From: Anaeromyxobacter soli
GTDB lineage: Bacteria > Myxococcota > Myxococcia > Myxococcales > Anaeromyxobacteraceae
Reading direction: 5' to 3'
Length of the DNA stretch: 64,000 nt
Assembly: GCF_022808855.1 (NCBI RefSeq)
Contig: NZ_JAKZLF010000022.1
Location: 2,478-66,477, forward strand
Made by a program: the position numbers and the translations under genes
The notes under the pieces: model-generated
Databases searched by the model: none
Seen by the model: the letters and a program-made list of their open reading frames with translations, nothing else
Told to the model about the DNA's origin: nothing
Shown: one piece after another, positions 1-64,000 of the stretch
Layout: the number at the start of each line of letters is the position of its first letter
How positions within the stretch are numbered: the first letter of the stretch is position 1

Positions 1-17
1 GCGGGCCCGGGGCCGCC

Positions 18-28
18 GGGGGGGGGGG
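18..28. repeat. poly-G tract (11 G)
   Basis: An uninterrupted run of eleven G lies within a GC-only stretch at the window edge. No coding function is visible in the first 170 bases. Long G runs are prone to slippage and to sequencing error. Confidence 0.6.
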
Positions 29-172
29 CTCGGCCGCCCCGCGGCCGCCGCCCCGGCGGGCTCGCTTCGCTCGCCTGTTAGCGAATCATGATCGGCCGTT
101 TAGCCCCCGCAGGGCCTGGCTCCAGGCCGCGGCGCGGGGCTCGTACGTGGCGAGTCACGGGAGGTGCCCGCC

Positions 173-394
173 ATGCTCTCCGGCACGCTCGCCCCGCTGC
201 GCTGCGACGAGCTCTCAGAACGGCTCTCCGAGCTGATCGACGGAGAGCGCGATCCTGCCGTCCTGGTCCGCGTCAGGCTCCACGTCGCCCGCTGTCCCCC
301 GTGCGCGCGGCTCGCGCTCGAGCTGCTCGCCACCGTCGAGGCGATGCACGGGCTCTCCCGGCTCGTACGCCCGCCGCCGAGCGCGCTTCATTAG
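173..394 (+). CDS. small zinc-finger (zf-HC2-like) protein
   Basis: A 73-residue protein with an early Cys (CDEL) followed by a helix and an H-x3-C-x2-C motif (HVARCPPC). This is the arrangement of the putative zinc finger found at the N-terminus of anti-sigma factors. No membrane segment or sigma-binding extension follows, so it is a free-standing module. The ATG at 173 is preceded by GGGAGG at 159-164 with 8-nt spacing, which favours it over the GTG at 164. No sigma factor gene adjoins. A role in regulating a sigma factor or in zinc sensing is a guess from the motif only. Confidence 0.55.
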   Translation: MLSGTLAPLRCDELSERLSELIDGERDPAVLVRVRLHVARCPPCARLALELLATVEAMHGLSRLVRPPPSALH

Positions 395-406
395 GCCGCT
401 CGGGCG

Positions 407-757
407 TCAGCGGCGGGACTCGGGCAGCCGCGCCGCGCGCCACGCCAGCATGCCGCCCGCGAGCTGTACGGCGTCGAAGCCGCGCTCTCGCAGCAGGCGG
501 ACCGCGGGCGGGCTGCGGTGCGCGGACAGGCAGATCGCGACGACGGGGCGCGCGCGATCCAGCGCGAGCGCCTCCAGCCCCGAGACGAGCGCCGTGATGG
601 GGACGTTCACGGCTCCGCGGATGTGCCCCGCCGCGAACTCCGCCGCCGAGCGGACGTCGAGGAGGTGCGGCGCAGGCTTCTTCGAGATCCGGTCGTTCAG
701 CTCGTGCGCCGCGATCTCCGGGACGCGCCCGAAGGGAAACCACCAGGGGAGCTTCAT
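407..757 (-). CDS. rhodanese-like sulfurtransferase
   Basis: A 116-residue single-domain rhodanese, likely cytoplasmic, that would carry a persulfide on its catalytic cysteine. Visible landmarks are LLDVRSAAEFAAGHIRGAVNVP (residues 32-53), the CH2A-type signature, and the active loop C76-L-S-A-H-R-S, close to the usual C-x-x-G-x-R-S with Ala for Gly. A C-terminal GG-M-x-AW segment matches the family. It is divergent from a CoA-disulfide-reductase-like flavoprotein starting at 884; the two families are often paired in sulfane sulfur metabolism. The donor and acceptor thiols are unknown. Confidence 0.85.
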   Translation of the reverse strand: MKLPWWFPFGRVPEIAAHELNDRISKKPAPHLLDVRSAAEFAAGHIRGAVNVPITALVSGLEALALDRARPVVAICLSAHRSPPAVRLLRERGFDAVQLAGGMLAWRAARLPESRR

Positions 758-883
758 GCCGCCATGAGAGCCGCGCCGTCGCGGGCGGGTTCGGCGGCCG
801 CCATCCGCGGCCGCCATCCGGGCGAGGCTCGCCCTCCCGGCGAACCGGCGCGCGTGCCGGCTGGCTCGCACGGGGGAGGGGCC

Positions 884-2251
884 ATGGCACGAATCGTGGT
901 CATCGGCGGCGTCGCGGCGGGCATGAGCGCCGCGAGCCAGGCGAAGCGCCGCGCGCCGGAGGCGGAGGTCGTGGTGCTCGAGCGCGGACCCCACGTCTCC
1001 TACGGCGCGTGCGGCATGCCCTACAACCTCCTCGACCCGTCCCGGCCGATCGAGGACCTCGTGGTGATCACGCCGGAGCGCTTCCGCCGCGAGCGCGGGA
1101 TCGACGTCCGCACCGGGCACGCGGCGACCGGGATCGACGTGGAGCGCCGCGTCGTGCACGGGCGCGACCTCGCGTCCGGTCGCCCCTACGAGCTCCACTA
1201 CGACGCGCTCGTGATCGCGACCGGTGCGCGCGCCGTCCGGCCGCCGCTGCCGGGGATGGAGCTCCCCGGCGTGTTCGTGCTGCGCGAGCTCACCGACGGC
1301 GCCGCGATGAAGCGCTTCCTCGCGGAGGCCGCGCCGCGGCGCGCGGTGATCGTCGGCGCCGGGTACGTCGGCATGGAGATGGCGGAGGCGCTGCGCGCGC
1401 GGGGCCTCGAGGTCACGGTGCTCGAGAAGCTCGAAGAGCTGCTGCCCGGCTTCGCACGCCCGCTGGTGGACGAGGTCGCGGCCGAGCTCGGGCGGCACGG
1501 GGTCGAGGCCCACACCGGCCTCGCGGTCCAGGAGATCCGGCGCGAGGGCCGAGGCCTCGTCGTGGCGACCGATCGCGGCGCGTTCCCGGCCGAGCTCGTG
1601 CTCGTCTCCGTCGGCGTGCGCCCGAACACCGCGCTCGCGCAGGCGGCGGGGATCGTCCTCGGCGCGAGCGGCGCGATCGCCGTCGACGACGCGCAACGGA
1701 CGAGCGCGCCCGCGGTGTGGGCGGCGGGCGACTGCGCGGAGGCGCGGCACCTCGTCACCGCCCGCCCCGCGTGGATCCCGCTCGGGACGACCGCGAACAA
1801 GCAGGGCAAGGTGGCCGGCGCGAACGCCGCCGGCGCGGACGAGCGGTTCGGCGGGATCGTCGGGAGCGCTGCGTTCAAGGTCTTCGGGCTGGAGGTGGGG
1901 CGGACCGGGCTCGGCCCCGCGGACGCGAGCCGCTCGGGCCTCGACTTCGTCACCGCCACCTCGACGCACCGCAGCCGCGGTCACGCCTACCCCGGCGCGA
2001 GCACGCTCACCACGGTGCTCGTCGCGGAGCGCGGGTCCGGGCGGCTGCTGGGGGCCCAGCTGGTCGGCGCCGAGGGCGTCACGGGCCGCGTCGACGTGCT
2101 CGCGACGGCGCTCACCGCCCGGATGACGGTCTCCGACCTGGAGCAGCTCGATCTCGCCTACGCACCCCCGCTCGCTCCGGTGTACGACCCCATCCTCGTC
2201 GCGGCCGGCGTGACCGCGAAGGAGCTCGCGAAGGGCCGCCGGCCCTCCTGA
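884..2251 (+). CDS. FAD-dependent pyridine nucleotide-disulfide oxidoreductase (CoA-disulfide reductase / NADH oxidase family)
   Basis: A 455-residue flavoprotein of the single-cysteine branch of the disulfide reductase family (CoA-disulfide reductase, NADH oxidase/peroxidase, NADH-dependent persulfide reductase). The N-terminal FAD site is IGGVAAGMSA (residues 7-16). The redox cysteine is C43 in SYGACGMPYN. A second dinucleotide-binding fold begins at VIVGAGYVGMEMAE, and the GDCAE FAD motif and a C-terminal dimerisation domain follow. There is no fused C-terminal rhodanese domain; a separate rhodanese is encoded divergently next door, which favours a CoA-persulfide or sulfane role. ATG 884 has a GGAGG box just upstream; an open frame extends further but is probably non-coding. 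Confidence 0.85.
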   Translation: MARIVVIGGVAAGMSAASQAKRRAPEAEVVVLERGPHVSYGACGMPYNLLDPSRPIEDLVVITPERFRRERGIDVRTGHAATGIDVERRVVHGRDLASGRPYELHYDALVIATGARAVRPPLPGMELPGVFVLRELTDGAAMKRFLAEAAPRRAVIVGAGYVGMEMAEALRARGLEVTVLEKLEELLPGFARPLVDEVAAELGRHGVEAHTGLAVQEIRREGRGLVVATDRGAFPAELVLVSVGVRPNTALAQAAGIVLGASGAIAVDDAQRTSAPAVWAAGDCAEARHLVTARPAWIPLGTTANKQGKVAGANAAGADERFGGIVGSAAFKVFGLEVGRTGLGPADASRSGLDFVTATSTHRSRGHAYPGASTLTTVLVAERGSGRLLGAQLVGAEGVTGRVDVLATALTARMTVSDLEQLDLAYAPPLAPVYDPILVAAGVTAKELAKGRRPS

Positions 2252-2305
2252 CGTCAGGGGCGCGCGAGGCCGCCGCCGTGGGGGCGGGAGGGTGCACCGC
2301 AGCGG

Positions 2306-3067
2306 CTACAGCCGCTCGTCGATGGCGCGATTCGACATCGCGTCCGCCTGCCCGTTCTCCTCGCGCGGGATGTGGCGGACCTGGATCCAGCTGAAGCCCT
2401 TGAGGAGCGCCTGCGCCTCGTCGTGGAGCGGCTTCAGGTGCTCGGCCTTCACGGCGTAGTCGCCGGCGAGCTGCTTCACGAGCAGCTCGGAGTCGGCGAA
2501 CACCTCGAGCTCCTTGATGCCCATCGCCTTCGCGCGCCGGAGCCCGAGGATGAGCCCCATGTACTCGGCGACGTTGTTCGTGGACTCGCCGAGGAACTTG
2601 CCGACCTTCGCGACGATGTGGCCGTCGGGGCTCACGATCACGGCGCCGGCGCCGGCCGGGCCGGGGTTGCCGCGCGCCGCGCCGTCGGTGAAGAGCCGGG
2701 TGCGCTTCTCGCGCTCCTCGACCACGGCCGCCGCGGCCTGGGCCGCCTCGCGCTCCGCCTGAGCGGCGCGCTCGCGGCGGCGCTGCTCGCGCTCCGCCTT
2801 CGAGAGGTCCATCGCCTCGTCGAGCTCCGCGGCGGAGCGGGCCGCCGCCTTCTCGACGTCGGTCTGCTTGCGGACCTTGATGCCCTTCGAGCCGCCGGGG
2901 GCGGCGGCCTCTCGCGCCTTCTCCGCCTCCTCGATGCGATCGGCGGCGGCGTCGATGAGCTTGCCGAGGGTGTCGCGGTCGTACCCCGAGTAGCGCTGGA
3001 GCGTCCGGGGGAGCTGCTCGTTCGCGGCGATGAAGCGGAGGAGCTCGGCCAGGACGGACTTCGCCAC
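2306..3067 (-). CDS. RNase HI-domain protein
   Basis: A 253-residue protein. Roughly residues 1-120 are a helical, charged region of unknown function. Residues from about 127 form a complete RNase H fold. The acidic catalytic residues are visible in LFTDGAARGNPGPAG (D), NNVAEYMGL (E), EVFADSELL (D) and ENGQADAMSNRA (D). It should cleave RNA in RNA/DNA hybrids in the cytoplasm, possibly as a minor RNase H beside a canonical enzyme. The GTG start at 3067 lies 8 bases after the stop of the zinc-ribbon gene, so the two are co-transcribed. Open frame upstream of the GTG overlaps that gene. Confidence 0.85.
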   Translation of the reverse strand: MAKSVLAELLRFIAANEQLPRTLQRYSGYDRDTLGKLIDAAADRIEEAEKAREAAAPGGSKGIKVRKQTDVEKAAARSAAELDEAMDLSKAEREQRRRERAAQAEREAAQAAAAVVEEREKRTRLFTDGAARGNPGPAGAGAVIVSPDGHIVAKVGKFLGESTNNVAEYMGLILGLRRAKAMGIKELEVFADSELLVKQLAGDYAVKAEHLKPLHDEAQALLKGFSWIQVRHIPREENGQADAMSNRAIDERL

Positions 3068-3075
3068 GGGGCGCC

Positions 3076-3816
3076 CTAGGCCGGCGACGGCGCCGGCGGG
3101 TTCACCGCGTCGGCCGAGTAGATGATGCGGTGGCAGTTGGGGCAGGTCTCGATCGAGTTCGCCCGCTGCAGCGTGATGGCGAGCTGCGGGGGGATGTTCC
3201 GGTGGCAGCCCTTGCACGTCATGCCGACCACCGGCGCGACCGCGACGCCCGCCCGGCGCCGCTTGATGTTCTCGTACTTCGCGAGGAGGCCCGGGTCGAC
3301 CTTCTTCGCGGCCTCGGCGCGGCGCGCGTCGAGCTCGCGGAGCTTCTCCTCGGCGGCCGCGGTGTGCTGGTCGAGCTCCTGCAGCTCGCCCTGCGCCGCG
3401 AGCTCACGCTCGGAGAGCGCGTCCGCCTTCGCGTCGAGCGTCTTGCGGATCTCGCCCGCCTGGGCGGTGAGCTCCTTCACGTGATCGCTCTGCGTCTCGT
3501 TCGACTTCTTCGCGATGTCGATCTCGCGGGACAGCGCGGCGTACTCGCGGGGCGTCTTGATCTCGCCGAGCCGGCCCTCCCACTTCTTGACCTTGTCGCG
3601 CTCCATCCCGAGGAGGCTGTCGAGCTGGCGCCGCTCGCGCTCGTTGCCCTCGAGGCGCAGCTTCTCGTCGTCGTAGGCCTTGCGGGCCTCGACGATCGCC
3701 GCCTCCACGGCCGTCCTCTTCGCGGGGATGGCGCCGAGCGCTCCCCGGACCTCGTTGGATTCGAGATCGATCTGCTGCAGCTCTTCCAGCGCCTTCAGCT
3801 TCTCACGCAACGACAA
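3076..3816 (-). CDS. coiled-coil C4 zinc-ribbon protein (DUF164 / zf-RING_7 family)
   Basis: A 246-residue protein. Residues 1-190 are long charged helices predicted to form an antiparallel coiled coil. The C-terminus carries two CxxC pairs (CKGCHRNIPP and CPNCHRII) that make a treble-clef-like zinc ribbon. This family is common in bacteria and is proposed to bind nucleic acid, but the function is not established. A TTG start at 3816 preceded by GAGGGAG is preferred. The longer reading from GTG 3846 would begin inside the tRNA gene, which is unlikely. It is the first gene of a pair with the RNase HI protein. Confidence 0.8.
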   Translation of the reverse strand: MSLREKLKALEELQQIDLESNEVRGALGAIPAKRTAVEAAIVEARKAYDDEKLRLEGNERERRQLDSLLGMERDKVKKWEGRLGEIKTPREYAALSREIDIAKKSNETQSDHVKELTAQAGEIRKTLDAKADALSERELAAQGELQELDQHTAAAEEKLRELDARRAEAAKKVDPGLLAKYENIKRRRAGVAVAPVVGMTCKGCHRNIPPQLAITLQRANSIETCPNCHRIIYSADAVNPPAPSPA

Positions 3817-3837
3817 GGCTCTCGCTCCCTCGAATGA

Positions 3838-3910
3838 TGGGCCCACCAGGATTCGAACCTGGATCGAATCGGTTATGAGCCGACCGCTCTGACCGTTGAG
3901 CTATGGGCCC
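3838..3910 (-). tRNA. tRNA with CAU anticodon (Met, or Ile2 after lysidine modification)
   Basis: A 73-nt cloverleaf reads on the minus strand. The acceptor stem GGGCCCA pairs with TGGGCCC, and the discriminator is A. The D stem is GCTC/GAGC, the anticodon stem GTCGG/CCGAT with loop CTCATAA, and the T stem CCAGG/CCTGG with loop TTCGAAT. The anticodon is CAU. The acceptor has C4-G69 and C5-G68, described determinants for the lysidine synthetase TilS in E. coli tRNA-Ile2, and the first pair is G-C, so it is not the initiator. Ile2 is favoured but elongator Met cannot be excluded. CCA is not encoded. Confidence 0.9.
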
Positions 3911-3948
3911 AGGGTCCCAGCAGGCACCGTCTACCACATCACGACGAC

Positions 3949-6297
<2,349 letters not shown>

Positions 6298-6404
6298 GTG
6301 CTTCGGCTCCTTCAACGGCTCGGCTGCTCGAGGTGGCGCTTCCTTAACGTGCCTGGGGCGGGCGAGCCCGGCGAACTTCCCTAGAATGCTCCGCAGCTTG
6401 CGTT

Positions 6405-8279
6405 TCATCCGCTGCGCTCCAGCGACTGCAGCCGGCGCTGCAGGTCCCGCTTCTGGTTGACGAGCCGCTGGTAGCGGGTCGAGAGGTCGTCGACGGAGGC
6501 GCTCCCCGCCCTGGCGACCCGCTTCTCCGCCTCACCCATCTCCAACCCCAGCCGCTCCAGCTTCGATTTCACCGCCGCCTTCCGCAGCTCGGTCACGGCG
6601 CCCTCCACCGGAGGCCGCGCCGGCCCGACGATGTCCCGGACGCGCCGGAACGCGTCCTCGTCCCCCGCTGCGCGCACACGCGCCAGCGCCGCGTCGAGCG
6701 GCATCGGCTCGCGGATGAGATCCCGCGCGAGCTCGGCGAGGGGCCCTGGGGGCATGAGCCCGGGCAGCCCCTCCTCCTCCGCGACACCGGCCAGCTCGGC
6801 CGGAAACGCCACCAGCAGCCCCAGGGCGTCGGCGGCGGGCCCCGGAAGGAGCAGCTTCACCCGGCTCGCCGGGGCCGTCCTCGCGGGGGGCCTCGGCGGC
6901 ACGGGCGCCGCTTCCGGGCGGGCGGGCGCTTGCCTCCTCGGCTGCTCCCCCTCGAGCTCGGCCCGGAGCGCGCCCAGGTCGAGGTCGAGCCGCTTCGCGA
7001 TCGCGTCCTCGAAGACAGAACGCGCGAGACCCTCCGGCATCATCCGCACGAATGGCGTGAGCTCGCGGACGGCGGCGAGCTTCGCCTCCAGGGCGGCGTC
7101 CCGCGGGGCGCCCCCGCACGCCCGCTCGACGGCCCTGTCGATGAGGTGCTCGGAGAGCGGCGTCGCCTTGGCGAGCAGCGCCTCCATCCCCGCCCGCCCG
7201 TGGGCGCGCGCGTACTCGTCCGGATCGGTCTTGCCGCCCTGCGACGGCAGGAGGGCGACCTTGCCCGAGACGCCCGCCGGGAAGAGCGCCGCCGCCGCCT
7301 TGGCGGGGGCGGCGAGGCCGGCGACGTCGCCGTCGAAGAGGATCGTCACCTCGCGGCAGTCGCACCGACCGAGCAGCTCGACGTGCTCCGCCGTCAGCGC
7401 CGTGCCGCAGACCGCCACCGCGTTCGCGATCCCCGCCTGGTGGAGCCCGATCACGTCGAAGTAGCCCTCGACCAGCACGGCGGTGCGCGTCTTGCGGATG
7501 CTCTCGCGCGCGAGCTCCAGCCCGTAGAGGACCTTCGACTTCTTGTAGAGGGGGGTCTCCGGCGTGTTGATGTACTTCGCCCCGGCCTTGTCGGAGGCCT
7601 CGCCGGGCATGACGCGGCCGCCGAAGCCGATGACCTGCCCGTCCATGCCGGCGATGGGGAACATGAGGCGGTTGCGGAACCGGTCGTAGGCCCCACCCTT
7701 CTCCTTCTCGACGAGCAGCCCGGCGCGCAGGAGCGCGTCGGGGCCGATGCCCTTCTCCGCGACCCGCGGCACGAGGTCGCCCCAGCCGTCCGCGGAGATC
7801 CCGATCCGGAACCGCCGGATCGCCTCCTCGCCGATGCCGCGCTCCTCGAGGTAGCGCCGCGCCTGCGCGCCGAACCGGCTCTGCAGGCGCGCAGCCCAGT
7901 AGCGAGCGGCCGCGTCGCACGCCGCGAGCACCTCGTTGCGCTCCTTGCGGCGCCGCCGGGCCTCGGCGCTGTCCTCCTCCGCCGCCTCGGGGATCTCGAC
8001 GCCCACCTCCTGCGCGAGCGCCTTCACCACCTCGGGGAACTCCTTGCCCTCGAGCCGCTGCAAGAAAGAGAACACGTCGCCGTACGCGCCACAGCCATAG
8101 CACTTGAAGTGCTTGTCCTCCGGGTAGACGTGGAAGCTCGGCGTGCGCTCCCCGTGGAAGACGCAGCAGCCCTTCCACGTCCGTCCGGACCTCTTGAGCT
8201 CCACGTGGCGGCCGATCACCGCCACGACGTCGACGCGATCCCGGACCTGCTCGATGAGCGCCTCGGGGATCAGGAGCAT
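6405..8279 (-). CDS. dnaG: DNA primase DnaG
   Basis: A 624-residue replicative primase that makes RNA primers at the fork. The CHC2 zinc finger is complete (C39, H42, C60, C63 in CVFH and CYGC). The RNA polymerase core follows, and the TOPRIM motifs [13 protein letters not shown] and LFDGDVAG are visible near residues 270 and 315. The C-terminal third, with a Pro/Ala-rich linker near 470, should hold the DnaB-interacting domain. It lies between yqeY and rpoD in the macromolecular synthesis operon. Its TGA stop overlaps an ATG at 6408. Confidence 0.97.
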
Positions 8280-8330
8280 CCTCTTCGATGCGGATGCGCG
8301 CCCGTCCGCGCACCCGGCGGAACGTGAGCG

Positions 8331-8780
8331 CTACTTCGCGGCGAGGCGCGCCTTCACCATGTCGCTGACCGTCTTCCCCTCCGCCCGCCCCTGGACCTCC
8401 GGCAGGAGGGCCTTCATCACCGCCCCCATGTCCTTCGGCCCCTGCGCCCCCGTCTTCTGGATCGCGGCGTCCACCTTCGCGCGCAGCTCGTCCTCGCCGA
8501 GCTGTGCGGGCAGGTAGCCCTGGAGGACGAGGATCTCGGCCTCCTCCTTGTCCGCGAGGTCCGCGCGGTTGCCGGCGCGGTACTGCTCGACCGAGTCGCG
8601 GCGCCGCTTGATCTCGGTGGCGATGACGGCCAGCACGCCCGCGTCGTCGAGCGGCTTCATCACCTCGATCTCGCGGTACTTGATGGCGCTCTTCAGCATC
8701 CGGATCACGCTGAGCTTCGGCGCGTCCTTGTCCCGCATCGCGGCCTTCATGTCCGCGTCGAGCGTCTCCTTGAGCGCCAT
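8331..8780 (-). CDS. yqeY: GatB/YqeY domain-containing protein
   Basis: A 149-residue protein of the YqeY family, related to the tRNA-binding tail of the GatB amidotransferase subunit. Recognisable features are the N-terminal MALKETLDADMKAAM, the ARDK-like helix RDKDAPKLSVIRMLKSAIK, and the C-terminal GPKDMGAVMKALLPEVQGR stretch typical of the family. Its biochemical role is not settled; it is proposed to act with tRNA-dependent amidation or translation. ATG 8780 has GGGAGGGG upstream. It starts 21 nt after the rpsU stop, in the usual rpsU-yqeY-dnaG order. Confidence 0.92.
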   Translation of the reverse strand: MALKETLDADMKAAMRDKDAPKLSVIRMLKSAIKYREIEVMKPLDDAGVLAVIATEIKRRRDSVEQYRAGNRADLADKEEAEILVLQGYLPAQLGEDELRAKVDAAIQKTGAQGPKDMGAVMKALLPEVQGRAEGKTVSDMVKARLAAK

Positions 8781-8800
8781 CGTCGACCCCTCCCGAGCGA

Positions 8801-8995
8801 CTAGAAGGTCTTGCGCATCTTCTTCATCGCGCGCTTCTTGGCGGCGAGGGCCTTCTTCTTGCGCTTCACGGACGGCTTCTCGTAGTGCTCGCGCTTGCGG
8901 ATCTCCGAGAGGATCCCCGCCTTCTCGCACTGCTTCTTGAAGCGCTTCATCGCATTCTCGAAGGACTCGCCGTCCTTGACGCGCACGCCGGTCAT
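8801..8995 (-). CDS. rpsU: 30S ribosomal protein S21
   Basis: A 64-residue basic protein with the S21 pattern: [18 protein letters not shown], then [21 protein letters not shown] and a Lys/Arg-rich tail. S21 is the small-subunit protein that helps mRNA engagement near the anti-Shine-Dalgarno. It opens the rpsU-yqeY-dnaG-rpoD operon. A near-consensus promoter (9103-9131) and a GC-rich leader hairpin (9057-9080) lie upstream, so the operon has its own control independent of his transcription. Confidence 0.96.
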
Positions 8996-9056
8996 CCAGT
9001 TCGTCTCCGCTCTCTGTTTACTTCGATCTCGGGTTTACCGCCGAAACGCAAAACGA

Positions 9057-9080
9057 GCCGGGCACCCTCGGACGCCCGGC
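9057..9080 (-). terminator. leader hairpin followed by T-rich bases (attenuator or terminator)
   Basis: A perfect 7-bp stem, GCCGGGC/GCCCGGC, has a 10-nt loop. Read on the minus strand it is followed by TCGTTTTGCGTTT. It lies between the rpsU promoter and the rpsU start. It could end his transcription and also attenuate rpsU operon mRNA. Confidence 0.5.
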
Positions 9081-9102
9081 CCTCCGTGCGGCTGAGGGGC
9101 GG

Positions 9103-9131
9103 CTATTAGACGAAATCCTCACCCCTGTCAA
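9103..9131 (-). promoter_or_regulatory. sigma-70 promoter for rpsU-yqeY-dnaG-rpoD
   Basis: On the minus strand a perfect -35 TTGACA (9126-9131) is separated by 17 bp from a -10 TAATAG (9103-9108). The -35 box covers the end of hisE, whose stop codon ends at 9128. Transcription should start near 9096, giving a leader of about 100 nt before rpsU. Confidence 0.8.
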
Positions 9132-9469
9132 GGGGTTCCGCCCCCGCCGGCCTTCTGCCGGCGAGGCCCGCCGTGGCGCCGCTCGAGCACCGCGTACACC
9201 TCCGCAGGCGTCACGTCCGCCGCCGAGAGGAGCACGTAGAGGTGATACAGCAGATCGGCCGCCTCATGGGCGACGTGGTCCTTCGTGTCCCGGCCGGCCT
9301 CGAGCGCCTGGTGGGCCTCGTTCACCTCGTACGCTTCCTCGATGATCTTCCGGCGGATGCGGGACGGGTTCGAGAGGAGCTGCCGGGTGTAGCTCTCGGT
9401 CGCGCCGAGGTCGGCCTTGCGCGACTCGATGGTCGCCCAGAGCTGGGCGAGGAAGCGTTCGTCTGCCAT
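9128..9469 (-). CDS. hisE: phosphoribosyl-ATP pyrophosphatase HisE
   Basis: A 113-residue enzyme of histidine synthesis step 2, hydrolysing phosphoribosyl-ATP to phosphoribosyl-AMP. The all-alpha MazG-like fold is visible, with the acidic motif [11 protein letters not shown] and the [10 protein letters not shown] motif that coordinate Mg. ATG 9469 lies inside the extended hisI frame, so hisI and hisE overlap by about 148 bp in different frames. It is the last gene of hisDBHAFIE. Its 3' end overlaps the rpsU promoter. Confidence 0.93.
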
Positions 9470-9831
9470 GGGATCTCCAGTATCTCCGAGAAGCAGCTCC
9501 GGGCGCCGGTGTGGCACGCGGGCCCGGTCTGCCGGACCACGTAGAGGACGGTGTCCCCGTCGCAGTCGAGCGCCATCGACCGGGTCTCCTGCACGTGGCC
9601 GCTCGTGTCGCCCTTCACCCAGATGGACTGCCGGCTTCGAGACCAGTACGTCGCCCGCCCGGTGCGAGCCGTGGCGAGCAGCGCCTCGCGGTTCGCCCAG
9701 GCGACCATGAGGACCGTCCCGTCCTCCTCCTGAGCGACCACCGGCACGAGCCCGCGATCGTCGAACTTCACCCGCCCGAGGAGCGCCTCGAGCGCGGCCG
9801 GGTCCGCGACGGGCGCCACGGGCCGCGTCAC
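9322..9831 (-). CDS. hisI: phosphoribosyl-AMP cyclohydrolase HisI
   Basis: A 169-residue frame whose first 120 residues or so are a complete HisI. The Zn/Mg motifs [11 protein letters not shown] (near 89) and [12 protein letters not shown] (near 103-114) are present. HisI opens the adenine ring of phosphoribosyl-AMP. Residues from about 120 to 169 are Ser/Arg/Pro-rich and are simply the -1 frame of hisE; no stop occurs earlier. Either the tail is real, or a frameshift joins HisI to HisE as in fused HisIE proteins. The start GTG at 9831 overlaps the hisF stop (GTGA). Confidence 0.9.
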
Positions 9832-10589
9832 GGACGCACCTCGATGCCGCGCTCGCGCAGGTACGCCTTGGCTTCCTGCACGGTGTGCTGCCCGTCGTGG
9901 AAGATCGACGCGGCGAGCGCGGCGTCGGCGATCCGCAAACCCTCGGCGAGGTGCTCGAGGGTGCCGACGCCCCCGGAGGCGATCACCGGGATGGTCACCG
10001 CCTCGCACACGCGCTCGAGGAGCTCGAGGTCGTAGCCCGCCCGCGTCCCGTCCCGGTCCATGCTGGTGAGGAGCAGCTCTCCCGCCCCGCGCCGCGCGAC
10101 CTCGCGCGCCCAGGCGACGCCCTCGAGCCCGGTCGGACGGCTCCCGCCCGCCACGTAGACCTCCCACTCCTGCGGCGAGGTGTGGGGCCGGCGCTTCACG
10201 TCGATGGCGACCACGAGCGCCTGCGCGCCCGCGATGCGCGACAGCCGGTCGACGAGCGACGGGTCCTTCACCGCCGCCGAGTTCACGGAGACCTTGTCCG
10301 CCCCGGCGTGGAGGAGCGCGACGAACTCCTCCTCGCTCCGCACGCCGCCGCCGACGGTGAGCGGCGCGAACACGCGCGCGGCGGTGCGGGTGACGAGGTC
10401 GAGCAGCGTCCCGCGGTTCTCCTGGGTGGCGGCGATGTCGAGGTAGGTGACCTCGTCGGCGCCCTGCGCGTCGTAGCGCTGCGCCGCCTCGACCGGGTCG
10501 CCGGCGTCGCGGAGGTTCTCGAACTTGACGCCCTTCACGACGCGGCCGCCCTTCACGTCGAGGCAGGGGATGATGCGCTTCGCGGGCAT
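9828..10589 (-). CDS. hisF: imidazole glycerol phosphate synthase cyclase subunit HisF
   Basis: A 253-residue (beta/alpha)8 barrel that closes the imidazole ring using ammonia from HisH. The start has the typical [16 protein letters not shown], with catalytic Asp11. The second catalytic Asp is in [13 protein letters not shown] (near 176-188), and the phosphate-binding loop [13 protein letters not shown] follows. Length and termini are normal. It starts 9 nt after hisA ends and overlaps hisI by GTGA. Confidence 0.96.
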
Positions 10590-10598
10590 GTCCGGATC

Positions 10599-11315
10599 CT
10601 AGGAGACCGCCGCGGCGATCGCCGCCGCGAGATCGATGCGGCGCTCGTAGAGCGCCTTGCCGACGATGACGCCCGCGAGGCCGGCCGCGCGGCACGCCTC
10701 GACGTCCGCGAGGCTCGCGACGCCGCCCGAGGCGACCACCGGGATCCCTGCCTCCGCCTGGATGCGCGCCGCGCCGGCCGCGTCGACGCCGGTGAACATC
10801 CCGTCCCGCGCGACGTCGGTGTACTCCACGAGGCCGACCCCCGCCGCCTTCACGCGGCGCGCGACGTCCACCGCGGAGAGCCCCGTCCCCTCGAGCCAGC
10901 CGGCGATCTTCACCTCGCCGTTCCGGGCGTCGATCCCGGTGCGCACCCTGCCCGGGAACCGCTGGCAGGCCTGCTCGACGAGCCCGAGCCGCTCGACCGC
11001 CGCGGTCCCGAGCACCACGTAGCGGACGCCGAGCGCGAGCACCTTCTCGATGTCGGGGAGCGACCGGAGGCCGCCGCCGAGCTCCACCTCGAGCCCCGGC
11101 ACCTCGCAGATGGCGCGCACCGCGTCGAGGTTGACCGGCCAGCCGGCCTTCGCGCCGTCGAGATCCACGACGTGGAGGAGCGTCGCCCCGGCGCTCGCGA
11201 ACTCCGCCGCCTTGTCGGCGGGCCGCCGGGCGTAGACCGTCTTCGTCGCGAAGTCGCCCTTCTCGAGCCGGACGGCCTCGCCGTCCATGAGGTCGATCGC
11301 GGGGATGACGAGCAT
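10599..11315 (-). CDS. hisA: ProFAR isomerase HisA
   Basis: A 238-residue half-barrel-repeat isomerase converting ProFAR to PRFAR in histidine synthesis. The first catalytic Asp is in [14 protein letters not shown] (D8). The second half carries [16 protein letters not shown] with the other catalytic Asp, and [13 protein letters not shown] binds phosphate. It sits between hisH and hisF with short gaps of about 9 nt on each side. Confidence 0.96.
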
Positions 11316-11324
11316 GGCGGGCTC

Positions 11325-11939
11325 CTAGATCGAGACGAACCGCTCGAGCAGCGCGAGCCCGACCTTCTGGCTCTTCTCGGGGTGGAACTGGACGGCGAAG
11401 AGGTTCTCGCGCGCGAGCGCCGCGCAGTAGGTCGTGCCGTGCGTGGCGACGAGGGCGACGCCGGGGGCGTCGGCCGGGGCCGCGTAGGAGTGGGCGAAGT
11501 AGACGTAGGCGCCGTCCATGGGCGCGAAGATCGCCGGGCGCGCGCCCACGAGGCGCACCGGCGACCAGCCGATGTGCGGCAGCTTCACGCCCTCCGGCAG
11601 GCGCCGGATGCGGCCCGGGATGATGCCGAGCCCCTTCGCCCCGCCCGCCTCCTCGCCCTCCTCGAACAAGAGCTGCAGCCCCACGCAGATGCCGAGCACC
11701 GGCGCGCCCCGGCCGATCGCCTCGCGCAGCGCGTCGGCGACCCCACTCTGCTGCATCGCCGCGGCGCACTCCGGCATCGAGCCCTGCCCCGGCACGACGA
11801 CCCGATCCGCGCGCCGGACCAAGTCCGGATCGCGCGTCACGACGACCTCCGCGCCGACCTCGCGCAGCGCGTTCTCCACCGAGCGCAGGTTCCCCGCGCC
11901 GTAGTCGACGAGGGCGATCGTCCCGGGCGGCTTGCTCAC
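11325..11939 (-). CDS. hisH: imidazole glycerol phosphate synthase glutaminase subunit HisH
   Basis: A 204-residue class I glutamine amidotransferase that feeds ammonia to HisF. The nucleophile is C85 in [12 protein letters not shown]. The His and Glu of the triad are in [11 protein letters not shown] near the C-terminus. The N-terminal [14 protein letters not shown] and [10 protein letters not shown] motifs are typical. The GTG start at 11939 overlaps the hisB stop (GTGA), so translation is likely coupled. Confidence 0.96.
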
Positions 11940-12553
11940 AGCAGCCCCTTCGTGGACGGGAGCGCAGTTCCCTCGCGAGCGGTCGCAGCCCGGAGCGCGC
12001 GCGCGGTCGCCTTGAAGATCGCCTCCACCACGTGGTGCAGGTTCCGCCCGTAGCGCACGTTCACGTGCAGGCAGATGCGGGCGTGGTTCACGAGCGCCTG
12101 GAGGAAGTCCTGCGTCAGGTCCACGTCGTAGCCGCCGATGAACTTCTTCCCGGAGGGGAGCTTCGCGTTGAACGTGAGGTGCGGCCGGCCGGAGAGATCC
12201 ACCACCACCTCGGCGAGCGCCTCGTCGAGCGGGACCACCGCGTGGCCGTAGCGGGCGAGGCCCGCCTTGTCGGCGGTCGCCTGCCGCAGCGCCTCGCCGA
12301 GCCCGATGCCGACGTCCTCGACGGTGTGGTGCGCGTCCACCTCGAGATCGCCCTTCGCCCGGATCGCGAGCGTCATCCCGCCGTGGCGCGCGATCTGGTC
12401 GAGCATGTGATCGAAGAACGGCAGCCCCGTGGCGATGCTCGACTCGCCCGGCGCGAGGGAGAGCTCGACCGCGACGTCCGTCTCCTTCGTCTTGCGCGCC
12501 ACCTGGCCGCGCCGCGCGCTCGCCGCGCCGCTCCGTCCCCCCGAGCGCCTCAC
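11936..12553 (-). CDS. hisB: imidazoleglycerol-phosphate dehydratase HisB
   Basis: A 205-residue monofunctional dehydratase (no phosphatase domain) that produces imidazole acetol-phosphate. The duplicated metal-binding motifs are visible: [14 protein letters not shown], then [17 protein letters not shown], and later [12 protein letters not shown] and [12 protein letters not shown]. The GTG at 12553 overlaps the hisD stop. The conserved domain starts at [10 protein letters not shown], so the first 17 residues may be an extension, or an internal GTG may be used. Confidence 0.94.
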
Positions 12554-13959
12554 CGCGTCCTCCTCCCCGCCGCCGCGCGGGAACCCCGCTTCGCGGCGCC
12601 CGCGGGCCGCTTCGCCGTCCGCCGCGTGGCGCGCTCGCGCGCCGCCGGGGCCGCCTGCTTCCCGACCCGCACCGCCACCGCGCGCCAGTGGCCCTCGAGG
12701 CCCTCGGCCCTGGCGAGCGCCTCCACCGCGGGCGCGACCTTCGCGAGCGCGCGCGGCGAGAGCTCGAGGACGCTCATGCGGCGGCGGAACGTCGCGACCG
12801 AGAGCGGCGAGGCGAACCGGGCCGTCCCGGCGGTGGGCAGCACGTGGCTCGGGCCGGCGAGGTAGTCGCCCACGGCCTCGGGCGTGCTCGTCCCGACGAA
12901 CACCGCGCCCGCGCGCGAGAGCTTCGAGACGAGCGCCGGGGCGTTCCGCGCGTGCAGGGCGAGGTGCTCCGGCGCGAACGCGTCGGCGAGCCGCACCGCC
13001 TCGGCGAGATCCTTCGTCACCACGGCGGCGCCGCGGTCGTCGAGCGACCGCCGCGCGATCTCCCGGCGCGGCAGATCGGCGAGCTGCCGGGTGAGCTCCG
13101 CGAGCGTCGCCTCGGCGAGCCGCGCCGAGGGGGTGACGAGGACCGACACCGCCCGCGCGTCGTGCTCGGCCTGGGCGATGAGGTCGCTCGCCACCTCGGC
13201 GGGATCGGCCGCGGCGTCGGCGAGGACCAGGATCTCGCTCGGTCCGGCGATCATGTCGATGTCGACCTGGCCGAACACGAGCCGCTTCGCCGCCGCCACG
13301 TAGGCGTTGCCCGGCCCGCAGATCTTGTCGACGGCCGGCATCGACGCGGTCCCGTACGCCATCGCCGCGACGGCCTGGGCGCCGCCGACCCGGTACAGGC
13401 GCGAGACGCCGGCGACGTGGCACGCGGCGAGCGTCCAGGCGTCCATCTCCCCGGTCCCCTTCACGCCGGGCGAGCAGACGTAGACGTCGCGCACACCGGC
13501 GACCCTCGCCGGGATGGCGGTCATGAGCACGGAGGACGGGTAGCGCGCGGTGCCGCCGGGCACGTAGAGCCCGGCGCGCGCGAGCGGCCGGACGACCTGC
13601 GCGAGCGTCGCGCCGATGGCGTCGCGGCGCGCCGGCACCTCCGCGTCGCGCTCGCGCCGGTGGAAGTCCGCGATCCGGCCCGCCGCGAGCTTGAGCGCCC
13701 GCCTCCCGTCCGCCGGCAGCCCCTCGAACGCCGCCCGGAACGCGTCCTTGCCGAGGACGAGCCCCTCCGGTCCGCCCGGCTCCCAGCCGTCGAAGCGCCG
13801 GGTGTACTCGAGCAGCGCGGCGTCGCCGCGGGCGCGGACGTCCTGCACGATGGCCAGCGCCGCCTCGCGGACGGGGGCCTCGTCCTCGTCCGAGCCGCGC
13901 GCGCAGACGCGCGCCCACGCTTCGGCGAACGACGGTTCACGGGTATCGAGCTTCTGCAC
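12550..13959 (-). CDS. hisD: histidinol dehydrogenase HisD
   Basis: A 469-residue enzyme for the last two NAD-dependent oxidations from histidinol to histidine. Typical segments are YVPGGTARYPSSVLMTAIPARVAG, KICGPGNAYVAAAKR, GPSEILVLAD, the metal-binding QAEHDA, and FAPEHLAL with VGDYLAGPSHVLPT. A basic tail of about 35 residues (KRPAGAAKRGSRAA...) extends past the family end. The GTG start at 13959 has GGAG upstream. It heads the operon hisDBHAFIE; hisG and hisC are not in the window. Confidence 0.95.
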   Translation of the reverse strand: MQKLDTREPSFAEAWARVCARGSDEDEAPVREAALAIVQDVRARGDAALLEYTRRFDGWEPGGPEGLVLGKDAFRAAFEGLPADGRRALKLAAGRIADFHRRERDAEVPARRDAIGATLAQVVRPLARAGLYVPGGTARYPSSVLMTAIPARVAGVRDVYVCSPGVKGTGEMDAWTLAACHVAGVSRLYRVGGAQAVAAMAYGTASMPAVDKICGPGNAYVAAAKRLVFGQVDIDMIAGPSEILVLADAAADPAEVASDLIAQAEHDARAVSVLVTPSARLAEATLAELTRQLADLPRREIARRSLDDRGAAVVTKDLAEAVRLADAFAPEHLALHARNAPALVSKLSRAGAVFVGTSTPEAVGDYLAGPSHVLPTAGTARFASPLSVATFRRRMSVLELSPRALAKVAPAVEALARAEGLEGHWRAVAVRVGKQAAPAARERATRRTAKRPAGAAKRGSRAAAGRRTR

Positions 13960-14043
13960 GGCGCGTTCTCCGGGGGTCCATTTCTATAGACCACCCGCCC
14001 CGTCCGTGGCGAGCCTTCCGGGCCCGGGGGACCACGGCCCTGC

Positions 14044-14049
14044 TACATT
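14044..14049 (+). promoter_or_regulatory. -10-like TACATT 8 nt before the start codon (leaderless candidate)
   Basis: TACATT lies 8 nt upstream of ATG 14058. No Shine-Dalgarno sequence and no clear -35 box are present. It fits a leaderless transcript for the ferritin-VIT1 gene. Confidence 0.35.
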
Positions 14050-14057
14050 CCGGCCCC

Positions 14058-15176
14058 ATGACGGCCCCGCGCACCGATCTCTGGCTCCAGAACCTGCTCG
14101 ACGAGCGCGACGGCGCCGCCCTGTACGAGGGGCTCGCGCGCCACGAGAAGGACCCCGCCCGCGCCCAGAGCTTCCGCGAGCTCGCGATCGCGGAGCGGCG
14201 GCACGCCGAGCTCTGGCTCCGGAAGCTCGAGCGCGAGGGGGTCGCGGTCCCGCCGGACCGGCCGAGCTCGCGCGTCCGCGCGCTCGTCTGGCTGGCGCGG
14301 CGCCTCGGCTCCGCGGCCGTGGTGCCGATGGTCCTGGAGACGGAGGCGGGCGACGCGGACAAGTACGATCGCCAGGGTGGAGAGGCACGCGCCATCGCCG
14401 AGGAGGAGCGCGCGCACCGCCAGGCGCTCGTGGGCATGAGCGAGGGCGCCCCCACGGACGCGCGGGAGATCATCGCCTCGCGCGAGCGCTGGCACCGCGC
14501 CGGACGCAGCGCCGGGTCGCTCCGCGCGGCCGTGTTCGGCATGAACGACGGGCTCGTCTCGAACCTCTCGCTCATCCTCGGCGTCGCCGGCGCCGGCGTC
14601 GCGCCCGGCACGGTGGTGATCACCGGGTTCGCCGGGCTCCTCGCCGGCGCCTTCTCGATGGCGGCCGGCGAGTTCACCTCCGTCGCGAGCCAGCGCGACC
14701 TGCTCCTCCGTCAGGTGGAGCTGGAGAAGCGCGAGATCGTCGAGGCGCCGGAGGAGGAGGCCGCGGAGCTCACCCTCATCTTCAAGCAGAAGGGGCTCTC
14801 CACGGAGCAGGCGAGCCGCACCGCCGCCGAGCTCCTCAAGAACCCCGACAGCGCCGCCGACACCCTCGTCCGCGAGGAGCTGGGGCTCGACCCCGAGGAC
14901 CTCGGCTCCCCCATGCACGCCGCCGTCGCGTCGTTCGTCCTCTTCTCGCTGGGCGCGCTCGTCCCGGTGCTGCCCTTCCTCTTCACCACCGGCACGCCCG
15001 CGGTGGCGATCGCCTCCGCGCTCGCCGGCGGGCTCCTCGCCGCGGTGGGCGGGCTGCTCGGGTTCCTGTCCGGCACGAGCGTCTTCCGCTCCGCGGCGCG
15101 CATGGTCGGCCTCGCCGCGGTCGCGGCGGGCGTCACCTACGCGGTCGGGCGGCTCTTCGGCGCGACCGTGAGCTGA
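14058..15176 (+). CDS. ferritin-like domain fused to VIT1/CCC1 metal transporter (MbfA type)
   Basis: A 372-residue inner-membrane protein. Residues 1-150 are a ferritin-like four-helix region with Glu and E-x-x-H residues (ALYEGLARHEKD, AIAERRHAELW, EEERAHRQAL). Residues from about 160 form a VIT1/CCC1 domain: FGMNDGLVSNLSLILGVAGAG, the SMAAGEFTSVASQRDL metal-binding stretch, and five hydrophobic segments in all. Known relatives such as MbfA export iron after oxidation at the ferritin-like site, so iron or manganese efflux is expected. It is divergent from hisD. The ATG at 14058 lacks a Shine-Dalgarno sequence. Confidence 0.88.
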   Translation: MTAPRTDLWLQNLLDERDGAALYEGLARHEKDPARAQSFRELAIAERRHAELWLRKLEREGVAVPPDRPSSRVRALVWLARRLGSAAVVPMVLETEAGDADKYDRQGGEARAIAEEERAHRQALVGMSEGAPTDAREIIASRERWHRAGRSAGSLRAAVFGMNDGLVSNLSLILGVAGAGVAPGTVVITGFAGLLAGAFSMAAGEFTSVASQRDLLLRQVELEKREIVEAPEEEAAELTLIFKQKGLSTEQASRTAAELLKNPDSAADTLVREELGLDPEDLGSPMHAAVASFVLFSLGALVPVLPFLFTTGTPAVAIASALAGGLLAAVGGLLGFLSGTSVFRSAARMVGLAAVAAGVTYAVGRLFGATVS

Positions 15177-15191
15177 GCGGAACCCCGCCCG

Positions 15192-15214
15192 GAGCGCCGC
15201 CCGGCGCGGCGCTC
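15192..15214. terminator. hairpin between convergent genes
   Basis: A perfect 9-bp stem, GAGCGCCGC/GCGGCGCTC, has a 5-nt CCGGC loop. It lies exactly between the stop of the VIT1 gene (15176) and the stop of the barrel-like gene (15216). It is symmetric, so it could serve both strands; there is no T tract. Confidence 0.55.
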
Positions 15215-15215
15215 G

Positions 15216-15908
15216 CTAGAACGCGATCCGGAGCTCGAGCCGCGGCGCGAGGACGACGTGGGCGCCCAGCGCGCTCCCGTTGCGGTCCGCCTGGCCGGTC
15301 GCGGTGCTGCTCACGCTCGCGTAGGAGGCGGTGACGAGGGGCGTCGCGATGCGGAGCGACAGCGAGCCGGTGAGCGTGCGGTCGAGCGCGATCCCGCCGC
15401 TGACGCCGACGAGCCGGGACCGGTAGGTCTCCTCGAGGTCGCCCCCGGCCGGCGAGGGCGTCGTCTCGCTCGCGCGCACGAAGCCGCCCTCGATCGCCCC
15501 GACGATCGAGAAGTCGACGGGGGCATCGCCAGGGGTCAGGACGCGGCGCACGCCGACCGAGGCGAACGCGCCCGTGACGGTCTGGTCCGTGGGCGAATAG
15601 GTCGAGCCGGACGGCGGATCCATCTCACGCCGGTCCCCGCCCCCCGCGAGGCCGAGGACGATCCAGGTGCGCTCGCCGGCGCGCCGCTCGAGGGAGGCGT
15701 TGACGCTCGGGATCGAGGCGTCGATCGACGTCACGTACGCGCCCGAGGGCAGGAGGATCGCCGAGATCGGGTTGCCGACGAGCGTCCAGCTGAGACCGCC
15801 GCCGAGCGACCACTCCGCTGGCGAGGCACCCTCGGCGAGGGAGAGGGTGGGTGTCAGCAGAGCGGCCAGGAACAAGGGGGCGGCGAGTCGGCGCATGAGG
15901 AGGTCCAT
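15216..15908 (-). CDS. secreted protein, probable outer-membrane beta-barrel, function unknown
   Basis: A 230-residue protein with a Sec signal peptide (MRRLAAPLFLAALL...LSLA, cleavage near residue 25). The mature part is rich in alternating short strands (WSLGGGLSWTLVG, VNASLERRAG, TWIVLGLAGG) and ends in the aromatic LELRIAF, as outer-membrane barrels do. No specific family was recognised. ATG 15908 has no ribosome binding site but a TACGCT hexamer lies 8 nt upstream; ATG 15896 is the alternative. It stands alone, convergent to the ferritin-VIT1 gene. Confidence 0.65.
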   Translation of the reverse strand: MDLLMRRLAAPLFLAALLTPTLSLAEGASPAEWSLGGGLSWTLVGNPISAILLPSGAYVTSIDASIPSVNASLERRAGERTWIVLGLAGGGDRREMDPPSGSTYSPTDQTVTGAFASVGVRRVLTPGDAPVDFSIVGAIEGGFVRASETTPSPAGGDLEETYRSRLVGVSGGIALDRTLTGSLSLRIATPLVTASYASVSSTATGQADRNGSALGAHVVLAPRLELRIAF

Positions 15909-16028
15909 TCACGCGTAGCGTAGCAGAGCGCTGCCGCACGTCGAGCGAATCGTCACCGTGCGTCGAATCGCGCTGGGGCCACCTCGACCCGCACTGGCAC
16001 CCCGCACTGGGGGCCGCCCCGCGCGCCG

Positions 16029-17342
16029 CTACTCCCCCTGGTCCCCCTCGTCCTCGCCCACCGTCCCTGCGCGCTCCTCGCTGTCCTCCCGGAGCGGCGG
16101 GGCGAGCTCCACCGCGGGCCGCCCCTCCTTCCGCCGCGCCGCGTAGTAGCGCGACACGCTCGGCAGGCTGAACCGGTTCATGGTGACGCTGTGGGTCGCG
16201 AGCGCGTTCAGGCGATCGATGTCGATGAACCACTCCGGCAGGAAGACGGGCCCGACGCACAGCCCGTCCTCCACGAGGTCCCGGACGAGCTCGGCGTCGT
16301 CCACGCTCATCTTTCCCGCGAGGAACGCGCGCACGAGCTCCACGTCGCGCTGCTCGAGCGCGGCGCGGAGGAAGTTGAAGGTCCGGCAGTAGCCGCGCTG
16401 GTAGGCGGCGTCCTTGGTGAACGGGGCGCCGCCCTCGAGGATCCCGCCGCGGAACACGCGCTCGCTCATGAGCGCCGCCTTCTCGGGCGGGAAGCGCGCG
16501 AGGAGGTAGCGGTACACCTCGAGGAAGTCGGCCCCGCGCGCGGCCATGTCGATCGCGATGGTCCGCTCGCCGAGCTCGATGTAGCGCTCGTCGGTGATGT
16601 GCCCGGTGAGGAACTCGGCGACGATGCCGCCGCCCTCCTGCGACTCGGTGAACCGGGGGAGCCCCACCCCGAGCACCGTGAGCACCGGCTGGCGGAAGCC
16701 GTTCAGCGAGGTGAGCACGTGCCACAGCCCCTCGTGGTGGGCGAGCGCGTGGACCTGCCGCTCCGAGAACCGCGCGCCCGTCCTGAGCGTGATGCGCGTC
16801 GCGCCGGCCGCCGCGTTCGCGGTGAGCCGGCTGGTCACGACGGCGGACACGTTCCCCCCGAGGAGCGGCGTGCAGAGCTCGACGATGCGCCTCGCGGCCT
16901 CCTCGGCCGAGTAGACCTGCTGCTCGTCGCGCGCCCGCGGCCGCGACGCCCACATGCGGGCGATGGCGAGGTTGTCGACGTTGTGGTCGGGGAAGCGATC
17001 GCGCGGGTCGCCGTAGACGCGCCGCGAGATCTCGTAGAAGCGCCGCGTCCCGCGAGCGGCGAGCATCTGCGCGAGGGCGATGAACTCGTCGCACTTCTTC
17101 CGCAGCAGGTCCTCGACCGGGTTCTTGCCGCGGATCTGCCGGCGGAGGCCGCGGAGCTCCTTCACCTTGTCCGCGGGGACGAAGCCGAGCGCCGGGTACT
17201 CCGGGCGCGGCAGCTCCTTCGCCCCGTGCCGGAAGAACCGCTCGTGGACCTGCGCCGACCAGTTGATGGCGCGGAGGACGCGGATCGGCCGCTGGGCGTG
17301 GACGATCTGATCGCTGAGGCGGCGAAGGTACTCGCGCGACAC
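16029..17342 (-). CDS. QEGLA-type predicted metallopeptidase (DUF1704, TIGR02421-like)
   Basis: A 437-residue protein of the family named from flavohemoglobin-modulating QEGLA proteins and related to the MATCAP tyrosine carboxypeptidases. The metal motif H-E-x-x-x-H is seen as H203-E204-G-L-W-H208, followed by VLTSLNGFRQP and the QEG motif (S-Q235-E236-G-G-G) at 234-239. The usual QEGLA is here QEGGG. A cytoplasmic metal-dependent peptidase is expected from the family; the substrate is unknown. The C-terminal 40 residues are acidic and low in complexity. The GTG start at 17342 has an uncertain ribosome binding site. It is divergent from the type III operon. Confidence 0.75.
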   Translation of the reverse strand: MSREYLRRLSDQIVHAQRPIRVLRAINWSAQVHERFFRHGAKELPRPEYPALGFVPADKVKELRGLRRQIRGKNPVEDLLRKKCDEFIALAQMLAARGTRRFYEISRRVYGDPRDRFPDHNVDNLAIARMWASRPRARDEQQVYSAEEAARRIVELCTPLLGGNVSAVVTSRLTANAAAGATRITLRTGARFSERQVHALAHHEGLWHVLTSLNGFRQPVLTVLGVGLPRFTESQEGGGIVAEFLTGHITDERYIELGERTIAIDMAARGADFLEVYRYLLARFPPEKAALMSERVFRGGILEGGAPFTKDAAYQRGYCRTFNFLRAALEQRDVELVRAFLAGKMSVDDAELVRDLVEDGLCVGPVFLPEWFIDIDRLNALATHSVTMNRFSLPSVSRYYAARRKEGRPAVELAPPLREDSEERAGTVGEDEGDQGE

Positions 17343-17444
17343 GGGGCGACCCTACCACGGCCGCGTCCGCGCGCCGGCCGCGAGGGGCCGTGCTGCGTCC
17401 CTCCCCGCGCGCCGCAAGGGCGAGCGCTCGCAGGAGATGCGGCG

Positions 17445-17460
17445 CGGCACGCCGGTTGCT
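17445..17460 (+). promoter_or_regulatory. sigma-54 promoter for the type III export operon
   Basis: CGGCAC-GCCGG-TTGCT matches the -24/-12 consensus TGGCAC-N5-TTGCW with one mismatch in the first base. The invariant GG (17446-17447) and GC (17458-17459) are exactly 10 bp apart. Transcription would start near 17471, just ahead of the AGGAGG at 17473-17478. Confidence 0.6.
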
Positions 17461-17485
17461 CACCGCCCTGCCAGGAGGCCACCCC

Positions 17486-17908
17486 ATGAACCCGATCCCG
17501 TCCATCCACGTCGCGAACACCACCGAGCGCAAGACCGAGCCGGACCGCTTCGGCGCGGCCCTCCGCACCGCCGCGGCCAGCGCGGCCCGCGGGGTCGCCG
17601 CGTCGGTCGAGCTCGCCGCGCCGTTCGTGCCCGGCGGCACCGTCGTCTCCGGGGCCCTGCGCTCCGCGGCCGGCACGCTCGCGAGCGGTGGCGCCACCGG
17701 CGGGGCGCACGTCGCGGAGACCGCCGGCGCCGAGGGGGACATCGTCGCCGCGACGCGCGCCCTGCAGCAGCAGTCCCAGAGCTTCAACCTCCAGTACCTG
17801 CAGCTGCAGGAGAACATGCAGCGCGAGAGCCGCGAGTTCGCCGCGCTCTCGAACGTCATGAAGGTGAAGCACGACAGCGCGAAGTCGGCGATCAACAACA
17901 TCCACTGA
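17486..17908 (+). CDS. first gene of the type III export operon; candidate filament or early substrate protein
   Basis: A 140-residue protein of no family I can name with confidence. The N-terminal half is Ala/Gly/Val-rich with no signal peptide. The C-terminal 55 residues are polar and helical (RALQQQSQSFNLQYLQLQEN, then LSNVMKVKHDSAKSAINNI). That shape, a small protein with an essential-looking amphipathic C-terminal helix directly before SctI, resembles needle or filament subunits of type III systems. That role is inferred from position and shape, not from similarity. AGGAGG at 17473-17478 supports ATG 17486. It is the first gene after the sigma-54 promoter. Confidence 0.6.
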   Translation: MNPIPSIHVANTTERKTEPDRFGAALRTAAASAARGVAASVELAAPFVPGGTVVSGALRSAAGTLASGGATGGAHVAETAGAEGDIVAATRALQQQSQSFNLQYLQLQENMQRESREFAALSNVMKVKHDSAKSAINNIH

Positions 17909-17915
17909 GGCCGCC

Positions 17916-18260
17916 ATGCCCATCGCGCCCGTGGGCGCTGCCGGCGCGGCCATCCGGCCCGCGCCGGTCAGGCCCGACAAGCCGAGCTTCTCCACGCTGC
18001 TAGAGCCGCGGGCGCCCGCGGCGAGCGCCCCACCCCCGCGACCGAGCCCGGCGCTCGCCGCGCTCGAGGGCGTGGAGCGCGCGCAGCGGCGCCTCGAGGG
18101 CGTCCTCGCCGCGGCGCGGCAGGGCAGGACCTTCAGCGCCCAGGAGCTCCTCGGCCTGCAGGCCGAGGCATACCGCGTGGTCCAGACCGTCGATCTCGCC
18201 TCGAAGCTCGTCGAGCAGGGCGCCCAGTCCGTGAAGCAGGCCCTCAACACCCAGGTCTGA
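17916..18260 (+). CDS. sctI: type III secretion inner-rod-like protein (SctI/YscI/HrpB family)
   Basis: A 114-residue protein. The first 45 residues are Pro/Ala-rich. The C-terminal part matches the inner rod pattern: FSAQELLGLQAEAYRVVQTVDL followed by ASKLVEQGAQSVKQALNTQV. In known systems this protein forms the rod or adaptor beneath the needle and is itself an export substrate. It lies between the putative filament gene and sctJ, which is the standard I-J order. There is no signal peptide, as expected for a type III substrate. Confidence 0.75.
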   Translation: MPIAPVGAAGAAIRPAPVRPDKPSFSTLLEPRAPAASAPPPRPSPALAALEGVERAQRRLEGVLAAARQGRTFSAQELLGLQAEAYRVVQTVDLASKLVEQGAQSVKQALNTQV

Positions 18261-18271
18261 AGGAGATCTCC

Positions 18272-18991
18272 ATGCGACGTGCGCTCCCGCTCCTCGCCCT
18301 CGCCACGCTCCTCGCCGGCTGCGGGGACGACGAGCTCTTGCACGGCCTGGAGGAGGCCCAGGCGAACGAGATCCTCGTCGCACTGGACGAGGGCGGGCTG
18401 TCCGCGACGAAGGCGCGCGAGGAAGGCTCGGAGGGGCGGTGGACCGTCTCCGTGAGCGGGCGCGACGCGGCGCGGGCTCACCGGATCCTCGCCGAGCGGG
18501 AGCTGCCGAGGCCGCGCCCGGCGGGGTTCGGCGAGGTGTTCGGCAAGGGCTCGATGGTCCCGACCGCGACGGAGGAGCACGCGCTGTACCTGCACGCGCT
18601 CTCGGGTGAGCTCTCGCGCAGCGTGGAGAGCATCGACGGCGTCGTCGAGGCGCGGGTCCACCTCGGCCTGCCGCAGCCCGATCCTCTACGCCCCGGCGAG
18701 CGCCCACCGCCGCGGGGTGCGGTCCTCGTCAAGTGCCGGCCTGCGGCCTGCGCCTCGGTGCGAGCCCTGGAGCCCGGGATCCGCGCGCTCGTCGCGGGCG
18801 CGGCCGACGGGCTCGAGCCGTCGGCCATCTCGGTGGTGATCGCGCCCGGCGCCGAGGCACCTGCGCCCCCGGCGCCCCCGGCCCGTCGCTCACCGCTGCT
18901 CCTCGGGCTCGCCGCGCTGGCGGGGCTCGGCGGTGCGGCGCTCGCCGGCGTCGCCGTCTCCGGACGGCTCCGGGGCGGAGGAGCCCCGTGA
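18272..18991 (+). CDS. sctJ: type III secretion inner-membrane ring lipoprotein SctJ
   Basis: A 239-residue lipoprotein with signal LLALATLLAGC (lipobox LAGC, Cys about residue 17). The YscJ/FliF ring-building fold follows: EEAQANEILVALDEGGLSA, then VSVSGRDAARAHRIL and a second domain with GELSRSVESIDGVVEARVHLGLP. A Pro/Ala linker and a C-terminal membrane helix (LLLGLAALAGLGGAALAGVA) end the protein. It builds the inner ring of the export apparatus, homologous to flagellar FliF. The stop overlaps the next gene by GTGA. Confidence 0.88.
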   Translation: MRRALPLLALATLLAGCGDDELLHGLEEAQANEILVALDEGGLSATKAREEGSEGRWTVSVSGRDAARAHRILAERELPRPRPAGFGEVFGKGSMVPTATEEHALYLHALSGELSRSVESIDGVVEARVHLGLPQPDPLRPGERPPPRGAVLVKCRPAACASVRALEPGIRALVAGAADGLEPSAISVVIAPGAEAPAPPAPPARRSPLLLGLAALAGLGGAALAGVAVSGRLRGGGAP

Positions 18992-19314
18992 ACCCGGCGG
19001 ACCGTCTCCTCGCGTCCCTCGCGGCCGCCTTCGCGCCCCAGCGCGCCGCCGCCCTGCTCGCCCGGCTCGGCTCCGCCGACCTCCGGGAGGTGCGCGCCCA
19101 CGCGGAGCGGCTCGCGCCGGGCTCGCGGGCCGAGCGGCTCGCGGCGCTCGCGGCCGCGCTCGCAGCCGCTCACCGCGGCGCGCCCACCCCGCCCGCTCCG
19201 GCGGAGCGTCCGCGCGTCGCCGAGATCCTGCGCGCGGTCCGGCGGGGCCTGCCCGCGCCGACGGCCGCCCCTGCGCTGGCGAGGCTCTGCCGGGAGCGTC
19301 TCGGCTGCCTCTGA
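18988..19314 (+). CDS. unknown protein in type III operon (SctK position)
   Basis: A 108-residue Ala/Leu/Arg-rich helical protein with no recognised family. The segment AAALLARLGSADLREVRAHA faintly resembles FliG-type helical repeats. A second helix pair follows a Pro-rich linker (PTPPAPAERPR). Its place between sctJ and sctQ is where sctK and sctL genes are often found, so a sorting-platform adaptor is a reasonable guess only. The GTG start at 18988 overlaps the sctJ stop. No membrane segment or signal peptide is present. Confidence 0.55.
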   Translation: MNPADRLLASLAAAFAPQRAAALLARLGSADLREVRAHAERLAPGSRAERLAALAAALAAAHRGAPTPPAPAERPRVAEILRAVRRGLPAPTAAPALARLCRERLGCL

Positions 19315-19383
19315 GCGGTCCGCGACTCGACCCGCCCGTTCGGGCCGCGGTCCGCCGCGGCCGGCCGGAGGGCGGAAAACGCC

Positions 19384-20415
19384 GTGATTCCGCGCCAGCT
19401 CGCGCTGGCATGGGCCGTGGACTGTCCGCGGTCCATGCCCTTTCCGTTCGAGCTGCCGTCCGTCTCACGCGGTCACGCCGAGCTGACCGTCGCCGCGCGC
19501 GCCCTCGGCGCGGAGGTCGCCACGGCGGCGGCGCGGACGCTCGGGTCCCTCCTCGGCTTCGATATCGCCGTCGGCGCGCGAGCGGTCCCCGGCCGTGCGC
19601 TCCCGCGCGGCGGCGTCGCGCGCGTGGGCCTCGACCTCCCCGCGCTCCCGGGGACGGCCGCCCTCGAGGTCGAGCCCGCTCTCGTCGTCGCGCTCGTCGA
19701 CCGGCTCGCTGGGGGGATCGGCGAGACGTACGGCGCGACGACGCTCACCGGCGTCGAGGCCGCGGCGCTGGAGCTCTTCGCGCTCGCGGCGCTCGAGGGG
19801 GCCTGCGAGGTCTCGGGGGTCGAGGAGGCGCTGGCGCCGCGCCTGGGCCGCGCCGCGTCGGAGCCCGCCGCGGCGCTGGCCATCGAGCTCACGGTCACCG
19901 CCGGACACGTCTCCGGGCGCGCGCGGCTGCTGCTGCCGCCCGCCGCGCTCCGCGCGCTGCGCGGTGCGCCGGCCTGGGACGGCGCCGCCGCGGGGCTGCG
20001 GATGGTGGCCTCGCTGCGCGGCGGCGAGGCCGCGCTCGGGCGCGAGGAGCTCGCCGCGCTCGCGACCGGGGACGTCGTGGTGCTCGACGGCACGGCGGAG
20101 CCCAGGGCCCTGGTGCTCCCGGGCGGCGCGCGGCTCGCGGGACGTCTCGAGGATGGAGCCTTTCACGTGGAGGAGATCGACATGACGGATCGGATGGCGC
20201 AGCTCCCGGTGGTGCTCGAGGTCGAGCTCGCCCGGGTGGAGGTGACCCTCGCCGAGCTCGCCCGGCTGGAGCCGGGAGCCACCCTGCCGCTCGCGCTCGA
20301 TCGGCGCGGGATCGTGACCCTGCGCGCGGGCGAGCGCGCGCTCGGGCGCGGCGAGCTCGTGGACGTGGACGGCGCGATCGGCGTCCGGATCGTGAGCCTC
20401 GAGGTGGCGCCGTGA
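19384..20415 (+). CDS. sctQ: type III secretion cytoplasmic C-ring protein SctQ
   Basis: A 343-residue protein. The first 260 residues are poorly conserved Ala/Leu-rich sequence. The last 75 residues are a SpoA (FliN/FliM C-terminal) domain: LPVVLEVELARVEVTLAELARL, then LPLALDRRGIVTLRAGERAL and RGELVDVDGAIGVRIVSL. It forms the cytoplasmic sorting platform that docks substrates at the exporter. GTG 19384 with an upstream GGAGG-like stretch is used; ATG 19435 is an alternative. An internal ATG at 20182 has an ideal ribosome binding site. The stop overlaps the next gene by GTGA. Confidence 0.82.
   Translation: MIPRQLALAWAVDCPRSMPFPFELPSVSRGHAELTVAARALGAEVATAAARTLGSLLGFDIAVGARAVPGRALPRGGVARVGLDLPALPGTAALEVEPALVVALVDRLAGGIGETYGATTLTGVEAAALELFALAALEGACEVSGVEEALAPRLGRAASEPAAALAIELTVTAGHVSGRARLLLPPAALRALRGAPAWDGAAAGLRMVASLRGGEAALGREELAALATGDVVVLDGTAEPRALVLPGGARLAGRLEDGAFHVEEIDMTDRMAQLPVVLEVELARVEVTLAELARLEPGATLPLALDRRGIVTLRAGERALGRGELVDVDGAIGVRIVSLEVAP
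20169..20415 (+). other. internal translation start giving a SctQ C-terminal isoform
   Basis: Inside sctQ, GGAGGAG (20169-20175) is placed 6 nt before the in-frame ATG 20182. Translation from there gives 77 residues, exactly the SpoA domain. Internal initiation making a short SpoA product is established for YscQ, SpaO and Spa33, so the same is expected here. Confidence 0.65.
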
Positions 20416-20768
20416 TCGCCGCATTGCGCCTCGCGGCCGGGAGGTCTCGCCGGCTCGCGCTGCCCATCGCCGGGGCGGCGGTGGTCGCCGCGGCGCTCGC
20501 CTTCGCGCCCGGCGGGCTCGGTCCGATCGCGGCCCGCGCCGGCCTCGTGGCCGCCGCGCTCGCGGCCGCGGCCGTCCTCGCGCGCCGCCGCGTGGCCCCT
20601 CCGGCGACGACCGCGCTCGCGCTCGTCTCCCGGGCCTCGCTCGCCCGCGACGCCGGCGTCGCGCTCGTCGAGGTGGACGGTCGGCGACTCGTGGTGGGCT
20701 ACGGACCTTCGGGGGTCCAGCTCCTCGCCGAATCGCGGAGGGCGTCGCCGGAAGGGAGCGCGCCGTGA
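20412..20768 (+). CDS. FliO-like membrane protein of the type III exporter
   Basis: A 118-residue protein. Residues 12-62 contain two hydrophobic stretches or one long one (LALPIAGAAVVAAALAFAPGG and a second Ala/Leu run), then a basic stop-transfer (LARRRVAPP). The soluble tail reads like FliO: SRASLARDAGVALVEVDGRRLVVGYGPSGVQLLAES. FliO is normally a flagellum-specific factor that helps assemble FliP (SctR). Here it sits directly before sctR, overlapping both neighbours by GTGA. The assignment rests on position plus the short tail pattern. Confidence 0.6.
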   Translation: MIAALRLAAGRSRRLALPIAGAAVVAAALAFAPGGLGPIAARAGLVAAALAAAAVLARRRVAPPATTALALVSRASLARDAGVALVEVDGRRLVVGYGPSGVQLLAESRRASPEGSAP

Positions 20769-21439
20769 CGCCGCTCGCCCTCGCCGCCGGCCCCGTGGCG
20801 GACCGGCCCGCCGAGCTGCTCGTCCTGCTCGCCGCGCTCGCCGTCGTCCCCGCCGCGCTCGTCATGCTGACCTCGTTCCTCAAGATCGTCGTCGTCCTCT
20901 CGATCGCCCGCTCCGCCCTCGGCGCGCCGCAGGTCCCTCCGAACACGGCGGTCACCGGCCTCGCCCTCGTGCTGACGGCGCTCGTGATGGCGCCGGTCGG
21001 CGAGCGCGCGGTCGCCGCCATGCGCGAGGCCGCCCCCGCGGAGCGCGGGATCGCGGGCACGCTCGCGCAGGTCGAGCGCGGCGCCGAGCCGCTCCGCGGG
21101 TTTTTGGCGCGGTTCGCGCGGCCCGACGATCGCGCCGCGTTCGTGGACGTCGCCCGCCGGCTGCGCGGGCCGGGCGCCACGCCGCCGGGCGAGCAGGAGT
21201 TCGCGGTCCTCGCCCCGGCCTTCGTGGTGTCGGAGCTGCGCCGGGCGTTCACGATCGGCTTCCTCGTGTTCGTCCCGTTCCTCGTCGTCGACCTCGTCGT
21301 CTCGAACGTGCTCCTGGCGCTCGGGCTCACCCAGCTCTCCCCCACCTCCGTCGCCCTGCCCTTCAAGCTCCTCCTCTTCGTCGCCGTCGACGGCTGGAAG
21401 CTCCTCGCGCGCGCGCTCGCGCTCTCGTACGCCGGGTGA
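20765..21439 (+). CDS. sctR: type III export gate protein SctR (FliP/YscR family)
   Basis: A 224-residue polytopic protein of the export gate core, homologous to FliP. The family signature is clear: LVMLTSFLKIVVVLSIARSALGAPQVPPN near residues 38-66. The C-terminal half has EFAVLAPAFVVSELRRAFTIGFLVFVPFLVVDLVVSNVLLALG, then the P-T-S-V-A-L-PFKLLLFVAVDGW ending. About four membrane helices are visible. The GTG start at 20765 overlaps the FliO-like stop, and its own stop overlaps sctS. Confidence 0.93.
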   Translation: MTPLALAAGPVADRPAELLVLLAALAVVPAALVMLTSFLKIVVVLSIARSALGAPQVPPNTAVTGLALVLTALVMAPVGERAVAAMREAAPAERGIAGTLAQVERGAEPLRGFLARFARPDDRAAFVDVARRLRGPGATPPGEQEFAVLAPAFVVSELRRAFTIGFLVFVPFLVVDLVVSNVLLALGLTQLSPTSVALPFKLLLFVAVDGWKLLARALALSYAG

Positions 21440-21711
21440 TCGCCATGGACCCCGCCCTCCTGCACGTCGGCCGCGAGGCGCTCCTCCTCGTCCTCGCGGT
21501 GTCCGCGCCGCCGCTCCTCGCCGCCCTCGCCGTGGGCCTCGTCACCGGCGTCCTCCAGGCGGCGACGCAGATCCAGGAGCCCACCGTCGGCGTCGTGCCG
21601 CGGCTCGCGGCCGTGTTCCTGGCGCTCGCCGTCGCCGCGCCCTGGATCGGCGCGCGCGTCGTCCAGTTCGCCCGCAGCTGCTTCGACCTCCTGCCCCGGA
21701 TCGCCTCGTGA
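21436..21711 (+). CDS. sctS: type III export gate protein SctS (FliQ/YscS family)
   Basis: A 91-residue, two-helix membrane protein homologous to FliQ. The first helix is LLLVLAVSAPPLLAALAVGL, followed by the conserved VTGVLQAATQIQEPTVGVVPRL loop. A second helix and the D-L-L-P end follow. With SctR and SctT it forms the export gate. GTG 21436 overlaps the sctR stop; an ATG lies three codons later at 21445 and is the alternative start. Confidence 0.92.
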   Translation: MIAMDPALLHVGREALLLVLAVSAPPLLAALAVGLVTGVLQAATQIQEPTVGVVPRLAAVFLALAVAAPWIGARVVQFARSCFDLLPRIAS

Positions 21712-22484
21712 CCCCGCCCTTCCCTCCCGAGCTCGCGGCCCGCGCCCCGGGCGCGCTCCTCGCCGCCCTGCGCCTCCTCCCGGTGGCCCTGGCGTCACCC
21801 TTCCTCGGCGGCCCGCTCGTCCCGCCGGTGGTGCGCGTCGCGCTCGCCGCGGGCCTCGGCGCGGCCGTCTCCGCGGCCGGCGCGGCCCCGGCGGCGACGG
21901 ACGCGCTCTCGCTCGCCGCGGGCGGCGTTCGCGAGCTCGCGCTCGGGGCCGTCCTCGCCTTCCTCGTGAGCGCGCCCGTCGAGGCGGCGCGCGCGGCGGG
22001 CCGGCTCGCGGACACCTTCCGGGGCGCGACGCTGTCCGAGCTGCACGTCGCGCCCATCCGGCAGCGCGAGAGCGCGGCGGGAGACCTCCTCGCGCACTGG
22101 GTGGTGGTCCTCGCCGCGTGGGCGGGCGGCGACCGGCTCGTCGTGCACGGGCTCCTCTCGACCTTCGTGGCGGTGCCGCCGGGGGCGCCCTTCGCGCTCG
22201 CCAGGGCGCTCCCCGCGGTCCTCGCGGCGGCCGCCGAGCTCGTCGCCGCCGCGGTCGCCATCGCGGCGCCCGCCGCCGCGGGCGTCCTCGCCGCGGATCT
22301 CGCCGTCGCGCTCGTCGCGCGCGTCGCGCCCCAGCTCGGCGCCGTCAACGCGGCGCAGCCGGCGCGCGCGGCGCTCGGGCTCCTCGCCCTCGCCGCGAGC
22401 GCGGGCGTCGCGGGCGGTCGGCTCGCCGCGATGGTCGCGCTCTCGGGCAGGACGGTGGAGGCGGTCGCGGGGGTGGCGCCGTGA
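21708..22484 (+). CDS. sctT: type III export gate protein SctT (FliR/YscT family)
   Basis: A 258-residue membrane protein homologous to FliR. Family landmarks are ALRLLPVALASPFLGGPLVPPVVRVALA, then FRGATLSELHVAPIRQRES and the helix-breaking GGDRLVVHGLLSTF. The C-terminal ADLAVALVARVAPQLGAVNAAQPARAALGLL is the most typical block. Six or so membrane helices are visible. It completes the R-S-T gate, whose genes are adjacent in this order. Start and stop both overlap neighbours. Confidence 0.92.
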   Translation: MTPPFPPELAARAPGALLAALRLLPVALASPFLGGPLVPPVVRVALAAGLGAAVSAAGAAPAATDALSLAAGGVRELALGAVLAFLVSAPVEAARAAGRLADTFRGATLSELHVAPIRQRESAAGDLLAHWVVVLAAWAGGDRLVVHGLLSTFVAVPPGAPFALARALPAVLAAAAELVAAAVAIAAPAAAGVLAADLAVALVARVAPQLGAVNAAQPARAALGLLALAASAGVAGGRLAAMVALSGRTVEAVAGVAP

Positions 22485-23512
22485 GCGGCGACCGGACCGA
22501 GGCGCCCACCCCGAGGCGCCTGCGCGAGGCGCGCCGGCGCGGCGAGGTCGCGCAGAGCCGCGAGCTCACCGGCGCCGCGGCGCTCCTCGGCGGGCTCGCC
22601 GCGGTGGCCGCGACCGGCGGCGCCATCGCGCGCGAGCTCGCGACGTTGCTGCGCGTCCAGCTCGCGCAGGCGGCCGACCCCGCCGCCGTCCCGGCCGCGG
22701 CGCTCCACGCCGGGCTCGCCGCCGTGGCGCGCCTCTCGCTCCTTCCGGCCGCCGGCGCCTTCGCGGCGGCCGCCATCGCCGGCGCGCTGCAGGCGGGCTT
22801 CACCTTCGCGCCGGGCGCGCTCGCGCCCCGGGCCGAGCGCGTGAGCCCGATGGCGGGGCTGCGCCGCCTGCTCTCGCCGGTGAGCCTGCTCGCCGTGCCG
22901 CTCGGGCTCGCCAAGGGGGCGGTCCTGCTCGCCGTCGCCCTGGCGTGGCTCCGCGCGGCCGCGCCGGCGCTCGCCGGCCTCTCCCGCCTCGACGCGCGCG
23001 CGCTCTGGGGCGCCGCGCCGCTCCTCCTCGGGCTCGCCGTGCGGCTCGGGGTCGCCTACGCGCTCCTCGGGCTCGCCGATCTCGCGCTCGCGCGCTTCCG
23101 CCACCGGCGCGCGCTCCGCATGACGCGGGACGAGGTCCGCCGCGAGCACAAGGAGGACGAGGGCGACCCCGCGCACCGGTCGGAGCGCCGCCGCCTGCAC
23201 CGCGCGCTCCTCGAGGCCGGCGCGGTCTCGCGGGCGACGGTCGTCGTCGTGAACCCGACCCACGTCGCGGTGGCGCTGCGCCACGACCGCGACGGCGAGG
23301 CCGCGCCCCGGCTCGTCGCGAAGGGCACCGGGCTCGCCGCCGCCCGCATCCGCTCCGCGGCGCGGCGCGCGGGCGTGCCGATCGTGCGCGACGTGCCGCT
23401 CGCGCGCGCGCTCCACCGCCTCGCCGAGGTCGGCGACGAGATCCCGGAGGAGCTCTACGAGGCCGCCGCCGCGGTCCTCGCCCACCTGTACGGCCACACG
23501 GAGACGCCATGA
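22481..23512 (+). CDS. sctU: type III export switch protein SctU (FlhB/YscU family)
   Basis: A 343-residue protein. It starts with the family motif DRTEAPTPRRLREARRRGEVAQSREL. Four membrane helices fill residues 30-215. The cytoplasmic domain holds the autocleavage site N-P-T-H (VVNPTHVAVALRHD, near residue 260), where FlhB/YscU proteins cut between N and P to switch substrate class. The intact NPTH predicts a working specificity switch. The GTG start overlaps the sctT stop, and the stop overlaps the sctV ATG. Confidence 0.94.
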   Translation: MSGDRTEAPTPRRLREARRRGEVAQSRELTGAAALLGGLAAVAATGGAIARELATLLRVQLAQAADPAAVPAAALHAGLAAVARLSLLPAAGAFAAAAIAGALQAGFTFAPGALAPRAERVSPMAGLRRLLSPVSLLAVPLGLAKGAVLLAVALAWLRAAAPALAGLSRLDARALWGAAPLLLGLAVRLGVAYALLGLADLALARFRHRRALRMTRDEVRREHKEDEGDPAHRSERRRLHRALLEAGAVSRATVVVVNPTHVAVALRHDRDGEAAPRLVAKGTGLAAARIRSAARRAGVPIVRDVPLARALHRLAEVGDEIPEELYEAAAAVLAHLYGHTETP

Positions 23513-25533
23513 CCCGCCTGCACTCGATCCTCGCCCGCGTCCGCGGCGCCGGCGACGCCGCCTTCGCCGTCGCGGTCCTCGCCGTCGTGCTCCTCCTCGT
23601 CGCGCCCGTCCCGCCCGCGGCGCTCGACGCGCTCCTCGCCCTGAACCTCGCGGTGGCGGCGACGATCCTCGTCGTGACGCTCTTCGCGCGGGACGCGCTC
23701 AGGTTCGCGAGCTTCCCGACCCTCCTGCTCCTCACGACCCTGTTCCGCCTGGCGCTCAACGTCTCGTCGACGCGCCTCGTCCTCTCGCGCGGGGACGCCG
23801 GGCGCGTCATCGAGGCGTTCGGGCGGGTCGTCGTCCAGGGCAACTACGTCGTGGGCGCCGTCGTCTTCGCCATCCTCACGCTCGTGCAGCTCCTCGTCGT
23901 CGCCAAGGGCGCGGAGCGCGTGGCGGAGGTCGCGGCGCGCTTCACGCTCGACGCGCTCCCCGGCAAGCAGATGGCGATCGACGCGGACGTGCGCGCCGGC
24001 GCGATCGACGCGGGCGAGGCGCGCCGGCGGCGCCGGGCGCTCGAGCGGGAGAGCCAGCTGTACGGCGCGATGGACGGCGCGCTCAAGTTCGTGAAGGGCG
24101 ACGCCATCGCGGGCGTCGCGATCGTCCTCGTGAACGTGACCGGCGGGCTCGTGGCGGGCGCGCTCCGCGGGATGGACGTCGGTGCGGCGGCGCGCCGGTA
24201 CGCCCTCCTCGCCATCGGCGACGGCCTCGTCTCGCAGCTCCCCGCGCTCCTCGTGGCGGTCTCGGCCGGCGTCGCCGTCACGCGGGTGGCCGCCGAGGAC
24301 GAGGGCGGCTCGCTCGGCGGCGAGATCGGGCGGCAGCTCGCGGCCGAGCCGGCGGCGCTCGGGACGGTGTCGGCCCTCCTCGCGGCCCTCGCGCTCGCCC
24401 CCGGCCTCCCGGCGGCGCCTTTCGCGGCGCTCTCCGCCGCCGCGGCGGGCGGTGCGTTCCAGCTCGCCCGCCGGCGCGCGCGGCGCTCCGCCGCCGTTCC
24501 CGCCGAGGCGGCCGCGAGCCCCGCCGATCCCTTCGCCGCGCCCGCGCCGGTCGTCCTCGAGCTCGCCGACGATCTCGTGGCGGCCGCGCGCGCGGAAGAT
24601 GGGCGGGCGATGCGCGAGGCGCTCGCGGCGCTCCGCGACCAGCTCTGGCGCGAGCTCGGGGTGCAGGTCCCCGGCGTGGTCCTGCGTCCCGCGCCGCTCC
24701 CGCGCGCGGGCTGGTCGCTCCTCGTCGACGACGTTCCGGTCGCGTCGGGCTCCGCTCCCGAGGGCGAGCTCCTCGCGCTCGTGGCGCCCGAGGAGCTCGC
24801 GCTCGTCGGCGTCGGGGCGACGGCGGCGACGGACCCCGCGAGCGGCCGCCCCGCGGCGCTCGTCGCCGCCGCGGACGCCGCCCGCGCGTCCGCGCTCGGG
24901 CCGGTGCTCGGCCACCTCGAGCGGATCGTCGCCGAGGCGGGCGGAGCGCTGCGCGGCGCGGCGCATCACCTCGTCGGCGTGCAGGAGGCGCAGGCGCTCC
25001 TCGACGCGCTCGAGCCCACCGCGCCCGCGCTCGTCCGCGAGGCGGGCCGCCAGCTCCCGCCCGCGCTCCTCGCCGAGGTCCTGCGCCGGCTCGTCGAGGA
25101 GGGCGTGTCCATCCGGCCGCTGCGGACGATCCTGGAGGCGATGCTCGAGGCCGGCGGGCCCGCGCGCGGCGCGGCAGCGCTCGCCGAGGCGTGCCGCCGA
25201 TCGCTCCGGCGCCACATCGCGCATCGCTTCGGCCGGGGCGGCCCGCTCGCCGCGCTGCTCGTCGATCCCGCCGCCGAGCGCGCGATCCGCGAGGCCCTCG
25301 CCGGTGAGGCGCTCGCCCTCGACCCCTCCGATGCGCGCGCGCTGCTCGACGCGCTGGACGCGGAGACGCGCGGCGGCGCCGAAGCGCCCGTGATCCTTGC
25401 GAGTGCGGACGTCCGGCGGGCGTTGCGCGGGCTCGTGGCGCCGCGCTTCCCGCAGGTCGCGGTGCTCACCTTCGACGAGCTCCCGCCCGAGCAAGAGGTG
25501 CGTCCGGTGGGGCGGCTCGCCCTCGCCGCCTGA
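23509..25533 (+). CDS. sctV: type III export gate protein SctV (FlhA/YscV family)
   Basis: A 674-residue protein. Residues 15-310 hold about eight membrane helices with the FHIPEP-family motifs LLLTTLFRLALNVSSTRLVL and RFTLDALPGKQMAIDADVRAG. After a Pro/Ala linker near 335-350, the C-terminal 320 residues form the cytosolic domain that makes the nonameric ring and docks chaperone-substrate complexes (GVQEAQALLDALE, VSIRPLRTILEAM). It is the last gene of the operon. No ATPase, stator, SctD or secretin gene lies before it or after it in this window. Confidence 0.94.
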   Translation: MTRLHSILARVRGAGDAAFAVAVLAVVLLLVAPVPPAALDALLALNLAVAATILVVTLFARDALRFASFPTLLLLTTLFRLALNVSSTRLVLSRGDAGRVIEAFGRVVVQGNYVVGAVVFAILTLVQLLVVAKGAERVAEVAARFTLDALPGKQMAIDADVRAGAIDAGEARRRRRALERESQLYGAMDGALKFVKGDAIAGVAIVLVNVTGGLVAGALRGMDVGAAARRYALLAIGDGLVSQLPALLVAVSAGVAVTRVAAEDEGGSLGGEIGRQLAAEPAALGTVSALLAALALAPGLPAAPFAALSAAAAGGAFQLARRRARRSAAVPAEAAASPADPFAAPAPVVLELADDLVAAARAEDGRAMREALAALRDQLWRELGVQVPGVVLRPAPLPRAGWSLLVDDVPVASGSAPEGELLALVAPEELALVGVGATAATDPASGRPAALVAAADAARASALGPVLGHLERIVAEAGGALRGAAHHLVGVQEAQALLDALEPTAPALVREAGRQLPPALLAEVLRRLVEEGVSIRPLRTILEAMLEAGGPARGAAALAEACRRSLRRHIAHRFGRGGPLAALLVDPAAERAIREALAGEALALDPSDARALLDALDAETRGGAEAPVILASADVRRALRGLVAPRFPQVAVLTFDELPPEQEVRPVGRLALAA

Positions 25534-25557
25534 GCGGAGCGATCCCGAAAACGCGCC

Positions 25558-25583
25558 GGGCCGCGGCAGGTTGGCCGCGGCCC
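25558..25583. terminator. strong hairpin between sctV and the HU/IHF gene
   Basis: A perfect 10-bp stem, GGGCCGCGGC/GCCGCGGCCC, has a 6-nt loop between convergent stops. Read on the minus strand it is followed shortly by GTTTTC, so it best fits termination of the HU/IHF transcript, but it can act on both. Confidence 0.7.
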
Positions 25584-25614
25584 GCGAGCTTGCCACCCGG
25601 GAGAGCGCCGAGCT

Positions 25615-25977
25615 TCAGGCGCCGGCGGCCACCGGCGGGGTGCCGTCACCCTCGCTGCCCTCGTCCTCGTCGTCAGGCTCGAGCGGCTTCGCGAGCGCCT
25701 CCGGGCGGTTCACGCGATCCCGGAGCTCCTTGCCGGTGCGGAACAGGATCCCGCGCTTCGGCTTCACCGGAATCACCTCTCCGGTCTTGGGGTTACGGCC
25801 CTGGTACCCGTCGTAGTGCTTCACGTGGAAGGCGCCGAGGCCGCGGATCTCGATGTTCTCTCCGCGACAGAGCGCGTCCTTCATCGAGTCGAAGATCGTC
25901 TCGATCGTGGACTCCGCCTGCTTCTGCGTGACGCCGCGCTTGACCACGAGGATGTTGATGAGATCCGACTTCAGCAT
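25615..25977 (-). CDS. HU/IHF-type DNA-bending protein
   Basis: A 120-residue nucleoid protein. The dimerisation helices (LKSDLINILVVKRGVTQKQA) and the beta-arm signature GRNPKTGEVIPVKPKRGILFRTGKELRD are intact. The first 90 residues are a normal-length HU/IHF. The last 25 residues form an acidic tail (EPDDEDEGSEGDG) beyond the family end. IHF-type bending helps sigma-54 promoters, of which two candidates lie in this window, but a link is only conjecture. ATG 25977 is chosen because the conserved domain begins there. Confidence 0.92.
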   Translation of the reverse strand: MLKSDLINILVVKRGVTQKQAESTIETIFDSMKDALCRGENIEIRGLGAFHVKHYDGYQGRNPKTGEVIPVKPKRGILFRTGKELRDRVNRPEALAKPLEPDDEDEGSEGDGTPPVAAGA

Positions 25978-26124
25978 CGGCACTCCGGACGAAAGCTGAG
26001 GGCCCGCAAGGCTCGGCAAGCCCCTCGAGGTTGAGGGGAGCCTAGCCGAAGCCTCCGAAATCAGCAAGGGTTCCAACGGCATGCGCAGTTCTGCGCACTG
26101 GGGCGGCGCGAATCGCGCCCCTGA

Positions 26125-27426
26125 CTACGCGCGCCGCGCCGGCAGCTCGCCCGCTTCCCCGGGGGGAGCAGCCGGCGCCGGCAAGGCCTGCGCGGCGGGC
26201 TTTTGTTCGCACAGCGCGCGGAAATCCACTGCGGCCAGGCGCTCCTCCGCCCGCTCCTCGATCTCGCGGACGATCCCCGCGACCGGCCCGCGGGAGTGGG
26301 GGAGGTCGGACGAGCGCCCCACGATGGCCCGGCGCACATCGAGCAACGTCAGCCGCTCGAGCGGCCTCGACGGGACGAGCCCCCCATCCGTGAGGGAGAC
26401 GACGAGCCCCGCGTTCCTGAGCGCCGCGAGGACCTCCCCGGCCTCCTCGGCGCCCGAGCCGAGCCTGCTCGCCACGTCGCCCGCGTCGGGCGCGGGCTCT
26501 CCCCGGTCGAACGCCCTCGCGATCTGGAGCATGGCCTGCCCCGCGAGGATCTCCTTGCCGGTCGGCGACGACGGCTGCGGAGCCCCGTGGATGAGCGCGG
26601 TCGCGTACTGGATCACGAACGCGAGGCGCGCGCCGAAGAGGAGGATCGTCCAGGAGACGAACAGCCAGAAGATGAAGATCGGGATCGCCGCCACGGAGCC
26701 GTAGATCGCGTGGTACCGGACGATGCCGCCGATCCCGAGCGCGTAACCCCACTTGGCGAGCTCCCAGGCGACGCCCGCGGCCAGGCCGGCGATCACGGCC
26801 GACTTGATGCGGACCTTCGTGTAGGGGACGAGGAGGTAGATGAGCGAGAAGAACGTGCAGGTGAGGAGGGCGCCGCCCGCGACCGCGAGCGCGCGGAAGC
26901 CGCTGCTCGCGAGGAACGCGCGGCCGGTGGCGGCGAGCGTGAGCGAGCCCGCGAGCAGGAGCGGCCCGAGGGTGATCCCCATCCAGTAGATCACCGCCTG
27001 CTGCGCGATCGGGCGCCGGCGCTGCACGCCCCAGATGTCGTTCAGCGCGGCGTCGACGTTCGTGAAGAGGGAGATCGCCGACCAGACGAGGAGCGCGCCG
27101 CCCACGATCCCGGCGCTCGTCGCGTGCGCGTTGGTCACGAAGCGCTGGAGGTACGGCTCGAGCGTGTCTCGCGCGCCGACGGCCAGGTTGGAGATCAGGA
27201 ACTCGTGGACGAGCTCGGAGATCTTCTCCATCCCGGTGAAGGCCTGGACCACCGAGAAGGCGACGACGAGGGCCGGGACGAGCGCGAACAGCGTGATGTA
27301 CGTGAGCGCCATGGCCCGCAGGCGCACGGCGTCGCTGTCGAGGACCCGCAGGGCGGTCCCGACGGCGCTCCAGCCGGCCCGGAGGAGGCGGACCACGCGC
27401 TCCCGCGTCTCCGCCGGGCCGGTCAT
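26125..27426 (-). CDS. YihY/BrkB family inner-membrane protein
   Basis: A 433-residue protein. Residues 30-300 have six predicted membrane helices with family segments LRAMALTYITLFALVPAL, NVDAALNDIWGVQ, and LVPYTKVRIKSAVIAGLAAGVAWELAKWGYA. Residues 320-400 look like a winged-helix domain, as in the longer YihY proteins, and a Pro/Ala tail ends it. The family was once called RNase BN by mistake; its actual function is not established. It starts 5 nt after the RNase E/G stop, so it is co-transcribed. Confidence 0.85.
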   Translation of the reverse strand: MTGPAETRERVVRLLRAGWSAVGTALRVLDSDAVRLRAMALTYITLFALVPALVVAFSVVQAFTGMEKISELVHEFLISNLAVGARDTLEPYLQRFVTNAHATSAGIVGGALLVWSAISLFTNVDAALNDIWGVQRRRPIAQQAVIYWMGITLGPLLLAGSLTLAATGRAFLASSGFRALAVAGGALLTCTFFSLIYLLVPYTKVRIKSAVIAGLAAGVAWELAKWGYALGIGGIVRYHAIYGSVAAIPIFIFWLFVSWTILLFGARLAFVIQYATALIHGAPQPSSPTGKEILAGQAMLQIARAFDRGEPAPDAGDVASRLGSGAEEAGEVLAALRNAGLVVSLTDGGLVPSRPLERLTLLDVRRAIVGRSSDLPHSRGPVAGIVREIEERAEERLAAVDFRALCEQKPAAQALPAPAAPPGEAGELPARRA

Positions 27427-27431
27427 CCTCG

Positions 27432-29777
27432 TCAGCGCTCCTCGCCGCCAGAGCCGCCGGCGCTGCCCGCGGCGTCCGACGGCGCCGAGGCCTGCGGCTC
27501 CTCCGGCGCCCGGCCGCGCCCGCCGCGATCGCCGCCGCGGTCGCGATCACCGCCGCGATCCCCGCCGCGGTCCCGGCCGCGCCCGCGCTCGCGCTCCCGC
27601 TCGCGGGGCTGATCCCCGCGCTGCTGGCGGCCGTAGATGTCGAACTGCTCCTGGTGATACCCGGACTGCGCCTTCACCTCGATGGTCTTGTTGAAGCGAT
27701 CCATGAGGTAGCGGAGCTCCTCGCGCTCCGCGCCCTGCAGGATGCGCGCGACCTCGGGGTGGGCGTTCACCACGAGTACGGGCTCGGGGAAGTGAACCGC
27801 CTCGCGGCGGATCTCCCGGAAGATCTCGTACGCGATCGTGATCTTCGACTTGATGTGCCCCTTGCCCTCGCAGTAGCTGCAGGGCTCGTTCATCACGCGC
27901 GTGACCGACTCGCGCACGCGCTTGCGCGTCATCTCGACGAGCCCGAGCTCGGAGATCTTGAGGACGTTGGTCTTCGCCTTGTCCCGCCCCAGCGCGTCCT
28001 GCAAGGCCTTGAAGACCTTGTCGCGGTTCTGGGGTTTGTCCATGTCGATGAAGTCGATGATGATGATGCCGCCGATGTTCCGCAGGCGGAGCTGGTAGAC
28101 GATCTCCTTCGCGGCCTCGACGTTGATCTTGGTGATCGTCTCCTCGAGGTTCTTCTTGCCGACGTAGCGGCCCGAGTTGACGTCGATGGCGGTGAGCGCC
28201 TCCGCCTGGTCCATGATGATGTAGCCGCCGCTCTTCAGCCAGACCTTGCGCTGGCTCGCGCGCTTCAGCTCCTGCTCGATGCCGTACGCGTCGAAGATCG
28301 GCTCCTCGCCGCGGTAGTACTCGATCTGGCTCTCGAGGTGCGGCGCCTGCTCGTGCACGAAGCGGAGGATCCGCTCGTACTCGTCGCGATCGTCGATGAC
28401 GAGCTTGCCGACGTCGGCGGTGAAGAGGTCGCGCGTCGCGCGGAGGATGAGGTCGAGGTCGCCGTGGAGGAGCGCCGGCGCGGAGACCTTGTCCTTCGTG
28501 CGGATGATCTCGTTCCAGACCTGGATGAGGAAGCGGATGTCGGCCTCGAGCTTCGCCGCCTCCACGTTCTCCGCCACGGTGCGGACGATGAAGCCGGTCC
28601 CGTCCGGCCGCATGCGATCGACGATGTCGCGCAGCCGGCGCCGCTCGGAGTCCTTCTCGATGCGGCGCGAGATGCCGATGTGATCGACCGTGGGCATGAA
28701 CACGAGGTGACGCCCGGGCAGCGAGATGTGGCTCGTGATGCGCGCGCCCTTCGTCCCGATCGGATCCTTCGCGACCTGGACGATCACCTCCTGGCCCTCC
28801 TTCAGGAGGTCCTGGATGTTCTTCGGCTCCTTGGAGCGCTTCTCGCGGTCGTGGCCGTTGCGGCCGCGGCCTTCGCGGCCCTCGCGGCCCTCGCGGTTCT
28901 CCCGATCCCGACCCTCGCGGCCCTCGCGGCGCCCGCGATCGTCGCGATCGCGGCGGCGCTCCCGGTCGCGGTCGCCCCTGCCTTCCCGCGGCTCGCGGTC
29001 GGACTTGGCCTCGCGCGCGTCGGCCTTCTCGCGCGGCGCCTGGATCCGGTCGGCGAGCGGGGCGGCGCCCTCGGGCGCGGCCACGACGGGCGGCGGGGTG
29101 GGCGCCGCGAGCTCGGCCGCCGGGGTCTCGGCGGGCACGTCCGCGAGGGGCGGCACGGGCAGGGGCGGCGGCTGCGGCACCGCCGCCATGCCGATCTCCT
29201 GCGTGAGCGGGATGGGCGTGAGCGGCGCCGGCGGCGCGTCGATGGCGCTGCTCGCGACGTCGGGGACCTCCGCGGCCGCCGGGGCCGCCTCGGTGGGCTC
29301 CGGCGTGAGCGGAGCGGCGACCGCCTCCGCGGAGGCGCGCGCCGCCTCGTCGGTCCCGGCGGCCGGCTCGCCGATGGCGAGCGGCGCCTCCTCGGCGATG
29401 GGCACCGGCGTGGCGGCCGGCGGCTCGGAGGACACGGCGCGCGCGCGCGCCTCCTCCGCCTCCGCCTCCTGCTCGGTGGGCACCTCCGGCACCTCGACGC
29501 GGTGCTCGCCCTCGGTGAGCTCGAACTCCTCCGAGAACTCGGGGTCGCCGTAGACGTCCCCGACGTACAGGAACGCGGCCTTGTCGAGCCCGATGTCGAC
29601 GAAGGCGGCCTGCATGCCCGGGAGCACGCGAACCACCCTGCCCTTGTAGATGTTGCCGACGATCCCCTTCTCGCGCTTTCGCTCGAGGTAGTACTCGTGG
29701 ATGGTGTTGTTCTCGACGAGGGCGACGCGAGTCTCCGCGCCGGCCGCGTTGATCACGAGGATGCTGTTGCCCGCCAT
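27432..29777 (-). CDS. rng: ribonuclease E/G family endoribonuclease
   Basis: A 781-residue enzyme of rRNA and mRNA processing. The S1 domain starts normally (GIVGNIYKGRVVRVLPGMQAAFVDIG, residues 38-63). It is then interrupted by an insertion of about 245 residues (77-322), Ala/Pro-rich then Arg/Glu/Gly-rich, before resuming at GQEVIVQVAKDPIGTKGAR. The catalytic Asp residues are in AIDVNSG (D532) and IIDFIDMD (575/578). The zinc-link CSYC (C633, C636) is present. The C-terminus ends in RGGDRGG-type repeats likely to bind RNA. It follows the radical SAM gene and precedes yihY. Confidence 0.93.
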   Translation of the reverse strand: MAGNSILVINAAGAETRVALVENNTIHEYYLERKREKGIVGNIYKGRVVRVLPGMQAAFVDIGLDKAAFLYVGDVYGDPEFSEEFELTEGEHRVEVPEVPTEQEAEAEEARARAVSSEPPAATPVPIAEEAPLAIGEPAAGTDEAARASAEAVAAPLTPEPTEAAPAAAEVPDVASSAIDAPPAPLTPIPLTQEIGMAAVPQPPPLPVPPLADVPAETPAAELAAPTPPPVVAAPEGAAPLADRIQAPREKADAREAKSDREPREGRGDRDRERRRDRDDRGRREGREGRDRENREGREGREGRGRNGHDREKRSKEPKNIQDLLKEGQEVIVQVAKDPIGTKGARITSHISLPGRHLVFMPTVDHIGISRRIEKDSERRRLRDIVDRMRPDGTGFIVRTVAENVEAAKLEADIRFLIQVWNEIIRTKDKVSAPALLHGDLDLILRATRDLFTADVGKLVIDDRDEYERILRFVHEQAPHLESQIEYYRGEEPIFDAYGIEQELKRASQRKVWLKSGGYIIMDQAEALTAIDVNSGRYVGKKNLEETITKINVEAAKEIVYQLRLRNIGGIIIIDFIDMDKPQNRDKVFKALQDALGRDKAKTNVLKISELGLVEMTRKRVRESVTRVMNEPCSYCEGKGHIKSKITIAYEIFREIRREAVHFPEPVLVVNAHPEVARILQGAEREELRYLMDRFNKTIEVKAQSGYHQEQFDIYGRQQRGDQPRERERERGRGRDRGGDRGGDRDRGGDRGGRGRAPEEPQASAPSDAAGSAGGSGGEER

Positions 29778-29965
29778 GGCGATGGTCCTCTCTCGCCCCG
29801 GGAAGGCGCGGGGAGAGCGAGGCCCGTCATCACGATGGGCCGCGACCGCGAGCGTCCGGGCGGTGCCGGGCGTCTCGGATCGGCTGTCGAGCTTCCGCTC
29901 AAAGCGTCGCGCTCCTCGCGCCCGGCGGCCGCGGTTCGTCGCGGCGCTGCGGGGCGCGCTGTAGT

Positions 29966-32656
29966 TCAGGCGTCCAGGTAGCGAGGCGCGCGCGGCTGAC
30001 GGCCAGAATCCTGACCCTCGCCCGCCCTCGCGAAGCTGACGCCTTCCTTCAAAACCTTCACTCCCCTGGGCGGCTCCCCGTCGCCGAAGATCGCCGCCAG
30101 CACCTCGGCTGGCTTCGCGCTCCCGGAGGGATCCGCCCGCAAACTGAACGCGACCGTCCCCGGGCCTTCGACGGCCAGGTGGGTCACAATTTCTTTCAAG
30201 TCTATCTCTCTTCCCTTCGTCTCCGCGACCTTCTGTCGCCGACGCCCCCGGCTCTTGGGGGGGGGCGCCCGGGTGACGACCGCCTGGTCGGCCTCCCCGA
30301 ACCCCGCCACGCGATCCGAAAGGGTCACCTCATCCCAGCCATCCCCCTCGAACTCCACGCGATAATGGACGGCGCGGAGTGATTCGGAAATCGACGGCGC
30401 GCTCGCCTCCACCCGCTGGGCGTCGAGCACCTCGAGCCCCTTCGGCAGCTCCGGAGCGAGCCGGGCGGCGACCTCGGCGGGGTCGAGCTCGCCGGCGAGC
30501 TCGAGATCCATGAACTCCGCCTGGCTCTCGACGCCCACGGCGAGCGCCGGGCCGAACGAGACGCGCGGCTTCGGGTGGAAGCCCTGCGAGTAGACGACCG
30601 GGAGCCCCGCGCGGCGGATGGCGCGCAGGAGGGTGTGCATCGTCTCGAGGTGCGAGAGCGCCACGAGCCGGCCGAGCTTCGCCCAGCGGACGCGCACCCG
30701 CGTGCGGAGCGCCGGCTCGGGCGGGCGCGGCGGCCGGGGCGGCTCGGGGACGTACTCGCTCGCCTCGTAGGTCCGGTTCTTCACGACCTCGTAGTCGCAC
30801 GCGCCGCACACGCTGCACGGGGCGAGCACGCAGTCCTCCACCTCGGCGAGGTTCCGCGCCGCGGCGAGCTGCTTCGCGAGGTAGGGCTTCGTCACGCCGC
30901 AGTCGATCCGGTCCCACGGCAGGACCTCGTCGAGCCGGCGGCGGCGGTGCGCGAACCAGTCGAGGCCGACGCCGTGCTCGCGCTCGCACGCCTCGAACGC
31001 GGCGAGCCAGCGTCCCTCGTCGAACCACTCCGACCACCCGTCGAGCCGCTGGCCGCTGCGGTAGGCGGCGAGCACCGCCGTCGCGACGCGCCGATCGCCC
31101 AGGGCGAGGGCCCCCTCGATGGACGACTGGCGCGAGTCGTGCGGCTTGAACTGGATCGCGCCGTTCCGGCCGCCGAGCGCGGCGGTGATGAGGGCCTGGC
31201 GCCGCCGGGTCTCCTCGGGCGGGATCATCGGCTCCCACTGGAAGGGCGTGAAGGGCTTCGGCACGAACGTGGAGGCGCCGAGGTGGATCGCCGCCGAGCC
31301 CTGCCCCTTCGGCAGCGCCCGGCGCGCCGTGGCGAGGCACCTCCTCGCGAGCTCGGCGATCGCGACGACGTCCTCGTCCCGCTCCTCGGGGAGCCCGATC
31401 ATGAAGTAGAGCTTGAGGAGCGACCAGCCGTTCTGGAACACCGACTCGACGGCGCGGAGCAGGTCCTCCTCGCGGTTGCCCTTGTTGATGACGGCGCGCA
31501 TCCGCTCCGTCGCGGCCTCGGGCGCGAGCGTGAAGCCGGTCTTCCGGATCCGCGCGATCTTCTTCGCGAGCGAGTCGTTCATCGTCTCGGTGCGCAGGGA
31601 CGGCAGGCTCATCGCGATCTTCTCGCCCTCCCAGCGGACGAGGAAGTCGTCGAGCATCCCGTTGAGCGGCGCGTAGTCGCCCGACGAGAGCGACAGGAGC
31701 CCCACCTCCTCGTAGCCGGAGGCGTCGAGCCCCGTCTCGGCGAGCCGCAGGACCTGCTTCGGGTCGCGCTGCCGGGTCGGGCGCGTGATCATGCCGACCT
31801 GGCAGAAGCGACAGCCGCGGGTGCAGCCCCGCTGCAGCTCGATGGGGAGCCGGTCGTGGATCGTCTGCATGAACGGCACGAGCGGCCGCGTGTACGCGGT
31901 CGTCGGGAGCGCGTTCAGGTCCGGCATCACCCGCCGCTCGATCTTCTCGTAGCCCGGCACGAGGGGCTCGAGCTCGACGAGCGTGCGCGTCGCGGGGTCG
32001 TAGCGGGGGCGGAACAGCGACGGGACGTACACGCCGGGGATGCGCGCGAGCCTGCGGAGCAGCTCCGCGCGCGAGGCGCCGCCGCGCCGGAACCCGCTCT
32101 CCGCGACCGCGTCGGCGATCTCGAGCGCGACCTCCTCGCCCTCGCCCACGGCGAAGCAGTCGAAGAAGTCGGCCACGGGCTCCGGGTTGAAGGCGCAGGG
32201 GCCGCCGCCCACCACGATGGGATCCCCGTCGCCGCGCTCGCGGGCGTGGAGCGGGATGCCGGCGAGGTCCAGCATCGCGAGCACGCTCGTGTAGGCGAGC
32301 TCGAACTGCAGCGTGACGCCGAGCAGGTCGAACGCGCGGACGGGCGCGCGCGACTCGAGCGTGAAGAGCGGCACGCCGCGGGCGCGGAGCATGCCCTCCA
32401 TGTCGGGCCAGGGCAGGAACACCCGCTCGCAGGCGATCTCGGGCCGGTCGTTCAGCAGGTGGTAGAGGAGCCGGAACCCGAGGTTGGACATGCCGACCTC
32501 GTAGGTGTCCGGGAACGCGAGCGCGAAGCGCACGCGCGCGGCGGACAGGTCCTTGGTGACGCTGCCGAACTCGCCGCCGACGTAGCGGGACGGCTTCTGC
32601 GCGGCGAGCACGAACTCGTCGAGCGCGGACGGGAGGTTCGCGTAGGGGGTCGTCAT
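29966..32656 (-). CDS. radical SAM protein with C-terminal DUF2344 (TIGR03960/TIGR03936-like)
   Basis: An 896-residue protein. Residues 1-220 are a B12-binding-like N-terminal part (VRFALAFPDTYEVGMSNLG). The 4Fe-4S motif C-x3-C-x2-C is in QRGCTRGCRFCQVGM near residue 270, followed by a full radical SAM barrel. A Cys cluster (CVLAPCSVCGACDY) sits near 630. The C-terminal 240 residues match DUF2344 (RVRWAKLGRLVALSHLETM). The family is uncharacterised, but it is often next to rng, as here, which suggests an RNA or tRNA modification role. ATG 32656 is chosen from the domain start. Confidence 0.85.
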   Translation of the reverse strand: MTTPYANLPSALDEFVLAAQKPSRYVGGEFGSVTKDLSAARVRFALAFPDTYEVGMSNLGFRLLYHLLNDRPEIACERVFLPWPDMEGMLRARGVPLFTLESRAPVRAFDLLGVTLQFELAYTSVLAMLDLAGIPLHARERGDGDPIVVGGGPCAFNPEPVADFFDCFAVGEGEEVALEIADAVAESGFRRGGASRAELLRRLARIPGVYVPSLFRPRYDPATRTLVELEPLVPGYEKIERRVMPDLNALPTTAYTRPLVPFMQTIHDRLPIELQRGCTRGCRFCQVGMITRPTRQRDPKQVLRLAETGLDASGYEEVGLLSLSSGDYAPLNGMLDDFLVRWEGEKIAMSLPSLRTETMNDSLAKKIARIRKTGFTLAPEAATERMRAVINKGNREEDLLRAVESVFQNGWSLLKLYFMIGLPEERDEDVVAIAELARRCLATARRALPKGQGSAAIHLGASTFVPKPFTPFQWEPMIPPEETRRRQALITAALGGRNGAIQFKPHDSRQSSIEGALALGDRRVATAVLAAYRSGQRLDGWSEWFDEGRWLAAFEACEREHGVGLDWFAHRRRRLDEVLPWDRIDCGVTKPYLAKQLAAARNLAEVEDCVLAPCSVCGACDYEVVKNRTYEASEYVPEPPRPPRPPEPALRTRVRVRWAKLGRLVALSHLETMHTLLRAIRRAGLPVVYSQGFHPKPRVSFGPALAVGVESQAEFMDLELAGELDPAEVAARLAPELPKGLEVLDAQRVEASAPSISESLRAVHYRVEFEGDGWDEVTLSDRVAGFGEADQAVVTRAPPPKSRGRRRQKVAETKGREIDLKEIVTHLAVEGPGTVAFSLRADPSGSAKPAEVLAAIFGDGEPPRGVKVLKEGVSFARAGEGQDSGRQPRAPRYLDA

Positions 32657-32865
32657 GGTTCGCCGGGCCGCGGGTTCGAACCGCGCCTCGCCCAACGTCG
32701 TGTGGAACTCCCGGATCCGACTGACGAATCCGGCAGGGCTGGCGTTCGTAGCACACCCGCGCCGCCGGCGGCAACGCTCGAGGCGAAGGTCCGGCCGGGG
32801 ACGCGCCCGCCCCGACGGCGCCTCGAGAGGCCGTGAACCGATCCCCTCCCGGCGCCTCGACGCTC

Positions 32866-33146
32866 TCAGCGGCGGACGGAGAAGGGCCCGAGGTCGCCCG
32901 CGTGCGGCCTCCAGGAGACCTGGACCCCTTCGACCCGCGCCGCCGGCGGCCCCCGCCCGCACCAGCGGACGAGCGCCTCCACCTTCGCGCGCTCGCCCTC
33001 CGCCTCCGCCTCGACGCGCCCGTCCGCCACGTTCCTCACCCAGCCGTGGATCCCCAGCCGGCGCGCCTCGTCCACGGTCGCCTGCCGGAACGAGACCCCC
33101 TGCACGTCCCCGCTCACGAGGATGTGCGCGCGAACGAGCTCGGCCA

Positions 33147-33147
<1 letters not shown>
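32866..33147 (-). CDS. acyP: acylphosphatase
   Basis: A 93-residue small enzyme that hydrolyses acyl phosphates. The active-site signature G-D-V-Q-G-V-S-F-R21 and the G-W-V-R-N39 motif supply the catalytic Arg and Asn. Length and fold pattern are normal. The ATG at 33147 shares a base with the ligA stop (TGATG), so it is translated with ligA. The physiological substrate is unknown for bacterial members. Confidence 0.92.
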
Positions 33148-36918
<3,771 letters not shown>

Positions 36919-36993
36919 GCCCAGTTCCACATCATCATCACCGGGCCCGGACCATCGGCAGACCTGCCCGATGCAAGCGGCCCCGAGGTCACC

Positions 36994-37365
36994 ATGAAGG
37001 AAGCGCTCCACCCCGACTACAAGCCCGCGAAGGTCACCTGCGCGTGCGGGAACGTCATCGAGACCCGCTCGACGCGCGGCGACTTCCACATCGAGATCTG
37101 CGCCCAGTGCCACCCGTTCTTCACGGGCAAGCAGAAGATCATGGACACGGCGGGCCGCATCGAGAAGTTCAAGACCCGCTACGCGGCGACGCCCGCGAAG
37201 GCCGAGGCGGCGAAGAAGGCCGAGCCCGTCAAGGCGGAGCCGGCCAAGAAGGCCGAGGCGCCGAAGGAGAACCGCGCGGCGAAGCGCGCCAAGGCGGGCA
37301 AGTCGGCGAAGCCCAAGGCCGAGGCGGCGCCCGCCGAGCCGGCCGCCGAGGCGAAGGGCGAGTAG
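36994..37365 (+). CDS. rpmE: 50S ribosomal protein L31 with long basic tail
   Basis: A 123-residue protein. Residues 1-66 are a standard zinc-binding (C+) L31: [10 protein letters not shown], Cys16 and Cys18 ([13 protein letters not shown]), C37 and C40 ([13 protein letters not shown]). The remaining 57 residues are a Lys/Ala/Pro/Glu repeat tail ([20 protein letters not shown]) not found in typical L31. Similar Lys/Ala tails also occur on RpoD here. GAGG precedes ATG 36994. It follows rho with its own promoter. Confidence 0.95.
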
Positions 37366-37390
37366 CCCTCGAGAGCTCCGGTGCAGCGAC

Positions 37391-37418
37391 GAGGCGGCGT
37401 CCCCCCGGGCGCCGCCTC
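37391..37418 (+). terminator. hairpin after rpmE
   Basis: A perfect 9-bp stem, GAGGCGGCG/CGCCGCCTC, has a 10-nt loop and lies 26 nt after the rpmE stop. TCGCATTTC follows, so it has only a weak U tract. A second small hairpin (GGGGTG/CACCCC) follows at 37429-37444. Confidence 0.6.
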
Positions 37419-37487
37419 TCGCATTTCAGGGGTGGGCACACCCCGCACCTTGAACGCGCACGGGGGGACGGTCTACAGGTCGCCGTC

Positions 37488-37658
37488 GTGCGGCAGGGAC
37501 TCGTCGAGTACGCGGTCATCACCGGGGCGCTCGTCGCGCTCGCCGCCGGGGCGATCGCGCTCTACGGCGACGAGCTGCGCGTGGCGCTCGGCGTGCGTCC
37601 GCAGCCCGCCACGGCCCGTTCCGCCCAGCCCCCCGCCGCGGCGCCGCCCGCGCCCTGA
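37488..37658 (+). CDS. Flp-like small prepilin
   Basis: A 56-residue product from GTG 37488. It begins VRQG-LVEYAVITG, like a type IVb (Flp/Tad) prepilin with a very short leader, a G cleavage site, and Glu-Tyr shortly after it. The hydrophobic helix ALVALAAGAIALYG follows, then a short Pro/Ala-rich tail. No Tad genes are present in the window. It lies just before a sigma-54 activator and a type II secretion operon, whose prepilin peptidase might process it. The start codon and ribosome binding site are weak, so expression is uncertain. Confidence 0.5.
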   Translation: MRQGLVEYAVITGALVALAAGAIALYGDELRVALGVRPQPATARSAQPPAAAPPAP

Positions 37659-37704
37659 CGGCCGCCGCGCCGCGCGCACGTGGGCCCCAGGCCCTCCGCG
37701 CTGC

Positions 37705-37710
37705 TATCCT
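37705..37710 (+). promoter_or_regulatory. -10-like TATCCT 6 nt before the start codon (leaderless candidate)
   Basis: TATCCT lies 6 nt upstream of GTG 37717 with no Shine-Dalgarno sequence between. No clear -35 box was found. The spacing matches that seen at ligA and smc. Confidence 0.35.
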
Positions 37711-37716
37711 CGCCCG

Positions 37717-39141
37717 GTGACCCCGCTCGTCCTCATCGTCGACGACGAGAAGCCCAACCTCGACTCTCTCGCGCGGATCTTCCAGCGCGAGGGCTGGCGC
37801 GTCGCGCTCGCGGAGAGCGGGGCCGCCGCGCTCGAGGTGCTGCGGCGCGAGCGCGTCTCCGCGGTGGTGACCGATCTCATGATGCCCGGCATGAGCGGCG
37901 AGGAGCTGCTCCGGGCGGTGAAGGCGCTCTCGCCCGAGACCGAGGTCGTGCTCATGACCGCCTACGGGACGGTCGAGACCGCGGTCGCCGCGATGAAGGA
38001 GGGCGCCTACGACTTCATCACGAAGCCCGTGAAGCGGCACGCGATCGTGAAGTCGGTCCGGCAGGCGATCGAGCGCGCCTCGCTCGTCGCGGAGAACCGC
38101 GCGCTGCGCGCGCAGCTCGCCGAGCTCTCCTCGGGCGCGGTGGGCGGGCTCCTCGGCAACGCGCCCGCGTTCCGCGCCGTGCTCGACACGCTCCGCCAGG
38201 CGGCCCCGACCTCCGCGACCGTGCTCCTCGCGGGCGAGAGCGGCACGGGCAAGGAGCTCGCCGCGCGGCTCGTGCACGACCTCTCCCCGCGCGCCGCGGG
38301 CCCGTTCGTCCCCATCAACTGCGCGGCGATCCCGGAGAGCCTGCTCGAGTCCGAGCTCTTCGGGCACGAGAAGGGCGCGTTCACCGGCGCCGCGGCCCGC
38401 AAGGAGGGGCGCTTCGAGCGCGCCCACGGCGGGACCCTGTTCCTCGACGAGGTCGGGGAGATGTCGCCGTCGGTGCAGGTGAAGCTCCTCCGCTTCCTGC
38501 AGGACGGGGTGCTCGAGCGCGTCGGCGGCACCGAGCCCCTCCGGGTGGACGTGCGCGTCGTCGCCGCGACGAACAAGGACCTCGCGGCGGAGGTGAAGGC
38601 GGGGCGCTTCCGCGAGGACCTGTTCTACCGGCTCGACGTGGTCTCGGTGCGCCTGCCCTCGCTCCGCGAGCGGCGGGAGGACGTGATGCTGCTCGCGGGC
38701 GCGTTCCTGCGTCGCTTCGCCGAGGCGAACGCGAAGCCCATCTCGGGGTTCTCGCCCGCGGCGGTCGCGGCGATCGAGCGGTACGCCTGGCCCGGCAACG
38801 TCCGCGAGCTCCTGCACGCCGTCGAGCGCGGGGTGATCCTCACGCGCGGCGAGGCGGTGGAGCTCGGCGATCTGCCCGAGGCGGTGCGGGCCGCGGCGGG
38901 CCCGGCCGGCGCGCCGGCGGCCGCCCCGGCCACGCTCGCCGTGCCCCTCGGGACGACCCTCGACGAGATCGAGCGGCTGGTGATCCGCCGCACGCTCGAG
39001 CACACCCGCGGCGACAAGAACCTCGCCGCCCAGCTCCTCGGCATCGCCGCCCGGACGATCTACCGGAAGCTCGATCGGGACGAGGAAGGGCGCCTCGTCG
39101 AGCCCGTTCCGGGGGGCGACGAGCCGGACGCCGAGCGCTGA
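37717..39141 (+). CDS. NtrC-class sigma-54 activator, response regulator
   Basis: A 474-residue three-domain activator. Receiver: D53 in VVTDLMMPGMSG, with acidic D9-D10 and Lys in FITKPVK. AAA+ domain: Walker A GESGTGKE, the sigma-54-contacting GAFTGA, Walker B LFLDEVGEM, and WPGNVRELLHAVERG. A linker rich in Ala/Pro precedes the FIS-type helix-turn-helix (NLAAQLLGIAARTIYRKLDR). No histidine kinase gene adjoins. Its stop codon overlaps the first of two enhancer-like repeats upstream of the gsp operon, so it is the obvious candidate regulator of that operon. Confidence 0.93.
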   Translation: MTPLVLIVDDEKPNLDSLARIFQREGWRVALAESGAAALEVLRRERVSAVVTDLMMPGMSGEELLRAVKALSPETEVVLMTAYGTVETAVAAMKEGAYDFITKPVKRHAIVKSVRQAIERASLVAENRALRAQLAELSSGAVGGLLGNAPAFRAVLDTLRQAAPTSATVLLAGESGTGKELAARLVHDLSPRAAGPFVPINCAAIPESLLESELFGHEKGAFTGAAARKEGRFERAHGGTLFLDEVGEMSPSVQVKLLRFLQDGVLERVGGTEPLRVDVRVVAATNKDLAAEVKAGRFREDLFYRLDVVSVRLPSLRERREDVMLLAGAFLRRFAEANAKPISGFSPAAVAAIERYAWPGNVRELLHAVERGVILTRGEAVELGDLPEAVRAAAGPAGAPAAAPATLAVPLGTTLDEIERLVIRRTLEHTRGDKNLAAQLLGIAARTIYRKLDRDEEGRLVEPVPGGDEPDAER

Positions 39142-39191
39142 CAAACTGGCAGCGACTCCAGCTCCCGCGGGTCGCGTTTGCCAAATTGGCA
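39139..39191 (+). promoter_or_regulatory. paired enhancer-like inverted repeats (TGNCA-AAY-TGGCA)
   Basis: Two 13-bp sites share one pattern: TGACA-AAC-TGGCA (39139-39151) and TGCCA-AAT-TGGCA (39179-39191). Their centres are 40 bp apart, near four helical turns. They lie about 165 and 125 bp upstream of the predicted sigma-54 start, as expected for activator binding sites. Confidence 0.65.
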
Positions 39192-39283
39192 TCCAGCGCC
39201 GCCACGCCGCCGGTGCGGTGGGCGAGCAGCCGGGATTTCCCTGTGGCATCCAGGGGTTGACCAGGGTATCCGGCACGAGGGCG

Positions 39284-39299
39284 TGGCATGGCCGTTGCT
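39284..39299 (+). promoter_or_regulatory. sigma-54 promoter match ahead of gspC
   Basis: TGGCAT-GGCCG-TTGCT matches the -24/-12 consensus with one mismatch, and GG (39285-39286) and GC (39297-39298) are 10 bp apart. It overlaps the first possible gspC start (ATG 39288). If the promoter is real, translation must begin at ATG 39321. Confidence 0.5.
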
Positions 39300-40319
39300 C
39301 CCTCCCCGCGCGGCGCTCCCATGCTCGACCTCTTCTTCCGCAAGTACGCCTGGACGGCGAACCTCGCGCTGCTGTTCGTGGCGGCGTGGCTCGCAGCCAA
39401 GACGGTGAACACGCTCGCGGGCGCCGCGATCCGTCCGGAGCCCCGGGCGGACGTCGCGAGCCTCCCCACCGCGCCGCCGCGCCCCACCCTCCCCGCCACG
39501 CTCGACGTCGACAAGCTCTTCAAGCTCATCGGACAGGAGCCGCCGCGCGAGGTGGAGGCCGACGTCGCGCAGGCGCCGCTCGCCCCCCAGAACTGCGACG
39601 ATCCGCACGCCGCGCCGACGAAGAGCGACCTCCGCCTGCAGCTCGTGGTCGGCGTCATCGCCGAGCGGGCGCGCCAGTCCCTCGCGACGATCCTCGACCT
39701 CAACACGCGCGAGGCGAAGGTCGTCGGCGTGGGCGACGAGGTCGGCGGAGCGAGGCTCCTCGGGCTCGAGCGCGTGCGGGACGACGCGGACGCCACCGGG
39801 AACGGGTTCCGCCTCGTCGCCATCGTCTGCAACAAGGGGACGAAGGAGTACCTCGACTTCGAGGGCGGCTCGGCGTTCGCCTCGGGCGGCGAGGCCTCCG
39901 GCAACCTCGGCTTCGCGCCGGTGCCGCCGCCCACGCGCGGCGGGCCCGCGCCGGGTGGCCGCGCGCCCATGGAGGGCGTGCGCGAGGTCGGCCAGAACAA
40001 GTACGAGATCGAGCGCGGCGTCATCGACTCGACGCTCGGCAACCTCAACACCATCGCGACCCAGGCGCGCATCGTGCCGTCCTTCAAGAACGGCGCCGCG
40101 AACGGGTTCAAGCTCTTCTCCATCCAGCCCAACTCGCTCTACGCCTCGATCGGCATCGAGAACGGCGACGTCATCCAGCGGGTGAACGGATACGAGATCA
40201 ACTCCCCCGAGAAGGCGCTCGAGCTCTATCAGAAGCTGCGCGAGTCACAGCGCGTGACGATCGAGCTGGAGCGCGGGGGACAGGTCATCCGCAAGGAGTA
40301 CTCCATCAGCGGCCCGTGA
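39288..40319 (+). CDS. gspC: type II secretion inner-membrane protein GspC
   Basis: A 343-residue bitopic protein that links the inner platform to the secretin. A membrane helix (LALLFVAAWLAAKTVN) is at about residues 23-38. The HR domain follows near 115-180 (LRLQLVVGVIAERARQSLATILD). A C-terminal PDZ domain is clear (FKLFSIQPNSLYASIGIENG, VIQRVNGYEI). ATG 39288 has GAGG upstream; ATG 39321 (MLDLFFRKYAW) is the alternative if the overlapping sigma-54 promoter is used. It is the first gene of gspC-N. Confidence 0.88.
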   Translation: MAVAPSPRGAPMLDLFFRKYAWTANLALLFVAAWLAAKTVNTLAGAAIRPEPRADVASLPTAPPRPTLPATLDVDKLFKLIGQEPPREVEADVAQAPLAPQNCDDPHAAPTKSDLRLQLVVGVIAERARQSLATILDLNTREAKVVGVGDEVGGARLLGLERVRDDADATGNGFRLVAIVCNKGTKEYLDFEGGSAFASGGEASGNLGFAPVPPPTRGGPAPGGRAPMEGVREVGQNKYEIERGVIDSTLGNLNTIATQARIVPSFKNGAANGFKLFSIQPNSLYASIGIENGDVIQRVNGYEINSPEKALELYQKLRESQRVTIELERGGQVIRKEYSISGP

Positions 40320-40339
40320 CGCAGGGTCGAAAGCCTTCC

Positions 40340-43081
40340 ATGCGCAACCGCCTCGCCACGCTGCTCGTCCTCGTCCCGGCCCTCGTCTCCGCGCAGGTGC
40401 CGATCCGTCCTCCCCCCGGCGGCGACACCGCCGGCCCGCGCCCCGCGCCCCCCCGCCCGCCCGCGACGGCCACGCCCGGCGCGCCACGCCCCGTGACGCC
40501 CCCCGTGACGCCCCCCGGGGCGCAGGGCCAGAACGGGCGCCCGGCTCGCCCGGCGGCGCAGCAGCCCCAGCAGCCGCAGACGTTCCGCCCCGCGGAGCGC
40601 TGCGTCCCGATGCAGGGGCGCTTCATGCTGCAGTTCAACAAGGCCGACATCGCCGACGTGCTCGAGCAGGCGAGCCGCTGGACCTGCCGGAACTTCATGT
40701 TCACGGAGGACGTGGCGCGCGGGAAGATCACGCTCCTCTCGAAGACGCCGGTGACCGCGGAGGAGGCGTACGCGGCGTTCATCGCGGCGCTCAACTCGAA
40801 CAACATCAGCGTGTACCCGACGGGCAAGTACTTCAAGCTCGTCCGGACCGCCGACGCGAAGAAGAACCCGATCCCCACCTACGTGGGCGATCAGGCGACG
40901 CCGTACAGCGAGCAGCCGATCACGAAGGTGATCCGCCTGAACTTCGCGGACGCCGATCAGCTCCGCGGGATCATGGGTAACTTCATCTCGCCCCAGGGCG
41001 CGGACATCCAGGCGATCCCGCCCAACATGCTGATCGTCACGGACATCGGCCTCAACATCCGGCGCATCGAGCGGCTCATCGAGGCCATCGACCGCGCCGG
41101 CGCGGGCGAGCTCGTGCGCATCGTGCAGATCCGCTTCGCGTCGGCGAAGGACATCGCCGACAAGGTGAACCAGATCTTCCAGGCGCAGCAGGGCGGCGCG
41201 CGCGGCGCGGGGCGGAGCCGCACCGTGCTCTCCTCGCCGACCTCGCCGGCCCGGCCGGGCGCCATCCCGCCGCGCCCGCCGCAGGCGGCCCCGGACGTGT
41301 CCGGCTCCGTGGAGGTGTCGGTCTCCAAGGTCCTCCCCGACGAGCGGACGAACAAGCTCATCGTGATCGCGGACGAGAAGAGCTTCCAGCGGCTCATGGA
41401 GCTCATCGAGCAGCTCGACGTGCCGACGAGCGCGGAGGGCGGCATCCACGTCGTGTTCCTCAAGAACGCGAACGCGGAGGAGCTCGCGCAGACACTGTCG
41501 AACCTCGCCCAGGGCACGGCGGCCGGGAAGCGCACCGGCACCACCGCGCCCGGCGCTCCCGGCGCGCCCGGCGGGCTCTCGCCGACGCCCGTCCCCACCG
41601 CCATGGGCACGCAGCCCGGGGCGCCGCCGTCCGCGCGCCCGGGCGGCGCCTCGGACGTGACCGCGTCGCTCTTCAGCGGCGACGTGAAGGTCACCGCGGA
41701 CAAGGCGCAGAACGCCCTCCTCGTGCAGGCGAGCGGCGCCGACTTCCAGGCCATCCAGCGGCTCGTGGAGAAGCTCGACCGGCCGCGCCGGCAGGTGTTC
41801 GTCGAGGCCGTGATCATGGAGGTGAACCTCAACGACTCGACCCAGTTCGGCGTGGGGGCGCACGGCGTCGTCCCGGTGGACTACAAGGGCGAGAAGGGCT
41901 TCATCCCGCTGGCGTCGGAGCCGGGGCGCGTCTCCTCCTTCAACCTCAACAACGTCATCTCGCTCGGCGGGTTCCTGACCGGCTTCAACGGCCCCTCCTC
42001 CGGGGTCGTCGAGGATCTCCTCGGCGTGAAGCTCCCGTCGCTCGGGATCCTCGTCCAGGCGCTGCAGTCGAGCTCGGACGTGAACGTGCTGTCGACCCCT
42101 CACATCCTCGCCTCGGACAACGAGGAGTCGGAGATCACGGTCGGACAGAACGTGCCGTTCCAGGCGGGCTTCGCGCCGCAGGGGCTCTCCAACCTGCTGT
42201 CCGGGACCACCGGCGGGACGTCGGCGCTCGGCTCGACGCTCGGCATCGGCGGGCTCTCCTCGCTCTACGCGCCGATCCAGCGGCAGAACGTGGAGCTCCG
42301 GCTCAAGATCAAGCCGCAGATCAACGAGGGCGGCAACGTCCGGCTGGCGATCGAGGAGCAGACCGAGGAGATCGTCGACCGCGACACGCAGCTCGGCCCC
42401 ACGACCGCGAAGCGCAGCGCGAAGACGCTCATCGTGGCGAAGGACCAGAGCACCATCGTCATCGGCGGCCTCATCCAGGAGCGGAACGTCCGCAGCGTCA
42501 AGAAGATCCCGGTCCTCGGCAGCCTGCCGATCTTCGGCTGGCTCTTCCGCGACACGACCACCACGAAGCAGAAGACGAACCTGCTCCTCTTCCTCACGCC
42601 GTACATCATCCGGGACGAGACGGACTACCGGCGCATCTACGAGCGCAAGCGCAAGGAGCAGCAGGACTTCATCGAGCAGTTCTACGGACGGCAGCCGAGC
42701 TACCAGGTCGCGGTCGACTTCACGCGCAAGGCCGGGCCGTACTCGAAGATCCGGGCGGGCGTGTCGGAGGAGTCCCTGAAGCTCGAGAACGGCGGCACGG
42801 GCGCGCCGGGCGAGCGGCTCATCGCGCCGCCGACCGGAGCGCCCCGGCCCGAGCGGGCACCCGCGACGCCCGGGGAGCAGGACGGCGCGCCGACCGAGCC
42901 CGAGTCCGGCGTCGCGCCCGGCGACGGGGAGCCCAGCGCCGGGGAGCGTCTCGAGGTCCAGCCCGAGGCGCCCGCGCCGGGCGAGGCCGCGCCCCCCGCG
43001 CCGCCGTACGGCGGTGGGCCGCCCGCGGGGCAGCCTCAGCAGCCGCAACCGCAGCCGCAGCCGCAGCCGCCGGAGGAATGA
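40340..43081 (+). CDS. gspD: type II secretion secretin GspD
   Basis: A 913-residue outer-membrane channel protein with signal peptide MRNRLATLLVLVPALVSA. A Pro-rich linker is followed by N0 (FMLQFNKADIADVLEQAS), N1-N3 repeats separated by Gly/Pro/Ala-rich loops, and the secretin domain (VEAVIMEVNLNDSTQFGVG ... ITVGQNVPFQAG ... VELRLKIKPQINEGG ... VKKIPVLGSLPIFGWLF). The last 140 residues are a Pro/Gly/Gln-rich tail. ATG 40340 begins the signal peptide; a GTG at 40316 overlapping the gspC stop is an alternative. It is longer than usual because of the loops and tail. Confidence 0.95.
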   Translation: MRNRLATLLVLVPALVSAQVPIRPPPGGDTAGPRPAPPRPPATATPGAPRPVTPPVTPPGAQGQNGRPARPAAQQPQQPQTFRPAERCVPMQGRFMLQFNKADIADVLEQASRWTCRNFMFTEDVARGKITLLSKTPVTAEEAYAAFIAALNSNNISVYPTGKYFKLVRTADAKKNPIPTYVGDQATPYSEQPITKVIRLNFADADQLRGIMGNFISPQGADIQAIPPNMLIVTDIGLNIRRIERLIEAIDRAGAGELVRIVQIRFASAKDIADKVNQIFQAQQGGARGAGRSRTVLSSPTSPARPGAIPPRPPQAAPDVSGSVEVSVSKVLPDERTNKLIVIADEKSFQRLMELIEQLDVPTSAEGGIHVVFLKNANAEELAQTLSNLAQGTAAGKRTGTTAPGAPGAPGGLSPTPVPTAMGTQPGAPPSARPGGASDVTASLFSGDVKVTADKAQNALLVQASGADFQAIQRLVEKLDRPRRQVFVEAVIMEVNLNDSTQFGVGAHGVVPVDYKGEKGFIPLASEPGRVSSFNLNNVISLGGFLTGFNGPSSGVVEDLLGVKLPSLGILVQALQSSSDVNVLSTPHILASDNEESEITVGQNVPFQAGFAPQGLSNLLSGTTGGTSALGSTLGIGGLSSLYAPIQRQNVELRLKIKPQINEGGNVRLAIEEQTEEIVDRDTQLGPTTAKRSAKTLIVAKDQSTIVIGGLIQERNVRSVKKIPVLGSLPIFGWLFRDTTTTKQKTNLLLFLTPYIIRDETDYRRIYERKRKEQQDFIEQFYGRQPSYQVAVDFTRKAGPYSKIRAGVSEESLKLENGGTGAPGERLIAPPTGAPRPERAPATPGEQDGAPTEPESGVAPGDGEPSAGERLEVQPEAPAPGEAAPPAPPYGGGPPAGQPQQPQPQPQPQPPEE
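43040..43069 (+). repeat. hexanucleotide repeat (CAGCCG) in the gspD tail
   Basis: Five CAGCCG units in tandem, one with a CAACCG variant, encode the Gln-Pro repeats at the end of GspD. Repeat number changes would stay in frame and only alter tail length. Confidence 0.7.
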
Positions 43082-43115
43082 TCGGACGCGCCGCGCCCGT
43101 TGCACGAGATCTGCC

Positions 43116-44915
<1,800 letters not shown>

Positions 44916-44918
44916 GCC

Positions 44919-46148
44919 ATGCCGGTCTTCCAGTACAAGGCGCTCAACGCCGCCGGCAAGGCGGTGCAGGGGCTCAAGGAGGCGGACTCGCCGAAGACGC
45001 TCCGCGCGAACCTCCGCCGCGAGGGCGTGTTCCTCACCGAGGTGCTCGGCGAGGCGCAGGCGAAGGAGCAGGCGAAGCGCGAGGTGAACGTCCGCCGCTG
45101 GGTGCTCGGGCGCGTCGGCGCGCGCGACCTCGCCGTCGCGACCCGCCAGCTCGCCGTGCTCGCGCACGCCGGCATCCCGCTCGTCGAGGCCCTCACCGCC
45201 CTCGTCGACCAGGTCGAGCACGAGCGGCTGAAGCGGGTGCTCGGCGACGTGAAGCAGCGGGTCAACGAGGGCAGCTCCCTCGCCGACGCGCTGGCCGTCC
45301 ACCCGCGCGTCTTCTCCACGCTCTACGTGAACATGATCCGCGCCGGGGAGAGCTCGGGCGCGCTCGAGATCGTCCTCGTGCGGCTCGCCGAGTTCACCGA
45401 GAGCCAGGCGCGGCTCCGCTCCAAGATCGCGGGCACGATGGCCTACCCGATCGCGATGATGGTCATCGGGACCGGGATCATGGGCATCCTCTTCACCGTC
45501 GTGATCCCCAAGATCACCTCGATCTTCGAGAACACCAGCGCGACCCTCCCCTGGTACACCCAGGTGACCATCGGCATCTCGTCGTTCGCGTCGCGCTGGT
45601 GGTGGGCGATCCTGCTCGCCGGCGTGGCGGCGGTCTACGGCCTGGCGCGCTGGCGGCGGACGCCGGCCGGGCGCGCCGCCTGGGATCGCGCCGCGCTCCG
45701 GGCGCCCATCTTCGGCCCCATCATCCGGCAGATCGCCATCGGCCGGTTCGCGCGGACGCTCTCGACGCTGCTCAAGAGCGGCGTCCCGCTCCTCACCGCC
45801 ATGGACATCGTGAAGAACATCCTCGGGAACACGCGCCTCGCGGAGGTCATCGAGCAGGCCCGCGACGCCATCCGCGAGGGTGAGTCCATCGCCGCGCCCC
45901 TCAAGCGCTCCGGCGAGTTCCCGCCGCTCGTGCACCACATGGTCGCGATCGGCGAGCGCTCCGGCGCGCTGGAGGAGATGCTCGCGAACGTCGCCGACGC
46001 CTACGAAGACCAGGTCGAGACGACCATCGCCGCGCTCACGTCGCTGCTCGAGCCGGTGATGATCGTCGCGATGGGCGGCGTCGTCGCCTTCATCGTCTTC
46101 TCCGTCCTCATGCCGATCCTCCAGATCAACAACCTCGTAGGAGGCTGA
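44919..46148 (+). CDS. gspF: type II secretion inner-membrane platform protein GspF
   Basis: A 409-residue protein of the assembly platform. Two repeated cytoplasmic T2SSF domains are seen, the first at LAVATRQLAVLAHAGIPLVEALTAL and the second at FARTLSTLLKSGVPLLTAMDIV. Each is followed by a G-E-x-S-G or G-E-R-S-G motif (RAGESSGALEIVL, IGERSGALEEML). Three membrane helices (near 170, 225 and 375) are present. It begins 3 nt after gspE and ends just before gspG. Confidence 0.96.
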   Translation: MPVFQYKALNAAGKAVQGLKEADSPKTLRANLRREGVFLTEVLGEAQAKEQAKREVNVRRWVLGRVGARDLAVATRQLAVLAHAGIPLVEALTALVDQVEHERLKRVLGDVKQRVNEGSSLADALAVHPRVFSTLYVNMIRAGESSGALEIVLVRLAEFTESQARLRSKIAGTMAYPIAMMVIGTGIMGILFTVVIPKITSIFENTSATLPWYTQVTIGISSFASRWWWAILLAGVAAVYGLARWRRTPAGRAAWDRAALRAPIFGPIIRQIAIGRFARTLSTLLKSGVPLLTAMDIVKNILGNTRLAEVIEQARDAIREGESIAAPLKRSGEFPPLVHHMVAIGERSGALEEMLANVADAYEDQVETTIAALTSLLEPVMIVAMGGVVAFIVFSVLMPILQINNLVGG

Positions 46149-46150
46149 CC

Positions 46151-46564
46151 GTGAAGTCCGCGAAGCTCGCCCGCGCCGCCGCGCGTGGCATGACCCTCAT
46201 CGAGATCATGGTGGTCCTCGTGATCATCGGCCTCATCGCCTCCGCCGTCGCCGTGAACGTCATCGGCCGGCAGAAGGAGGCCGAGATCAAGAAGGCCACG
46301 ACCGACGTGCAGAACATCGCCAACCAGGGGGTCGACGCGTTCCGCGTGATGCGCGGCCGCTACCCCTCCACGGAGGAGGGCCTGCGCATCCTCATCCAGG
46401 AGGGGTTCCTCAAGGCGAACCAGCCGGACGGCTCCATCAAGGATCCGTGGAAGCACGACTACGTCTACCTCTACCCCGGCCAGAAGAACCCGGACGGCTT
46501 CGACGTGAAGTCGAACGGGCCGGACGGCCAGCCCGGCACCGAGGACGACATCGTCAACTACTGA
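46151..46564 (+). CDS. gspG: major pseudopilin GspG
   Basis: A 137-residue major pseudopilin. The prepilin leader ends in ARAAARG and is cut before MTLIEIMVVLVIIGLIAS; Glu5 is present, and residue 1 is Met rather than Phe. The globular part carries YPSTEEGLRILI, DPWKHDYVYLYPG and the calcium-site end GPDGQPGTEDDIVNY, all typical of GspG. GTG 46151 has AGGAGG at 46138-46143, overlapping the gspF end. Confidence 0.96.
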   Translation: MKSAKLARAAARGMTLIEIMVVLVIIGLIASAVAVNVIGRQKEAEIKKATTDVQNIANQGVDAFRVMRGRYPSTEEGLRILIQEGFLKANQPDGSIKDPWKHDYVYLYPGQKNPDGFDVKSNGPDGQPGTEDDIVNY

Positions 46565-46732
46565 GGACGTCTCCCCGACCTCGTGAGCACCTCACGCGCG
46601 AAGCGCGCCCTCCGGGGCGCCGATGCGATGGCGGCGAAGCCGGTCCTCTGGCCGGTGGGCGCACGCGACGCGCCCCCCGGACCGCCGGCTCGCTCCGGCG
46701 CAGCCTCGTCCGGCTGCGCCTGCGCTCGCGGC

Positions 46733-47356
46733 ATGGCGGCGTGCGCGCGAGCGCAGCGGGGGTTCACGCTCGTCGAGCTGCTCATCGTCCTCGGGGTGAT
46801 CGCGCTCGCGACCACCTTCGTGGTGCCCGCCCTCCAGTCCGTCTCCGGCGCGAACGCGCGGAAGGCCGCGGGCGAGCTCGCCGGGTCGATGCGCGCGCTC
46901 TTCGACATGGCTGCGCTGCGGCACGCGCGGTGCGCCCTGACGCTCGACCTCGACGGCGCGGCGTGGTGGGCGGACTGCGGCACGGGGCGGGCCGGGAGCG
47001 CGCGCGCGGCGGCCGCCGGAGAGGGCGAGGGGGCCGAGTCGCTCGAGGAGCGCTTCCCGGACGAGCGCGACGAGGAGATGCGGCGCCTCCTCGCGCGGAC
47101 CGAGCTCGGCGGGCTCCCGGACCGGGTCGTGAAGAAGCACGCGCTGCCCGGGAGCGCGCGGTTCGGCCCGGTGAGGGTCGAGGGGCGGCGCGGCGCGATC
47201 GAGGAGGGGAAGGCCTACGTCAAGTTCTTCGCGGGCGGGCAGGCGCAGCGCGCCTACGTGCCGATCGTCGACGGCTCGAACCGCTACACGATCGTGCTCG
47301 AGCCGTTCACCGGCCGCGCGCGGGTCGTGCCCGGCGACGTGGAGGTGAAGGAGTGA
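46733..47356 (+). CDS. gspH: minor pseudopilin GspH
   Basis: A 207-residue minor pseudopilin. The leader is MAACARAQRG, cut before FTLVELLIVLGVIALATTFVVP. The rest is a variable globular domain ending in IVDGSNRYTIVLEPFTGRARV, typical of the GspH type. The frame is open upstream to GTG 46583, but ATG 46733 gives a normal short leader. The 170 bp between gspG and this ATG has several short inverted repeats and no separate gene. Confidence 0.85.
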   Translation: MAACARAQRGFTLVELLIVLGVIALATTFVVPALQSVSGANARKAAGELAGSMRALFDMAALRHARCALTLDLDGAAWWADCGTGRAGSARAAAAGEGEGAESLEERFPDERDEEMRRLLARTELGGLPDRVVKKHALPGSARFGPVRVEGRRGAIEEGKAYVKFFAGGQAQRAYVPIVDGSNRYTIVLEPFTGRARVVPGDVEVKE

Positions 47357-47943
47357 CCCGCCGGGCCGCGAGGCGCGGCTTCACGCTGCTCGAGGTGATG
47401 ATCGCGCTCGCGATCCTCGCCGCGGCGCTGCTCACCGTCTCCGAGATCGTCGGCGGCTCCCTGCGCAACCACGTGCGCGCGCGCCAGCTCGAGGTCGCGA
47501 CGCTGCTCGCGCGCGGCAAGATGGTGGAGCTCGAGTCGGAGTACGAGCGGAAGGGCTTCCGCGACTTCGACGAGAGCGCGGAGGGGACGTTCGAGGACGC
47601 CGGCCACCCCGAGGTGCGCTGGTCGACCGAGGTGGTGAAGCCGCAGGTGGAGCTCTCCGCCGAGCGGATCCTGCAGATGCTCACCGGCGGCGAGGGCGCG
47701 CTCGAGGACCTCCTCGCCGCCGCCGCGCCGCAGGCCGGCAAGGGCGGGCCGAAGACCGTCGGCCCGGGCGCGGGCGCCCTCGCGCAGGGGCTCCAGGCGC
47801 CGATCACCCAGCTCGGCGAGCAGATCAAGAAGGGCGTGCGCGAGGTGCGGCTCAAGGTGGCGTGGAAGGACGGCAAGCGCGACGAGTCCTTCACGGTGGT
47901 GACGCACATGGTGGTGCTCGCGCCCCGGGAGCCCGGCGCGTGA
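47353..47943 (+). CDS. gspI: minor pseudopilin GspI
   Basis: A 196-residue minor pseudopilin. The leader VTRRAARRG precedes FTLLEVMIALAILAAALLTVSE. The first half resembles GspI (RQLEVATLLARGKMVELES). An insertion rich in Gly/Ala (GGEGALEDLLAAAAPQAGKGG) lengthens it beyond the usual 120-130 residues. In known systems GspI nucleates the pseudopilus tip with J and K. The GTG start overlaps the gspH stop. Confidence 0.9.
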   Translation: MTRRAARRGFTLLEVMIALAILAAALLTVSEIVGGSLRNHVRARQLEVATLLARGKMVELESEYERKGFRDFDESAEGTFEDAGHPEVRWSTEVVKPQVELSAERILQMLTGGEGALEDLLAAAAPQAGKGGPKTVGPGAGALAQGLQAPITQLGEQIKKGVREVRLKVAWKDGKRDESFTVVTHMVVLAPREPGA

Positions 47944-48587
47944 GGAACGCGGGCTTCACGCTCGTCGAGGTGATGATCGCCATCGCGATCACCGCCATCA
48001 TCGGCGCCATGACGGTGGGCAGCTTCCGCCAGGTGGACCGCGCCTCGGAGATCGTCCGCGGCCAGGCGGAGCGCTACGCCGCCGTGCGCGTCGCGCTGAC
48101 GCGGCTCTCGCGCGAGCTCACCATGGCGTACCTGTCCGATCACTACGACCGGAACGAGCACCGGGAGCGCCCCACCCTGTTCCGCGGCCGCGAGGACCAG
48201 GTGCTCTTCGCGACGCTCGCGCACGAGCGGGTGTCGCCCGACGTGAAGGAGTCGGACGAGGCGGTGGTCGAGTACGTGCTGGAGGCGGACCCGGACCACG
48301 CCGGCGAGGAGGCGCTGTTCCGGCGCTCCAAGCCGCGCGTCGACGCCGACCCGGAGCGCGGCGGCCGCAAGGACGTCGTGGCGGACCGGATCACCGCCTT
48401 CCGGCTGGGCTACTGGGACCCGAAGCGCAAGGAGTGGGTGCGCGAGTGGTCGACGCGCGCCACGGAGCACGAGAGCGAGCTGCCCGAGCGCGTGCGGATC
48501 GAGCTCGAGACGAAGCTGCCCGACGGACGGACCGAGAAGCTCTCGACGGAGGCGCGGATCGCGATCTCGCGGCCGCTCGACTTCTGA
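47940..48587 (+). CDS. gspJ: minor pseudopilin GspJ
   Basis: A 215-residue minor pseudopilin with a very short leader (VRNAG) before FTLVEVMIAIAITAIIGAMTVGSF. The globular part has RLSRELTMAYLSDHYD and WDPKRKEWVREW segments, as in GspJ. It caps the pseudopilus with GspI and GspK. The GTG at 47940 overlaps the gspI stop. Confidence 0.92.
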   Translation: MRNAGFTLVEVMIAIAITAIIGAMTVGSFRQVDRASEIVRGQAERYAAVRVALTRLSRELTMAYLSDHYDRNEHRERPTLFRGREDQVLFATLAHERVSPDVKESDEAVVEYVLEADPDHAGEEALFRRSKPRVDADPERGGRKDVVADRITAFRLGYWDPKRKEWVREWSTRATEHESELPERVRIELETKLPDGRTEKLSTEARIAISRPLDF

Positions 48588-50050
48588 TGCGCGCGCGCAC
48601 GACAGCGGGCCGCGGGCGGCCCGGCGGCGGGGAGCGGGGGGCGGCGCTCCTCGTCGTGATCGTCTCGGTCGCGATCCTCACCGCGCTCGCGGCGAACCTC
48701 GCCTACGAGAGCCGCGTCTCGCTCGAGATCGCCGCGAACGCGCGCGACGAGCTGCGCGCCACCTACCTCGCGAAGAGCGGCGTCGCGCTGTCGCGGATGG
48801 TGCTCGGCTTCCAGCAGCAGCTCGACGACGCGGCGGGCGCCGCGTGCGGGCTCCTCGGGCAGGGGCTGCCCGGCGCGCGCACGCCGGCGGGCCAGCAGCA
48901 GCGGCCCGGCGGCGCGAACCCGCCTGCCGCCGCCTGCCCGCGACCGCAGATCTGGAGCGCGGTGCCGGTGAGCTCGACGCTCGTGCAGTCGCTGTTCGGC
49001 GGAGCCGGTCAGGAGGCTCCGGCGGCGGGAGCCTCGCCGGCAGGGGCGGCGGGCGGCGCGCGCCCGCCGGCGGCGTTCGGCGAGTTCGAGGGAGCGTTCG
49101 AGGCCAAGATCGAGGACGAGGGGCGCAAGGTGAACGCCCAGCTCGACGCGCGCGAGATCAGCGGCCCGGCGCGCATGCAGGTGCAGGGGCTCTACCAGCT
49201 CATCTGCGATCCGCGCTTCGACCGGATCTTCGAGCGCGAGGACGCGAACGGGGTCCGCACGAGCCGCCAGGACCTCATCGTCCACCTGCGCGACTGGATC
49301 GACGACGACAAGGTCTCGTCGTCGCTCGTCGCGGGCTTCCCCGGCGCGGCCTGCCTCATGGAGGCCGGGGACCCGCCGTTCGAGCCGGGCTTCGGCGACG
49401 AGAACTTCCCCTACGACAAGGGCGAGGATCGCTACCGGGCGAAGAACGCGCGGCTCGACTCCATCGAGGAGCTGTACCTCGTCGCGGGCGTCTCCGACGT
49501 GTTCATGGCGGCGTTCGGCAACCGTCTCACGGTGTACCTCCCCGTGGAGGCCCCCCGGAACGTGAACACCCTCGACCGGCGCGACCTCGTCGAGCTGGCG
49601 CGGCTCATCGCCGATCCGCCCTCCCAGCCGTTCCTGCTCGACCCGGAGTTCGGCGCGAAGCTCCAGAAGGCCATCGCCGACCTGACCCTGAACGGCCTCA
49701 TGACGATCACGCCGCTCCAGTTCGCCGAGATCGTGAGGGGGCTCCAGGTGAGCGTCAACACCGCCGCCCTCTCCCCGTCGAGCGGCAAGCAGTTCCTCAC
49801 GGACCGTTCGTACGTGTTCCGCATCCGCTCGGCCGGCACCGCCGGCGCGGTGACGAAGAGCGTCGACGCGGTCGTGAGCTTCGATCCGAGCCAGAACCGC
49901 GATACGCAGACGCAGACGCAGGCGCCGCTCCAGGGCCAGGACCCCGCTCAGGCCCAGGCGCTGGCGCAGCTGCAGACCCAGGCGCAACAGCTCCAGACGG
50001 CCGCCACCGGCGTGAAGCCGAGCCGGTTCCTGCGCTGGCGCGAGGAGTGA
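48587..50050 (+). CDS. gspK: minor pseudopilin GspK
   Basis: A 487-residue pseudopilus tip protein. The prepilin leader ends GGGERG before AALLVVIVSVAILTALAANLAYESR; Glu5 is absent, as is normal for GspK. The large globular part contains GEFEGAFEAKIEDEGRKVN, LIVHLRDWIDDD, RLDSIEELYLVAGVS and a SAM-like helical domain. An extra Gly/Ala/Pro-rich insertion lies near 95-165. The C-terminus has a Gln-rich stretch (QTQTQAPLQGQDPAQAQALA). It starts at the gspJ stop (TGATG). Confidence 0.92.
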   Translation: MRARTTAGRGRPGGGERGAALLVVIVSVAILTALAANLAYESRVSLEIAANARDELRATYLAKSGVALSRMVLGFQQQLDDAAGAACGLLGQGLPGARTPAGQQQRPGGANPPAAACPRPQIWSAVPVSSTLVQSLFGGAGQEAPAAGASPAGAAGGARPPAAFGEFEGAFEAKIEDEGRKVNAQLDAREISGPARMQVQGLYQLICDPRFDRIFEREDANGVRTSRQDLIVHLRDWIDDDKVSSSLVAGFPGAACLMEAGDPPFEPGFGDENFPYDKGEDRYRAKNARLDSIEELYLVAGVSDVFMAAFGNRLTVYLPVEAPRNVNTLDRRDLVELARLIADPPSQPFLLDPEFGAKLQKAIADLTLNGLMTITPLQFAEIVRGLQVSVNTAALSPSSGKQFLTDRSYVFRIRSAGTAGAVTKSVDAVVSFDPSQNRDTQTQTQAPLQGQDPAQAQALAQLQTQAQQLQTAATGVKPSRFLRWREE

Positions 50051-50053
50051 CGG

Positions 50054-51655
50054 ATGGCGCAGAGGAACCTCGGCCTCGATCTCGGGGCCCACGCGGTGAA
50101 GGGGGTGCTGCTCGACAGCACCTACCGCGGCTACGCCGTGGTGGACACGGCGCGCGTGCCGGTGCAGGCGGCGACGGAGGGCGGCCCGCCCCTCGTGGCG
50201 CGGCAGGCGGAGGCCGTGCGCGCGCTGCTCGCGGAGCGCGGCTGGCGGCCCGACGCGGTGATCACCGCGTTCCCGGGCGCGGCCGCCTCCTCGCACGTGC
50301 TCACCCTCCCCTTCACGGATCCGCGCCGGATCGAGCAGACCGTGGGGTTCGAGGTGGAGGGGCAGATCCCCTTCGATCTCGAGGACGTCGCGTGGGACTG
50401 GCAGCCGCTCCACGCGCACGACGGCAAGACCGACCTCCACGTCGCAGTCGTCCGCAAGGAGGAGCTCGCCGCGCTCGTGGCCGCGCTCGGGGACGCAGGC
50501 GTCGACCCGCGCGCCGTCGTGCCGGCCGGCCCGGCGTACGCGGCGCTCTTCGCGACCGGCGCGGTGGCCGGCGAGGAGGCGCCGCCCGCCGAGCCCGGCG
50601 CGCTCGTCCCCGCGGACCTGATCCTCGACGTCGGGCACGAGCGGACGAGCGTGTGCGTCGTCGCGGGCGGCCTGGCCGAGGCGGCGCGCACGTTCCCGTT
50701 CGGCGCGGCCCACCTCGCCCGCGTCGTGAGCCGCGACCTCGGGCTCTCCGAGGCCGACGCCCTCGCGGCGGTCGTCTCCCGCGACGCCCGCGACCCCCGC
50801 GTCGACGAGGCGCTGCCCCGCGCGCTCGCCCCCCTCGTGCGCGAGCTGCGCGCGACGCTCCGGGCGTGGCGCGCGCGCGCCGGCGCGCGCCCGGTCCGGC
50901 GGTTCGTCCTCTGCGGCGAGCTCGCCCGCCTCCCGGCGCTCGCGGAGGCGGTCGCGCCGGAGGCGGAGGGGGCGATCGGGCCGCTCGAGCTCGCCGGCCC
51001 CGCCGCGGAGCGGATCGCGCCCGAGGACGCGCCCGGCCTCGCGCTCGCCCTGGCCCTCGCGCTGCGCGGCCACCAGGGCGCGCGCGCGCCGCGCCTCAAC
51101 CTGCGCCGGGGCGCGCTCGCCTACACGCGCGACTTCGAGCACGTGAAGGGGAAGGTCACGCGCCTCGGCGTGTTCGCGGCGCTGCTCGTCGTGCTCGCCG
51201 TGATGAGCTCGGGCGTGCGGCTCTTCGCGCTCGCCCGGCAGGAGAAGGCGCTCGACGACGCGCTGTGCGCGTCGGAGCAGCGCATCCTCGGCAAGTGCTA
51301 CGCGAGCTTCGAGGAGGCGCAGGCCATCCTGCGCGGCCGCGGGACGCCCGGCGCGGCCATCCCGCGGGTCTCCGCGGTCGAAGTGTTCGCCGAGCTCGCG
51401 CAGCGCGTGCCGGACGTGCCGCTCCGCCTCGACCGCATGGAGGTCACGAAGGACAAGCTCCACCTCCAGGGCACGACCGACGCCGCCGAGAACGTCGACA
51501 AGATCGTCTCGGCGCTGCAGGCCTCGCGGTGCTTCGGCGACGCGCGCTCCGGCGGCGCGCGCCGGCGCGGGTCCGACGGGAAGTTCGAGTTCTCCATCGA
51601 CGCGGGGATCACCTGCCTCGAGTCGGGCCCGGCGGCGCCGGGCGGGAGGGGATAG
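50054..51655 (+). CDS. gspL: type II secretion protein GspL (PilM-like actin fold)
   Basis: A 533-residue inner-membrane protein. The cytoplasmic part (1-350) has an actin-like PilM/GspL fold: NLGLDLGAHAVKGVLLDST at the start and LILDVGHERTSVCVVAGGLAEAAR near 190. A single membrane helix follows (LGVFAALLVVLAVMSSGVRLF, near 373), then a periplasmic ferredoxin-like domain (VPLRLDRMEVTKDKLHLQG). It contacts GspE on the inside and GspM outside. It starts 3 nt after gspK and ends at gspM. Confidence 0.88.
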   Translation: MAQRNLGLDLGAHAVKGVLLDSTYRGYAVVDTARVPVQAATEGGPPLVARQAEAVRALLAERGWRPDAVITAFPGAAASSHVLTLPFTDPRRIEQTVGFEVEGQIPFDLEDVAWDWQPLHAHDGKTDLHVAVVRKEELAALVAALGDAGVDPRAVVPAGPAYAALFATGAVAGEEAPPAEPGALVPADLILDVGHERTSVCVVAGGLAEAARTFPFGAAHLARVVSRDLGLSEADALAAVVSRDARDPRVDEALPRALAPLVRELRATLRAWRARAGARPVRRFVLCGELARLPALAEAVAPEAEGAIGPLELAGPAAERIAPEDAPGLALALALALRGHQGARAPRLNLRRGALAYTRDFEHVKGKVTRLGVFAALLVVLAVMSSGVRLFALARQEKALDDALCASEQRILGKCYASFEEAQAILRGRGTPGAAIPRVSAVEVFAELAQRVPDVPLRLDRMEVTKDKLHLQGTTDAAENVDKIVSALQASRCFGDARSGGARRRGSDGKFEFSIDAGITCLESGPAAPGGRG

Positions 51656-52216
51656 ATGCTGGAGCGGCTCCGGAAGCTCCGCGCCGACGCGGAGGCGTGG
51701 CTCGCCAAGCTGTCTCAGCGCGAGCGCGTGATGGTGACCGCCGCGGCGGTCGCGGTGGTCGCGTTCGTCGTCTGGCTCGTCTCGTTCCAGATCTCCTCGG
51801 GCATGGCGGCCCGCGAGGAGCGCATCGACCAGAAGACCAAGGTGATGTCGCAGTTCGGCAAGCTGGCCGAGGGCTACCGCCGCAACCAGGCGGAGCGCAG
51901 CGCCCTGGAGGCGCGCCTCAAGGGCCAGCCCATCCAGCTCATGAGCCACATCTCCCAGGCGGGCGCGGCGCTCGGGATCGAGGTGAACGACCTGCGGCCG
52001 ACCGGCGCGCCGGCCGACCTCGAGGGGATCCGCGAGGAGTCGGTCGAGGTGAACCTCGCCCGCATCGATCTCCCCCGGCTCGCGCGCCTCCTCCAGTCGC
52101 TCGAGCGCGGCGCCGGCGTGGTCAAGGTCCGCCGGATCCGGGTCTCCACCCGCTCGGACGATCCGGCCCTCGTCGACGCCACCCTCGTCGTCTCCACGTA
52201 CCAGCTCCGGACCTGA
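51656..52216 (+). CDS. gspM: type II secretion protein GspM
   Basis: A 186-residue bitopic protein. The cytoplasmic start AWLAKLSQRERVMVTAAAVAVVAFVVWLV runs into one membrane helix near 25-45. The periplasmic part begins with a coiled stretch and ends in a ferredoxin-like fold (EVNLARIDLPRLARLLQSLE, RRIRVSTRSDDPALVDATLV). It stabilises GspL. The ATG directly follows the gspL stop. Confidence 0.87.
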   Translation: MLERLRKLRADAEAWLAKLSQRERVMVTAAAVAVVAFVVWLVSFQISSGMAAREERIDQKTKVMSQFGKLAEGYRRNQAERSALEARLKGQPIQLMSHISQAGAALGIEVNDLRPTGAPADLEGIREESVEVNLARIDLPRLARLLQSLERGAGVVKVRRIRVSTRSDDPALVDATLVVSTYQLRT

Positions 52217-52221
52217 GCGCC

Positions 52222-53139
52222 ATGACGATCGACTGGAACCGCTGGCGCCCGCGCCTCCTCTACGGCGCGTTCACCTTCGCCGCCTTCCTCCTCGCCCTCC
52301 GGCTCACCTTCCCCGCCGACGCGGTGAAGCAGCGCATCGTCCTCGAGGCCGCCGCGCGCGGCTGGCAGGTCGACATGGCCGACGTGGGGCCGGGCGGGAT
52401 CGCCGGGATCCACGCGGAGGGCGTGACCGTCGAGGCCGCCTCCGGCCTCAAGGTCCCGCTCGACGAGCTCACCGCGTCGCTCAGGCTCCTGCCGCTCCTC
52501 ACGGGCAGGCGCAGCGTCGCGTTCGACGCGCGGCTGTACGACGGCGAGGTGGAGGGAACGGCAGACCTGTCCGGCGACGAGCGGGAGATCGCCCTCGCGG
52601 CCAGGGGGGTGGACCTCGCGCGCGCGCTGCCGCTCCGCAAGGCCTCGGGCCTCGACCTCACCGGGAAGCTCTCGGGCAAGGTGGCGCTGACGGTGCCCGC
52701 CGCGCCGAACGGACAGCCGAAGGGCCGGATCGACGTGACGGTGACGGAGGCCGGCGTGAACGGGGGGCAGCTCCCGGTCCCCGGGATGACGAGCGGCCTC
52801 GTTCTCCCGAAGCTCGGGCTCGGCGAGCTCGTCGCGGCGGTGAAGCTCGACCAGGGGAAGGCCACCTTCGAGAAGCTCGAGGCGAGAGGCGGCGACGCGG
52901 ACTTCACGGCCGACGGGCTCTACGCCGTGCTGCAGCCGCGCATCGAGTACGCCCCCATCTCCGGCAAGGCGAAGCTCAAGGTGAAGGACGCCTTCTGGGC
53001 GCGCCGCGAGACGCAGGCGTTCAAGGGGGTCGCCGAGGCGGCCCTCGCCTCCTCGCGCGGTCGCGACGGCGCATGGAACTTCCAGATCGCGGGGAGCGTC
53101 TCGAGGCCGCAGCTCCGGCCCGTCCAAGGGGGCCAGTAG
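52222..53139 (+). CDS. gspN: type II secretion protein GspN
   Basis: A 305-residue protein with one N-terminal membrane helix (LLYGAFTFAAFLLALRLTF). The rest is beta-rich periplasmic sequence of the GspN/AsmA-like type (LKVPLDELTASLRLLPLLTG, ARLYDGEVEGTADLSG, LDLTGKLSGKVALTV). GspN is accessory in known systems. It is the last gene of the operon and follows gspM by 5 nt. No prepilin peptidase gene (gspO) is present. Confidence 0.8.
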   Translation: MTIDWNRWRPRLLYGAFTFAAFLLALRLTFPADAVKQRIVLEAAARGWQVDMADVGPGGIAGIHAEGVTVEAASGLKVPLDELTASLRLLPLLTGRRSVAFDARLYDGEVEGTADLSGDEREIALAARGVDLARALPLRKASGLDLTGKLSGKVALTVPAAPNGQPKGRIDVTVTEAGVNGGQLPVPGMTSGLVLPKLGLGELVAAVKLDQGKATFEKLEARGGDADFTADGLYAVLQPRIEYAPISGKAKLKVKDAFWARRETQAFKGVAEAALASSRGRDGAWNFQIAGSVSRPQLRPVQGGQ

Positions 53140-53277
53140 CCAGCCTTCGAGGGCCTGGCGGCGTGGCGATACATGCCTCGTCACGCAACGCCGCGTTCTC
53201 ATGGGCGAAATCGGACCCGGGCCCCACGTGGTCCGGGCCGGACTGGGGGAAAACCTCCCTCTGATCAAGGGCTTCCC

Positions 53278-53307
53278 TTGAAGCCGCCCATGGGGTCGTG
53301 ATATCGG
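53278..53307 (+). promoter_or_regulatory. possible promoter for smc, leaderless
   Basis: TTGAAG (53278-53283) and TATCGG (53302-53307) are 18 bp apart. The -10 lies 7 nt before ATG 53315 and no ribosome binding site is seen. The -10 is a weak match. Confidence 0.4.
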
Positions 53308-53314
53308 GTTCGCC

Positions 53315-56300
53315 ATGCGCATCCGGCGGCTCGACATCGTCGGCTTCAAGTCGTTCATGGACAAGACCGTGGTCGCCTTCGACGAGGGCGTCACCGGCGT
53401 TGTCGGCCCAAATGGGTGCGGGAAGTCCAACGTCGCGGACGCGATCCGCTGGGTGCTCGGCGAGCAGTCCGCCCGGCACCTGCGCGGCCGCTCGATGGAG
53501 GACGTGATCTTCAACGGCTCGGAGACGAAGCCGCCCCTCTCCATGGCGGAGGTGCTGCTCACCTTCGAGAACGACCGCCCGAGCGAGCTGCCGACCCAGT
53601 ACCAGGGGTACTCCGAGATCACCGTCGGGCGCCGCCTGTTCCGCAGCGGCGAGTCCGAGTACCTCGTGAACGGCGTGCAGTCGCGGCTGCTCGACGTGAA
53701 CGACATCTTCTTCGGCTCGGGCGTCGGCCGGACCGCGTACTCGATCATCGAGCAGGGCCGCATCGGCCAGATCGTGTCCGCCCGCCCCGAGGACCGGCGG
53801 GCGATCATCGAGGAGGCCGCCGGCATCACGAAGTACAAGAAGCGGCGCGAGGCGGCGGAGCGGAAGATGGAGGCGACGCAGCAGAACATGCTGCGCGTCG
53901 CGGACATCGTGCAGGAGCTCGGCAAGCAGCTCGAGAGCCTGAACCGCCAGGCGCGCAAGGCGGAGAAGTACAAGGCCCTGCGCGCGCAGATCCGCGAGCT
54001 CGAGCTCCGGGCGGCGGCGGCGCGCTACCTCGAGCTCACCGCGACCCGCCGCGCCGCCGAGGATCGCCACGCGACGCTCAAGGCCGAGGAGGCCGAGGTC
54101 GTGGCGCGCCTCGCCGAGCTCGACGGCGGGATCGACGGCGATCGTGCGCTGCTCGCCGAGAGCGAGGGGCGCCTCGCCGAGCTCGGCGCCAAGGAGCACG
54201 CGCTCGAGAGCCAGGCGCGGGTCTCCGAGGTCTCGGTCGAGGCCGCCGCGCGCGAGCTCGAGCAGATCGCGGAGCGGACGCGCGCGCAGGCCGCCGAGGT
54301 CGAGGCGCTGAAGGCGCAGGCGGAGGCGCTCGCGCAGGAGCGCGAGGCGCTCCTCCAGCAGCGCGACGATCTCCAGTCGCTCGTCACCACCGACGAGACC
54401 CGGCTCGTGGACGCCGAGGCCGCGCTCCGCGACGCGGGCCGCGAGCAGGGCGCGCTGCAGGGCGAGGCGGATCGGGCGCGCGCCGCGGCCGGGGCCGCGC
54501 TCTCCGAGGCGACCAGCCACAAGAGCCAGCTCGCGCAGCTCGAGCGGCAGCGGCTCGACCTGCGCGGCCGCATCCAGAAGAACCGCGGCGAGGCCGACGA
54601 CCTCGCCCAGCGCGCCTCCCAGCTCGACGGCTCGCGCTCGCGCTTCGTCGAGAAGCTCGGCCAGACCCGCCAGCTCAAGCTCCGGCTCGACGAGCAGCGC
54701 GGCGCGCAGGAGGAGATGCTCGAGCGGACGCGGGCCGAGTTCATCCAGAACGAGGCGCGGCTCATCACGATCCGCGAGGAGCTCGCCGACAAGCGCTCGC
54801 GCCTCAACAGCCTCCTCGAGATCGTCCGCAACTACGAGGGCTACGGCCGCGGGGTGCGCAGCCTCATGACCCGCGCCGGCCAGGCGGAGGCGCGCGACCG
54901 CGGCGTCTTCGGCCTCGTCGCCGACGTCGTGTCCGCGCCGGCCGAGTACGAGAACGCCATCGAGGCGGTGCTGGGCGAGCGGCTCCAGTACGTCATCGTC
55001 GAGAGCCACTCCCAGGGCGTCGAGGCGATCGACTACCTGAAGTCCGCCGCCGAGGGGCGCGCCTCCCTCATCCCGATGGCGCGCCTGCGCGACGCGGCCA
55101 CGGCCGGCCCCGCGCCGGACCTCGGCGGCCACCCCGGGGTCGTCGCGAGCTGCCTCGACGTCATCCGCTTCGAGTCCTCGTACGAGAAGGTCGTCCGCTT
55201 CCTGCTCGGCGACGCGCTCATCGTGCGCGACCTCCCCGCCGCGCTCGAGCTCTGGCAGCAGAGCGGCGACAAGCGGACGCTCGTGACGCTCGACGGCGAG
55301 GTGCTGGACCCCTACGGCGTCGTCACCGGCGGCCCGCTGGAGGGCGAGGGGCACGGCGCGCTGCAGCGGCGGCGCGAGGCGCAGGAGCTCGAGGACGTCG
55401 TCCGCGGGTTCGAGGCGGACTTCTCGCTGGCGCAGGAGCGGCACCGCACCCTGCAGGCGCGCCTCCTCCAGCTCGAGGCGGCGCTGAAGAGCCTCGACAA
55501 GGACGGCCGCGAGAAGGAGCTCGCGCTCCTCGACCAGGAGAAGGATCTGGCCCGCGTCGGCGAGGAGCTCGAGCGCGTGGGCGAGCGGATGGGCGCCCTC
55601 GAGATCGAGCGCTCGCAGCTCGAGGAGACGCTCGCGGCGTTCTCGCGCGAGGAGGAGGAGCACCGCGTCGCCGCGGCGACCGCCGAGGCGGAGGTCTCGC
55701 GCGCCGAGGAGCGCGCCCGCGACGCCGTCCTCCGGCTCGAGCAGACCCGCCAGCGCGGCGACGTCCTCACCGCCGAGCTGATGAACCTCAAGGTGAAGGT
55801 CGCCGCCGACGCCGAGCGCCGCGAGGGGATCGGCGCCGCGCTGAAGCGCATCGACGACGCGCGGCGCGAGGTGGACGAGCGGCGGGCGCGCCTCTTCGCG
55901 GCGCTGTCCGAGGCGAACGCGCGCGCGGCCGAGCTGCGCAGCCGGCTGGACGGCACGCGCGTCGATCTCGACCGCCTGTCGCAGGACCTCGCCGGCGTCC
56001 GGGAGGAGCTCTCCCGGGCCCGCGCCGAGCACGAGGGGCGCGCCGCCGCCTCGCGCGGCCGCGAGGCCGAGGCCCGCGAGCTCCGCACCCGCGCCGAGGC
56101 GGCCCGGAGCGCGATGGGCGAGGCGGCGCTCACGGCGCGCGAGCACGCCCTCGAGCTCACCCACCTCGAGGAGCAGACGCGCGAGCGGTGCCAGGCGGAG
56201 CTCAAGTGGGAGGTGGCGCGCTTCCACCTGGAGCGGCCGCCGGGCGAGGCCGAGCGCGAGCGGCTCGACGACCTGAAGGCGCAGTCCGAGCGGATGGGCG

Positions 56301-56914
56301 CCATCAACCTGACCGCGATCGAGGAGTACGACGACCTCGCCCGCCGCCACGAGTTCATGAGCACCCAGAAGGCGGACCTCGAGCGCTCGCTCGCCGATCT
56401 CAAGGCCGCCATCGTGAAGATCAACCGCGCCTCGCGCGAGCGCTTCCAGGAGACGTTCGACCTCGTGAACGAGAAGTTCCAGGCGGTCTTCCCGCGCCTG
56501 TTCAACGGCGGCCGCGCCGGGCTCGTGCTCACGCAGGCGGACGGCGACGGGGAGGCGGGCGTCGAGATCTTCTCGCAGCCGCCCGGCAAGAAGCTGCAGA
56601 GCGTGAACCTGCTCTCCGGCGGCGAGAAGGCGCTCACCGCCGTGTCGCTCATCTTCGCCATCTTCCTCATCAAGCCGACGCCGTTCTGCCTCCTCGACGA
56701 GGTCGACGCGCCGCTCGACGACGCGAACGTCGGCCGCTACAACGAGATGGTGAAGGAGATGTCGAAGACCTCGCAGTTCATCCTCATCACGCACAACAAG
56801 CGCACGATGGAGATGGTGGACACGCTCTACGGGGTCACCATGCAGGAGCCGGGCGTCTCGAAGCTCGTCTCCGTCCGGCTCTCCGAGCGCACCAAGGAAG
56901 CCGCCGCGGCCTGA
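53315..56914 (+). CDS. smc: chromosome segregation protein SMC
   Basis: A 1199-residue SMC ATPase for chromosome condensation. Walker A is GPNGCGKSN (32-40). Two long coiled coils (about 170-500 and 680-1030) flank a hinge near 520-660 (GVFGLVADVVSAPAEYENAI, LDGEVLDPYGVVTGG). The C-terminal head has the signature LLSGGEKALTAVSLIFAIF and Walker B CLLDEVDAPLDDANV. Length is normal. No scpA or scpB adjoins. It has no Shine-Dalgarno sequence; a weak promoter lies immediately before the ATG. Confidence 0.96.
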   Translation: MRIRRLDIVGFKSFMDKTVVAFDEGVTGVVGPNGCGKSNVADAIRWVLGEQSARHLRGRSMEDVIFNGSETKPPLSMAEVLLTFENDRPSELPTQYQGYSEITVGRRLFRSGESEYLVNGVQSRLLDVNDIFFGSGVGRTAYSIIEQGRIGQIVSARPEDRRAIIEEAAGITKYKKRREAAERKMEATQQNMLRVADIVQELGKQLESLNRQARKAEKYKALRAQIRELELRAAAARYLELTATRRAAEDRHATLKAEEAEVVARLAELDGGIDGDRALLAESEGRLAELGAKEHALESQARVSEVSVEAAARELEQIAERTRAQAAEVEALKAQAEALAQEREALLQQRDDLQSLVTTDETRLVDAEAALRDAGREQGALQGEADRARAAAGAALSEATSHKSQLAQLERQRLDLRGRIQKNRGEADDLAQRASQLDGSRSRFVEKLGQTRQLKLRLDEQRGAQEEMLERTRAEFIQNEARLITIREELADKRSRLNSLLEIVRNYEGYGRGVRSLMTRAGQAEARDRGVFGLVADVVSAPAEYENAIEAVLGERLQYVIVESHSQGVEAIDYLKSAAEGRASLIPMARLRDAATAGPAPDLGGHPGVVASCLDVIRFESSYEKVVRFLLGDALIVRDLPAALELWQQSGDKRTLVTLDGEVLDPYGVVTGGPLEGEGHGALQRRREAQELEDVVRGFEADFSLAQERHRTLQARLLQLEAALKSLDKDGREKELALLDQEKDLARVGEELERVGERMGALEIERSQLEETLAAFSREEEEHRVAAATAEAEVSRAEERARDAVLRLEQTRQRGDVLTAELMNLKVKVAADAERREGIGAALKRIDDARREVDERRARLFAALSEANARAAELRSRLDGTRVDLDRLSQDLAGVREELSRARAEHEGRAAASRGREAEARELRTRAEAARSAMGEAALTAREHALELTHLEEQTRERCQAELKWEVARFHLERPPGEAERERLDDLKAQSERMGAINLTAIEEYDDLARRHEFMSTQKADLERSLADLKAAIVKINRASRERFQETFDLVNEKFQAVFPRLFNGGRAGLVLTQADGDGEAGVEIFSQPPGKKLQSVNLLSGGEKALTAVSLIFAIFLIKPTPFCLLDEVDAPLDDANVGRYNEMVKEMSKTSQFILITHNKRTMEMVDTLYGVTMQEPGVSKLVSVRLSERTKEAAAA

Positions 56915-57001
56915 ACGTCACCGTCGCGCAGCCGCGCAGCTGCCAGGGCCCCCGGCGACGGCGGCCGGCGTTCGCGGGAGGGCCCCGCGCAGCGCGCGGG
57001 A

Positions 57002-57135
57002 GGGGCGAAGCCCCTCAGGCGGGGAACGGTCGCGAGCCCGCGAACGCGGGCGCGACCGTTCACGGGACCCGCCGAGCAGGGGTGGGGACCCCGACGACGG
57101 CGGCCAGCCGTCGGCGGGGCGGGGGCGCAGCCCCC
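57002..57135. repeat. cluster of strong hairpins between smc and the cytochrome gene
   Basis: Four inverted repeats are packed here: AGGGGC-GAA-GCCCCT (57001-57015); an 11-bp arm pair GAACGGTCGCG/CGCGACCGTTC enclosing CCCGCG-AA-CGCGGG (57024-57061); GACGGC/GCCGTC (near 57095-57112); and GGGGGC-GCA-GCCCCC (57121-57135). They lie between convergent genes and may terminate both transcripts. Confidence 0.7.
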
Positions 57136-57139
57136 GTGT

Positions 57140-58009
57140 CTACATCGGATGCCCCGTCGCCTTGTCGGAGTGGCAGGTCGTGCAGGTCATGCCGCTCGCC
57201 ACGGGCTCCGTCGTGCTGGTGCCCGGGTGGCACACGAGGCACGTCTTCGACGCGTCGTCGATGGGCGCCGCCGTGAACGCCTTCGTCTCGAGGTAGGTGT
57301 TGAGCAGCTCGGCCACCTTCCCGGCGACGTCCGCCGTGAGGCGGGCGCAGCGCGCCTTCTTGTCCGCGCCCGTCGCGGAGACGCCGTTCGCGGCGCACCA
57401 GCCGGACACCGACGCGTGGCACAGGTGCGCGCCGGGGACCTGCTGCAGGTTCACGAGGTTCCCCGCGCTGAAGTCCTTCACGAGCCCGGTCTCGCCCGCG
57501 TTCACGGCCTGCGGGGTGTACTGCGGGAAGCTCGCGCCCTCGTACCAGCGCATGAGGTCGGTCATGATCGCCGCGCGCGCGGTCGCGTCGGCGACCACCA
57601 TGTTCGTCACGAGCACGCTGCCGAGGAGGGCGCCGCAGATGCTGCCGTAGCTGGCGATCCCGCCTCCGCCGAACTTGCCGAAGTCGAGCGGGAGCAGCGT
57701 GAACGGCGCGCCGGCGGTCTGGGCGAGGTGGCCCAGGAGAGCGCTGTACGCGCCGTGGCAGCAGCCTCCGGCGTAGTACCCCTGGTACGCGGCCTCGCGG
57801 ATCGGCGTCGGATCGAGCCGGTACCCGGCAGGAAGGTGCTGCTCGTACGGGAAGTCGGCGACCTGCGGTCCCGCCGGCTCCTGTGGCGTCTGCTGCGGGG
57901 CCGGGTCCGAGTCCGAGCCGCAGGCCTGAAGGACGCCGAGCGTCACGGCGCCGCCGAGCGCGAGGCCGGCGCGACCCAGCAGGTTTCTACGGGAGAGTTC
58001 CTTGGTCAC
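57140..58009 (-). CDS. Tat-exported split-Soret-like cytochrome c with C_GCAxxG_C_C domain
   Basis: A 289-residue protein. The N-terminus has a twin-arginine signal (SRRNLLGRAGLALGG) and a lipobox-like LQAC at about residues 27-30. Residues near 78-125 carry the C-GCAxxG-C-C pattern (YAGGCCHGAYSALLGHL, SYGSICGALLGSVL). The C-terminus has two heme c sites, CLVCH and CTTCH. This combination is known from split-Soret cytochromes of sulfate reducers. It should be a periplasmic or membrane-anchored redox protein; the partner is unknown. It is convergent to smc and divergent from ftsY. Confidence 0.75.
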   Translation of the reverse strand: MTKELSRRNLLGRAGLALGGAVTLGVLQACGSDSDPAPQQTPQEPAGPQVADFPYEQHLPAGYRLDPTPIREAAYQGYYAGGCCHGAYSALLGHLAQTAGAPFTLLPLDFGKFGGGGIASYGSICGALLGSVLVTNMVVADATARAAIMTDLMRWYEGASFPQYTPQAVNAGETGLVKDFSAGNLVNLQQVPGAHLCHASVSGWCAANGVSATGADKKARCARLTADVAGKVAELLNTYLETKAFTAAPIDDASKTCLVCHPGTSTTEPVASGMTCTTCHSDKATGHPM

Positions 58010-58442
58010 GATGAGCTCCTTCGATGACTGCGAGTTGAATCCGGCGTGCCGCGCCTCGCGCGGTCTCTGACGGCAGCGGCGGGATCAGTCGACACGCCGT
58101 TCGCGACCGTACCGGACGGCCCCGGCGTTAAGTCAATGATTTCGCTGAAGAATCCGTAACCCCGCGCCGACCCGGGGAGATCGCGCTGACCTTCGAGGGA
58201 AGGGTTAACGCCCTGCGTAAACGATGCGTCTGGCTCGTGATTTCGCGACAGACCGCCGCGCCCGCGCGCCGCCGCGCGGCCACTGCGGCGAGCGACCGCG
58301 CTCCGAGTTGATTTCATGTCACGACTGCGCCGCCGGATGCGCTGGACGGTCGCACGCTCCCGGGGACCTCCGGCCTTGCCTTACCGGGGGAGGCGCGAAC
58401 CGATTTCGCGGCGTCGGGAAAGCTCCGCCGGAAGGCTGCGCG
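58010..58442. other. intergenic region between the cytochrome gene and the ftsY promoter
   Basis: No convincing gene is seen in about 430 bp, which is less GC-rich than its surroundings. On the minus strand a TTGACT (58131-58136) and a TACGGT (58106-58111), 19 bp apart, are a weak promoter candidate for the cytochrome gene. No known riboswitch pattern was recognised. Confidence 0.4.
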
Positions 58443-58472
58443 TTGACACGCCGTTCCGCCGGCCTCTATAGA
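58443..58472 (+). promoter_or_regulatory. sigma-70 promoter for ftsY
   Basis: A perfect -35 TTGACA (58443-58448) and a near-perfect -10 TATAGA (58467-58472) are 18 bp apart. The leader before GTG 58580 is about 100 nt. It is among the best promoter matches in the window. Confidence 0.8.
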
Positions 58473-58579
58473 GTGCCGACTTTCCTGGCGCGCGCCGGGT
58501 CCGGCGGACGAGCCGCCCCGGGGCGCGCGGAGTCCGGGGGCCGGAGGCTTCCGCCCCCAAAGCTCGAACGGAGCCCCGC

Positions 58580-59971
58580 GTGCCGCCGCGTCCCCCGTCC
58601 TTCCTCGAGACGCTGACCCCGAACGATTGGATCGCCATCGCGATCGTCGTCCTCCTCGCCCTCCTCATCGTGGTCGCCGCGATCCGGATCGCGCGCCGCC
58701 GCCGGGTGCCGCCGGGGCCGCCTGTCCCGGCCGACGAGATCGAGCGCGAGCTCACCGGCTCGGAGGCGCTCCCGCCCCCGTCGGCGAAGCTGCCGCCGCC
58801 CGTCGCCCCGCCGCCGCAGGTGCCCGCGCCGCGAGGCGAGCCCGGCCTGCCCCGCGAGGCGGAGGAGGCGCGCAAGAAGGAGGACTACCGCCGCAAGAAG
58901 GAGGCCGAGCGGCTCGAGCGCGAGCGCCGGCAGCGCGAGCGCGAGGAGGGCGAGGCGAGGGCGCGCGAGGAGGCGGCGCGCGCCGCGCGCGAGGCCGAGG
59001 AGGCGAAGCGCCGCGAGGAGGAGGAGCGCCGGCGGCGCGCGGAGGCCGAGGCGGGCAAGACGCTCGCCGCCGGGCTCGAGAAGACGCGCGGCGGCTTCAT
59101 GGCGCGGCTCAACGCCCTGTTCTCGGGCGGGCGCCTCGTCGACGACTCCGTGCTCGCCGACCTCGAGGAGGTGCTGTTCACCGCCGACATCGGCGTGAAG
59201 ACCGCGACGAAGCTCCTCGAGTCCGCCCGCGAGAAGGTCCGGCGGCGCGAGCTCTCGGATCCCGAGCGGCTGAAGGACGCGCTGCGCGAGGAGATCGCGC
59301 GCATCCTGGCGCTGGGCGGCGATCCCTCCGCGGCGCGCCCGCTCGAGCTCGGGGCGGCGCGCCCGTGGGTGGTGATGGTCGTGGGCGTGAACGGGTCGGG
59401 GAAGACGACCACCATCGGCAAGCTCGCCTCGAAGCTCCAGGGGGACGGGAAGCGGGTCCTCCTCGGCGCGGGCGACACGTTCCGCGCCGCCGCCGGAGAG
59501 CAGCTCGAGATCTGGGCCGAGCGCGTGGGCGCGCCCATCGTGCGCGGCAAGGAAGGCGCCGACCCCGCGAGCGTCTGCTTCGAGGCGGTGCAGCGCGGCG
59601 CGCAGGACGGAATGGACGTCGTGCTGTGCGACACCGCCGGGCGCCTCCACACGAAGGCGCCGCTCATGGAGGAGCTGAAGAAGGTGAAGCGCGTCATCGG
59701 CAAGGCCGCCGAGGGCGCGCCGCACGAGGTGCTGCTCGTCCTCGACTCCACGAACGGCCAGAACGCCATCGCGCAGGCGCGCCAGTTCCACGAGGCGCTC
59801 GGCGTCACCGGCATCGTGCTCACGAAGCTCGACGGCACCGCCAAGGGCGGCGTCGTCATCGGCATCTGCGACGAGCTCGGGATCCCGGTACGCTACGTGG
59901 GCGTCGGCGAGAGCGTCGCGGACCTGCGGCCCTTCCTGCCCGGCGAGTTCGTCGAGGCGCTGTTTGATTAG
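58580..59971 (+). CDS. ftsY: signal recognition particle receptor FtsY
   Basis: A 463-residue SRP receptor GTPase. Unlike most FtsY it starts with a real membrane helix ([19 protein letters not shown], residues 17-35), then a Pro-rich linker and a long Arg/Glu-rich charged helix (80-160). The NG domain follows: G1 [26 protein letters not shown]3 [10 protein letters not shown]4 [10 protein letters not shown] and the closing [16 protein letters not shown] 58580 has GGAG upstream. It is transcribed from the strong promoter at 58443-58472. Confidence 0.96.
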
Positions 59972-60029
59972 AACGGGGCGGCGGCTCGCTCGCTGAGCAC
60001 TGACCAGGCCAAGCTCGTCGGAGATGCTC

Positions 60030-60728
60030 ATGCAGCCCTTCGCGGTCATCCTGTTCGACATCGACGGCACGCTCGTCTCCGCGGGCGGGGCGGGACGCCG
60101 CGCCCTGGAGCGCGCGCTCGAGGAGCGCTGCGGTCCGCTCGCCGGTCGCCTCGCGGGCCTCCGCCTCGACGGGATGACCGACCGGCTCATCGTGCGCGAG
60201 GCGCTCGGCCTCCTCGGCCACGGGTTCTCGGACGCGGCGTGCGACGGCGTCCTCGAACGCTACCTGTCTCACCTGCGCGAGGAGATCGCCGACCCGCGCT
60301 ACGAGGTGCTCCCCGGGGTCGCGTCGCTGCTCGAGGCGCTGCGCGCGCGGGCGCTCCCGTTCGGCCTCTGCACGGGGAACCTCGTGGACGGCGCCCGTGT
60401 GAAGCTCGCCCGCGGCGCGCTCGACCACCACTTCGAGTGGGGCCCCGGGGCGATCGGCGGCTTCGCCCATGACGGCGAGGCGCGCGAGCGGGTGGTGGCT
60501 GCGGCGCTCGCCCGCGCCTCGGCACGCCTCGGCCGCACCGTGCACGCGCGCGAGGCGCTCGTCGTCGGCGACACCCCCCGCGACGTGGCGGCGGCGCGGC
60601 ACGTCGGCTGCCCGGTGCTCGCGGTGGCGACCGGGCGCTATGCCGCCGGAGAGCTCGCGGCTTGCGGCGCGGACCACGTCTCGGCCACGCTCGAGGATCC
60701 CGCCGCGCTCCGGCTGCTGCTCGGGTGA
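60030..60728 (+). CDS. HAD-superfamily hydrolase (phosphoglycolate phosphatase-like)
   Basis: A 232-residue phosphatase-like protein. Motif I is ILFDIDGTLVS, with the nucleophile Asp (D10) and acid Asp (D12). A helical cap follows (residues 20-85). Motif II is FGLCTGN, and motif IV is ALVVGDTPRDVAAARHVG. It resembles Gph-type hydrolases, but the substrate cannot be told. ATG 60030 has GGAG with 6-nt spacing; ATG 60024 is two codons earlier. It follows ftsY. Confidence 0.82.
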   Translation: MQPFAVILFDIDGTLVSAGGAGRRALERALEERCGPLAGRLAGLRLDGMTDRLIVREALGLLGHGFSDAACDGVLERYLSHLREEIADPRYEVLPGVASLLEALRARALPFGLCTGNLVDGARVKLARGALDHHFEWGPGAIGGFAHDGEARERVVAAALARASARLGRTVHAREALVVGDTPRDVAAARHVGCPVLAVATGRYAAGELAACGADHVSATLEDPAALRLLLG

Positions 60729-60752
60729 ACCGGCGCCGGGCGGGGCCGCGCC

Positions 60753-60782
60753 TTGACCCGCCCGCGCGGCCCGGGGTATGGC
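60753..60782 (+). promoter_or_regulatory. possible promoter for the GNAT gene
   Basis: TTGACC (60753-60758) and TATGGC (60777-60782) are separated by 18 bp, 22 nt before ATG 60805. The -10 is a modest match. Confidence 0.4.
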
Positions 60783-60804
60783 CGGTTCGAGAGAGGGACC
60801 CCCA

Positions 60805-61344
60805 ATGGCGACGCGCACGTCCCCCGCCGCTCCCACGCGACAGCTCCTCCCGCCGATCGACGGTCCGCGCCTCCGCGCCGTCGCCGTCGATCGCTCGCAC
60901 GTCGCGGAGCTGCAGGCCTGCCTGGAGGGCGCCACCGACTACTTCCAGCGCACCGAGGGCCGCCTGCCCGAGCCGGACGCGGCGCTGCGGCTCGTCGAGG
61001 AGGCGGAGGCGGACGACGCCAGGCGCGTGTACTGCCTCGTGCCGCACAGCGGCGGCGCGGCGGTCGGGGTGCTCGACCTGTACCTCCACCACCCCGAGCC
61101 CGGCGTCGCGCACGTGGGCCTCCTGCTGTTCCGCGAGTCGTGCCAGGGCATCGGCTACGGGAAGGAGACCGTCGCGGCCCTGGAGCACGCCCTGCAGCGC
61201 GCCGGCTTCACCGCGCTCCGCTGCTCGGTCGGCGACGAGAACCCTGGAGCGCAGGCGTTCTGGGAGCGGATCGGGTTCGGCGAGGTCGGGCGCCTCGACG
61301 GCGGCGTCGCCGTGTACGAGCGGCCGTTCGTCGAGGTGAGCTGA
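60805..61344 (+). CDS. GNAT family N-acetyltransferase
   Basis: A 179-residue acetyltransferase. The acetyl-CoA-binding motif A is GLLLFRESCQGIGYGKETVAALEHAL (near 116-141), with Q-G-I-G-Y-G as the pyrophosphate loop. Motif B follows: ALRCSVGDENPGAQAFWERIGFGEVGR. The substrate is unknown. GAGAGGGA lies upstream of ATG 60805. It is convergent to the glycosyltransferase. Confidence 0.85.
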   Translation: MATRTSPAAPTRQLLPPIDGPRLRAVAVDRSHVAELQACLEGATDYFQRTEGRLPEPDAALRLVEEAEADDARRVYCLVPHSGGAAVGVLDLYLHHPEPGVAHVGLLLFRESCQGIGYGKETVAALEHALQRAGFTALRCSVGDENPGAQAFWERIGFGEVGRLDGGVAVYERPFVEVS

Positions 61345-61390
61345 CCCGCCCCCGGCGCGCTTCGCGCGGCGGCGCCCCCGAAACGGCGAA

Positions 61391-61408
61391 CGCGGCCCGG
61401 AGGCCGCG
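61391..61408. terminator. hairpin between convergent genes
   Basis: A 7-bp stem, CGCGGCC/GGCCGCG, has a CGGA loop and lies between the GNAT stop and the glycosyltransferase stop. Only short T runs follow on the minus strand. Confidence 0.4.
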
Positions 61409-61436
61409 CTCGGTCCAGCACGGTGCTCGGCGACGG

Positions 61437-62942
61437 CTACTCCGCGGAGGGCTGCGGCGCCATCTGCCGGGCGGACCGGGCGAGGTACCCGCGCACGCCC
61501 TCGTAGAGGCTCGCGAGACCGACGTAGCCGAAGCCGACCTGGAACAGCACGAGGAACGGCAGCGAGTAGTAGACGCCGCGCTCGACGAGGTAGAGCACGC
61601 CGTACGTCATGTACGCGGCGAGGGCGAGCTCGACGATCGGCTGGAAGGTCACCGCCGCCTTGTAGCGCTTCTTCACGACCGAGTCGCCCGCCGACTTCAC
61701 CCCGTGCTTCGGCGTGCGGGTGAAGGCGGTCTCGTAGCCCATGAGCGCCTCGACGACGGCGCGCGCCTGGTTCACCGCGAGGCCGATGCCGAGCGCCATC
61801 ACGAACGGCAGGTACTTCACCCGCTCCCAGCGCGTCTTCCCCTGCTCGCGCTGGCTCGCCATGTAGAAGAAGACGACGCTGAAGGTCGCGGCCGCGAAGA
61901 ACGGCAGGTCGAGGAAGAGCACCTCGAGCGCGCCGTGCGAGACCCGCACCACCACCGTGATCGGCAGGAGGATGGCGAGCGGGATCATCATGAGATACCC
62001 GAGGTTCGCGGTGAGGTGCATGAACGCCTCCCGCTTGACCGCCCTCGGCACGTCCGCGCGGCGGATGAGCGGGAGGAGCTTCAGGGCCGTCTGGATGGAG
62101 CCCTTCGCCCAGCGGTGCTGCTGACTCTTGAACGCGTTCATCTCGACCGGGACCTCGGCCGAGGTCACGACGTGCGGGAGGTAGACGAACTTCCAGCCCT
62201 TCATCTGCGTGCGGTACGAGAGATCGAGGTCCTCGGTGAGCGTGTCGTGCTGCCAGCCGCCGCCGCTCGCGATGGCGTCGCGGCGCCAGATCCCGGCGGT
62301 GCCGTTGAAGTTGAAGAACAGGCCGGAGCGGTTGCGCGCGGTGTGCTCGATGACGAAGTGGCCGTCGAGCAGGATCGCCTGCGCCTCGGTGAGGAGCGAG
62401 TACGAGCGGTTCAGGTGGCCCCAGCGCGTCTGGACCATCCCGACCTGCGGGTCGGTGAAGAAGTCGAGGGTGCGGCGGAGGAAGTCCGACTCGGGGATGA
62501 AGTCCGCGTCGAACACCGCGACGAACTCGCCCTTCGCGAGCGTGAGCCCGTGCTCGAGCGCCCCCGCCTTGAAGCCCTTGCGGTTCGTGCGGTGCACGTA
62601 GGCGATGTCGAGCCCGGTCTTCCGGTGCCGGTCGACGCACGCGCGCGCGATGCCCTGCGTCTCGTCGGTCGAGTCGTCGAGCACCTGGATCTCGAGGAGA
62701 TCGCGCGGGTAGTCCATCTTCGCGACGGCGTCGATGAGCCGCTCCGTCACGTACATCTCGTTGAAGATCGGCAGCTGGATGGTGACGCGCGGGAGCTGCT
62801 CGAAGCGGCCCTTCGGCGACGGAAGCCGGTACTTGTGCCGGTAGTACAGGTACGCCATCGCGTACCGGTGCGAGCCGTACACCGAGAGGAGGAGCAGCAG
62901 GAGGGCGTACGCGACGACGACCGATAGCTCGATGGCGCTCAT
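61437..62942 (-). CDS. membrane-bound family 2 glycosyltransferase (cellulose-synthase-like)
   Basis: A 501-residue processive-type glycosyltransferase. One N-terminal membrane helix ([17 protein letters not shown]) is followed by the GT-A domain. Its motifs are [11 protein letters not shown], the D-x-D in [18 protein letters not shown] (base Asp) and QQHRWAKG (Q-x-x-R-W). About five C-terminal membrane helices follow. It is related to cellulose, mannan and hyaluronan-type synthases and probably makes a beta-linked envelope polysaccharide or glycolipid. No partner polysaccharide genes are in the window. The promoter at 63009-63036 fits this gene. Confidence 0.87.
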
Positions 62943-63008
62943 CTGTCCGTTTTTTCGGGATGCGGCAGGGCGACCGCTCCCCTGGCGGGGACCTGCAAAA
63001 CCGGGCGG

Positions 63009-63036
63009 ACTATAGCCTCCCCGTCCGCGAAGTCAA
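63009..63036 (-). promoter_or_regulatory. sigma-70 promoter for the glycosyltransferase gene
   Basis: On the minus strand a -35 TTGACT (63031-63036) is 16 bp from a -10 TATAGT (63009-63014). The leader to ATG 62942 is about 60 nt. The 225-bp gap to the protease gene holds nothing else recognised. Confidence 0.65.
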
Positions 63037-63167
63037 TCAAGCCAAAACCTGCGCCCCGACAGGCGAAAACGGGATTGTTCCGCGCAGGTTACCTCCTCGC
63101 ACCCGGGCGCCCTCCCGCGCGGCAGGTGCGACCTCGGAGACGGCCCCCGCGCGGTCCGCCTCAAACG

Positions 63168-64000
63168 TCATTCGCGCTTCACCGCGAGGCCTGGAGAAGG
63201 CGGCGCGGAGGCCTTCAGAATGTCGACGGCGCGCAGGTAGTCGAGGGCGGTGTGCAGCGGGTGGTCTTCGCTCCCCGGTGCCCCTGCACCCGCCCCGGAA
63301 GTAGCGTCCGGAGAGATCGACTCGTTGCGGAGGTGACCCTTCAGGTCCTTCTCACCGGGGGAGGCGTCCGCGACCGCCGGGGGGACACCCTCGCCGACGA
63401 CCACGTCCGGCGTGATGCCCCGCTCCTGGATGGAGCGGTGCTTCGGGGTGAAGTAGCGGGCCACGGTGAGCTTCAGCCCCGAGCCGTCCTCGAGCTCCAC
63501 GATGGTCTGGACCGAGCCCTTGCCGAAGGTGGGGGTGCCCATGATCACGGCGCGCCCGTGGTCCTGCAGCGCCCCCGCGACGATCTCGCTCGCGCTCGCG
63601 GTCCCCTTGTTCACGAGCACGATGATCGGGTACGGCGGCTCGGTGTCCTTCTCGCGCGCCTTCTCGACCTGGACGTCGCGGCGCCCACGCCCCTCGGTCG
63701 TCACGATGATCCCGGAGGCGAGGAAGAGGTCCGCCACCCGCACGGCCTGATCGAGGAGGCCGCCGGGGTTGCCGCGGAGGTCGAGCACGAGGCCGCGCAG
63801 CTCGCCGCCGAGCCGAGCCCGCGCGTCGTCGAGCGCCTTCTTCACGCCGCGATCGGTCCGCTCCTGGAACGCCTTCACGCGCACGTACGCGTAGCGCCGC
63901 TCCGGGTCGAGGATCCTGAGCTCGACGCTCTGGGCCCGGACGTGGTCGCGCACGAGCGTGAGCGCCTGCGGCGCGGAGAACCCGTCGCGCATCACCTCGA
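63168..64000 (-). CDS. C-terminal processing peptidase, S41 family (partial)
   Basis: The C-terminal part (about 277 residues) of a CtpA/Prc-type serine protease; the N-terminus and most of the PDZ domain lie beyond the window end. Seen here are the end of the PDZ region and the S41 core: LRGLVLDLRGNPGGLLDQAV, the catalytic Ser in VNKGTASASEIVAGAL, and the catalytic Lys in PTFGKGSVQTIVELEDGSGLK. An extra tail of about 80 residues (Ser/Gly/Ala-rich) ends with LDYLRAVDILKA. It acts in the periplasm on C-termini of envelope proteins. Confidence 0.9.
   Translation of the reverse strand, partial: EVMRDGFSAPQALTLVRDHVRAQSVELRILDPERRYAYVRVKAFQERTDRGVKKALDDARARLGGELRGLVLDLRGNPGGLLDQAVRVADLFLASGIIVTTEGRGRRDVQVEKAREKDTEPPYPIIVLVNKGTASASEIVAGALQDHGRAVIMGTPTFGKGSVQTIVELEDGSGLKLTVARYFTPKHRSIQERGITPDVVVGEGVPPAVADASPGEKDLKGHLRNESISPDATSGAGAGAPGSEDHPLHTALDYLRAVDILKASAPPSPGLAVKRE

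Follow-up and report, generated by a model that had tools for sequence, protein, structure and literature searches.

Secretin-less non-flagellar type III secretion systems (NF-T3SS) of two kinds, a short and a long one, are known from myxobacteria, and the short one was found in all sequenced Cystobacterineae (Abby & Rocha 2012; PMC3459982). The needle subunit SctF was stated to be absent from these systems, this absence was explained as a loss, and the group has been used as a model for the evolution of the injection needle from the flagellum (PMC3459982). The myxobacterial systems are called needleless in published work (PMC3459982, PMC10433427, PMC12075869). In Myxococcus, a role in prey lysis, beside the Tad-type Kil pilus, has been measured for the long system, T3SS* (PMC12075869). 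The second M. xanthus system has no part in prey killing according to a paper cited in PMC12248157, and in the same 2025 preprint both M. xanthus NF-T3SS were reported with FliO.

When the window, a stretch of 64,000 nucleotides from Anaeromyxobacter soli (contig C15, positions 2478-66477; G+C 73.5 %), was annotated, a tight export operon was observed on the plus strand at 17486-25533. It encodes, in this order, a 140-aa protein, SctI, SctJ, a 108-aa protein, SctQ, FliO, SctR, SctS, SctT, SctU and SctV. All reading frames are open and most gene joins are start/stop overlaps. The genes are arranged in the same way in relatives that range from congeners to members of other families of the order. 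A sequence-only reading of this DNA had named eight Sct proteins in one operon and an intact NPTH switch in SctU, and both were borne out. The inner membrane ring lipoprotein SctJ (18272-18991) matches TIGR02544 (1.7e-41) and PF01514 (1.9e-22), and the cytoplasmic ring protein SctQ (19384-20415) matches TIGR02551 (1e-24) and PF01052 (8.5e-17). SctR (20765-21439; PRK12797 5.6e-73, PF00813 5.3e-63), SctS (21436-21711; TIGR01402 for FliQ/SctS 1.6e-23, TIGR01403 8.3e-21), SctT (21708-22484; PF01311 1.6e-27), the export switch protein SctU (22481-23512; TIGR01404 5e-82, NPTH at 23252-23263) and the export gate protein SctV (23509-25533; TIGR01399 3.5e-188) follow. In the case of the inner rod protein SctI (17916-18260), the family match is weak (PF17001 0.009, under the gathering score), yet the sequence, above all the C-terminus, is conserved in relatives and the position is as expected.

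Three genes of the operon had been left out of the earlier reading, namely those at 17486-17908, 18988-19314 and 20412-20768, although the coordinates given there already included the first. The last encodes a FliO-family protein, an export-gate assembly factor (PF04347 1e-7, above the gathering score; TIGR03500 1.6e-9), which is conserved in relatives. The gene at 18988-19314 encodes a predicted all-helical protein of 108 aa (AF2 pLDDT 85) with orthologues at the same place. It occupies the position that SctK has in injectisome operons. No family match and no fold match was found for it, the best and non-significant fold match being a needle-chaperone complex (E = 2.8), and the ideas that it is FliG-like or SctK gained no support from a family match. 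The start of SctQ may be the ATG at 19435, and a 15-pair stem-loop lies at the SctQ start, before this ATG (19407-19439); one such stem-loop was found against 0.6 expected, so it may be due to chance. Just upstream of the operon, on the opposite strand, a MATCAP (tyrosine carboxypeptidase) family protein is encoded at 16032-17342 (PF08014 5e-112).

In a tree of SctV alone, the locus grouped with 13 other sequences of the Myxo short kind (100/100) on the non-flagellar side (100/100), and the order of the non-flagellar groups was left unresolved. Thus, SctR, SctS, SctT, SctU and SctV were concatenated. In the resulting tree of 33 loci and 1526 columns, in which injectisomes are few, two rows form long branches and the rows vary in composition, the locus fell inside the Myxo short clade (100/100), and the Myxo short and Myxo long systems together (99/93) were the sister group of the five injectisome loci sampled, which formed one group (100/100). 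The tree supports assignment of the locus to the myxobacterial, secretin-less, early-branching non-flagellar T3SS of the Myxo short kind. An early-branching myxobacterial exporter had also been suggested in the sequence-only reading, and its place outside both the flagellar and the injectisome clades agrees with this. As a novelty the suggestion does not stand, because the same family, with its placement and its missing secretin, has already been described (Abby & Rocha 2012; PMC3459982).

It could be argued that the operon is instead a flagellar export gate or the remnant of a flagellum, as it contains FliO, SctS scores slightly better as FliQ and some close relatives have flagella. We consider this highly improbable. 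The trees already contradict it, flagellar and non-flagellar loci being split at 100/100 in the concatenated tree; the higher scores of SctU and SctV are those with injectisome-type models; and the flagellated congeners carry an additional FlhA of about 45 % identity which falls in a separate clade. SctV is the only FHIPEP protein in the genome, therefore the genome contains no flagellar export gate, and a flagellum is unlikely in the source organism because a second FHIPEP protein is absent.

The locus shares with the described short systems the export gate, SctJ, SctI, the lack of a secretin and of SctD, the early branch and a non-flagellar SctN in the genome. Added here are a remote ATPase-stator-stalk mini-operon, FliO, the conserved gene for a helical protein and a first gene that is a candidate for a needle-type subunit. 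FliO in Myxococcota non-flagellar T3SS is not a new observation (PMC12248157), and we saw no difference between the present operon and those reported. The long T3SS* (M. xanthus MXAN_2434-2464; PMC12075869, PMC10433427) belongs to the sister clade, and there too a relative of the first gene stands at the start; it differs in being a single large gene cluster, which has SctN and SctL of its own as well as several TPR chaperones, and it is absent from the present genome. Injectisomes have homologous SctI, SctJ, SctQ, SctR, SctS, SctT, SctU, SctV, SctL and SctN. They differ in having their own SctC and SctD, neither of which was found here, and the gate of the present locus lies in a separate sister clade. 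In other respects the locus is a typical representative of a family that is known but still poorly understood.

The genome is a 5.3 Mb draft in 80 contigs, rated 100 % complete, and genome-wide absences rest on that draft. No SctD was found above the model cut-off in the genome-wide search. Three secretins were found: one of the GspD type (type II secretion), one of the PilQ type (type IV pili) on contig C17, and one of the CpaC type on contig C4, within a Tad-pilus locus with RcpC/CpaB, T2SSE and T2SSF genes. SctC is most likely absent from the genome, because all three belong to other machines. The GspD gene lies in the window itself (39218-43078; TIGR02517, 526 bits), and it was rejected as a candidate SctC as GspE, GspF and GspG are encoded behind it; the type II secretion operon, which also encodes a GspH-like protein, spans 39218-47353. 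The earlier statement that the window lacks a secretin is therefore not literally correct, and what holds of it is the absence of SctC and SctD, which is supported for the whole genome as well. No translocon or effector gene was identified next to the export operon.

Among seven PF00006 matches in the genome, one is a T3SS ATPase, which scores best as SctN (TIGR02546 9.6e-173). A further match, in the window at 35547-36857, was considered as SctN and rejected as the protein is Rho. The SctN gene is located on contig C50 between SctL (PRK06937 1.2e-24, TIGR02499 5.6e-20) and a FliJ/SctO-like stalk protein (2e-5), and its ATPase motifs are intact. This mini-operon lies behind rpoC and a sigma-factor gene, a place that is conserved across the family. 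The lack of an ATPase and stator, named in the heading of the sequence-only reading, has to be given up as a property of the system; the option offered there that missing parts lie elsewhere was borne out by SctN, SctL and the stalk protein. In five closed genomes of relatives the mini-operon is 1.0-2.4 Mb away from the export operon, therefore the split did not arise from the assembly. A non-flagellar SctN was also found in nearly all genomes with a short SctV, and this co-occurrence suggests that the two modules may work together.

The split over the genome, together with the lack of identified SctD, SctC, translocon and effector genes, would also suit a decaying relic, that is, leftover flagellar or injectisome genes without a working exporter. 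Early M. xanthus annotations, as quoted in PMC3459982, named such loci relics. We regard decay as quite unlikely for the present locus, since the frames are open, NPTH and the ATPase motifs are intact, gene order and sequence are conserved across genera and families, and the long sister system has its measured role in prey lysis (PMC12075869).

When SctN was counted with a threshold that still detects flagellar FliI (1e-60), ten relatives were found to combine two non-flagellar SctV, one short and one long, with a single non-flagellar SctN. This SctN lies 13-19 kb from the long SctV in the seven relatives where both share a contig. A single SctN beside two SctV suggests that the ATPase may be shared between the short and the long system in these genomes. 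With the separate SctL-SctN-stalk locus and the ten two-gate genomes, ATPase sharing between type III systems becomes testable.

The first gene of the operon (17486-17908) was characterized further. Its place at the head of the operon is conserved in relatives of the order. The product has a low-complexity N-terminus of 80 residues and a strongly conserved C-terminus of 57 residues, and its AF2 model contains one confident C-terminal helix, the rest being mostly of low confidence with a low pTM. No significant curated family match was obtained, the cut-off of the SctF model TIGR02105 was not reached, and neither the predicted fold nor the full-length profile gave a useful match in the PDB. Nor did any protein from 195 Myxococcota genomes, the present one included, reach the cut-off of this SctF model. 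When the fetched loci, with 13,276 ORFs, were searched with a profile of the C-terminus, its own orthologues were followed by several Myxococcota proteins whose C-termini weakly match TIGR02105, and then by a protein annotated as SctF in Nitratidesulfovibrio vulgaris (E = 0.034; 1.5e-4 after one iteration). After the same iteration the needle of Escherichia marmotae was reached at 0.011, and a reversed-sequence control reached only 1.1. Annotated needles were thus among the top matches outside the Myxococcota.

The widest profile (A5) was also compared with all PDB sequences and gave ten matches, nearly all of them needle chains. The best was 7y6c_F (2.6e-6); this chain has 43 residues and was deposited as a needle co-chaperone, and we read it as a needle C-terminus. 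Eight chains of MxiH and PrgI, among them a PrgI fusion, came next (0.08-0.82), and the tenth match was an unrelated protein (1.7). As some rows of A5 had been chosen by TIGR02105, a circularity control was made without those rows and the other paralogues (A6); 7y6c_F was still first and the signal was down to E = 0.008. A profile limited to the operon-head gene and its relatives from long loci (A7) gave no needle match in the PDB. The needle signal is reached via intermediates and not from the operon-head family alone, therefore the homology of the first gene to SctF is supported but transitive. In addition, the order of candidate needle, rod and SctJ is the same as the needle-rod-SctJ order of the E. 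marmotae operon. From these sequence comparisons we consider the first gene a candidate for a divergent, needle-type SctF subunit.

The system may be as described and the first gene nevertheless encode another exported helical protein, such as a rod, tip or regulator, with a C-terminal helix that has only a resemblance to needles, in which case the needleless label would stand. The N-terminus, unlike that of known needles, would fit this, as would the fold without a match, the PDB search with the first gene alone and the silence of the SctF model across the Myxococcota. We think it rather unlikely, as annotated needles stood among the top non-Myxococcota matches of some 13,000 ORFs, above the reversed-sequence control, the widened profile found almost only needle chains and the gene order agrees with that of E. 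marmotae.

With the needle profile, a further protein was found in the genome. It is encoded on contig C78 and has 309 aa, a low-complexity N-terminus and the same type of C-terminus (E = 6e-4). Next to it a TPR protein is encoded whose best NCBIfam match is the LcrH/SycD type III chaperone (1.2e-9, below the cut-off); the two genes, the 309-aa protein first, occupy L228:9401-10757. The pair is conserved in the family, and the TPR gene was adjacent in five of the six sampled loci. What appears to be new is the needle-type C-terminus, which the first gene of the operon and this second, chaperone-paired protein look to have in common.

Taken together, the locus is probably a known Myxo-type exporter that consists of the gate operon, a split SctL-SctN-stalk module and a needle-like third locus. 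The gate (SctR, SctS, SctT, SctU and SctV with FliO), the inner ring SctJ, the rod SctI and the C-ring SctQ are encoded in one operon. Judged from the protein families, FliO would aid assembly of the SctR or SctR-S-T core, the SctL-SctN-stalk module would dock on SctV/SctQ and drive export across the inner membrane by means of ATP and the proton-motive force, and self-cleavage of SctU at NPTH would switch the substrates. More tentatively, SctI and the SctF-like proteins might be the first substrates and form a helical rod or filament, short and with its base in the inner membrane, and the LcrH-like chaperone might serve the second needle-like protein. The outer membrane might be passed through the pore of another machine; the pairing of Kil and T3SS* in M. 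xanthus (PMC12075869) makes the Tad secretin a candidate by analogy.

Two points are worth following, namely the candidate subunits of the needle type and the ATPase, which is single and detached. If the first gene is a disguised SctF, the step of needle absence in the evolutionary scheme and the needleless label would need revision, and there would be a competitor to the predation models in which pilus tips replace the needle. A wider proposal has, in our judgement, an even chance of being right: that the short and long needleless systems both encode divergent families of needle-type subunits (a long low-complexity N-terminus and an SctF C-terminus, some with LcrH-type chaperones), that they build a secretin-free filament, and that one ATPase serves two gates where both systems occur.

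Further needle-like genes occur in the long systems, and some of these are arranged in tandem near SctV. In two long-system loci (L234:5897-7044 and L235:11595-13190), small needle-like proteins with one common C-terminus are encoded in tandem near the long SctV. In the long locus of one of the ten two-gate relatives, a gene for a sigma-28-like factor, possibly a dedicated regulator, lies between the relative of the first gene and SctI (L172:3158-3994). Directly behind SctU of the same locus, a second, short protein of 94 aa resembles the SctU C-terminus (L172:16599-16883) and reads SDDAEIAIAL in place of the NPTH region. In the T3SS plasmid locus of Pandoraea faecigallinarum, an unnamed protein (L207:20102-20830) matches the needle profile at 4.9e-5.
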